Virus record (IMG/VR): IMGVR_UViG_3300029787_000184
Location: 1 to 33,452 of that record
DNA from: a virus
Direction: 5' to 3' (one strand)
DNA: 33,452 nt
The notes beneath the pieces are model-generated. The model was not told the DNA's origin. It saw only the letters and a list, made by a program, of their open reading frames with translations, and did no database searches. The position numbers and the translations under genes were made by a program. Positions 1 to 33,452 of the stretch are shown here, piece by piece. The stretch's first letter is position 1. Every line of letters starts with the position of its first letter.

Positions 1-101
1 ATTTTGTCAAGCTGTTGTTTTACTTCCTTGACATCATCACTCATAGTTTCTTGTTTTTCTTCAATACGTTTTATTGTTGAGCGTACTAGCTCGTCCTTGT
101 A
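1..101. repeat. Terminal direct repeat, copy at left end (circular overlap)
   Basis: Bases 1-101 match bases 33352-33452 with one difference: t at position 3 against c at 33354. A near-perfect overlap of about 100 bases at both ends is the usual sign of a circular or circularly permuted phage genome cut open by an assembler. The difference changes a Lys codon synonymously (aaa/aag) in the gene that crosses the join. That suggests real population variation, or a read error at the contig edge. Confidence 0.95.
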
Positions 102-281
102 TTGAAATTCAACACTTGAAACCCCATCAGTTTTTAAATTTTCAATATCATCTGTATTTGATGCTACGCTACTTTGCAAAGTAAAATAAGTTGTTGCAAT
201 AGCAATCACACCACCTATTATAATACTGATTGTTTTTAAATCTAATGTTACATTTGTATCTTCACTAATCTTGTTTTTCAT
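1..281 (-). CDS. Membrane-anchored coiled-coil protein, N-terminal part (gene crosses the circular join)
   Basis: The gene starts with ATG at 281 (MKNKISEDTNV) and reads off the left end. Its remainder is at 33452-33315, giving a 105-residue protein once the ends are joined. Residues about 15-34 (KTISIIIGGVIAIATTYF) form one transmembrane helix. Residues about 45-105 are charged and heptad-like, including IKRIEEKQETM and VKEVKQQLDKI. The short cytoplasmic N-terminus, single helix and long coiled coil suit a small lysis accessory, spanin-like or holin-like protein, but I cannot assign a family. The start overlaps the end of the upstream gene (stop at 265) by 17 bp. Its stop overlaps the ATG of the exported thioredoxin-like gene as ATGA, so the two are probably translationally coupled. 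Confidence 0.85.
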   Translation of the reverse strand, partial: MKNKISEDTNVTLDLKTISIIIGGVIAIATTYFTLQSSVASNTDDIENLKTDGVSSVEFQYKDELVRSTIKRIEEKQETMSDDVKEVKQQLDK

Positions 282-519
282 CTTTTGTTATACTCCCATC
301 CTCTAAATTAATTGTTATTTTGCCATATTTTTCTTCTAGTTTATCCATATGATTTTTTTGATCTGCTTCTAGCTGAAAAGTATCTTGATATAATTGTTTT
401 ATTTCAGCTTCTAAAACTTGTAATTTTCTATTTTTGAAACCTATCTTTTGATCGTTTAAAGCAATACTTGATAAAATCTCTTTAATGTAATTTAATTCTT
501 CTTGACTAATTTTTTTCAT
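265..519 (-). CDS. Small coiled-coil protein of unknown function
   Basis: This 84-residue protein is almost entirely charged helix (MKKISQEELNYIKEIL, then FKNRKLQVLEAEIKQL). It ends in a short acidic tail after a KYGKITINLEDGSI segment. Proteins of this shape, with an N-terminal EEL-IKE helix, a central coiled coil and a terminal KYG-INLE-G motif, recur beside tail fibre genes in flavobacterial phages as I recall them. The role is unknown. It follows a 45 bp A/T-rich gap and overlaps the start of the membrane coiled-coil gene by 17 bp. It could be a tail fibre or lysis accessory. The reading frame is solid and the function is not assigned. Confidence 0.75.
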   Translation of the reverse strand: MKKISQEELNYIKEILSSIALNDQKIGFKNRKLQVLEAEIKQLYQDTFQLEADQKNHMDKLEEKYGKITINLEDGSITKDEKQD

Positions 520-564
520 AATTATTTTTTATTTTAAATATACGACATTATTTTTTTAATAATC

Positions 565-810
565 TTATATAAAGTCATCTTCATAGTTTTCTGGTAAATA
601 ACTTTCTATTTCTGCAATTTGTTCTTCCGTTAAAGCGTTTTTATATATGTCTTGTGCAAGTATATATTTAAAATGTATTTCTATTGCTTCTACTTTTTTA
701 TTGTTTGCTATTTGATCTAATTGCATAGGTAGTTGGTTTAGAATATTATCTATACCCTCTTGACCTTGTTGCTCCATACTTGCTGTATTTCTTTTTATTG
801 TTGTACTCAT
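565..810 (-). CDS. Small hypothetical protein downstream of tail fibre
   Basis: This 81-residue soluble acidic protein has no signal or membrane segment. It has an N-terminal Gln-rich helix, the central segment EAIEIHFKYILAQDIYKNAL and an acidic end (ENYEDDFI). The start ATG at 810 shares its A with the TAA of the tail fibre gene (TAATG), so translation is very likely coupled to the fibre. By position it could be a fibre assembly chaperone. That is inference only, as no family is recognised. Confidence 0.7.
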   Translation of the reverse strand: MSTTIKRNTASMEQQGQEGIDNILNQLPMQLDQIANNKKVEAIEIHFKYILAQDIYKNALTEEQIAEIESYLPENYEDDFI

Positions 811-3800
811 TATTTAGATTTTAATAATTCAATTTCTGCTTTTAGTTCTTGTATTGCTTTTACAAGCACAGGCACTAATCTGCCATAACTAGCTTCAAGT
901 TTTTCTGGATTGTTATCATATACAAGTTTTAAGTTTTCATCATCTACTTCTTGTAAATCTTGTGCTATAAACCCTAAATCTTTTTGACCTACTTTTGCAC
1001 CATCTCTTGTGTTCCAATCAAAAGTAACAGGTTTTAATTTATCTACTACATCTAAACCATAATTTGATGGCTGTATATTTTCTTTATCTCTTTTATCTGA
1101 TAAAGCTGTAATACTTGTTACTTGACATCTTAAAGTAGCTATTGATGAGTTTCCTAAAGTTATTTCATTATTAACTGTTGCAGAACTAGCTGCCGCATTA
1201 TAACCTATGATAGTATTGTTATCACCTGATGTTAAATCATTTGTACCACTACTACCTGCTGATCCACCTATAAGTGTGTTTTGCTCACCTGTAACTTGGT
1301 CTCCTGCTTCATATCCTAAAGCTGTATTATGGTCTCCTGTGGTTACATCTTCTAGAGATTCGTAACCAACAGCCGTATTTTTATTTCCAGATGTTTGAGA
1401 GTTTAATGCTTGATAACCAAAAGCAACTTGATGGTTACCACTTGATGTACTTGTACAGGCCTGAGAACCTATTACTGTATGCTGATTATAAGCACCACTT
1501 AAGGCATCTAAAGCCCTTTCACCAATTACAACAGAACTAGAAGCATTGACTAATTTACCTGCTTGATACCCTATATAAACAGACCTAGAATTTGTTGTAT
1601 GTCCTGTACCTGCATCTACACCTAAACAAACATTAAAATCTCCTGTCGTTATAGCATCTCCTGCATCGTGTCCTATTATCACGTTTGAATTTCCATCAGT
1701 CAAAGCATTACCTGCATTATCACCTATTACAAGATTGTTTGCTGGGTTACCACTTAAACCAGATGGTATGTTAATAAAATAAGCAGACGTTCCATCTATT
1801 GTTACATCACTTAAACCATTCAATGACGAAGCACCACCACCACCACCACTTGCATCTTCCCAAGCTACACCACTACCTGTCGATGTTAATACTTGACCAT
1901 CAGATCCTTGTGCGCCACTAACTTTAAGGTTTGCTAGATTTACAATACCTGTTGCTGTTATATCGTCAAAAGTTACATCATCAGTTGTTCTAACATTTTG
2001 ATCCATAGCATAAACCTCATTAGTGCCTTGACCTGTGTTAATTCCTGTACAAGTTAAAGTAGCAACGCCAGAAACATTAGAACCAAAAGTTATTTGACCA
2101 TATCCGTCTGATGTCATTATGTTATATAAACTACCACTATCAGAGTTACCTTTTATATAAAAAGATGAGCCGTCTTGCGTAAGGCTTCCGTCATCTTCAA
2201 AGCCTATTTCACCATATGTGTCTGTGTTACCTTGATAATCAGTACCTTTAAATACTAATTTGTGAGGCGCAGCATTATTGCTTGTACTTGTTGGGTTTAA
2301 AGTTATATCTCCTGAAACTTCTACACCACTACTTGTTGTTTCAAACTTTAAAGAATTGTCGTAATATAACTTAACACCTGCATCTGTAATAAAACGAGCC
2401 ATATATTCAGAAGCACCTTTATTTATTTGTACTTCTGTTCCATCACTTTGTATGCTTAAAACTCCAGTTCCTGATTCGTTTATATAAGAATTGCTACCAT
2501 CGTGATAGATTTGTAAATCATTTCCACCACCAAACTTTGCTTTAACATTATCTAAAAACGTAAAAGCTTTACTAACAATTACCTCTGTATCACCACCATC
2601 TAATTTAAAATATTCTGTTGTACCATCAGAGCCATCATCAGATTTAAATATAATATCACCATCATTAGTATTGTTAGTTATAGTTAAATCACCTGTGTTA
2701 TTTGTAATAAATGAATTTGTACCGTTGTGGCTAAGTCTTAAATCACCTCCACCACCTATTTTTAAAAGAACAGAATCAAGAAGTTTTATTTCTTTAGAAA
2801 AAATTACTTGCTCAGCGCCACCATCTACTTTAAAGTATTCAGTAGTTCCACTACTTCCATCATCAGACTTAAATATTATATCTTTGTCGTCAATACTTTG
2901 TTGAATAATCAAGTCACCTGTTCCTACTTGGTCTATATAAGAATTACTACCATCGTGATAGATTTGCAAGTCTCCTGTTAGTTGTACTGAATTACCAAAC
3001 AAAAGTTTTACACTATCAATAAATTGCATTGTTTTAGCAACTTGTGTTAAGCCATATGTACCATCTAATTTTATATAATCAGTTAAACCCCCTGAGCCAT
3101 CATCTGACTGAAAATGTATGTCTTTATTATCAACATTATTTCTTATGTATAAATCACCTGTTCCTACTTGGTCTATATAAGAGTTACTGGCATCGTGGTA
3201 TATTTGTAAATCACCAAGCGAATCACCACCAAATGCAATAGTACTATTATCAGGAAATTTAGTAAATAATCTCCCTCCACCTTGACCTCCTTTACTTCCA
3301 TCTAACCTAAAGTATTCAGTCGTACCATCAGAGCCATCATCACAATTAAAAATAATATCTTTGTCATTTGCATCATTTGTAATTTCTAAATTACCTGTTG
3401 AATTAGTAATCACACTACTTGTACCATTATGTATAAAGTGAAAATCAAAAGAATCACCTAACGATATATATTTACTATCTGCTTGTTTAATAGTTTTAGA
3501 AAAAATTATACTAGTATCACCACCATCAACTCTAAAATATTCAGCTACACCATTACTTCCATCATCTGATTCAAATATTATATCACTATCATTTGCACCT
3601 TGCGTAATTTTTAAGTTTCCAGTTTCGTTTATTATAAAAGAATCGGTCCCATTATGATTTATTTTTAAGTCATTTCCAGTACCGATATTAAGTGTGTTGC
3701 TATCTAATACATTTAAGTCTCCTGCAAAAGTTGCATCTGTATAAAAGTTTATTATGTCAGAAGTATCTTCTGTAAACCTCATAAACTCAGTACCACCTGT

Positions 3801-4847
3801 AAAGAATCTCAATCTATCATCAATGTCCTCACTTATATAAGTATGACTGCCACCACCAAAATATAATTTTTTAGCTACAGAAATACTTATATCACCTGCA
3901 AAAGTTGCATTTTGTGATGAGTCTATTGTTAGTGCTAAAGTATCTACGTCATCACCACCTCCACCAGTTCTAATTTGTAATACTCCACTTCCTGCGCTAG
4001 CACCATATGCTCTGATTCTTATATTATCTCCTGATCTATCTAATACACCTGAACTTGTTTGTGAAGCTATTAAAGAACCATTCCAAACTATTGGACCACC
4101 TACCTCTAATTTTTCAGAGGGTGAAGTTATTCCAATACCTACGTTACCTCCAAAAGTTGAAACACCATTACTATCTATTGTTAATCTTGTTGTATTATTT
4201 GTATTAAGTACTAAATCTGCATCAGAATCAATAATTAGTTTTTCTCCTGTATCTGCATATTGTATATATGCTCTTTCGTTTGTTGTTTGGTGAAAAGATA
4301 ATTTTGGATTTCCAGTAGCAGAGGAATCAATTATTTTAATTTCTCCACTTGTTGTTACATCTCCTGCAAAAGTTGCATTACCCCCAGCGGACATATCAAG
4401 AGTTAAAGCTGTAATTGTAGAACCATCATCATTTCCTTTGAATATTATATCTTTATCTGAAACATTTGATTGAATTACAAAATCAGTTGAAGAATTAGAA
4501 AAAGTACCTATTGTAGTACCAGCATCTTTAAAAAGAATATCACCACCATCAGCATCAAGACTTAAATCACCAGCAACATCAATAGTAAAATCACCACTAC
4601 CACTTTCTGTTAAAGTTGTTGCGTTACTACCATCACCAGTAATTGAGATTGATCCTTGTACTTGTAGAGTATCAGATCCACTTGGAGTTGCACCAATACC
4701 AACTTTTGCAGTAGATAAAAATAGTTGTGAGTTGTTACCACTACCATCAGTAATTTGTTGAGGTGTTGAATCTAATATAGTGCTACCAGTTGTTTTTAGT
4801 AGCCCTACATAAGTAACCGAAATTTGTGTATTAGTTAGTGTTGCCAT
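810..4847 (-). CDS. Tail fibre / receptor-binding protein with C-terminal S74 autocleaving chaperone
   Basis: This 1345-residue protein is a long fibre. Residues about 1-370 are Gly/Ser/Asp-rich beta sequence with several FAGD segments. They are followed by six repeats of 75-80 residues built around DLQIYHDGSNSYI and a DKDI-F-SDDGS unit. Residues about 1035-1220 hold roughly ten shorter Asn/Gly repeats (GNKNTAVGYESL type) like those in trimeric beta-roll stalks and heads. The C-terminus is a peptidase S74 intramolecular chaperone. The motif SDKRDKENI starts at Ser1250 with Lys1255, the expected Ser/Lys cleavage pair, and is followed by LKPVTFDWN and LGFIAQDLQEV. A fragment of about 96 residues should be released after trimer folding. 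It is the largest gene in the genome and is likely to set host range. Confidence 0.93.
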   Translation of the reverse strand: MATLTNTQISVTYVGLLKTTGSTILDSTPQQITDGSGNNSQLFLSTAKVGIGATPSGSDTLQVQGSISITGDGSNATTLTESGSGDFTIDVAGDLSLDADGGDILFKDAGTTIGTFSNSSTDFVIQSNVSDKDIIFKGNDDGSTITALTLDMSAGGNATFAGDVTTSGEIKIIDSSATGNPKLSFHQTTNERAYIQYADTGEKLIIDSDADLVLNTNNTTRLTIDSNGVSTFGGNVGIGITSPSEKLEVGGPIVWNGSLIASQTSSGVLDRSGDNIRIRAYGASAGSGVLQIRTGGGGDDVDTLALTIDSSQNATFAGDISISVAKKLYFGGGSHTYISEDIDDRLRFFTGGTEFMRFTEDTSDIINFYTDATFAGDLNVLDSNTLNIGTGNDLKINHNGTDSFIINETGNLKITQGANDSDIIFESDDGSNGVAEYFRVDGGDTSIIFSKTIKQADSKYISLGDSFDFHFIHNGTSSVITNSTGNLEITNDANDKDIIFNCDDGSDGTTEYFRLDGSKGGQGGGRLFTKFPDNSTIAFGGDSLGDLQIYHDASNSYIDQVGTGDLYIRNNVDNKDIHFQSDDGSGGLTDYIKLDGTYGLTQVAKTMQFIDSVKLLFGNSVQLTGDLQIYHDGSNSYIDQVGTGDLIIQQSIDDKDIIFKSDDGSSGTTEYFKVDGGAEQVIFSKEIKLLDSVLLKIGGGGDLRLSHNGTNSFITNNTGDLTITNNTNDGDIIFKSDDGSDGTTEYFKLDGGDTEVIVSKAFTFLDNVKAKFGGGNDLQIYHDGSNSYINESGTGVLSIQSDGTEVQINKGASEYMARFITDAGVKLYYDNSLKFETTSSGVEVSGDITLNPTSTSNNAAPHKLVFKGTDYQGNTDTYGEIGFEDDGSLTQDGSSFYIKGNSDSGSLYNIMTSDGYGQITFGSNVSGVATLTCTGINTGQGTNEVYAMDQNVRTTDDVTFDDITATGIVNLANLKVSGAQGSDGQVLTSTGSGVAWEDASGGGGGASSLNGLSDVTIDGTSAYFINIPSGLSGNPANNLVIGDNAGNALTDGNSNVIIGHDAGDAITTGDFNVCLGVDAGTGHTTNSRSVYIGYQAGKLVNASSSVVIGERALDALSGAYNQHTVIGSQACTSTSSGNHQVAFGYQALNSQTSGNKNTAVGYESLEDVTTGDHNTALGYEAGDQVTGEQNTLIGGSAGSSGTNDLTSGDNNTIIGYNAAASSATVNNEITLGNSSIATLRCQVTSITALSDKRDKENIQPSNYGLDVVDKLKPVTFDWNTRDGAKVGQKDLGFIAQDLQEVDDENLKLVYDNNPEKLEASYGRLVPVLVKAIQELKAEIELLKSK
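1185..1740 (-). repeat. Short Asn/Gly beta-roll-like repeats in the tail fibre
   Basis: About ten units of 18-24 residues each carry an (N/V)-x-(V/A)-x-G-x-x-(A/S) core, for example NLVIGDNAGNAL, HQVAFGYQALNS and HNTALGYEAGDQ. The pattern resembles the head and stalk repeats of trimeric adhesins and other phage fibres that end in an S74 chaperone. It lies between the shaft repeats and the self-cleaving C-terminus, so it is a likely distal receptor-contact region. Confidence 0.75.
2430..3720 (-). repeat. Six tandem coding repeats of 225-240 bp in the tail fibre
   Basis: A block centred on the codons for IYHDGSNSYI recurs with anchor points at about 2501, 2726, 2954, 3194, 3428 and 3653. The spacings are 225, 228, 240, 234 and 225 bp, all multiples of three. 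Copies 1, 3 and 4 are most alike at DNA level. Copies 5 and 6 have drifted. Each protein unit carries a DKDI-F-SDDGS-TEYF-LDG segment. This is an expandable fibre shaft that could change length by in-frame recombination. Confidence 0.85.
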
Positions 4848-4916
4848 TTACTATTTTTTTTAAATAAACTAATAATTTTTTTACATTATTTTGTTTAGGT
4901 TTACTGTTTCTTTTTT

Positions 4917-5417
4917 TCATAAAACCCACCCATTAAATAAACTATCTTTGTCAGGGAATATATCATCATTTGTGTTGCTTGTATATTCTGGAAAACTACT
5001 ATTATTAAAGCTTAGATAATCAATTAATCTTCTTGTATAATATTCAGCTATGTCTCTTTCCTTTTTTACTAAATAATCTATTTCATTTTTACTTACACTT
5101 TCTGCATTTTCGCTTGTATGCTTGAAAACGCCACCATTTTTAATTTGATATGCTGCAAAAGGCAAATAGTCTGCCATAGCATAATGTATCAGCATTGGTT
5201 GTACGTATGTGGTTGTTAGTGTTAAATATGCGCCACTTAAATTACCAGCATTTATTTTTGTAACGATAGCATTGTACAAATCAGTGCCTAAATAATTTCT
5301 AATATGTATCTCTTGTGCAATTTTTATAAAGTGTATAAACTTGTCTGTATCAACGTTTCCATCAAGGATCGTGTTTTGTACTAATTGTTTTCGTGTTATA
5401 AATAAAGTAGTTGCCAT
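4917..5417 (-). CDS. Head-tail connector / head completion protein (DUF6712-like)
   Basis: This 166-residue helical protein starts MATTLFITRKQLVQNTILDG and contains KIAQEIHIRNYLGTDLY, a segment I associate with the DUF6712-type adaptors of Bacteroidota phages. It has a long C-terminal helix (YYTRRLIDYL) and a disordered acidic tail. It starts 5 bp after the portal stop. That is the classic position for the adaptor that binds the portal ring and begins the neck. The family assignment is from memory of conserved segments. The role as a structural connector is well supported by the position. Confidence 0.75.
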   Translation of the reverse strand: MATTLFITRKQLVQNTILDGNVDTDKFIHFIKIAQEIHIRNYLGTDLYNAIVTKINAGNLSGAYLTLTTTYVQPMLIHYAMADYLPFAAYQIKNGGVFKHTSENAESVSKNEIDYLVKKERDIAEYYTRRLIDYLSFNNSSFPEYTSNTNDDIFPDKDSLFNGWVL

Positions 5418-5421
5418 TTTA

Positions 5422-7194
5422 TTATCTAGGGTTTAAGTATCCTTGGTTTGGCATATCAATTGGTCGCATAGCCACTTCCCTTGGGTTTTGGTTTTTCTTT
5501 GGTGCTGCTGGACCTTCAAATCTAGCCCCTTTTCTGTCATCAATTGGTAACGCACTAATTATTTTTCTTGCTCTTCCTACGGATATTTTTTTGTTGCCTT
5601 TCTTTAAATATATTCTACGAAGCCAAACGTGATGGCAATTGGCACCACCCTTGTATTTCCATATATTATATCCACCCAAATTTGTACCTGCAGGGCTAAA
5701 TTCTTTATTTGCTAAGCTTTTTTTATTTAGATCTTCAACACGATAAACTCGATTAGCGTTCAGCATTTTTCTACAAAATTCTCTTGTAATTACTTTGCCA
5801 TCTTCGTCTATTGTCAATTCACCAGAATACGCATAACGTACTTTAAATAAACTTGTATCTTGTTTGCTTTTTTTTCTTGCATCGCCAGTCATTACACTAG
5901 CAAACTCAAAATAACTTTGAATTTGGCTTTCATCTTCTAATGCTGGTCTTTCATCAATCAACTCCCAATCATCACCCATTTCCTCACCTTTTGAAATTAA
6001 ATCATCAGCCAAAACAGACATACTTTCAGTATCTAAATAAACATCACTTGATAGTTCATTTTTTACACCAGTTTCTTCTTCTCTTGTTTCTTCATCTTCA
6101 ACATTATCTAAGTCTGTAAACTCTAACGGCTGAAGCGTTTTAAAGTACAAATTAAGGCTGATTTTGTTATAAGCTAATATTTGTTCAAAACTGTTAATTA
6201 AAAGCGTTTGAAACGGCCTAATAACTGTGTTATCCATTAATATAGAAGCTGTTTTTAATTCGTCAGCATTATTACCTAAACCTGTTTGATCTTTTATACC
6301 CAATAGCATTGGACTTACAACTCTATGACTAACCATTATTTTTCTTGTGCTTTCGCTTGATAAAAACTCATACTGATTATGTGCATCACTTAATTGTACT
6401 GGTTCTAAATTTGCTTGACTTTCTGGGTTATCATTAAATGCTAAGATAAATTTACCTGCGTTACTGCTGCCTGAAAATTTTTGATATATTCTTTGCTCAA
6501 TCAATTCTCTTTCTTCTTCGTTTGGCACCCCGTTGTTAAAGTTTATAAGCATTGATGGGGCAAGACCATTCATTATATTATTTAAATGATAGTTTGAAAC
6601 TTCTTCTTCTAGTTCGCTATATTGCAAACCACCTTGATAATCAACAGGCGAGTAATAAAAAAAACCTGCTCTATAAGGCTTGATGTACATTATCTCTAAA
6701 CTTTCTTTACTTTTACCAAAGGCTGGTATTCTTTTTAATTCTGTATTTTGTTTTACTTTAGTCCAATCACTTGCGTAATAATATGCTTTAATTTCACCAT
6801 CTTCACTTTTTTCCGCCCTTAATGTTTCGACAGGAATGTGTTCTAACTCAGCAATTCTAGATCGATCTTGTGAATAAATAACTTGTACGGCACACTGACC
6901 CATTAATTTTAAATCATAACATAATTTTCTAACACAATCATCAGTAAATAAAACTTTCATCTGTGCATATTCATTTGGCTTTCTGTTGCTGTCTGTTGCA
7001 TCTAAACCTTTACCAAATATCATTTCACTAATTCCGTTGATTATAGCATTGTTTGTTGGGCTGCCGTTGTATCGATCAATTAAATACTGAAAATACATAT
7101 TATCTTCACCATAAAAGATATATTCTTTATTACGCACCTCTTTTATTTCTGGGCTTGTATATGTGCTTAAATTGATTACTCTTAAATCACTCAT
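5422..7194 (-). CDS. Portal protein with C-terminal extension domain
   Basis: This 590-residue protein forms the dodecameric DNA channel at one capsid vertex. The first roughly 370 residues have portal character: YIFYGEDNMYFQYLIDRYNG, NAIINGISEMIFG, and the segment LLGIKDQTGLGNNADELKT that occurs in portals near the clip/stem region. After an acidic linker (about 355-430), residues about 430-560 form a second domain with KVRYAYSG, TREFCRKMLNA and GGANCHHVWLRR. I recall this domain appended to portals in Bacteroidota phages, but I do not know its function. It sits 4 bp after the preceding structural gene and 5 bp before the connector gene. Confidence 0.88.
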   Translation of the reverse strand: MSDLRVINLSTYTSPEIKEVRNKEYIFYGEDNMYFQYLIDRYNGSPTNNAIINGISEMIFGKGLDATDSNRKPNEYAQMKVLFTDDCVRKLCYDLKLMGQCAVQVIYSQDRSRIAELEHIPVETLRAEKSEDGEIKAYYYASDWTKVKQNTELKRIPAFGKSKESLEIMYIKPYRAGFFYYSPVDYQGGLQYSELEEEVSNYHLNNIMNGLAPSMLINFNNGVPNEEERELIEQRIYQKFSGSSNAGKFILAFNDNPESQANLEPVQLSDAHNQYEFLSSESTRKIMVSHRVVSPMLLGIKDQTGLGNNADELKTASILMDNTVIRPFQTLLINSFEQILAYNKISLNLYFKTLQPLEFTDLDNVEDEETREEETGVKNELSSDVYLDTESMSVLADDLISKGEEMGDDWELIDERPALEDESQIQSYFEFASVMTGDARKKSKQDTSLFKVRYAYSGELTIDEDGKVITREFCRKMLNANRVYRVEDLNKKSLANKEFSPAGTNLGGYNIWKYKGGANCHHVWLRRIYLKKGNKKISVGRARKIISALPIDDRKGARFEGPAAPKKNQNPREVAMRPIDMPNQGYLNPR

Positions 7195-7198
7195 ATTT

Positions 7199-7570
7199 TT
7201 ATATTATAACATATTCATCGTCATTCATAGCTGCTGCGTTGCTTGTTGTGTATTCGCCACTATTGATTGTAAAACTACCATTACCTATTGTTTGATCTGT
7301 TACAAATATTTTATCACGATATATGATAGAACTACTACCATTCTTTACAACAATATTGTAGAATCTACCTTCTTTTAAAATAGAAGAACCAGAATCTGTA
7401 TATGCGTTTGGTATTTGTAAATAGTTTTTATCTACTGACCAGCTACTAGAACTATATGTGTATGTTTTGTTTGTTGATTCATCAGTTACTTCCATAGTGC
7501 CAGTTGTATCGTAACTTCTTGGAATTACTTTAATTGTTTGTGAACTAGCACTTGTTGTAAGAATCTTCAT
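7199..7570 (-). CDS. Putative virion-associated protein of unknown function
   Basis: This 123-residue all-beta-looking protein has the segments TIKVIPRSYD, EGRFYNIVVK and IIYRDKIFVTDQT, and ends with a Gly/Ser/Thr stretch. The IYRDKIFVTDQ core recurs in small structural proteins of flavobacterial phages as I recall them. The start ATG at 7570 follows the leader GTTATATAATT, shared with two other structural genes. It lies directly after a strong terminator and 4 bp before the portal gene. A head decoration or neck role is plausible but unproven. Confidence 0.72.
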   Translation of the reverse strand: MKILTTSASSQTIKVIPRSYDTTGTMEVTDESTNKTYTYSSSSWSVDKNYLQIPNAYTDSGSSILKEGRFYNIVVKNGSSSIIYRDKIFVTDQTIGNGSFTINSGEYTTSNAAAMNDDEYVII

Positions 7571-7602
7571 AATTATATAACAAAGAAAATAATAATTTTT
7601 GT

Positions 7603-7629
7603 AAAAAAAAAGAGGGCATATAGCCCTCC
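7603..7629 (-). terminator. Rho-independent terminator after the major tail protein gene
   Basis: On the minus strand the stem GAGGGC / GCCCTC closes a five-base TATAT loop and is followed at once by nine T residues (7611-7603). It lies 24 bp after the stop of the major tail protein gene. Most of a transcript reading that gene would end here, separating the highly expressed capsid and tail tube genes from the portal and fibre genes. Confidence 0.9.
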
Positions 7630-7653
7630 TTAATTTATATATACTTCCCTTGT

Positions 7654-8175
7654 CTAATTTGGTGCAATTGGTGAAGTAGCATCATCACTCGGTGCTGAAG
7701 CACAGAAGAATGGTGGTGCTGTTTCTTGTGCTACTAATGTTAAAGTAAAACCACTCATATCACCCATAGCTGCTCCAGTCGCCATTGTGCCACCAGATAC
7801 CTCGCATCCGTGCTCTTTACCTAATAAAAATGCGTTACCATTATAATCAACCACTACCACTTGTGGTCTGCCGTGTGCAAGTAATTTAATTTGCTCTTGC
7901 GTTGCTTTTTCTAGGAATTGTAAAGTTACACTCAAAGTACTTTCATAAAAAGTAGTTCCATTTTCTCTAGATGAATTAATTGCTGTTTCCAACGAAGAAT
8001 TACCCTTTAAATCATATCTAAAAAAATCAACTGAACCATCTAAAGTAACACTACCATCACCTGAAATAGCTAGATCACGGGTTGTATTTGAATAATTTGA
8101 AAAGAAAATATACCTTAAACCACCTACTCCTGATTTACAAGGTAAACTTCTTCCATTTGTTATATTACAAGCCAT
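7654..8175 (-). CDS. Major tail (tube) protein
   Basis: The protein is 173 residues long. Its N-terminus MACNITNGRSLPCKSGVGGL, followed by RYIFFSNYS, matches the tail tube type I recall in Bacteroidota siphophages (a start with Cys and GR-LPCK, then an aromatic Tyr/Phe strand). The centre is a beta-rich domain with FYESTLSVTLQF and PQVVVVDYNGNAFLLG, and the end is flexible and Ser/Pro-rich. It should polymerise around the tape measure. It lies 52 bp after the major capsid stop with a hairpin between them, and is followed by a strong terminator, as suits a very abundant virion protein. It sits far from the chaperone and tape-measure genes, which is unusual. Confidence 0.8.
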   Translation of the reverse strand: MACNITNGRSLPCKSGVGGLRYIFFSNYSNTTRDLAISGDGSVTLDGSVDFFRYDLKGNSSLETAINSSRENGTTFYESTLSVTLQFLEKATQEQIKLLAHGRPQVVVVDYNGNAFLLGKEHGCEVSGGTMATGAAMGDMSGFTLTLVAQETAPPFFCASAPSDDATSPIAPN

Positions 8176-8190
8176 ATCATTTATTTTTAT

Positions 8191-8212
8191 AAGGGGGGCT
8201 TTACACCCCCTT
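8191..8212 (-). promoter_or_regulatory. GC-rich hairpin between major capsid and major tail genes
   Basis: A seven-pair stem (AAGGGGG / CCCCCTT) with a loop of about eight bases lies in the 51 bp gap. On the minus strand it is followed by ATAAAAA and not a T-run, so it is at best a weak terminator. It could instead be a 3'-end stabiliser or RNA-processing site that sets the capsid-to-tail-tube ratio. Confidence 0.6.
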
Positions 8213-8226
8213 GATTAATTTAACAA

Positions 8227-9123
8227 TTAAGAGTATAAAACAATATCACCACCGATACCGTGCTGCACTCCTGCAGATCCTCTTAAAATAACTCTTACGT
8301 TTTGTGATCCATCAATGTCAGCCATATCAATCAGCTTAACTTCTTGCCAGTCATTTAAAAGACCTGTACCAAAAAATAAGTTGCTTGATTCTGCTGCTAC
8401 CATTTTATCATTCCCTAAGCCTGGTGCTGTATAAAGAGGAATGCCTTGAAAGTTCATATCTGTTTTCCCAACATTGTATAAGTCTCTATATCCTAAAGCT
8501 GCTTGTGCTTGAACATAAAACTTAGCTGCAGTTGTAGGTATGTAAATTTTAAGATCTTCTTTACCATAAACTGCTCCAGGAATTGCATCTACTACTTTGT
8601 TCATTTCTGCAATAATATTTGAAGCTGATAGAGTTGTACCAGTTACATCTACCACATCACTATCTGCTGTCAATAATGCTTGAAAGCCATCAAACTCACC
8701 TGCATTTGCAGTAGCACCTTGCCAGATGTTTTGCTCAACTTTTTCTGCTACTTTTGCAGAAACTTGTGCTAGTAAAAAGTCTGAAAACTTGCTTGGTAAA
8801 TTGTCGTATTGACTAAAGCCCATACTCGCAGCGTCCCAATCTTGTCTAAAATCTTTTTTACAAAGCTGTAAGTTTACTTGAAACTCTTCTGGTTGTAAGA
8901 TTCTTTCCGTTAGTGTTACATTTGAAGTAGAATCAAAATCACAAGTAGCATCTTTTAAAATACTGTTAAGTGCTAATTTCTTTAATACTTCTTTAAATTT
9001 AATGTTTGGTTTAATAGTAACTCCACCACCAGATAAAGTTACACCTGATAACAACGCTGCTGCTATGTAATCTCCAGCGAATTCACCAGCATAGGTTGTT
9101 GTTATTGAAGTTGTTGTTGCCAT
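8227..9123 (-). CDS. Major capsid protein (HK97-fold type)
   Basis: This 298-residue protein has the features expected of the shell subunit in this phage group. It has a short disordered N-terminus, a long central domain with RILQPEEFQVNLQLCKKDF and KVEQNIWQGATANAG, an ADLKIYI-like core (KEDLKIYIPTTAAKFY), and the C-terminal strands SAGVQHGIGGDIVLY. No long N-terminal delta domain is present. Scaffolding is therefore probably supplied by the acidic protein encoded two genes upstream. It lies between a putative decoration protein and the tail tube. The HK97 fold is inferred from context and the sequence pattern. Confidence 0.88.
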   Translation of the reverse strand: MATTTSITTTYAGEFAGDYIAAALLSGVTLSGGGVTIKPNIKFKEVLKKLALNSILKDATCDFDSTSNVTLTERILQPEEFQVNLQLCKKDFRQDWDAASMGFSQYDNLPSKFSDFLLAQVSAKVAEKVEQNIWQGATANAGEFDGFQALLTADSDVVDVTGTTLSASNIIAEMNKVVDAIPGAVYGKEDLKIYIPTTAAKFYVQAQAALGYRDLYNVGKTDMNFQGIPLYTAPGLGNDKMVAAESSNLFFGTGLLNDWQEVKLIDMADIDGSQNVRVILRGSAGVQHGIGGDIVLYS

Positions 9124-9149
9124 ATCTATTTTCTTTTTTTATTTAATTA

Positions 9150-9569
9150 TTAACTTGGGTCTGTTGCTGTAATAGCACCTGCTGAGTTTCCGATTCCCCA
9201 AACATACCACTTGGCACCATCACTCCAGATGTCGATAAAATCACCGACTGATTCTGCTGATGCTACAAAGTTAATTTGATCTTCACCAGAAGCTGCAACT
9301 GCTGCTCCGTTTACTATTAAATTCCCATCTATATTATCTCCCTCTGCACTATCAATGATATAATTTGAAGTATCAAACGCATTTGCTACTACAAATCTAA
9401 AATTTAAGCCAGAGCTTACTGCTGGTAACGTAACTGTAACACCTGCTGATGCTGCAAGTTCATACCATTTTCCACTATCTGCTGCTGTCAAAGTAACTGC
9501 TGCGGTAACTTGATCTACCTCATTTCGCTCTCTTCTTGCAGGGTTTACTACGTGTGTTAAAACTGCCAT
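9150..9569 (-). CDS. Putative capsid decoration / head-stabilising protein
   Basis: This 139-residue protein is Ala/Thr/Val-rich and nearly all beta: ADSGKWYELAASAGVTVTLP, LNFRFVVANAF and GDFIDIWSDGAKWYVWG. The pattern resembles beta-sandwich decoration or head-fibre domains. It sits between the scaffold gene and the major capsid gene, the standard place for a cement protein. No signal or membrane segment is present. Confidence in a structural role is fair; a specific family is not claimed. Confidence 0.72.
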   Translation of the reverse strand: MAVLTHVVNPARRERNEVDQVTAAVTLTAADSGKWYELAASAGVTVTLPAVSSGLNFRFVVANAFDTSNYIIDSAEGDNIDGNLIVNGAAVAASGEDQINFVASAESVGDFIDIWSDGAKWYVWGIGNSAGAITATDPS

Positions 9570-9582
9570 AATTATTTAATTT

Positions 9583-10170
9583 TTACTTGTTTGCTATTTT
9601 ACTCATTATTCTATCCAAAGTTGTTTGTGTTCTGTTATCAGCAAAAACAAACTTCTTTTTATCTTCTTTATTTTCTGGGCTATGCTTAATTGGTTTTGTA
9701 GCTGGTTGTTTGCTCATTTCTACTGCAATTTCAGTAGCTACTTGTGAAGCCATTTCTTCTTTTTCTTTTTCTTCATCTTCTTCTTTATTCTTCATCATAT
9801 CTTCCATATACTTACGAAGATCATCCATTTCTTTTTTGAATTCTTCTTTAGTAACATACTCCATTTCTTCTTTTTCTTCTTCCTTATCTTCTTTTTCTTC
9901 TTTGTCTTTATCTTCGTAATCCTCGTTCATACCTATTTCTGATATTACACCCTCATCTTCAACTTTTAATTTTCTTCCATCTTCAAGTTGATACTCACCG
10001 ATTGGCAAAGAAATTCTTTCATCATCAGATAAAATAAATACTTCCATATTTTGCTCAAATGAATCTGCTTCTAAGATAGTTCCGTTTTCTAATTTTAGCT
10101 GTGCTAATTTAATAGTTTCTTCCATACCTAATAAATTTTTGATTTGTGAAATTAATTCTTGTGATTTCAT
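9583..10170 (-). CDS. Capsid scaffolding protein (predicted)
   Basis: The protein is 195 residues long. The N-terminus (about 1-80) is a small folded region with helix SQELISQIKNLLGM and beta segments. Residues about 82-140 are an extremely Glu/Lys-rich helix or coiled coil. The C-terminal tail is basic with TLDRIMSKIANK. An acidic coiled coil with a basic C-terminal helix next to the major capsid gene is typical of scaffold proteins, which bind the capsid N-arm through their basic tail. The upstream XkdF-type protein may be the protease that removes it. The ATG at 10170 has a GTTATAAAACT leader, a variant of the motif at 7570. Confidence 0.78.
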   Translation of the reverse strand: MKSQELISQIKNLLGMEETIKLAQLKLENGTILEADSFEQNMEVFILSDDERISLPIGEYQLEDGRKLKVEDEGVISEIGMNEDYEDKDKEEKEDKEEEKEEMEYVTKEEFKKEMDDLRKYMEDMMKNKEEDEEKEKEEMASQVATEIAVEMSKQPATKPIKHSPENKEDKKKFVFADNRTQTTLDRIMSKIANK

Positions 10171-10204
10171 AGTTTTATAACATTTGTTAATTAATAATTT
10201 GCGT

Positions 10205-10399
10205 TTAAGCTGTTGTTTTTCCTATACCTTGCGCTCGTAATGAACCATCACAACAATCAATGTGATATATGTCTTCATCCCAGCACAGACAAGCTCTTTG
10301 ACTACCAGCCCTTGGACTAGCACTAGTGCCATATCCAATATAAATTGATCTTCTTCTTTTATTTAGTACTTTTCGGGTGTTTTTTTGGTAATAAGTCAT
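10205..10399 (-). CDS. Small Cys-rich conserved phage protein
   Basis: This 64-residue basic protein contains GSQRACLCWDEDIYHIDCCD followed by GSLRAQGIG, a Cys-rich motif I recall in small structural-region proteins of flavobacterial phages. The four cysteines (C-x-C and CC) could bind a metal. I chose the ATG at 10399 (MTYYQKNTRKVLNKRRRS). An in-frame start at 10435 (MADHKMPNTNK) would overlap the upstream gene by 77 bp instead of 41 bp. The function is unknown. It lies between the XkdF-type protein and the scaffold gene, suggesting a minor virion or assembly role. Confidence 0.7.
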   Translation of the reverse strand: MTYYQKNTRKVLNKRRRSIYIGYGTSASPRAGSQRACLCWDEDIYHIDCCDGSLRAQGIGKTTA

Positions 10400-11972
10400 T
10401 GTCTTGTTTGTATTTGGCATTTTGTGGTCTGCCATTTTTAATTAAATATAAATATGCGTTTACTCTTGCAAAAGCCCATTGACTTGGGTTATTTACCCTA
10501 GGGCTACTTGATACATTAAATGCACCTAGGCCTCTTTGAAATACACTTGATAATACACCAACTGTTACTCCATAGCCTAATTTTTCTTTATATCTTTTAT
10601 TAAAGTCATCTGCTTTTTTTTGTAGTGTTGCTCTATCTTTTGCTGTTACTTTTGCACCAGTTTTACCTTTAGCTGTTCCTTTTGCAGTACCTTTTCCTTT
10701 TGGGTTTTTATTTGGTGTGCCACTCGCTGGTGCTTTTGGACTTTTTACTATTGCACCCCTTTTGCCAACTTTTGCAGCTTCAGTTTTTTTAACACAATTC
10801 GGTACCCTCTTTCCAGTTTTCCCTGTTTTGTAACCTTTCTGAACATATCCGTCCCAACAAGGGCTTTTAGTTTTTTTTAAATCTTCTGAATTTTCTGTAT
10901 GTTTCTCACAAGGCATATACCATACTTGATCTTCGTAATCGTGTTCGTGTATTCCATCACAACCAATATCAAGTGCAATTTTCTCTGCCATATCTTTTGA
11001 GCTGTAAGCAAGTCGATCCATAATAATAGCAAAATCATCATTCACTTTTTCACTATATAATTTTAACTCACCTAAGCTTTTTAGTTTGCTTTCTGCCCAA
11101 CTCTTTGCAGATTTACCACCCCATAATAAAAAAGATATTGTACCACACGCTTCATTGTCTTTTGGATCGTAATAAGTTTCTGCTCTACTTAAATAACTAT
11201 ATAGTCTTTTGATTGTAGATACAGATAGTTTTTCTTTTGCTGCTAATTGTCTTGCACGATTTTTACCAACTAAAGTAGCACACTTGTTATTTACTTTTGC
11301 ATTTAGTTCAATCCCTCTTTTTGCGTTGTTTATTACGCTTTGTGGATAATCATTAAAAGTTTTTAATTGTACTTTATGTGTAAATAATTCTTTGATAGCA
11401 TCTACAATATCATCAGTTTCTTCACTTGATAAATCTTTAACACTTGCATCTTTAGGCCTATCCATTTTATCGGCAAAATAACCCTCAACACTAAAGCCTT
11501 TTACTCTACCAGTTTTTACAAACTCTTCCCATACTTGATTATTGTTTACTTTTACAGCACCCACCCAAGAACCTACTGGTAAGTCCATACCATATAAATT
11601 TGTTTTATCCATTTTTGGATCTTCAACTATCCAGCTTTCTACAAGTGTTAAGCCCTTTAAGGATTGTTGGTGTTCTAATGTTGTTTTGTTTTGATTGCCT
11701 TTTTGTAAAAAGTTTTCACTTATTTTCTTAACTGTGTTCTTAGAAAAATAAATATAATAATCTTCTTCTTCCCCTTTTCTAAATATGGGTTTGTTAGGTA
11801 TTAGTAAAGCACCTAATAATATCTTTTTTTCTTTATCTACCTCTGCTAATTTTAATTCTTGTGCCTTTAATGCGACAAAATCTTCTTCGATTGCTGGGTT
11901 TTCTACGACTGATATTGCATCAACACCAGATAGTTCTTCATTTTCGTCAAGTATTAACTCTACTATTTTCAT
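10359..11972 (-). CDS. XkdF-type putative head maturation protease fused to further phage domains
   Basis: This is a 537-residue multidomain protein. Residues about 50-170 match the XkdF type named after Bacillus PBSX: ILLGALLIPNKPIFR, TTLEHQQSLKGLTLVESWIV, LPVGSWVGAVKV and VKGFSVEGYF. His101 and Ser161 are candidate catalytic residues for a prohead protease. Residues about 205-300 form a second recurring domain (YPQSVINNAKRGIELN, GKNRARQLA, ETYYDPKDNEACGT). A Cys motif at 369-397 (PCWDGYVQKGYKTGK to PNC) follows, then a low-complexity Lys/Gly/Thr linker. A C-terminal DUF5824-like domain occupies about 440-530 (RGLGAFNVSSSPRV, QWAFARVNAYL, QDNDLLP). It lies upstream of the scaffold gene, as expected of the maturation protease. 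Confidence 0.82.
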   Translation of the reverse strand: MKIVELILDENEELSGVDAISVVENPAIEEDFVALKAQELKLAEVDKEKKILLGALLIPNKPIFRKGEEEDYYIYFSKNTVKKISENFLQKGNQNKTTLEHQQSLKGLTLVESWIVEDPKMDKTNLYGMDLPVGSWVGAVKVNNNQVWEEFVKTGRVKGFSVEGYFADKMDRPKDASVKDLSSEETDDIVDAIKELFTHKVQLKTFNDYPQSVINNAKRGIELNAKVNNKCATLVGKNRARQLAAKEKLSVSTIKRLYSYLSRAETYYDPKDNEACGTISFLLWGGKSAKSWAESKLKSLGELKLYSEKVNDDFAIIMDRLAYSSKDMAEKIALDIGCDGIHEHDYEDQVWYMPCEKHTENSEDLKKTKSPCWDGYVQKGYKTGKTGKRVPNCVKKTEAAKVGKRGAIVKSPKAPASGTPNKNPKGKGTAKGTAKGKTGAKVTAKDRATLQKKADDFNKRYKEKLGYGVTVGVLSSVFQRGLGAFNVSSSPRVNNPSQWAFARVNAYLYLIKNGRPQNAKYKQDNDLLPKKHPKSTK

Positions 11973-12005
11973 AATTATATAACATTTTAATTATTTTGTT
12001 TTGCT

Positions 12006-13937
12006 TTATCCTAAGCTACTTTCTTGTATTATATTTCTTTCAAGCCCTTGTGCAGTTGTTACATCATTTGCAACTACATACGCTTGTATTGGTTGTTGTG
12101 TTTGGCCTGCAATAGTTTGTGCTAATTGATTTTCTGGTGATGCGCCTACTATGTTAAATGCTGGGGCTTGTGTTTGTATTGATGGTGTATCTAATCTTGC
12201 ACTTGTACTTCCACCTGCTCCTGCTGCACTTGCTGCGCTTTTTGTTGCATCTACTGCTCCTTTTACTGCTGATATTACACTTGCTGCAGTTGCCAATGCT
12301 GTTGCTATAAATGGTAAATTTAAAGGTGGTGGTGCCACATTCGCAGCTTTTGCAATTGATGCCGTAGTTTGAACACTCGCTTCACTTGCAGTTAAAGTTA
12401 CCCCAGTCATTGCACTAGTCGCATTTATTAAATTCTTTTTAAAATTAATTATGGCTTCTTTTGCGAGTAATATTTGCTTGGCTACAATTAATGCCCGACC
12501 TACTGCAGTTTCTTCGTTTGCTATTGATATTGCACTATCTAACGCTTGTAATTTTAATGCGGTTCTTGCTGCCTCTTGCTGCTCGATTGCATTAGTTATT
12601 GCCTGTGCATCTTTTATTTTAGCTTCCTTAATTAAATTATCAAAATATAAAATAGCTTGTGCTTTTTGTTCTTCTGTTGCATTCAATTGCTCTAATTCTG
12701 CTAATGCTCTTTCTTTTTGTCTTAGTGCTTTTTCTTCAAAGCTTATATCCTCTGCATCTTGATTTAACTTTCTATATCTTGCTTGTAAGTCTGTTATGGC
12801 TTGTAACCTTTTTTCTTCATCGTCTAATGCCTCTTGATTTGCTTTATCAGTTTCTGCCTTTTTCTTATCAGCCTTTTCTTTATCTTCTTTATCAATTTTA
12901 TTTAAAAAGCCATCACGCCTGTTTTTTAACTCTTGTAATTGCTTTTCAGTTTCTTGAATTGCTTTATCACCCTCTTCAGCAACTTCCTCTGGATCAAAAA
13001 CTAATTCAGCAATACCTCCAAATAAGCCTTCACGCAAACCAAAATCTTTACCAAAAGCCTCACCAATACCATCAACAATAATTAACAATGCGGATAGTGG
13101 TGCAGAAATAAATGTTAGTACACCTTGCAAAATTTCTTTGTTTCTTTGAGATGTTTCTACTTGCGCCTTTTTAATTTCTCTTTGAGTTTCTAGCTGCGCT
13201 TCTAATGCGGTTATTGTTTCATTTGTTTGCTGTATTTTTAAATTTAAAATTTCTCTTTCTGATTTACCAGATCTTTTTAAGGATTCTTCTGTTGCAGTAA
13301 TATCTTGGAATCGTTCTTTTTCTGCTGCAACTAACTCTTTTAAATCCTCTAACTGATTTTTTTGTTCTCGTGATACACCATTCAATGCCTCTACAACCTT
13401 GTCCCAATTTGCTGCAAGTGTAGCAACCAAGACTACCAACGCACCAATACCAGTCGCAATTAATGCTTTTTTAAATACATTTAAAGATATAGCTGCAGTT
13501 CTAATTCCTTTTGATGTAGAAATAAAAAGCCTGCTTAACCCTGATATTCTACCAGATAGTCCACCAGTAATGGTATTTAACCCAGTTTGTATATCTCTGT
13601 TTTTTAAAAGTGATTCGTTAAACTCAAGTGTCCTTACTTTACCAACTCCTGTTGTTTTATTTTGTGTTTTTAACACCTTGTTGTATTGTGATGCCTCTAC
13701 CTTTAAAGCCCTTAATGAAGCTGCTTCAACTTTTAATTCTGCGTTGAATTTTTTTAAAGTTTGATCAGCCATCATTTGTTGAGTGCCATTCATATTTGAC
13801 ATTTCAAACTCTAGCTCAGCTATCTTTAATCTTAAATCAGATACAAACTTTTCTTGTAACTTAATACTTTCATTAACATCGTCAAAGTTTTTTTTAGCTT
13901 GTTCTATATTTACTTTTACATCAATTACTTTTTCCAT
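12006..13937 (-). CDS. Tail tape measure protein
   Basis: This 643-residue protein measures tail length and is probably delivered into the cell during DNA entry. Residues about 8-95 and 190-260 are long coiled coils. Residues about 157-175 are a hydrophobic segment (ALIATGIGALVVLVATLAAN). A very charged helix runs from about 330 to 450 (KEDKEKADKKKAETDKANQE). The last 200 residues are Ala/Thr-rich helix and then Gly/Ser/Gln-rich. At roughly 1.5 angstrom per residue the tail would be near 95 nm, a modest siphovirus tail. No sheath gene is present. Its start overlaps the preceding small gene by 13 bp. Confidence 0.88.
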   Translation of the reverse strand: MEKVIDVKVNIEQAKKNFDDVNESIKLQEKFVSDLRLKIAELEFEMSNMNGTQQMMADQTLKKFNAELKVEAASLRALKVEASQYNKVLKTQNKTTGVGKVRTLEFNESLLKNRDIQTGLNTITGGLSGRISGLSRLFISTSKGIRTAAISLNVFKKALIATGIGALVVLVATLAANWDKVVEALNGVSREQKNQLEDLKELVAAEKERFQDITATEESLKRSGKSEREILNLKIQQTNETITALEAQLETQREIKKAQVETSQRNKEILQGVLTFISAPLSALLIIVDGIGEAFGKDFGLREGLFGGIAELVFDPEEVAEEGDKAIQETEKQLQELKNRRDGFLNKIDKEDKEKADKKKAETDKANQEALDDEEKRLQAITDLQARYRKLNQDAEDISFEEKALRQKERALAELEQLNATEEQKAQAILYFDNLIKEAKIKDAQAITNAIEQQEAARTALKLQALDSAISIANEETAVGRALIVAKQILLAKEAIINFKKNLINATSAMTGVTLTASEASVQTTASIAKAANVAPPPLNLPFIATALATAASVISAVKGAVDATKSAASAAGAGGSTSARLDTPSIQTQAPAFNIVGASPENQLAQTIAGQTQQPIQAYVVANDVTTAQGLERNIIQESSLG

Positions 13938-14068
13938 CTAACTTCTTTTTTTAATTGTCTGTACCCCTCTTTAAAACTATTTGGTAGTCTATATTTGCCT
14001 TGTGCAATTCTAATGTTTTCAGTTTCACCCTTTGCGTACTCCAATAATTGTATTATTTCATTTATCAT
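13925..14068 (-). CDS. Small conserved-looking protein upstream of the tape measure
   Basis: This 47-residue ORF begins MINEIIQLLEYAKGE and continues TENIRIAQGKYRLPNS and KEGYRQLKKEVRWKK. It starts one base after the upstream tail-tip gene stop (14070) and its stop overlaps the tape-measure start by 13 bp, so it fills the gap exactly as a real gene would. The sequence is a mixed basic helical protein with no low-complexity bias. It may be a tail chaperone-like accessory. The function is not known. Confidence 0.72.
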   Translation of the reverse strand: MINEIIQLLEYAKGETENIRIAQGKYRLPNSFKEGYRQLKKEVRWKK

Positions 14069-14069
14069 T

Positions 14070-16655
14070 TTAACTTACTTTATTTAATAATTCTAAAGTA
14101 CTTTTACCTGTTTGCAAGTTGGTTGATATTTTATTAATTAAATACTCTACATCATTTATAACAATTGTATCGGCTAATTTATAATTCAATAAGAAACTTT
14201 GTGGCAAGAAAGCTGTTATTTTTACAAGTCTCCTACTGCTACTAAACACATCATTAATGTAATTTTTATAAAATGAAATAAATAAAGTATTAGCATCTAT
14301 TGAGTTGTTAAAAGTATTTATTTCTGTGCTAAAGTTTATTGTTTGGCCTGTTGTAAGTATTGTGGTGTTTATTGTAATATTAGATGCACTTGTTGGGGTT
14401 GATGTTTCTACAAAGCTACCTGTAACTACTGGCGTTATTGTAGTACCTGCGCCTGGTGCAACCGATCCTGTTGTTGTTTCAAATGTTGTACCATTAATAA
14501 ACTCAAATGTGTAGTTACTTGATTCAGAAGCACTTACTGAAATAACTCTTGTTTCTGTTCCTGGTCTAAAATTAGTTGGCCTATTATAAGATTGAATACT
14601 TGCTGGTGTACCTGCACCACCACCATCAAAAACCTGTATTCTTTCTGATGTAGTTGTTTCACGTAAAAATAATAATGGTTTTGCTATTGTTGGGTTTTGA
14701 TCGTTATCTACAAAATAACCGAAAGCGACACCAGTAGTTGCATTGTTGTTTACATTAATTAATCTTTCATAAAACATTTTTTCAAAAGGTAATTTGATCC
14801 TATAATCTTGCCCCCTATTTAATCTTGGATCACGGCCACTATTTTGTGTTGTTGATGCTTTTGCACTTGCATATTCTCTACCATTTATTTTATCAAAGAA
14901 AAATGCTGCAAATGTTTTAGGTTCTTCAAATTTAAATTCAATATCATTGAATGGCACACTAAAACCACTTTCGCCATTACTTGTATCTACAAACTCTGTA
15001 ATGTTTCTGCTTGTACCACTTGAATAAAAACTATCAAGTGTTCTTACCCTTACCTTACCATAATCAGAACTACTTACATCACTTTCAATAAATGCAGTTA
15101 GGTTAAACATTTTAAATAAACCTGTTAAAAAGTTAATAATAGTAATATCAGGTATTTGTTCAGATACAATAATAGTATCAACCAAAGATGATGGACTAAT
15201 AGATCCTGGTGTAACAACAAAAGTTAAAACCTCAGGCTGACCAGTAGTATCAGAGAATGTAAGTGTTTTTGTAAACGTCATTGTAAATGTAAGAGGCAAA
15301 GAAGTTTCTGTTGTTTCAATCTCAAACACAACTTTGTTTTCTTCTAATGCACCATCTACATCAGGTGCAGAAAAACTTGCACTTAATGAAAGAGGGTTTG
15401 TGTTGCCATACTCTTGAAAAATTATAGGTTCACCAGTTGTAAAATCTTTTATCCTTGCAGTAAAGTTTTTACTTGTATCACTTGAAGTTATAGTCCAATT
15501 TATACTCATTTCCTCAGTTTCTAAATCTTGAACTGGACCAGATTGTGCAACTCTAAAAGTAAATACACCACCTATAAATGTAGGTACAAAATTTGCAGTA
15601 CCATTGTCATCAAAAAACAATGAAGTATCACCAGTAAAACTTTCAATGGTATCAACTAATATTGTGCTTACATCACTTGATCCTGTTGGTGTTACTCCTA
15701 TATCACCTTTGTTTCTATGCAACCACATATACAAATCACCAAAGTATCCTGTTGTTATAAAGAAGTCTGTTGTAAATTCTAAATCAATATCAGGATCATT
15801 TTCTATTGCATCTAAAATATCTATTACTCTTATAGCTGGTTTTAAATCACTAAATTGTATTCCTTTTGTTGTGCCTAATCTTTCTGTATCACCACTACCT
15901 GATGTACTTTGACTTGCACCACTTGATGGAGCGTACAGGTTTCTTGTTGTATCAGATCTTGCTTGTGTTGTTAAAACTCCTTGTGCCGTGCTATCATATA
16001 TAAATCTTTGTGTATGTGATATTAGTGGGTATATAATATGAGCTGTTGAGGTTGTATTTCCACTTAATGTTGTAACGAAAGTTTCTAAACCCTCTTTAAC
16101 TGTTGCTACATTATAGTTGTGATTGTATTGGCTAAAGTTTAAGCTACTTAACTTTCTATCTTTTAATCTATCTTTTAGTGTTATTGTTTCCCCAAAGAAA
16201 GTAATGTTATAAGAACTTGGCTGATTGTTTTTTAATTTAACTTGATTTAATACTATATACCCTTGTCTAAATGGTCTGTAATTTAATTCTAATCTTGCTG
16301 TTAATTTTGTATTAGCATTAAATACTTCATTACCAATAGTAACAAGTTGTATATCGGTTCTGTAATAATGTCTAAATAATTTGTTATTTATTTTTGATGC
16401 TGGTAAATTAAAACTTTGACTAAAATCTGTAAATACTTTTTCTATGTCTTTTATATCTTGAATTGTTTGTGTAAGTTTTATTTGTTCATCTTCAAACAAG
16501 TCAAGCCTTTGATAATCAATGTCAGTAATTAAATTGTTTACATTCCATATTCTTGTTGCACTTTGCCAGAAAGTGTTTTCATTTTGCCATAAATCAGGAT
16601 CTGGCTGAGCAGAATCTAATATAATATCTGGTATAGCTAAACCTACCTTGTTCAT
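14070..16655 (-). CDS. Large tail-tip / baseplate-type structural protein
   Basis: The protein is 861 residues long. The first roughly 200 residues (FNANTKLTARLELNYRPFRQ, YNITFFGETITLKDRL) look like the beta domains of tail-hub proteins. The middle is Thr/Ser/Gly-rich beta sequence of the kind seen in immunoglobulin-like insertions. The C-terminal third has FNDIEFKFEEPKTFAAFFF and ends in a regular domain (VINDVEYLINKISTNLQ). It lies between another tail protein and the tape measure, with a 1 bp overlap at the upstream side. A hub or tail-tip role, possibly as the platform for the long fibre, is the best reading. I do not recognise a named family. Confidence 0.7.
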   Translation of the reverse strand: MNKVGLAIPDIILDSAQPDPDLWQNENTFWQSATRIWNVNNLITDIDYQRLDLFEDEQIKLTQTIQDIKDIEKVFTDFSQSFNLPASKINNKLFRHYYRTDIQLVTIGNEVFNANTKLTARLELNYRPFRQGYIVLNQVKLKNNQPSSYNITFFGETITLKDRLKDRKLSSLNFSQYNHNYNVATVKEGLETFVTTLSGNTTSTAHIIYPLISHTQRFIYDSTAQGVLTTQARSDTTRNLYAPSSGASQSTSGSGDTERLGTTKGIQFSDLKPAIRVIDILDAIENDPDIDLEFTTDFFITTGYFGDLYMWLHRNKGDIGVTPTGSSDVSTILVDTIESFTGDTSLFFDDNGTANFVPTFIGGVFTFRVAQSGPVQDLETEEMSINWTITSSDTSKNFTARIKDFTTGEPIIFQEYGNTNPLSLSASFSAPDVDGALEENKVVFEIETTETSLPLTFTMTFTKTLTFSDTTGQPEVLTFVVTPGSISPSSLVDTIIVSEQIPDITIINFLTGLFKMFNLTAFIESDVSSSDYGKVRVRTLDSFYSSGTSRNITEFVDTSNGESGFSVPFNDIEFKFEEPKTFAAFFFDKINGREYASAKASTTQNSGRDPRLNRGQDYRIKLPFEKMFYERLINVNNNATTGVAFGYFVDNDQNPTIAKPLLFLRETTTSERIQVFDGGGAGTPASIQSYNRPTNFRPGTETRVISVSASESSNYTFEFINGTTFETTTGSVAPGAGTTITPVVTGSFVETSTPTSASNITINTTILTTGQTINFSTEINTFNNSIDANTLFISFYKNYINDVFSSSRRLVKITAFLPQSFLLNYKLADTIVINDVEYLINKISTNLQTGKSTLELLNKVS

Positions 16656-17800
16656 TATCTAATGGTATTAATTCTATCGTACGCATATATTAATTGTAGT
16701 TCATAGTTAGCAAGTCTATTGTTTAAGCTTGTTTGAAATGTTACACTTTTACTTTCTACAATTACAGGATAATATTGTGCCCGTGTGTTACCATCACCAC
16801 CAATAGCCGAGCCGTTTATCCAAACCCTAGATGATGCGTATATTTCTTCAATTAATTGGTTGAAGTCATCAGGCACATAACCACTATTAATTGTTAGTGA
16901 CTGTCTGCTATTTATATTTCTTGTTTTGTATTGATGGTTGTTCTTTGAATAATTTGCTGCTGTTGTTAATGTATTGCTTTTAAATGTTTCTTTTGTTACG
17001 TTTAATGTTTGTGTTGATTTTAAAAAGAAGTTTGCTCTTTGTATTGCACCTTGTTTGTTTATAAAATAAACCTCTACATTATCAAACTTTTTACAAGTAT
17101 CTTCTATTACTTCTAGCGTAGATGTTTTTAATGAACTTGCTACTTCAACGGAAGTTATTGTTGCCGTTGTGCTTGTTGCATATTCTATCATAGATGTCGT
17201 GTTTGTAACACCTGTTGCAATTGTAACACTTGAAACTGTTGATGATCCGTTTTTAAATGTAACAGTTGTTGCTCCTGTGAAAGTATCTGAACCTGAATTG
17301 ACACTTAAATTAGTTACTACTGGTATTTTTAAAACCTCACTTGTTTTTCTAATAATCTTTGAGTTTGACATTAACAAAAACCCATTACCCTTATGAGCAT
17401 TTAAGGTTTGTGTTGTTGCGCTGTTTGTTGTAGATACTGTTGTAAAACCATCTTCAAAATATCCATACCCATCAAACGCTGCCATTATTGTAGTTACGGC
17501 ATCAAGTGCTGTATTGCTACTATTAAAAGGCGTTGCTGTTGTTTGCACCCATAAATTAATTCCATTATCACCAAACGTACCACTAAAGTCATATGCAATA
17601 TAATCCTTTATTAACTCCCCTATTTCAAATATTACATAGTTATTGTTTGCTACTTCGTTTTTTCTAAGTGTATATGTTGTTGTTGGTGATGTTTGAAATG
17701 CACCAGTATATATTGCAATAGTTAATTGACAATTATTTAAGTTAGCATTTGCTACTTTGATATATATAGGTGTGTTTATATTTACTTTTTGTATAGCCAT
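16655..17800 (-). CDS. Tail structural protein, possibly distal tail
   Basis: This 381-residue beta-rich protein starts MAIQKVNINTPIYIKVANAN. The central Thr/Ser-rich segment (about 120-230) looks like an inserted beta domain. The C-terminal part has DDFNQLIEEIYASSRVWING and SLNNRLANYELQLIYAYDRI, which recalls the closing domain of distal tail or tail-tip proteins. The upstream and downstream junctions each overlap by one base (TAATG type), tying it to the HK97-gp10-like gene and the large tail-tip gene. The structural role is strong by context; the precise position in the tail is inferred. Confidence 0.68.
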   Translation of the reverse strand: MAIQKVNINTPIYIKVANANLNNCQLTIAIYTGAFQTSPTTTYTLRKNEVANNNYVIFEIGELIKDYIAYDFSGTFGDNGINLWVQTTATPFNSSNTALDAVTTIMAAFDGYGYFEDGFTTVSTTNSATTQTLNAHKGNGFLLMSNSKIIRKTSEVLKIPVVTNLSVNSGSDTFTGATTVTFKNGSSTVSSVTIATGVTNTTSMIEYATSTTATITSVEVASSLKTSTLEVIEDTCKKFDNVEVYFINKQGAIQRANFFLKSTQTLNVTKETFKSNTLTTAANYSKNNHQYKTRNINSRQSLTINSGYVPDDFNQLIEEIYASSRVWINGSAIGGDGNTRAQYYPVIVESKSVTFQTSLNNRLANYELQLIYAYDRINTIR

Positions 17801-18345
17801 TATGGGTTTAATTTTTTAGTTATATCAATTTCAAAATCATCTCCAAATGCTTTGGCTACTTTATTTGGTAAATCTTTATAATACTTTATAAATGGTTTTG
17901 TAAAAAATAATGAGGGCTTTATTCCTTTGCCAAATATTGATCTTGCAATTAAAAATGCTAATGACTTTTGAAAGCCAACTTTGTTTACTGCTCTAGGTAA
18001 AAACCTACCTTTTGAATCTCTAGGCGCAAGACCTTTACGCACCACAAAAGAATCTAATGCTCTTGGTGGTGGCATTTTTGTAGTATATTTATATTCCTTT
18101 GCTTGTGAGCCATAATATTTTTTACCTACACTTTCTCCACTTTGTGTACCTTTTACACCAAGATCTTGATACTTACCATATTCAAGCATTGTAAAAAATG
18201 CAGTTTGTGTTTCAGGAATATAATCACCATTAATACTATTTTTTAACCTACTACTTGTTTTTTTAAAAGGCACATTTGCTCTTGCCTCAACAACTACTTG
18301 TCGAACAAACTCACGCATTATATCATTTAATTTATTTAATTCCAT
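17800..18345 (-). CDS. HK97 gp10-like tail completion / head-tail joining protein (putative)
   Basis: This 181-residue basic protein has an N-terminal helix (LNDIMREFVRQVVVEARANV), then SSRLKNSINGDYI, a Tyr/Gly core (MLEYGKYQDLGVKGTQSG), and PSLFFTKPFIKYYKDLPNKV near the end. The order of an N-terminal helix, an EYG-Y-D-G strand and a P-FF-P helix resembles the HK97 gp10 family of neck and tail-completion proteins. One-base overlaps (TAATG) join it to both neighbours. The assignment is moderate and comes from motif order rather than high identity to a known example. Confidence 0.65.
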   Translation of the reverse strand: MELNKLNDIMREFVRQVVVEARANVPFKKTSSRLKNSINGDYIPETQTAFFTMLEYGKYQDLGVKGTQSGESVGKKYYGSQAKEYKYTTKMPPPRALDSFVVRKGLAPRDSKGRFLPRAVNKVGFQKSLAFLIARSIFGKGIKPSLFFTKPFIKYYKDLPNKVAKAFGDDFEIDITKKLNP

Positions 18346-18809
18346 TAACAGATATTTATATCATTTGGTATTAATATATCCATACTAGCAACCCAGCCAG
18401 CAACCTCATTTTCAAACCTATCATAAAAAGGTTCACAAGTTACCGATCCGTCAAGCTGATATTTTGTTGTGTATAAATCACCAGCCCTCAGTGTTTCAAT
18501 TAATTTATTAGCTACGGCAAGTTGAGTATTTAAAACATCGTGTTCATTTGTATTGCCTCTAAATATATCAGTCGTTTCTTCTTTGCTTACATCAACTACA
18601 TCCATACAAAATACACTTATATTAAATCTTAATACTTGATCTTCTTGTGATACGTTGTTTATTATTATATGGCTCAATGGATATATGGTTTGTTTAGATA
18701 AATCTATTTTAGTAATATCACCTGTTGTAACTGTATTTACATTTTCATCAGCTAACAAGTTTGTTTTAATTGTTTCAGTTAATAAGTAAAAACCTCTTGC
18801 TCCACTCAT
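18345..18809 (-). CDS. Putative tail terminator / minor structural protein
   Basis: The protein is 154 residues long. Its N-terminal helix RGFYLLTETIKTNLLADENV is followed by TIYPLSHIIINNVSQEDQVL and RFNISVFCMDVVDV, then a helix (VLNTQLAVANKLIETLRAGD) and C-terminal strands ending in WVASMDILIPND. An alternating strand-helix-strand layout with a terminal strand describing the body of the virion is typical of tail terminator (gpU-like) proteins. Position between the tail chaperones and the gp10-like protein agrees. The family is not firmly recognised. Confidence 0.62.
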   Translation of the reverse strand: MSGARGFYLLTETIKTNLLADENVNTVTTGDITKIDLSKQTIYPLSHIIINNVSQEDQVLRFNISVFCMDVVDVSKEETTDIFRGNTNEHDVLNTQLAVANKLIETLRAGDLYTTKYQLDGSVTCEPFYDRFENEVAGWVASMDILIPNDINIC

Positions 18810-19063
18810 CTTCTATTTTTTATTTGTTTCATTTCTAATTCGTTTTTCTCTTTCATAAATTCTAATGCCATCAAGCACTGATGCATATTTAGTCCAGTGA
18901 TATTTTCAAATCTTCTAACATCACCTTTAGCGAGTGCGAAAATTGACTGATACCACCCCCACTTACTTGCAAAGCCTCCAACTGCTGTCTTTGTGTCGGA
19001 GTCATTAGCTCCATATAGCCCATCATAATTTGCGACAACTCGATTCCTAAATTGTAAAAAAAA
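18806..19063 (-). CDS. Tail assembly chaperone T domain, read by -1 frameshift from the G gene
   Basis: The open frame extends up to 19081, but its first residues (MFFFHCFF) look spurious. The conserved-looking part is FASKWGWYQSIFALAKGDVR, then FENITGLNMHQCLMALEFMK and a basic tail. The WGWYQSI-LA-GD segment followed by a L-F-E-KK helix is the T-domain pattern of long GT chaperones. The frame is -1 relative to the G gene. It has no credible start of its own and its stop overlaps the next ATG as ATGA. The interval given begins at the heptamer T TTT TTT (19063-19057); the true shift could be further downstream, nearer WGWYQ. Confidence 0.75.
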   Translation of the reverse strand, partial: FFLQFRNRVVANYDGLYGANDSDTKTAVGGFASKWGWYQSIFALAKGDVRRFENITGLNMHQCLMALEFMKEKNELEMKQIKNRR

Positions 19064-19542
19064 ACAATGGAAGAAAAACAAACTGCTAACGGCATATCTT
19101 TCATTATATCAGTTTCTTTACCATCATAATTAAGGATGCTATATCTATCATCATATTTTGTATCTATCGGTCTATATAGTACAGCCATAGCTTTGTGCAT
19201 TTGCTTCCAATCTTTTATGTAGGTATCAATATCAACATATTCACCAAACGTCATTTCATCTAAACTAGGAATAAAGCCAAACTCTATATCGTGTACAGTA
19301 AACCTATTAATTAAAGTTTCTGTTTTGTTTTCAAATATCTTGATTAATGTTTTTTGAATATTTGTAATATGGCTCATACGAAATTGAAAAACATCTTTGA
19401 CTGGAATATTACAAAATATTTCTATCATTCGAGATCCTAACTGATAATCATCATCTATTGTTTCTTGTGCCTCTAGGTAGTCTTGATACTGTCCTAATGT
19501 AATATCTTGCAAGCTTTCTGGAATGTTGATTTTAATTCTCAT
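18889..19542 (-). CDS. Tail assembly chaperone, G-type
   Basis: This 217-residue cytoplasmic chaperone keeps the tape measure and tube subunits ready for assembly. It starts MRIKINIPESLQDITLGQYQ, has a middle region with MTFGEYVDIDTYIKDW, and ends with a helix pair: FFYNLGIELSQIMMGYM, then GGGISQFSHSLKVML. This layout is the one I recall for G-type chaperones of flavobacterial siphophages. A second frame, minus one relative to this gene, overlaps its last 193 bp and encodes the matching T domain. The gene is therefore one half of a frameshift pair. It starts after a terminator with the leader GTTATATAATT. Confidence 0.8.
   Translation of the reverse strand: MRIKINIPESLQDITLGQYQDYLEAQETIDDDYQLGSRMIEIFCNIPVKDVFQFRMSHITNIQKTLIKIFENKTETLINRFTVHDIEFGFIPSLDEMTFGEYVDIDTYIKDWKQMHKAMAVLYRPIDTKYDDRYSILNYDGKETDIMKDMPLAVCFSSIVFFYNLGIELSQIMMGYMELMTPTQRQQLEALQVSGGGISQFSHSLKVMLEDLKISLD
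19057..19063 (-). promoter_or_regulatory. Candidate -1 ribosomal slippery heptamer (T TTT TTT)
   Basis: In the G frame the codons are GTT TTT TTT TAC (Val160-Phe-Phe-Tyr), inside a nine-T run at 19064-19056. This is a perfect X XXY YYZ heptamer in the overlap of the two chaperone frames, and a one-base backward slip here enters the T frame without meeting a stop. Against it, the shift would replace conserved-looking G residues after Phe162. A site near the GGGGGTGG stretch at about 18953-18960 would keep more of G but has no perfect heptamer. Confidence 0.5.
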
Positions 19543-19572
19543 AATTATATAACAATTTTATTTACTAATTTA

Positions 19573-19604
19573 TAAAAAAAAAGGGCAGTCTCACAACCAC
19601 CCTT
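19573..19604 (-). terminator. Rho-independent terminator ahead of the tail gene block
   Basis: On the minus strand AAGGGTGG pairs with CTGCCCTT (two G-T wobbles) around an eight-base loop, followed by a run of T residues. It lies 33 bp after the stop of the 35-codon gene and about 31 bp before the tail chaperone start. It separates the short post-terminase transcript from the tail genes. Confidence 0.85.
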
Positions 19605-19636
19605 AATTAAACTAAACATATAATGAAAAATCTACT

Positions 19637-19744
19637 CTACCTTTTTTGTTTCCAGTAAAGCATTTCTTGAACCTGTTCCTCTCGGCTTAGGCTTTCCCAG
19701 TTTGGTTTTAAAGCTGGGTGTATTATTTTATTTCTTTTTCGCAT
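19637..19744 (-). CDS. Very small protein (35 aa) after the CPHC protein gene
   Basis: The reading frame runs MRKRNKIIHPALKPNWESLS and then REEQVQEMLYWKQKR. It starts inside the last 22 bp of the upstream gene in another frame and stops just before a strong terminator. The protein has balanced composition with Trp, Pro and an amphipathic helix (SREEQVQEMLYW), unlike random A/T-rich translation. It is likely to be a real late-operon peptide, but the function is unknown. A weak point is the very short length. Confidence 0.6.
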   Translation of the reverse strand: MRKRNKIIHPALKPNWESLSREEQVQEMLYWKQKR

Positions 19745-20067
19745 TCTTTTGGTTTTGGATTGTAAACGCCCATTTGCTCATCAATAAAAAATCTCAATGA
19801 CCAAAAGGCTAGTTCGGTTATATCTTTTGCGTTGATTCCAAGCTCATCAATATAAAAATTATTTGCAGATAATTCTTTACATATATCCCAGCATTTGTAG
19901 TAATATATTGTATAGTTAGCACAGTATTCGTTTATATATTCATATACTTTTTCTTGATCTGGCTCCTGATATTTCTCGCCTTTTTCTTCAACACAATGTG
20001 GGCAACCAAACTCATCAGCAAGATGCTCTCGTAGTTCTTCTATAAATTGATATTTATTAAATCCCAT
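19723..20067 (-). CDS. Hypothetical acidic protein with CPHC motif
   Basis: This 114-residue protein is rich in Glu, Tyr and Asn. It carries CPHC at 22-25 and further cysteines (EYCANY, YKCWDIC), so metal binding is possible though no classical zinc finger is seen. The C-terminal half is helical (LAFWSLRFFIDEQMG). It overlaps the upstream gene by 11 bp and the downstream 35-codon gene by 22 bp. It belongs to a three-gene unit between a promoter-like element and a terminator. The function is not recognised. Confidence 0.68.
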   Translation of the reverse strand: MGFNKYQFIEELREHLADEFGCPHCVEEKGEKYQEPDQEKVYEYINEYCANYTIYYYKCWDICKELSANNFYIDELGINAKDITELAFWSLRFFIDEQMGVYNPKPKECEKEIK

Positions 20068-20335
20068 AGCTAACTTTTGATTGAACCATATGCTGTATTT
20101 TTTCTTCTTGCGTTCCTTTAAATTTACCCATCAATGGTATAACCTCAGTATGATATTCAATACCTTTTCTAATAGTTTTTTTTCCAAGCTTGATATCTTT
20201 ATCACAAACATATTTTTTCCTGCTGTAATAGCCATATAAATCATCTTTAGGTTTTTCGGTTTTTATTGATCCCATAAATTTATGACCACAATAAAAGTCA
20301 AGATGATAGCCGATAATTTCAAATTTATTTTTCAT
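20057..20335 (-). CDS. Hypothetical protein, first gene of a short post-terminase transcript
   Basis: This 92-residue basic protein has a compact beta-like start (FEIIGYHLDFYCGHKF), several Lys-rich turns and the core IEYHTEVIPLMGKFKGTQEE. Two cysteines and several histidines are present but no known metal motif. It begins downstream of a promoter-like element shared with the ParB-like operon and overlaps the next gene by 11 bp. It may act early in infection, because the same element precedes the early-type block. I do not recognise the family. Confidence 0.66.
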   Translation of the reverse strand: MKNKFEIIGYHLDFYCGHKFMGSIKTEKPKDDLYGYYSRKKYVCDKDIKLGKKTIRKGIEYHTEVIPLMGKFKGTQEEKIQHMVQSKVSYGI

Positions 20336-20360
20336 TTTATTTATATTTATTTATAACATA

Positions 20361-20390
20361 AAAATAATAAATATTTTTCAATCTTCCAAA
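20361..20390 (-). promoter_or_regulatory. Promoter-like element, copy 2 (TTTG-N17-TATTATTTT)
   Basis: On the minus strand TTTG (20390-20387), a 17-base spacer and TATTATTTT (20369-20361) lie 26 bp before the ATG at 20335. The same box pair with the same spacer precedes the gene at 29583, and both are followed by a shared TATAAATAAATA leader. The pattern is close to the Bacteroidota promoter (TTTG at -33 and TAnnTTTG at -7), with a degenerate -7 box. Confidence 0.6.
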
Positions 20391-20395
20391 TTTTT

Positions 20396-21559
20396 TTATT
20401 GAATTGCGTATCTACCAAAGTTTGGTTTGCTTAATATTGAGTAGGTTGCATATCTTACTGCATCTGTTATGTGATTGTTTTTATCTTCTGGGGTGTTGGT
20501 TAGCTTACCTGTTTTATCTTCTTTCCATTTATAATTCCTGAATTCTTGAATGGCGTTGGTACTATCTTTGTGTATATGAATCTTAAACCTTTTTAATAAA
20601 TCAATACCTGCGTTTACACTATCTCTGCCTTTTAAACTAGCACGGATCTTCCAGCCCATTCGCCTTAATTCTTCAATTATTCTTGGTTCACTACTATCGG
20701 CATATATTAGTTCTTTTGTAATTATTTGTTTGAAATAGCTATGTATGTCTCCTGTTGTCATCATTGTTCTGTATAATAATTCTTTTATATATAAATTTGA
20801 TTCTTTCTTCCATACCGATACTAATGCCGTTGGATCGTTTGTAAAGCCAAAGTCCATACCCATAGAAACAAAGTCGGCATCTTCTGGTATCTGATTGCAT
20901 TCAACGTAATTAAATATTGTGGCTTTGCTGATTCCCTTTTCACCCAGCCCATATATTTGCCAGTATTGTTCATCGGTATATTGTAGCCTTTCAATTTCTT
21001 TAATTAATGCCTGTTCTAAAAAGGGGTTATCTTTGTATGTGGTTTTTAAAAAGTCAGCATCTTCTCGTGGAATTATTTTATCGTATATCCAGTGATACTC
21101 TTCACTTGGGTTGTAATCAAGTATTATCTTTTCGCTTGTTCTAAATAACAATTGCTGCCAATCTTCCCAGTATAATTCGTTTGCTTCGTTTATAAATAAC
21201 AAATCACGCTTTCTTCCTCGAACTTTAACAGGCTGATCTAATGAAATAAATTCAATTAAATTGCCAAAAAGATTATACTCGCTGCTTGATTTATTGTGAT
21301 TATCTTCTGAATATAAATTTTGTTCTCTTAATATATTTATAAAATCTCTGAGAACTGTTGCTCTTAGTGCTGGGTAAGTCTTACGACAAATTGTGATAGT
21401 CTTGCCAGAGTTATTAAGGCAATAATAAAAAATAATATATAAAAGAATGTTAAATGTTTTTCCTGATCTGGTTCCACCTTGATTAACTATTATTTTCTTT
21501 TGACTATTTACTAAATGCTTAAATACAATATTAGTTTTTAGGCTTATCTGCATTTTCAA
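20396..21559 (-). CDS. terL: Terminase large subunit
   Basis: This 387-residue packaging motor cuts concatemeric DNA and pumps it into the prohead. The ATPase half has Walker A GGTRSGKT (28-35), Walker B LLFINEA (120-126) with the catalytic Glu, and a coupling segment (ILDYNPSEEYHW). The nuclease half has GMDFGFTNDPTA (Asp236), YADSSEP (Asp288) and NNHITDAVRY (Asp366), the three-acid metal site of the RNase H-like fold. The layout is that of the PBSX-like Terminase_3 type. It overlaps the small subunit gene by 29 bp. A start at the second Met (21553) is equally possible. Confidence 0.95.
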   Translation of the reverse strand: MKMQISLKTNIVFKHLVNSQKKIIVNQGGTRSGKTFNILLYIIFYYCLNNSGKTITICRKTYPALRATVLRDFINILREQNLYSEDNHNKSSSEYNLFGNLIEFISLDQPVKVRGRKRDLLFINEANELYWEDWQQLLFRTSEKIILDYNPSEEYHWIYDKIIPREDADFLKTTYKDNPFLEQALIKEIERLQYTDEQYWQIYGLGEKGISKATIFNYVECNQIPEDADFVSMGMDFGFTNDPTALVSVWKKESNLYIKELLYRTMMTTGDIHSYFKQIITKELIYADSSEPRIIEELRRMGWKIRASLKGRDSVNAGIDLLKRFKIHIHKDSTNAIQEFRNYKWKEDKTGKLTNTPEDKNNHITDAVRYATYSILSKPNFGRYAIQ

Positions 21560-21890
21560 TTATTTCTATTTTGACATTTGTAGGCACACCATCAGCACCA
21601 GTAATCTCTTGTCTTTCCACATAGCCTCTTTTCTTACCTTTTGTTTTTAAATAAAATATGGTAGCTGCTGTTGAATTGTCTTTAATCTGCTCTAATAATT
21701 TACTTTCGGCAAAGTCCAAACTCATATTAGCTATATCATCTACTTGTGCTTTAAATTCTAAATCATCATTATAATAATTATAAAAGGTAGTTCTGCCTAT
21801 GCCTACTTGTTTACAAGCAGTAGTTACTATGCCTAATGATTTTTCTAAAGCTTCAATTAGTGCTTTTTTAATGTGTTCACTTTTGTTCAT
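21531..21890 (-). CDS. terS: Terminase small subunit (predicted)
   Basis: This is a protein of about 119 residues. It starts with the helix SEHIKKALIEALEKS, followed by a helix-turn-helix (VTTACKQVGIGRTTFYNYYN), then the oligomerisation helix SLDFAESKLLEQIKDNS and the segment FYLKTKGKKRGYVERQEI, common in small terminase subunits. It should bind the packaging site and recruit the large subunit. I chose ATG at 21890. The longer frame from 21947 adds a Lys/Gln-rich extension and overlaps the dioxygenase gene by 71 bp. The chosen start overlaps it by 14 bp. Confidence 0.88.
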   Translation of the reverse strand: MNKSEHIKKALIEALEKSLGIVTTACKQVGIGRTTFYNYYNDDLEFKAQVDDIANMSLDFAESKLLEQIKDNSTAATIFYLKTKGKKRGYVERQEITGADGVPTNVKIEIIENADKPKN

Positions 21891-22758
21891 TTTCAATTGT
21901 TTGTTTGTAGTCTTTTGCTTCTTTTTTTCTTTGTCGCAGAGTATCAAGGTGTTCTGGCTTTAATCTGTTTTGTTCTCTTATCATTTTCTTTTCTCTGATT
22001 CTATCTACTTCTTCTTCAATTGTCATACATTGCCACATACGTTCTAGCGAATAATAAACAATACTATATCTATATGCCTTTGAATTGTTGTAATCAATTG
22101 GGCTTACTCCGTGCAATAAGTCTTGACCATCAAATATTGTTACGCTATTGTCTGCAACCTCTAATGATATATCTATTTCAGGTATAACCAAATGCCCACC
22201 CATTACATCACTTTTAAACACAAGCATATTACTATATACGTTTTTAAAATTACCACTATCAAAATGGTATTTTAGTTGGTTGTTTTTGTTTACTATGCCA
22301 CTTGTGAATACTGTATCTTTTATTACCCATTGATCCTTTACTTTTTCATTTACTTTTTCTTTGTGTTGTTTGTAAGTTTCTTGAAAGTAATCTTTATAAT
22401 ATTTTTGTATTTGTTTAGCAAAGTTGCTGATAATGTAATGTTGCTTTGGTGTATTATATCCCATTGCTGATGAGGTGCAATAGTCGTGTTTGTTTTCTTG
22501 CCTTGGGCTATATCCAAAAACTGCACTTGTGTTTACTAGTCCGTGTGTTCTTTTGCCTGTTGAATACTTAATATTTTTTACTGCCCATCTAACATCTTTT
22601 GGTGGTGTAGATAATACTTTGTATAACAATATTGGCCTTCCATTATGATATACAATTGCATCTTCTTTTATATGCCTTGATACATCACTTAATCTTGCAG
22701 TTCTTCTAATGTAATCTTTTTTATTTATTTCTTTTCTTTCTACGTCTATTCTTTTCAT
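21877..22758 (-). CDS. TET/JBP-family 2-oxoglutarate/Fe(II) dioxygenase (DNA base hydroxylase)
   Basis: The 293-residue protein has the double-stranded beta-helix signature. The iron ligands are His165 and Asp167 in LKYHFDSGNF and His216 in GQDLLHGVSP. Arg230 in AYRYSIVYYS is the likely 2-oxoglutarate contact. The strands MGGHLVIPEIDISLEVADNS and VTIFDG complete the core. An upstream segment with CTSSAMGYNTPKQ and the N-K-N-N-x-L-x-Y-H spacing fit the phage TET/JBP group, which oxidises the methyl group of 5-methylcytosine or thymine in DNA. Its ATG overlaps the glycosyltransferase stop as ATGA, and it ends 14 bp inside the small terminase gene. The C-terminus (about 245-293) is a charged helix. 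Substrate choice cannot be read from the sequence. Confidence 0.88.
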   Translation of the reverse strand: MKRIDVERKEINKKDYIRRTARLSDVSRHIKEDAIVYHNGRPILLYKVLSTPPKDVRWAVKNIKYSTGKRTHGLVNTSAVFGYSPRQENKHDYCTSSAMGYNTPKQHYIISNFAKQIQKYYKDYFQETYKQHKEKVNEKVKDQWVIKDTVFTSGIVNKNNQLKYHFDSGNFKNVYSNMLVFKSDVMGGHLVIPEIDISLEVADNSVTIFDGQDLLHGVSPIDYNNSKAYRYSIVYYSLERMWQCMTIEEEVDRIREKKMIREQNRLKPEHLDTLRQRKKEAKDYKQTIENEQK

Positions 22759-23498
22759 CTTGTATCTTTTAATCTTAATTCTGCGTTTCCTGTTGATTTT
22801 CTAATATACATTTGACAAAGTTCTGGAAACATACTTTGTATTTGATATATAGAATCATATACATATTTCTTTGTTCTTATTTCTTGTAGGCCACCCTCTT
22901 CTTTATAATAGTTTGATTTTACTGTTAGATAATCTAGCCTAACTAACTTTTTGTTTTTTATATACTGCCTTATGCTATATTCATAATCTTCTCCGTGATT
23001 TGTAACCCTTTCTAAAAAAGGATCGTGTTCAACAATAACGCCAAACATACTTGCTATTATATAACAAATTTTTGTATATATTCTGTTCTTCATAAAGTAT
23101 GGGTTTGAAGCTGCATATATTCCAAACGTTTTTGCATTTATCATTTCGCAAGTTTTAAAGCCCTTGTAAAAAACTTCTTTTTCTAAATCAACAACATCAA
23201 CAAGTTTTGCTTTTACCTTTCTTTGCACCTTTTCTATATCATCATCAAACATCATTAGTCTTGTACCCTCTTTATAATATTTTTCTATATAGTTTCTTTG
23301 TTTTCCAATTGTTGGCACGCCAACCACTATTTTATATTCATCTTGTAAGGTGTTTTTATAAATGGTTTCTTCTTCTTTGTTTGCTACAAATATTGTAATG
23401 CGTTTTTTGTCAATACTATAATCATTTAACAATTTTAAAGTTTTGTTTTTAATTGTTTCAGATCTTTTATAAGAGGGTATGGCAATTTTATATTCCAT
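22755..23498 (-). CDS. TET-associated glycosyltransferase (TAGT-like, GT-A fold)
   Basis: The protein is about 247 residues long. It begins MEYKIAIPSYKRSETIKNKT, the nucleotide-sugar binding start of a GT-A enzyme. It has ITIFVANKEEE, then VVGVPTIGKQRNYIEKYY and a metal-binding Asp cluster in LMMFDDDIEKV. A candidate catalytic GED motif lies in NHGEDYEYSIRQY. The PSYKRS-KTL-LL, FV-N-EE, G-QRN, DDD and HGEDYE sequence order is that of the TAGT family found beside phage TET/JBP enzymes, which puts sugars on hydroxymethylated bases. An alternative start at 23507 adds three residues. It is coupled to the dioxygenase by ATGA overlap and to the ParB-like gene by an 11-20 bp overlap. Confidence 0.85.
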   Translation of the reverse strand: MEYKIAIPSYKRSETIKNKTLKLLNDYSIDKKRITIFVANKEEETIYKNTLQDEYKIVVGVPTIGKQRNYIEKYYKEGTRLMMFDDDIEKVQRKVKAKLVDVVDLEKEVFYKGFKTCEMINAKTFGIYAASNPYFMKNRIYTKICYIIASMFGVIVEHDPFLERVTNHGEDYEYSIRQYIKNKKLVRLDYLTVKSNYYKEEGGLQEIRTKKYVYDSIYQIQSMFPELCQMYIRKSTGNAELRLKDTR

Positions 23499-24060
23499 AT
23501 TTATCAATCAAAAATTTAAATACTTGTGTGTTATCGGTTAGATTTTCTTTTTCTCTTATTTTTTCTAAATCAGCTATGGCTTTTTCATATTCATCAGAAT
23601 TAAAATATAAAGTAATCTGTTTTATTTTCGCATTTATATACGTATCTAGCTCGTGATCAAATATATCTTTATCAAGCTGTGGCTCTTCCTCATCTTCAAA
23701 ATATACCTTTGGCAGATCCAAACCCCAGTCGTTTATTTGGCTTGGGTTCCATTCGTTTGCTAAAATATCCCAGTCCCATTCACCAAAGCTGCTATTATCT
23801 TTAATAATAAATTCATCTTTTTGTTCATCTGTCCAACCCTCTGCTACTAAAATATGAACTGTTGAAAACCCTGCTGCGTGACAGGCCTTTAATCTCATAT
23901 TACCACCCAGCACAATCATATCCTCATCTACTACTATAGGCCTTTTTTCTAACATTTCTGGAAAGTCTTTAAGGCTTTTGACCAGCTTTTTAAATTTATA
24001 ATCTTTAATTATTCTAGGGTTTTTTGGGTTGTATTTTACTTTGCTAATATCTACTATCAT
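23488..24060 (-). CDS. ParB-like domain protein upstream of the DNA modification genes
   Basis: The 190-residue protein has a ParB/sulfiredoxin-like N-terminal domain. It shows DISKVKYNPKNPRII, KRPIVVDEDMIVLGG, and the NMRLKACHAAGFSTV motif at about 54-68, followed by GWTDEQKDEFIIKDN. The second half is acidic with a long helix. ParB-fold proteins recur in phage neighbourhoods with base-modifying enzymes and terminases. Their exact part there (DNA binding, CTP use or nuclease) is not settled. The start overlaps the RecE-like gene as ATGA and the end overlaps the glycosyltransferase, so it belongs to the same cassette. Confidence 0.82.
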   Translation of the reverse strand: MIVDISKVKYNPKNPRIIKDYKFKKLVKSLKDFPEMLEKRPIVVDEDMIVLGGNMRLKACHAAGFSTVHILVAEGWTDEQKDEFIIKDNSSFGEWDWDILANEWNPSQINDWGLDLPKVYFEDEEEPQLDKDIFDHELDTYINAKIKQITLYFNSDEYEKAIADLEKIREKENLTDNTQVFKFLIDKYGI

Positions 24061-24863
24061 AATATTCCGTTTATTGTGTAACTATTTAAATCTATTTCGT
24101 TATCAGTGTTAAAAAATTGTTTGTACCTTTCTATTGCTTGAAATGTTTTTTGCATTCCACTTAAATAAAATTCCTCACTAACACCAAAGATACCAATATC
24201 AAGCGTTTGTTTGTCAATGACAAGAAATTTAAACTGATGAAAAGACCTGTTAAAAAGCTCACAATAAATGTAAACCTGTATATCGTAATCAAAAGCATAT
24301 GCGCTAAACTGAGATCTTTTATTTACAAAGTTATCTATTGAAGATGTGGTTTTTATATCTACCATTTTATTTTCAGCTATTATATCAGCCTTACCACGAA
24401 AAGGAATGCCCTCAATCATATCAATTGCTGGAACTTCAAATTCAGAATCACTCATAAGCCTTAGTGCTGATTCATTTTTTAACAACGCATCTTGCAGTCT
24501 TTCAGTTTCAGATTTTTCCTTTGCAGTAAATATTGTATGCTCGTTGCCCTCGTTTTCTTTTATTGTATCTCTAAATATTTTTGCTGTTCTTGATTTGCAT
24601 TCTACAAAAGTGTATTTTTCAAATAGGTGTGGCTCTAATATTGATTGATGCAATAGCCTACCCATTCTTAATGCTGATGTCATAGGGCTGCCGTACTTCG
24701 TTGTGTAGTAATAACTTTTTGGGCTTTTTAATAATTTCTTTACAATTGAGCTGCTTAATGCTGCCTTGCCTAAATAGTTGTAGTAAAAATCATCGCTCAT
24801 CATCTTGGTCAGCAAATCTGCTTTGTTCCAAGTTGTTGAATCTAATAGTTGTATTGAGTTCAT
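24057..24863 (-). CDS. PD-(D/E)XK exonuclease, RecE / exonuclease VIII-like
   Basis: The 268-residue protein carries AALSSSIVKKLLKSPKSYYY near the N-terminus and MGRLLHQSILEP (His72). Its nuclease core has FRGKADIIAENKMVDIKTTS, with Asp160, Asp169 and Lys171 forming the D-DxK site, followed by SQFSAYAFDYDIQVYIY with a conserved Gln. This is the layout of RecB-type 5'-3' exonucleases of the RecE/Exo VIII kind, used for recombination and end processing. No annealing partner (RecT/Bet) is recognised nearby. It overlaps the upstream gene by 74 bp at its start; a later start at Met21 or Met22 is possible. Confidence 0.87.
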   Translation of the reverse strand: MNSIQLLDSTTWNKADLLTKMMSDDFYYNYLGKAALSSSIVKKLLKSPKSYYYTTKYGSPMTSALRMGRLLHQSILEPHLFEKYTFVECKSRTAKIFRDTIKENEGNEHTIFTAKEKSETERLQDALLKNESALRLMSDSEFEVPAIDMIEGIPFRGKADIIAENKMVDIKTTSSIDNFVNKRSQFSAYAFDYDIQVYIYCELFNRSFHQFKFLVIDKQTLDIGIFGVSEEFYLSGMQKTFQAIERYKQFFNTDNEIDLNSYTINGIL

Positions 24864-25113
24864 TTATTTTATTATTTAATTGTTGTGTGTCTTTATTATA
24901 ATCATTAACTAATTGTTGTAGCCTTTTTGTTTTATACATATCGTCAATCATTAACGAATTTGTAAACGTGTACATATTTGTAAGGCACCTCATCATTGAA
25001 CCTAGCTGTTTTCTTCTAGGATCATCTGCATTTAATTCTTCAAAATATTTGCATAGTGTGTGGCCAATTAAATTAAATTGTGATTCATAATATACTCTTT
25101 GATCTATGTTCAT
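24790..25113 (-). CDS. Hypothetical helical protein upstream of the RecE-like exonuclease
   Basis: This 107-residue protein begins MNIDQRVYYESQFNLIGHTL and has a helix with RKQLGSMMRCLTNMYTF. It ends in a coiled coil (KTKRLQQLVNDYNKDTQQ) and an Asn-rich tail. No catalytic motif is seen. It is ATGA-coupled to the PD-(D/E)XK nuclease gene upstream and overlaps the exonuclease by 74 bp. A recombination accessory is possible by position only. Confidence 0.68.
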   Translation of the reverse strand: MNIDQRVYYESQFNLIGHTLCKYFEELNADDPRRKQLGSMMRCLTNMYTFTNSLMIDDMYKTKRLQQLVNDYNKDTQQLNNKINELNTTIRFNNLEQSRFADQDDER

Positions 25114-25526
25114 TTATTTAAGTTTTTAATTACTGCTTGATTTTCATTTAATAAATAGCATTTTTTTTTTACTTTCTTGCTTCCCCAAAAAGAAGTCTCT
25201 GGACACCAAAAGTCTTTAGCTTTAGTTAACTCTAATTTGTTAAGCCAAAAAATATAATTACCTTTAGGATCATTTACAAAATATAACTTAACAATATCTT
25301 TATCCATTTTCATTAGCTTGTCATATTTATATTTTTCAAGTAATTTATCTTCATAGTAATCATTTCTAAATTTCATCTCAATTACACAGGGGTAACCTTT
25401 TGGAGTAAAACCTTTGGCGTCATAATGTTCAAATTTTGATCCTGACCATTTTAAATTCCAGCCATCGAAATTCAATATCCAGCATATAGCTTTCTCAAAT
25501 TTATGTATATTTTCTAGCTTAGACAA
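25110..25526 (-). CDS. PD-(D/E)XK-like nuclease (putative)
   Basis: This 138-residue basic protein has a compact restriction-endonuclease-like core. An N-terminal helix (HKFEKAICWILNF) is followed by a strand with Asp36 in HYDAKGFTPKGYPCVIEMKF, where Glu50 and Lys52 complete a D-ExK site. A helix (EDKLLEKYKYDKLMKM) and the strands VKLYFVNDPKG and YIFWLNKLEL follow. This is the fold order expected of small phage resolvases or VRR-type nucleases, but the exact group is uncertain. It lies in the replication block between a small CxC protein and a helical protein, with short overlaps on both sides. Confidence 0.72.
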   Translation of the reverse strand: MSKLENIHKFEKAICWILNFDGWNLKWSGSKFEHYDAKGFTPKGYPCVIEMKFRNDYYEDKLLEKYKYDKLMKMDKDIVKLYFVNDPKGNYIFWLNKLELTKAKDFWCPETSFWGSKKVKKKCYLLNENQAVIKNLNK

Positions 25527-25720
25527 TTATTTACTTGTTGTATCCATCTTTTAATCTCTTTGTTGTTGCAGCTACAAAAATTCGGCTCGGTATATTTGTG
25601 ATTTAAATACTTAGCGTGTAGCTCACACATTGTTTTGAAATCTTCTAAGGTTATTTCACCTTTAATTCTTGCGTGTACTTCTTTCCAAGTTTTTTTATCT
25701 AAAGCTTTATCTTGTTCCAT
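25514..25720 (-). CDS. Small conserved-looking protein with C-x-C motif
   Basis: This 68-residue helical protein carries WKEVHARIKGEITLEDFKTM, CELHAKYLNHKYTEP and FCSCNNKEIKRWIQQVNN. The HAKY-NHKY-EP segment followed by CxCN and a KxW helix recurs in small Bacteroidota phage proteins as I recall them. Single-metal binding by the cysteines and histidines is possible. It overlaps both neighbours (13 bp and 22 bp). No function is assigned. Confidence 0.72.
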   Translation of the reverse strand: MEQDKALDKKTWKEVHARIKGEITLEDFKTMCELHAKYLNHKYTEPNFCSCNNKEIKRWIQQVNNCLS

Positions 25721-25824
25721 TTTTCTCTGCGTTTATCACAGCCACAATCTGGGTATATTTTTTTCCATATATACCTTATGCCAGTGTACTTTGTTATGTA
25801 ATATACCAAATCACCTAACCTCAT
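25699..25824 (-). CDS. Small basic CGCDKR protein (41 aa)
   Basis: The frame reads MRLGDLVYYITKYTGIRYIW and then KKIYPDCGCDKRREKWNKIK. The LGDLV-YITK-TGI start and the DCGCDKRRE motif are features I recall from very small proteins widespread in Bacteroidota phages and prophages. The gene starts on the ATGA overlap with the sigma factor stop and ends 22 bp inside the next gene, a spacing typical of real genes here. The role is unknown; the CxC plus basic run suggests metal or nucleic acid binding. Confidence 0.78.
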   Translation of the reverse strand: MRLGDLVYYITKYTGIRYIWKKIYPDCGCDKRREKWNKIKL

Positions 25825-26300
25825 AATATTTCTTTTAATATTTTTTTTACTTTGTTATATGTTCTATATAAACTATAATAACTAATGTGGCTTTTTTCTG
25901 ATAGCTCTTTTATGCTTGTGCCACCCTCAATAATCTCATATACTTGCTTGTCGTACCAATGCAACTCATTTAGTTTTTTAATAACCTCTTTGTATTTTTC
26001 TTCTATATTAAAACCCATTGGTGTTTGTTTTCCTATTTTGTTTATATAATTATCTATACTTATAACATTAAATTTAGATTTTTTTATTTGCAAATTTGTA
26101 GTCATATGCCTAAGCATCATATATATATAGTAGTAATTAATGTCATCACCATAAGACAGATCTTTTCCATTACGTAAATATTTTATAACTCTTACGTACA
26201 TTTCTTGCACAAGATCCTCTGCGTAATCATCTACTCCAAATGATTTAACAATAGCAATCCAGTCTTTATGTTTGTCAGTTAGCTTCTTTAAGACATTCAA
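25821..26300 (-). CDS. RNA polymerase sigma factor (phage-encoded)
   Basis: This is a 159-residue sigma-70-family protein. Region 2 shows DDYAEDLVQEMYVRVIKYL (24-42), the core-binding helix with the usual E-DLVQE-Y-R pattern. Region 4 is at the C-terminus with a helix-turn-helix (SIKELSEKSHISYYSLYRTY), preceded by YDKQVYEIIEGG. The linker is short, as in ECF-type and phage sigma factors. It should redirect host polymerase to phage promoters, perhaps for the structural genes. It overlaps the helicase gene by 4 bp (ATGA). Confidence 0.85.
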   Translation of the reverse strand: MNVLKKLTDKHKDWIAIVKSFGVDDYAEDLVQEMYVRVIKYLRNGKDLSYGDDINYYYIYMMLRHMTTNLQIKKSKFNVISIDNYINKIGKQTPMGFNIEEKYKEVIKKLNELHWYDKQVYEIIEGGTSIKELSEKSHISYYSLYRTYNKVKKILKEIL

Positions 26301-27211
26301 AACGGTGCTTTAATTCTTTCCAATAAAGATAAAAGTACTGTTTTTTTTCCATTAATTTCAAAACCGACGTTGTTTTTTATGCTTTTAAGTATAATGGGGG
26401 TGTCAATTGGTGTGGGTCTGCCCCCTGTATCATTGTCTTTTACTTTGCGTATATGTATCTGTAGGTTCATCCATTCAGTAGGGTGCTGCGTATAACGATG
26501 AATTACAAGAAAGTCATCTGCACGATTTACAAATTTTCCCCCACCCTCAACATCTGCTGCAAGAGGTGGAATGGGGTGTCCAGCGTATTCGTGTTGTATT
26601 GGGTGTTTAATTCTTAATGCATTTGTGGCTGCGTGTGTTGTTAGCCATATTGATACGTTCTGCTTTTTACAAAAGTTACGCATTTCAGTAGTTGCTTGGT
26701 AGTCGTAATCGTGTTTATTAATTCCTTTTAATATATCTCGATCTATTGATAGTGAATTATAAGGATCAATTAAAAAGCCATCAAACTTCCAAACCTTGTT
26801 AATGTTTTCCCCAAGCTTAATAATTTGTTTGTAAGTATAAAGTTCTTGCGCTTCTACAAACTTAAAATGCTTATAAATAAATTTTGCGTGTTCGTTAAAT
26901 TTTTCTTCAGTAATTAAGTTTATAGGCTTTTCTTCCATAAACTCAATTAATTTTTTTATCATCGTATGAGGATCGTTCTCACTAGAAAAAACTAACCACT
27001 TAAATTTATGTGCTATAGTATATAACAGCATTAAATATAAAGTAATGGTTGTTTTTCCTGCGTTGGCGTGGCCTAATATTAAATTAAAGTTGCCTTTTTT
27101 AAATCTAAAGTATTCATCAATTTCAGGTATATCTAATTTAAAGCCCTCTTGTGATTCACCTTTGCGTACCTTAATAAGTTTGTCAATCTGATCGTCAAAA
27201 TTAATCAGCAT
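26297..27211 (-). CDS. DnaB-like replicative helicase / RecA-fold ATPase
   Basis: This 304-residue P-loop ATPase has Walker A GHANAGKTT (47-55) and LVFSSENDP, with the Glu that follows the second strand in DnaB-type helicases. Walker B is FLIDPYN (146-152), followed by IWLTTHAATNA and a C-terminal RKVKDNDTGGRPTP loop near the arginine finger. The protein is only the RecA-like motor with a short N-terminal helix. It lacks a primase or a DnaB N-terminal domain, so the phage probably recruits host primase and polymerase. It is the only clear replication motor in the genome. Confidence 0.87.
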   Translation of the reverse strand: MLINFDDQIDKLIKVRKGESQEGFKLDIPEIDEYFRFKKGNFNLILGHANAGKTTITLYLMLLYTIAHKFKWLVFSSENDPHTMIKKLIEFMEEKPINLITEEKFNEHAKFIYKHFKFVEAQELYTYKQIIKLGENINKVWKFDGFLIDPYNSLSIDRDILKGINKHDYDYQATTEMRNFCKKQNVSIWLTTHAATNALRIKHPIQHEYAGHPIPPLAADVEGGGKFVNRADDFLVIHRYTQHPTEWMNLQIHIRKVKDNDTGGRPTPIDTPIILKSIKNNVGFEINGKKTVLLSLLERIKAPF

Positions 27212-27386
27212 CTTCCATCATTCTATCTGCAAATTCACAAGCTTGATTATATTGATTTGTGTAATAATGATAAATATAATCTGTAAATAAATCGTACCAC
27301 TCTAATCTACTTTGTATATACTTTAATTTTTGCTTTATTGATGGCCTATTTTTTTTGGTAGTTCCATTTTGGTTTATTTTGGTCAT
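27201..27386 (-). CDS. Small basic Tyr-rich protein upstream of the helicase
   Basis: This 61-residue protein has a Lys-rich start (TKKNRPSIKQKLKYIQ) and an aromatic helix (LEWYDLFTDYIYHYYTNQY), ending CEFADRMMEDAD. It could be a helicase loader or regulator by position, with no motif to support that. It overlaps the helicase gene by 11 bp and the upstream small gene by 41 bp. Confidence 0.62.
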   Translation of the reverse strand: MTKINQNGTTKKNRPSIKQKLKYIQSRLEWYDLFTDYIYHYYTNQYNQACEFADRMMEDAD

Positions 27387-27528
27387 TTATGTTATGTTTA
27401 TTTATTATGTTACCTTTTGTATCTAAAATCGTAAAACCCTCATCAGCTAAAAATTTAATAGCATCAGTTTGTTTTCGTAACCTTTCTTGCATACGATAAG
27501 TTTCAAAGATCTCGTTGCTTATTGGCAT
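27346..27528 (-). CDS. Small hypothetical protein
   Basis: This 60-residue protein begins MPISNEIFETYRMQERLRKQ and continues TDAIKFLADEGFTILDTKGN, a helix then a short strand pair. The C-terminus is Asn/Lys-rich. It overlaps the next gene by 41 bp and follows the SSB-tail-like gene after 22 bp. No family is recognised. Confidence 0.6.
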   Translation of the reverse strand: MPISNEIFETYRMQERLRKQTDAIKFLADEGFTILDTKGNIINKHNINDQNKPKWNYQKK

Positions 27529-27550
27529 ATTGCTAATTTATAAAATTATT

Positions 27551-27808
27551 TTAAAATGGCAAATCATCACGATCTGGGCTATGTTCCGAAGCTGTTACTT
27601 CTTTTGGCTTATAATCGTTTAATTTAAAATATTGCTTACCAGCTTTGCTTTCACACAAAGAAAGATTGATAAACCCTTTAGTTGCTTTTGGTTTTAGCTT
27701 TTTGAGTTCTTCAATTAGTAATTCAATGTTTACTGAAACATCACTCTTTACCCAGTCAACTTTTGCAGGCTTCGGGTACAAGCCACTTATAAATTTTATT
27801 TTATCCAT
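27551..27808 (-). CDS. Small replication-associated protein with SSB-like C-terminal tip
   Basis: This 85-residue protein starts DKIKFISGLYPKPAKVDWVK, then ELLIEELKKLKPKATKGFIN and a strand pair, LSLCESKAGKQYFKLNDYKP. It ends in an acidic tail SPDRDDLPF. The tail closely resembles the DDDIPF tip by which bacterial single-stranded DNA-binding proteins recruit partners. The FI-GL-PK start and G-Y-KLN-YKP core recur in small proteins beside SSB-type genes in Bacteroidota phages as I recall them. It overlaps the OB-like gene by 8 bp. It may bridge ssDNA and repair or replication factors. Confidence 0.72.
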   Translation of the reverse strand: MDKIKFISGLYPKPAKVDWVKSDVSVNIELLIEELKKLKPKATKGFINLSLCESKAGKQYFKLNDYKPKEVTASEHSPDRDDLPF

Positions 27809-28202
27809 TGTGTACGTATTTTTCTATTTCTCTTGCTAATGTAATTAATTTTTTTCTATTTTCTTCTTTTTCCCAGTCAAACAACTGCCCTTGATAAAGA
27901 TCGGTTGCACGATTCATACTACTTTGTCTAATAATATATGTTTGTACATTATCTTTAGTAGTTGAATATGATACCTCAGTTTGATTTGCTTTAGGGTTTT
28001 TTGTTATTATTCTTGCTGAATTTTTGTTTTTATCTAAATCATATTCTAATTCAGATCCGTTCTGATAATTTAATTCATCAGTTCGATAAACAAATGGGGC
28101 TTGACCATTGTCAAATGTAAACACATATTTTGTCCACTCTTTGCCATCAGTTACCCAGCTTTCTTTAGCTTCAACGCTTTTTAATATTGCTTTGTAAGTC
28201 AT
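27801..28202 (-). CDS. Putative single-stranded DNA-binding-like protein
   Basis: The protein is 133 residues long. The first roughly 65 residues are strand-rich (YKAILKSVEAKESWVTDGKE, WTKYVFTFDNGQ, ELEYDLDKNKNSARIITKN), compatible with a five-strand OB fold. The C-terminal half is helical (YIIRQSSMNRATDLYQGQ, then EIEKYVHN). There is no acidic tip of its own; the adjacent 85-residue protein carries one. A two-piece SSB function is an attractive reading, but the OB fold is inferred from the strand pattern and the assignment is tentative. Confidence 0.65.
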   Translation of the reverse strand: MTYKAILKSVEAKESWVTDGKEWTKYVFTFDNGQAPFVYRTDELNYQNGSELEYDLDKNKNSARIITKNPKANQTEVSYSTTKDNVQTYIIRQSSMNRATDLYQGQLFDWEKEENRKKLITLAREIEKYVHNG

Positions 28203-28222
28203 ATATTGTTTTTTTTAATTGT

Positions 28223-28381
28223 TTATTTTCTTTTTATTTGTTCTAATTTTTTATATTCTTCTATAAATTCTTTAATTGCTTTTAAAAGTCTTTTATTTGA
28301 TGCCTCTAGTTCTTTGTTTCTTTTTCTAAGGGCTTCAATTTCAGCTTGTCTTAGTCTTGATAAATCTGCACTACCCGTCAT
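28223..28381 (-). CDS. Small coiled-coil protein (52 aa)
   Basis: The frame reads MTGSADLSRLRQAEIEALRK and continues as one amphipathic helix (NKELEASNKRLLKAIKEFIE) to KRK. Leucine/isoleucine heptads predict a dimeric coiled coil. The start overlaps the end of the preceding small gene by 11 bp, and 20 bp separate it from the SSB-like gene. The function is unknown. Confidence 0.7.
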   Translation of the reverse strand: MTGSADLSRLRQAEIEALRKRNKELEASNKRLLKAIKEFIEEYKKLEQIKRK

Positions 28382-28550
28382 AATTAACTATTTTAAAACC
28401 TTTAGAACCTCGGGGTGCTGATTTTTCAATTGCTTTTAGTGCTTCCTCTGGTGTTGTTGCTATAACTTTTTGTATTCTAAAGTCGTAGCTTTCTATTGGG
28501 TGCATATTTAAAAACCAATATTCTACTTCGTATGTTAGTGGTTGTTTCAT
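28371..28550 (-). CDS. Small hypothetical protein (59 aa)
   Basis: The frame reads MKQPLTYEVEYWFLNMHPIE, then SYDFRIQKVIATTPEEALKA and an end with APRGSKGFKIVNYDG. The alternation of strand (YEVEYWF), strand (FRIQKVIA), helix (PEEALKAIEK) and strand (FKIVNY) suggests a small ferredoxin-like fold. The start is on an ATGA overlap with the membrane peptide gene. The function is not recognised. Confidence 0.72.
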   Translation of the reverse strand: MKQPLTYEVEYWFLNMHPIESYDFRIQKVIATTPEEALKAIEKSAPRGSKGFKIVNYDG

Positions 28551-28669
28551 TTTGTAAGTATTAAGTAAGCTAGTATTAATATAATACCTAAATAAGATAT
28601 TGCTACTGCTTTTATTTTTTGTTTATATTTTTGTTTATTCATAGTGTTATATTTCTTAATCTTGGACAT
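28547..28669 (-). CDS. Small single-pass membrane protein (40 aa)
   Basis: The frame reads MSKIKKYNTMNKQKYKQKIK, followed by the hydrophobic helix AVAISYLGIILILAYLILT (21-39). A very basic N-terminus and a C-terminal helix predict an inner membrane peptide with its N-terminus in the cytoplasm. It starts one base after the ParB-like gene stop and ends on ATGA with the next gene. An alternative start is Met10. It could modulate the membrane early in infection, but no homologue is known to me. Confidence 0.68.
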   Translation of the reverse strand: MSKIKKYNTMNKQKYKQKIKAVAISYLGIILILAYLILTK

Positions 28670-28670
28670 T

Positions 28671-29393
28671 TTATTTATTGTACTTTATATAAAGATCATA
28701 CATATACTGTAATTGATCTGAAATACTTTGATAATAATTAAGATAATGTTTCTTAGCTATTTTTTCCATTAATTTTATATCTAGTCCTCCTACTTTAAAA
28801 TCTAATCTTTTTAAAGCTGTAACTAATCTTGCTGCAAACACATTAGAAAACTGATTAGGGTATTTCCCTAAAACATAACACGCTTGATACACCCTTGTAG
28901 CTCTATCTAAATCAATCTGATAATTTTTATTTTTTAAAAGTTGTTTTGAGCTACCTATTGATTTATTTAAAAGATCTAAAACATTTAGAATGGTAAACTT
29001 TGATTTTGTTTCTGCATTCCATTGATAAGCGATCTTAAGAGCTTTTTTACAATTTATACTTCCTAAAGCTGCATTTCTTTTACAGAAATCTACTGCCGTC
29101 CATTGTTTACTTACTTGTAACTCATCTATATAATCTGTGTTGGTTTTAGTTGATACTATAAAATCAACAGGTATGTGAAGTGATTTAATTGCTTCTAGTC
29201 TATGTTGACCATCTATTATAGGGTATTTATTATCAATAGGATCTTTTTCTGATACAAGCATAGGCATTTGTTGTCCTATCTTATTAATTGAAATTTTTAA
29301 CCTGTTTTTGTTTCTGGTGTTTACTGTTCTGTTTCCTACAACATATTTAAATATGCTATAATCTTTTGTTGTTTTTATTTCTAAATTATTCAT
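28671..29393 (-). CDS. ParB-like nuclease-domain protein, early block
   Basis: This is a protein of about 240 residues. The N-terminal ParB/sulfiredoxin-type domain shows VVGNRTVNTRNKNRLKISI, then QQMPMLVSEK and the YPIIDGQHRLEAIKSLHIPV motif (DGQHR at 61-65). The remaining 150 residues are helical and basic. I chose ATG at 29393 over the frame start at 29435, because the extra residues (MWINGVLDFLLQTF) only overlap the upstream gene. This domain type occurs in phage regulators and nucleases. It is the second gene of the first early-type transcript, so a takeover role is plausible. It differs clearly from the other ParB-like gene at 23488-24060. Confidence 0.8.
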   Translation of the reverse strand: MNNLEIKTTKDYSIFKYVVGNRTVNTRNKNRLKISINKIGQQMPMLVSEKDPIDNKYPIIDGQHRLEAIKSLHIPVDFIVSTKTNTDYIDELQVSKQWTAVDFCKRNAALGSINCKKALKIAYQWNAETKSKFTILNVLDLLNKSIGSSKQLLKNKNYQIDLDRATRVYQACYVLGKYPNQFSNVFAARLVTALKRLDFKVGGLDIKLMEKIAKKHYLNYYQSISDQLQYMYDLYIKYNK

Positions 29394-29583
29394 AAAAGTT
29401 TGGAGTAAAAAATCTAACACACCATTTATCCACACCCTCTAATTTGTCAAACCATTCTTGGCTACATTCTTTTAAAGGGGTTGGGTTTTTAAGATCTGGT
29501 TCACCATTTTTAAAGGTAGGATAAATCGTACCTGTAATATCAATATGGCAACCAACTGATTTTAATTCTATTAATTTTGGCAT
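29386..29583 (-). CDS. Small protein, first gene of the early-type transcript
   Basis: This 65-residue protein begins MPKLIELKSVGCHIDITGTI, followed by YPTFKNGEPDLKNP, CSQEWFDKLEGVDKWCVRFF and a short tail. The start (a strand pair with GCHID) and the SQEWFDxL helix recur in small phage proteins as I recall them. It starts 33 bp after a promoter-like element and overlaps the ParB-like gene by 8 bp. The function is unknown. Confidence 0.7.
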   Translation of the reverse strand: MPKLIELKSVGCHIDITGTIYPTFKNGEPDLKNPTPLKECSQEWFDKLEGVDKWCVRFFTPNFYE

Positions 29584-29615
29584 TTTATTTATGTTATTTA
29601 TTTATTTATATAGCT

Positions 29616-29645
29616 AAAATAATAAAAATATTTTAATTACACAAA
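29616..29645 (-). promoter_or_regulatory. Promoter-like element, copy 1 (TTTG-N17-TATTATTTT)
   Basis: On the minus strand TTTG (29645-29642), 17 bases and TATTATTTT (29624-29616) lie 33 bp before the ATG at 29583. The TTTG is formed by the end of the T-run of the terminator just upstream, so one transcript ends where the next begins. The same box pair and spacer occur at 20361-20390. The pattern is close to the Bacteroidota TTTG / TAnnTTTG promoter. Confidence 0.6.
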
Positions 29646-29670
29646 AAAAGGGGGTAATGAAAAACCCCCT
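29643..29670 (-). terminator. Rho-independent terminator after the lysis block
   Basis: On the minus strand AGGGGGT pairs with ACCCCCT around an eight-base TTTTCATT loop, then six T residues follow. It lies 28 bp after the NinG stop and closes the transcript of the lysis block before the early-type promoter. Confidence 0.9.
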
Positions 29671-29698
29671 CTTTATAAATAAACATAAATAAACCCCT

Positions 29699-30076
29699 CT
29701 AAGAAGTAGTGAGGGATGCGTTCAAATTCTTATAATACTCAATCATTTCTAGCAATTCAAAGTTAGCAATTTTTTTTGTTTGTTTAGCTAACATATATAG
29801 TTTTTTTGCTTTTTTTTCACCTAGCTTTAAACCAAACTTATATTGTTCACCCCCTTTAAACATATTACAGCCAACGCACTGCACCTGGCAATTTGTTTCG
29901 TCCCATCGTGTTGAATAATGCTTTCTTGATTGAAAATGACCACATTGTAACTTCTTCCAGTGATCTTTTTTACCACAAGTAAAACATTCTGCAACATCAT
30001 TTTTAGCATATCTTCTTCTTATATATTGACTGAAAACAGTATCTAATTTTTTTATTAGTTGTTTTCTTTTTGCCAT
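29699..30076 (-). CDS. ninG: NinG/Rap-like recombination nuclease
   Basis: The 125-residue basic protein has the NinG zinc/HNH-like pattern: ECFTCG (Cys31, Cys34), LQCGHFQSRKHYSTRWDE, then NCQVQCVGCNMFKGG (Cys67, Cys70, Asn71). A Lys-rich C-terminal helix follows. In phage lambda NinG/Rap is a structure-specific endonuclease that acts on recombination intermediates. Here it would help resolve branched DNA before packaging. It lies in the lysis block, after a 94 bp A/T-only gap, and not with the other nucleases. Confidence 0.87.
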   Translation of the reverse strand: MAKRKQLIKKLDTVFSQYIRRRYAKNDVAECFTCGKKDHWKKLQCGHFQSRKHYSTRWDETNCQVQCVGCNMFKGGEQYKFGLKLGEKKAKKLYMLAKQTKKIANFELLEMIEYYKNLNASLTTS

Positions 30077-30170
30077 TTCAAAATTTTTTTTATATTAATA
30101 TATAAGTACTACTATATAAATTACTAGTAAATATATATAACTAATAAATATAAAACACTTATAAGATATA
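30077..30170 (-). other. 94 bp A/T-rich gap before ninG
   Basis: No reading frame of note is seen. The stretch is almost pure A/T with repeated TATATA steps and no GC-rich stem. It could hold a promoter for ninG, but no TTTG / TAnnTTTG pair is evident. Confidence 0.4.
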
Positions 30171-30305
30171 TTATCTACCTTGACCTTTATATTTTTTTAA
30201 GTAATTTTTACTTGTTTTTAATTTACTGCTTTTTGTTTTTGAGTGAATACCTTTACGTTTTCTTGATTTACTTTTATATATGTTTATTATTGCTTTGCGT
30301 GGCAT
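30171..30305 (-). CDS. Small very basic protein (44 aa) downstream of the holin
   Basis: The frame reads MPRKAIINIYKSKSRKRKGI, then HSKTKSSKLKTSKNYLKKYK and GQGR. The KGIHSKTKSS-SKNY-KKYKGQGR pattern recurs as a tiny Lys/Ser-rich protein in Bacteroidota phages as I recall it. It is TAATG-coupled to the holin stop. It is likely to bind nucleic acid through charge, but its role is unknown. It may be a minor virion or DNA-condensing protein. Confidence 0.76.
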   Translation of the reverse strand: MPRKAIINIYKSKSRKRKGIHSKTKSSKLKTSKNYLKKYKGQGR

Positions 30306-30727
30306 TACTTGTGTCTGTTGTTACCCATAACTTTTTCAACACCACGAGATCCAAAGTAAGCACCAACTATTAAACTTAACAAACCAGTAATGCTTTCAAG
30401 TGGGTAATCTAAATACCACCCTACTACATAAGCAACACTAAAAAAAATAAGTGTTAATGGTCTTACATTTGCTTGTAACCAACCAGCAGAAGCATCAGCC
30501 ACCCATCTTTTGGTAACCTCTTGCATTTCTATTTGATCTTGTTTAATTAGTTCTAAGGCCATTTCCTTGTCTTGTTGGGGCATTGTATCATCTTTGTCAA
30601 TTAAATTCTTTACAACGCCTAAAAGACCATTGTCTGGCAACACATCACCCACAACATTAAATAGACTACTGCCTTTATTTAACAAAAATTGTCCGACTTT
30701 AGTTTCAGAAAACTTTTTTTTGCTCAT
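30305..30727 (-). CDS. Holin (3TM / gene-transfer-agent holin type)
   Basis: The 140-residue protein has an amphipathic N-terminal half (LLGVVKNLIDKDD, then QDKEMALELIKQDQIEMQEV). A conserved-type junction WVADASAGWLQANVRPLTL follows, then hydrophobic helices PLTLIFFSVAYVVGWYL (90-106) and ITGLLSLIVGAYFGSRG (113-129). The W-D-(x)-L-x-x-xVRP junction before the helices is characteristic of the holin family first described in gene transfer agents. It should trigger release of the endolysin. ATGA overlap links it to the endolysin gene, which is read first. Confidence 0.87.
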   Translation of the reverse strand: MSKKKFSETKVGQFLLNKGSSLFNVVGDVLPDNGLLGVVKNLIDKDDTMPQQDKEMALELIKQDQIEMQEVTKRWVADASAGWLQANVRPLTLIFFSVAYVVGWYLDYPLESITGLLSLIVGAYFGSRGVEKVMGNNRHK

Positions 30728-31188
30728 ATTTTAAAATATTCGTACTTAGTTCTGCCGTTTTCTTTCACTGCTTTTAATATTTTGCCTCTGTTTGCATCTG
30801 GTCTATAACTTACGTGTATCCAATTTGGGTTTTCATCATCGCCAAACTCCCATATAGCAACATCAAACTCTAAATGCTCACATATATAGTAAAACATTTC
30901 AGCGTTTGTTTTGTATCCATAAATGTCATCAAGATCAATTGCTAAACCTTTACAATGCATTGAAGTATCACTTCCACCAACGGCTTGATTAGTAGCTTTA
31001 TTTCTAAAAAAACTATTAATTTTTATTGCACCACCAACCCATTCACGCAATGGTTCAAAAACCTTTTCAGCTATCAGCTTCATATTCTCAACTTGTTTTT
31101 TAGTTGGTTTATTGTCTATGCCTTTGCGTTTTGCAGTTGCACTATATACTGCTTCCTTATACGAAATATGTTCACTTATTTTTTCCAT
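30724..31188 (-). CDS. Endolysin, M15-family peptidase
   Basis: The 154-residue zinc peptidase cleaves peptide links in peptidoglycan. The metal site is complete: His78 and Asp85 in TSMHCKGLAIDLDD and His125 in NPNWIHVSYR. NSFFRNKATNQAVGG precedes it, as in the Peptidase_M15_3 group. There is no signal peptide and no wall-binding domain, which fits export through the downstream holin. It overlaps the 79-residue gene by 17 bp. Confidence 0.92.
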   Translation of the reverse strand: MEKISEHISYKEAVYSATAKRKGIDNKPTKKQVENMKLIAEKVFEPLREWVGGAIKINSFFRNKATNQAVGGSDTSMHCKGLAIDLDDIYGYKTNAEMFYYICEHLEFDVAIWEFGDDENPNWIHVSYRPDANRGKILKAVKENGRTKYEYFKI

Positions 31189-31411
31189 TTTTTCTACCTT
31201 TTCTTTTTTTCCCTTTTACTGCATCATCAATATCACCTATTTGATTACCAACTTCTTTCATTGCTTTGCCAACGTCTTGAAGTTCTTTTTTTACATTTCT
31301 TGTTCTACGCTTTATTTCTTTGCCTGTTGCTTTTGCTCTTTCGTCAATTGTGGTCATTCCCCACATATAAACCCATAGATCATAAAAATACTTTTTTGTT
31401 AATTTCCACAT
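31172..31411 (-). CDS. Small basic helical protein upstream of the endolysin
   Basis: This 79-residue protein begins MWKLTKKYFYDLWVYMWGMT, an aromatic amphipathic helix that may lie on the membrane. It continues with a coiled coil (ELQDVGKAMKEVGNQIGDID) and ends in a Lys/Arg-rich tail. It precedes the endolysin with a 17 bp overlap and could be a lysis regulator or antiholin. No family is recognised. Confidence 0.68.
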   Translation of the reverse strand: MWKLTKKYFYDLWVYMWGMTTIDERAKATGKEIKRRTRNVKKELQDVGKAMKEVGNQIGDIDDAVKGKKRKGRKNGKNK

Positions 31412-31536
31412 AATATAATTTTAAATTTGTGTTTTTCTTTTATATATAGTTTTGAATAATATAAAAATAAAAAACAATGTTAATAAATTAAGGTGCGGTT
31501 CACCACACATACCCGTCAGGTGTTCTAAAAAATGTA
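31412..31536 (-). other. Non-coding 125 bp leader with three mutually pairing tetramers
   Basis: No gene is seen in this gap between the outer-membrane barrel stop and the 79-residue gene. On the minus strand CACC (31522-31519), GGTG (31504-31501) and CACC (31495-31492) could form either of two exclusive small hairpins. An A/T-rich stretch follows down to the ATG. It probably holds a promoter or a processing site for the lysis genes. No clear TTTG / TAnnTTTG pair is visible. Confidence 0.45.
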
Positions 31537-32664
31537 TCATATTTTAAAATTAATTCCTATTTTAATTTGTTTGATGTTTCTATCCCAGTACCTTTGGAGT
31601 GTAAGTTCGCTAAAAACTCCGAATTTTCCAAATTTAAAACCAAACACACCACCAGCAGAGTAATCAACCCATTCACCATCTACATAATTACCATACGAAT
31701 ATCTTTCATCACCACTCATTAATTTATGTTTTGTCATTACACTTCCGTATAAATGTATCCAATGACTTTTTTTATAGTGGTAAAAATCAATACCAACCAC
31801 TGGTGCAAGATCTGCAAAACCACCTATCATTGAAAGCTGCTCACGATTGTATCTATTTACTACATTAGTAAAAACCCCCATACGATAATCTGCATCACTT
31901 GCTGCAATTAACTGCCCCTCTTGATTAAACCATTGATAATCATAGCCAATGTTTTCACCAGTAAAAGGATCAATCATCTCATAAAAACTATCAGTATGCC
32001 CAGCATAATCATATGCTAAAACCCACCACGGATTGTCCTCTAAATATTTTTGCACAGGGTTATGTCCGTATGCTTTTTCATATGTACGATAAATTGCACC
32101 CCCACTTAAACTAAATTTTTTGCCAATAGGTAAACGTAATCTTAGTTCAGCACTTTTGTAATCTATATCTACTAGCTCATTTTTTTGATATTCACCTTTT
32201 ATTAACCAATAGTTTGCAAGGTATCTAATAAATATTTCTTGGTTGTTAAATTCTCTGCCTTGTTGCCTACCACGTGAATATTCTACCAAGTATTCTAAAC
32301 CTTTATAAGCACCAATGCTTGACTTAACACTTGTATTTTTTTCATCACCATCATAAAATTTATCACGATCCTCGTATTGAAAATGCGCTAATTTACGCCA
32401 ACCATAAGTCATCATCATATCAGATGGGTAACGCTTTGTAGTTTCTTGTAATTCGTTCTCTTGTGTAACTATAAATGTTTGTGGTGCTTGTATTGAATTT
32501 GTTTGACTATATGCACCATAAAATGTAGAGTACTTAAATACTTTTTTAAATATGTTATTTTTTCTTACTTTTTTTACTTTGTCTTGTGTTATAACTTGTG
32601 TAAAAGTCAAGCTCGTAAAAAGTAGTATAATTAGTGTAATTAATTTTTTTATAGTTTTTTTCAT
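31537..32664 (-). CDS. Phage-encoded outer-membrane beta-barrel protein (predicted)
   Basis: This 375-residue protein has a clear Sec signal peptide (MKKTIKKLITLIILLFTSLT, cut near FTQ). It is then rich in Tyr, Trp, Phe and Gly in alternating strands: LEYLVEYSRGR, FIRYLANYWLIKGEYQ, AELRLRLPIGKKFSLSGGAI, VGIDFYHYKKSHWIHLYGSV and GVFGFKFGKFGVFSELTLQ. It ends on a strand with a hydrophobic last residue (IKIGINFKI). This is the profile of a 12-16 strand outer-membrane barrel. There is no obvious enzyme motif. Its start overlaps the YfiM-like gene by 110 bp. It may aid outer-membrane lysis, block adsorption of other phages, or import a nutrient. Confidence 0.8.
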   Translation of the reverse strand: MKKTIKKLITLIILLFTSLTFTQVITQDKVKKVRKNNIFKKVFKYSTFYGAYSQTNSIQAPQTFIVTQENELQETTKRYPSDMMMTYGWRKLAHFQYEDRDKFYDGDEKNTSVKSSIGAYKGLEYLVEYSRGRQQGREFNNQEIFIRYLANYWLIKGEYQKNELVDIDYKSAELRLRLPIGKKFSLSGGAIYRTYEKAYGHNPVQKYLEDNPWWVLAYDYAGHTDSFYEMIDPFTGENIGYDYQWFNQEGQLIAASDADYRMGVFTNVVNRYNREQLSMIGGFADLAPVVGIDFYHYKKSHWIHLYGSVMTKHKLMSGDERYSYGNYVDGEWVDYSAGGVFGFKFGKFGVFSELTLQRYWDRNIKQIKIGINFKI

Positions 32665-33043
32665 AATAATAACCCCCTTTAATTTTGTCTAATTTTCTAT
32701 ATGTTTTGTTTTGTTTTTTGTTTAATAAATTTGCTATATATACAAAAGTAATACCACCAAGTGTTGTAGCTAATACATCATTCAACTCAACATAACCGTT
32801 TGCAATTTCACCATCATATAACTCTTTCATTACTCCTGCTGCAAAAGACAAACAAACACCATTGATCATTGCTCTTTTTTTATCTTGATGTTTGTCGTAT
32901 GAATAAACATAACCAGCAACCCCAATAACACTACCTGCTGCATAATGCAGTTTTTTATCTTTTTCTATTTGGCCAAATGTAAACGTACTTAGAAGCGTTG
33001 CTCCAATAACAAATCTATATGTTCGTTTACTAATTGCTTCCAA
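32555..33043 (-). CDS. YfiM/DUF2279-like exported membrane protein
   Basis: This 162-residue protein has an N-terminal hydrophobic signal (RFVIGATLLSTFTFGQ). A YfiM-like core follows: EKDKKLHYAAGSVIGVAGYV, MKELYDGEIANGY and LNDVLATTLGGITFVYIANL. The DK-xx-H and KELYD motifs and two glycine-rich hydrophobic segments fit the DUF2279/YfiM group of small envelope proteins. The last 38 residues are low-complexity (Tyr, Asn, Lys), and the DNA there also encodes the signal peptide of the next gene. The true end may therefore be earlier, or the overlap real. It overlaps the upstream thioredoxin-like gene by 55 bp. Confidence 0.75.
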   Translation of the reverse strand: MEAISKRTYRFVIGATLLSTFTFGQIEKDKKLHYAAGSVIGVAGYVYSYDKHQDKKRAMINGVCLSFAAGVMKELYDGEIANGYVELNDVLATTLGGITFVYIANLLNKKQNKTYRKLDKIKGGYYYEKNYKKINYTNYTTFYELDFYTSYNTRQSKKSKKK

Positions 33044-33318
33044 TTTTCTGGTAGTTTTAAACTTATATCACCCTCTATCCTTAATTGTTCTTCACCATCA
33101 TTATATAATATAACAGTGGGTAAATACTTAATTTCTTTTTTATCAAATATTTTTTTTGAATTAGACATAAGTAGAGTTTCTACATTGTAATCTTTGTAGT
33201 CATTTAATGATATATTTTGTGCGAAATTAGCCGTGTACTGAACTATCGAAATAGATTCAGTTTGAGCCAAAGTCGCAAACGATACAAAAAGGGCAGTTAC
33301 CGTTGCACATAGTTTCAT
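32989..33318 (-). CDS. Exported thioredoxin-fold protein without CxxC
   Basis: This 109-residue protein has a signal peptide (KLCATVTALFVSFATLAQ, cut near Gln19). A thioredoxin-like domain follows, with NFAQNISLNDYK, a helix, and the cis-Pro strand KYLPTVILYNDGEEQLRIEG (Pro67), then a terminal helix (WKQLVNEHIDLLLEQ). The only cysteine is in the signal peptide, so it cannot act in disulfide exchange. A binding or scaffold role in the periplasm is more likely. It is ATGA-coupled to the membrane coiled-coil gene that crosses the circular join. Confidence 0.72.
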   Translation of the reverse strand: MKLCATVTALFVSFATLAQTESISIVQYTANFAQNISLNDYKDYNVETLLMSNSKKIFDKKEIKYLPTVILYNDGEEQLRIEGDISLKLPENWKQLVNEHIDLLLEQRF

Positions 33319-33452
33319 CTGTTTTTACTTATTTGATACAATCTCTCGTCAATCTTGTCAAGCTGTTGTTTTACTTCCTTGACATCATCACTCATAGTTT
33401 CTTGTTTTTCTTCAATACGTTTTATTGTTGAGCGTACTAGCTCGTCCTTGTA
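33315..33452 (-). CDS. Membrane-anchored coiled-coil protein, C-terminal part (continues from position 281)
   Basis: These are the last 45 codons plus stop of the 105-residue protein that begins at 281 and crosses the join. The segment starts at the Tyr of YKDELVRSTIKR and ends in LDKIDERLYQISKNR. It is all charged helix with heptad spacing. The TGA stop (33317-33315) overlaps the next ATG (33318-33316). A gene caller treating the contig as linear would miss it or split it. Confidence 0.85.
   Translation of the reverse strand, partial: YKDELVRSTIKRIEEKQETMSDDVKEVKQQLDKIDERLYQISKNR
33352..33452. repeat. Terminal direct repeat, copy at right end
   Basis: This is the second copy of the 101-base overlap with positions 1-101. 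Joining the two copies leaves about 33.35 kb and restores one uninterrupted 105-codon reading frame across the join, which supports true circularity of the assembly. The sequence alone does not show whether the packaged DNA is headful-permuted or has cohesive ends. Confidence 0.95.

Follow-up and report, generated by a model that had tools for sequence, protein, structure and literature searches.

Genes 1–5 of Gordonia phage CaiB, which precede the terminase genes, include those for a ParB-like protein, a TET/JBP dioxygenase, a pyrophosphorylase, and a kinase, with restriction evasion as a possible role (PMC9302106); in Rhodococcus phage Tonitrus, ParB is listed in a pre-terminase thymidine hypermodification system (PMC11955845). 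In the GenBank record of Mycobacterium phage Acadian, genes for ParB, TET, and a homologue of the TET-associated glycosyltransferase (TAGT) come before those of the small (TerS) and large (TerL) terminase subunits. As these three phages carry comparable pre-terminase genes, cassettes of ParB, TET, an elaborating enzyme, and terminase are a kind already known from cultured actinophages, and the listing of ParB in CaiB and Tonitrus means that it is not, as the original prediction had it, an undescribed component. In Mycobacterium phage Acadian the order is ParB-TET-TAGT-deacetylase; Mycobacterium phage KayaCho has ParB-TET and, ahead of its terminase, no annotated elaborator. Phages M6, ViI, and phi W-14 hypermodify thymidine through 5-hydroxymethyluracil (5hmU) made at the nucleotide level and elaborated by amino acid or amine chemistry; kinetoplastids make base J with JBP1/2, which hydroxylate thymine in DNA, and a glucosyltransferase. 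The phage TET systems of Burke et al. 2021 reportedly encode a TET, a glycosyltransferase, and a C5-methyltransferase together, and the characterized phage TETs are said to act on 5-methylcytosine (5mC).

The window analyzed here is the whole of a 33,452-nt stretch of viral DNA. It has a 98-nt exact repeat at its ends and, since the terminal direct repeat is present at both ends, is a complete genome of ~33.4 kb. Three overlapping genes had been predicted directly upstream of the terminase, and all were found as open reading frames at the expected coordinates on the minus strand, within an overlapping chain that runs exonuclease-ParB-TAGT-TET-TerS-TerL (Table 1). Overlaps of 4 nt join the exonuclease and ParB genes and likewise the TAGT and TET genes; the TAGT gene overlaps that for ParB by 20 nt when counted from its TTG and by 11 nt when counted from the in-frame ATG. 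Like the cassettes of Acadian (gp1-gp6), CaiB, Wooper, and Tonitrus, this one places a ParB-like protein, a TET-like protein, and an elaborating enzyme directly before the terminase. In contrast to those, it has its elaborator gene between the other two (ParB-TAGT-TET), its proteins are only ~30% identical to theirs, and it has no PIG-L deacetylase gene; ADDT (amino acid:DNA transferase) and kinase genes of the 5hmU type were likewise absent among the window genes scanned and were seen in relatives only. The phage is also small and low in GC (31%), and its terminase has its closest counterparts in phages of Bacteroides, Parabacteroides, and Flavobacterium (35-38% identity). These terminase matches, together with the presence of the nearest bacterial-genome TETs in Siphonobacter, suggest that the host is probably a member of the Bacteroidota. 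A distant blastn search against cultured phages found no related cassette DNA.

Table 1. Positions of the cassette, its neighbors, and the genome ends in the window
Feature	Position	Strand	Remarks
Terminal direct repeat, left copy	1..101	.	101 nt, one mismatch at position 3
Terminase large subunit (TerL)	20396..21559	-	Pfam Terminase_3 / 3C ~1e-20
Terminase small subunit (TerS)	21531..21947	-	overlaps TET 3' end; likely start ATG 21890
TET/JBP dioxygenase, 293 aa	21877..22758	-	PF12851; AlphaFold2 model; PDB fold matches
R230, expected 2-oxoglutarate-binding arginine	22069..22071	-	invariant; role by analogy
Distal iron ligand H216	22111..22113	-	invariant in TET alignments
HxD iron ligands H165 and D167 (YHFDSGNF)	22258..22266	-	invariant in TET alignments
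TAGT glycosyltransferase, 250 aa from TTG	22755..23507	-	ATG at 23498; PF20691; exchangeable-slot occupant
ParB-like protein, 190 aa	23488..24060	-	ParB N-terminal domain ~1-100 and unique C-terminal part
ParB C-terminal tail, residues 151-190	23491..23610	-	varies with slot-gene type
RecE-like exonuclease (DUF3799)	24057..24863	-	directly upstream of ParB; context, not claimed as cassette member
Terminal direct repeat, right copy	33352..33452	.	

To place the locus among its relatives, we fetched 80 viral contigs with TETs 50-98% identical to that of the window and mapped their neighborhoods; with cultured phages and further scans this gave 221 loci, the window included. Many of the contigs are closely related, and clustering at 82% identity left 49 TETs. 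The matches of the cassette genes to Pfam, PHROG, and structure profiles were far beyond chance; single-protein sequence searches of the PDB with the TET, TAGT, or ParB query gave no useful match. The dioxygenase matched Tet_JBP (PF12851) at 3.1e-11 with 43.2 bits against a Pfam cut-off of 34.9, and the 26 best PDB matches to its AlphaFold2 model (mean pLDDT 91.3) were all of the TET family (NgTET1, CcTET, CMD1, and TET2), with AlkB-type enzymes ranking after them; thus, neither profile nor fold search placed the enzyme outside TET/JBP. The predicted intact HxD...H iron site and the accompanying arginine are present, and all four residues are invariant both in a 32-sequence TET alignment and across the 49 representative TETs, down to ~25% identity. 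By analogy with its counterparts, Arg1896 of TET2 and Arg289 of NgTET1 (PMC4787775), R230 is expected to bind 2-oxoglutarate. The identification of the glycosyltransferase as a TAGT was borne out as well: the protein matched PF20691 at 8.5e-15 (55.7 bits; cut-off 27.5) and carries the motifs PSYKRS (residue 11), DDD (88), and HGEDYE (171). Its gene adjoins that of TET, also in relatives.

Because a TET and a TAGT are encoded by overlapping genes of a single unit that precedes the terminase, the natural reading is that a hydroxymethyl pyrimidine is glycosylated in the phage DNA, and we predict this with high confidence. Which pyrimidine is a more difficult question. Thymine is likelier than cytosine, since neither a C5-methyltransferase nor a thymidylate-synthase homologue was found in the phage and since the same TET pocket occurs elsewhere beside ADDT and 5hmU-kinase-type genes. 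Searches with PF00145 found no C5-methyltransferase anywhere in the window genome, which is complete, or in any of 15 named cultured phages with a TET; the profile exceeded its cut-off in five of the 51 records of one search and in L028, and most contigs lacked it. A match in L069 was dismissed, being below the cut-off and far from the TET gene. Searches of 22 records, window included, gave no homologue of thymidylate synthase, and hydroxymethylation should therefore occur in DNA. The 5hmU intermediate predicted here would thus be shared with M6, ViI, and phi W-14, and relatives of the window carry ADDT and kinase-type genes; unlike in those phages, TET would generate it within DNA, and a sugar would be attached rather than an amino acid or amine. 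The predicted course, thymine hydroxylation in DNA and then glycosylation, resembles that of base J, from which the window differs in having a ParB-like partner in place of a J-binding domain, none of which was recognized with Pfam. Within the relatives, the TETs of L070, L073, and L074 are 55-59% identical to that of the window and have ADDT beside them, and in actinophages ADDT and a 5-hmU-DNA-kinase-type gene lie beside the same TET type; in the TETs with such neighbors the pocket columns equal those of the window. Enzymes of the ADDT and 5hmU-kinase types are components of thymidine pathways that run through 5hmU (PMC6449724, PMC7653180, PMC11955845). Counting against thymine, the ADDT linkage inside the clade of the window comes from three contigs that are nearly identical to one another.

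The main alternative for the base is that TET oxidizes 5mC, made by a host methyltransferase, to 5hmC, which TAGT then glycosylates, as in Burke et al. 2021. Phage TETs have been summarized as partners of C5-methyltransferases and glycosyltransferases (PMC12730594), and in L027, L028, and L029 a small C5-methyltransferase-like gene (198-199 aa; PF00145 at 4e-7 in L027) directly follows that of TET, an arrangement that would suit 5mC as the substrate there and that speaks against thymine. We nevertheless consider this alternative rather unlikely for the window, as its complete genome and the named cultured phages lack the methyltransferase that distinguishes the Burke et al. systems, the same TET type adjoins ADDT and 5hmU-kinase-type genes, and host methylation alone would be expected to provide few sites. 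The residue three positions after the HxD motif is Asn in the window TET, and Asn or Asp at this position sets ParB-linked TETs apart from most others. Asn is likewise found at this position in TET2, which acts on 5mC; therefore, the pocket is not proof of thymine, and we did not use this residue as an indicator of the base.

The association of ParB with TET depended on the type of TET. Among TETs with sufficient sequence on their upstream side, a ParB profile seeded from TET-adjacent genes detected a ParB gene no more than 3 kb upstream in 79/79 of the pocket-type "N" and 47/47 of the cyanophage type, but in only one of the 18 of the remaining type; elsewhere, one match occurred in ~0.75 Mb. 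The five TETs detected in bacterial genomes all have ParB upstream as well, and the midpoint-rooted TET tree joins the clade of the window with that of the actinophages. A natural ParB-TET fusion (a 509-aa open reading frame in L202) was rejected as a frameshift or sequencing error, because in four close relatives (L203-L206) ParB and TET are encoded by two genes that overlap.

The ParB_N match of the window protein itself was weak (0.013, below the Pfam cut-off); PHROG ParB profiles matched it to 4e-24 (PHROG 620), and a profile of its relatives matched ParB CTPase domains in the PDB at 5e-9. Its model (pLDDT 84.6, lower in the middle region) retrieved ParB N-domains in the fold search, and residues G53, R56, and N89 are invariant, with D88 nearly so. 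The structural profile alignments to ParB-type chains stop at or before profile position 113, and no HTH domain was recognized by Pfam, PDB profile search, or fold search. Lacking a recognizable HTH domain, the protein is not a partition ParB; and as only the N-terminal domain matches, reading of DNA in the manner of parS recognition, by which the original prediction would have had it give the cassette sequence specificity, appears unlikely. Many of its closest cultured matches are phage proteins annotated as DNA modification methylases, from which we conclude that the ParB module recurs with DNA-modifying enzymes; in the ParB-methyltransferase proteins of Firmicutes phages the module is joined to the methylase, whereas in the window ParB is a separate protein beside TET. 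Free serine kinase, SbnI, and sulfiredoxin ranked after ParB in the fold search, and one could accordingly imagine ParB as an active chemical partner, carrying out nucleotide-dependent phosphotransfer as such folds do, instead of a loader or recruiter. This seems improbable to us: the best matches by both sequence and fold are ParB CTPase domains, and ParB is retained beside TETs that have no slot enzyme at all (L144, L162, and L164).

That the target of the cassette is not phage DNA but RNA, protein, a glycan, or host DNA (as a weapon) is conceivable from the many substrates that 2-oxoglutarate oxygenases and glycosyltransferases have as classes, and is very improbable given that the closest folds are DNA-base-oxidizing TETs, the glycosyltransferase family is the TET-associated one, DNA-specific ADDT and kinase-type genes occur among the neighbors in relatives, and the cassette lies beside the terminase in unrelated phages.

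The position between ParB and TET proved to be an exchangeable slot. In relatives of the window it holds one gene of 236-301 aa, except in L070, L073, and L074, where three genes encode ADDT, an FAD oxidoreductase, and a P-loop (kinase) protein. The single slot genes comprise the TAGT family, a 28%-identical TAGT (L001 and L002), a group whose TAGT match falls just below the cut-off, a second TAGT-related group, and an unassigned group (L051 and L067) that looks GT-B-like by eye only. Otherwise near-identical phages have different slot genes: the window, L004, or L005 compared with L001; L023 and L024 compared with L027 and L028; and the GTc1 group (L032, L035, L036, L038, L043, and L045) compared with the GTc2 group (L034, L037, L041, L042, and L044). 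In these swap pairs the TETs are 95-99% identical, the ParBs 86-97%, and the TerLs 96-99%; whereas the slot genes are 29-31% identical or unalignable. Among all 224 pairs with TETs at least 80% identical, slot-gene identity was below 60% in 110, whereas ParB identity never fell below 65% or TerL identity below 66%. Pairwise distances of TET correlated with those of ParB at 0.91, of TerL at 0.83, and of the slot gene at 0.50. Among cyanophage-type contigs, 61 have an FkbM-type methyltransferase in the slot, 5 have a TAGT, and 6 have no slot gene; in several cases TETs from contigs of different slot types are 91-94% identical. We concluded that the slot gene is exchanged between near-identical phages while the flanking ParB and TET are kept; the glycosyltransferase as an exchangeable member of the unit had been missed in the original prediction. 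Every relative that shows the exchange is a metagenome contig, yet an assembly chimera is exceedingly improbable, as each allele recurs in independent data sets (several GTc1 and several GTc2 contigs within one phage group), L001 and L002 come from different samples, the breaks fall at gene borders, and cyanophage-type contigs show the same exchange.

The C-terminal tail of ParB changes along with the slot gene. In the swap pairs, divergence starts within the last 100-130 nt of the ParB gene and stops abruptly at the start codon of TET. When ParB N-terminal parts differed by less than 10%, the mean tail distance was 0.04 for pairs of the same slot type and 0.34 for pairs of different types. 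The partial correlation of tail with slot type was 0.52, a value reached in 0/2000 label permutations that do not preserve relatedness, and a control segment (ParB residues 110-150) still gave 0.25; for these reasons part of the tail signal may reflect shared ancestry or breakpoint position. The covariation could even arise only from where recombination breaks fall; we hypothesize that the tail physically contacts the slot enzyme. A literature search, incomplete for key papers, found no description of slot exchange or of tail covariation, and these two features are what is new here.

The explanation that best accounts for these results overall, and that we hold with moderate confidence, is that ParB, TAGT, and TET form a post-replicative DNA-modification unit. 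TET would act on a pyrimidine after its incorporation into phage DNA and oxidize the 5-methyl group; the base is most likely thymine, which would yield 5hmU, and TAGT would then move a sugar onto the hydroxyl, giving a base-J-like glycosylated thymine in virion DNA. ParB would be an obligatory partner of the N-type TET, probably as an NTP-dependent factor that loads on DNA or recruits TET and, by way of the variable tail, the enzyme of the slot. Modification would fall in the packaging phase, as the genes would be co-translated with those of TerS and TerL; and because the slot enzyme is swapped between phages as a cassette, the decoration would change while the ParB-TET core stays constant. 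Gene identities, folds, synteny, slot exchange, and tail covariation are observed here; the base, the sugar, the timing, the way ParB works, and a benefit such as evasion of restriction or CRISPR are predicted. A more specific version, which we put forward tentatively and as doubtful in its full form, treats ParB-TET as a constant DNA-hydroxymethylating core, with ParB acting as an NTP-dependent clamp and its tail as the docking site of the elaborator. Tail and enzyme (one of several sugar transferases, an O-methyltransferase, ADDT with kinase, or nothing) would be exchanged as a single cassette, so that the DNA surface is altered in one recombination step, much as in bacterial serotype change, and modification-sensing defenses may be escaped.

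A sugar on a phage's own DNA bases is a known kind of viral disguise. The cassette makes testable both the role of the ParB-like protein in phage DNA hypermodification and the question of which base is oxidized by TETs that have no partner methyltransferase. With natural allele pairs that differ in the slot gene only, the effect of the attached group on restriction, on type IV (modification-dependent) defenses, and on packaging can be compared cleanly; and the slot genes are a source of new DNA glycosyltransferases, possibly with different sugars.

Beyond the two loci listed in the table, an FkbM-type methyltransferase gene adjoined TET in 61 cyanophage-type contigs, there occupying the slot, the exchangeable position between ParB and TET that holds the TAGT glycosyltransferase in the window. 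FkbM genes filled the slot beside TETs 91-94% identical to those of L144, L162, and L164, the three loci in which it was empty. Because this methyltransferase adjoins TET, we suggest that it O-methylates a hydroxymethyl base, a product of which we know no description. Comparison of the window TAGT with that of another TET locus, L005 (9258-10004), gave ~70% nucleotide identity in a central segment and >90% at both ends; this drop suggests that segments within the enzyme have been exchanged, as in a mosaic.

Features of the window and of other TET loci (L-numbers)
Feature	Locus	Position
FkbM-type methyltransferase adjoining TET	L087	5527-6225
Same	L088	4222-4923
Empty slot, ParB abutting or overlapping TET	L144	1468-1475
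Same	L162	4992-4995
Same	L164	2095-2098
P-loop protein, single slot gene	L222 (Siphonobacter isolate genome)	5505-6023
Small C5-methyltransferase-like gene between TET and TerS	L027	2524-3120
Same	L028	9259-9855
Same	L029	9113-9712
TSPPY-type (N4/N6) DNA methyltransferase, TerS-TerL interval	L073	10274-11437
Same	L074	6681-7844
Deacetylase gene next after TAGT	L081 (actinophage)	2438-3025
Same	L082 (actinophage)	5756-6349
Second ParB-like gene; weak GmrSD N-terminal domain match (0.006)	Window	28671-29435
Probable tail-fibre protein, 1345 aa; C-terminal S74 chaperone domain	Window	810-4847

For the three C5-methyltransferase-like genes, the Pfam match was confined to roughly the opening quarter to third of the model. 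Both phages with the TSPPY-type enzyme carry an amino acid:DNA transferase (ADDT) cassette. Within the window, the probable tail-fibre gene contained diverged repeats (2448-3685); the GmrSD N-terminal domain, weakly matched elsewhere in that genome, is the ParB-like portion of a type IV restriction enzyme.

The deacetylase of Acadian, a cultured Mycobacterium phage, belongs to the PIG-L (GlcNAc deacetylase) family, which suggests that GlcNAc is the sugar transferred in these actinophages and that deacetylation follows.
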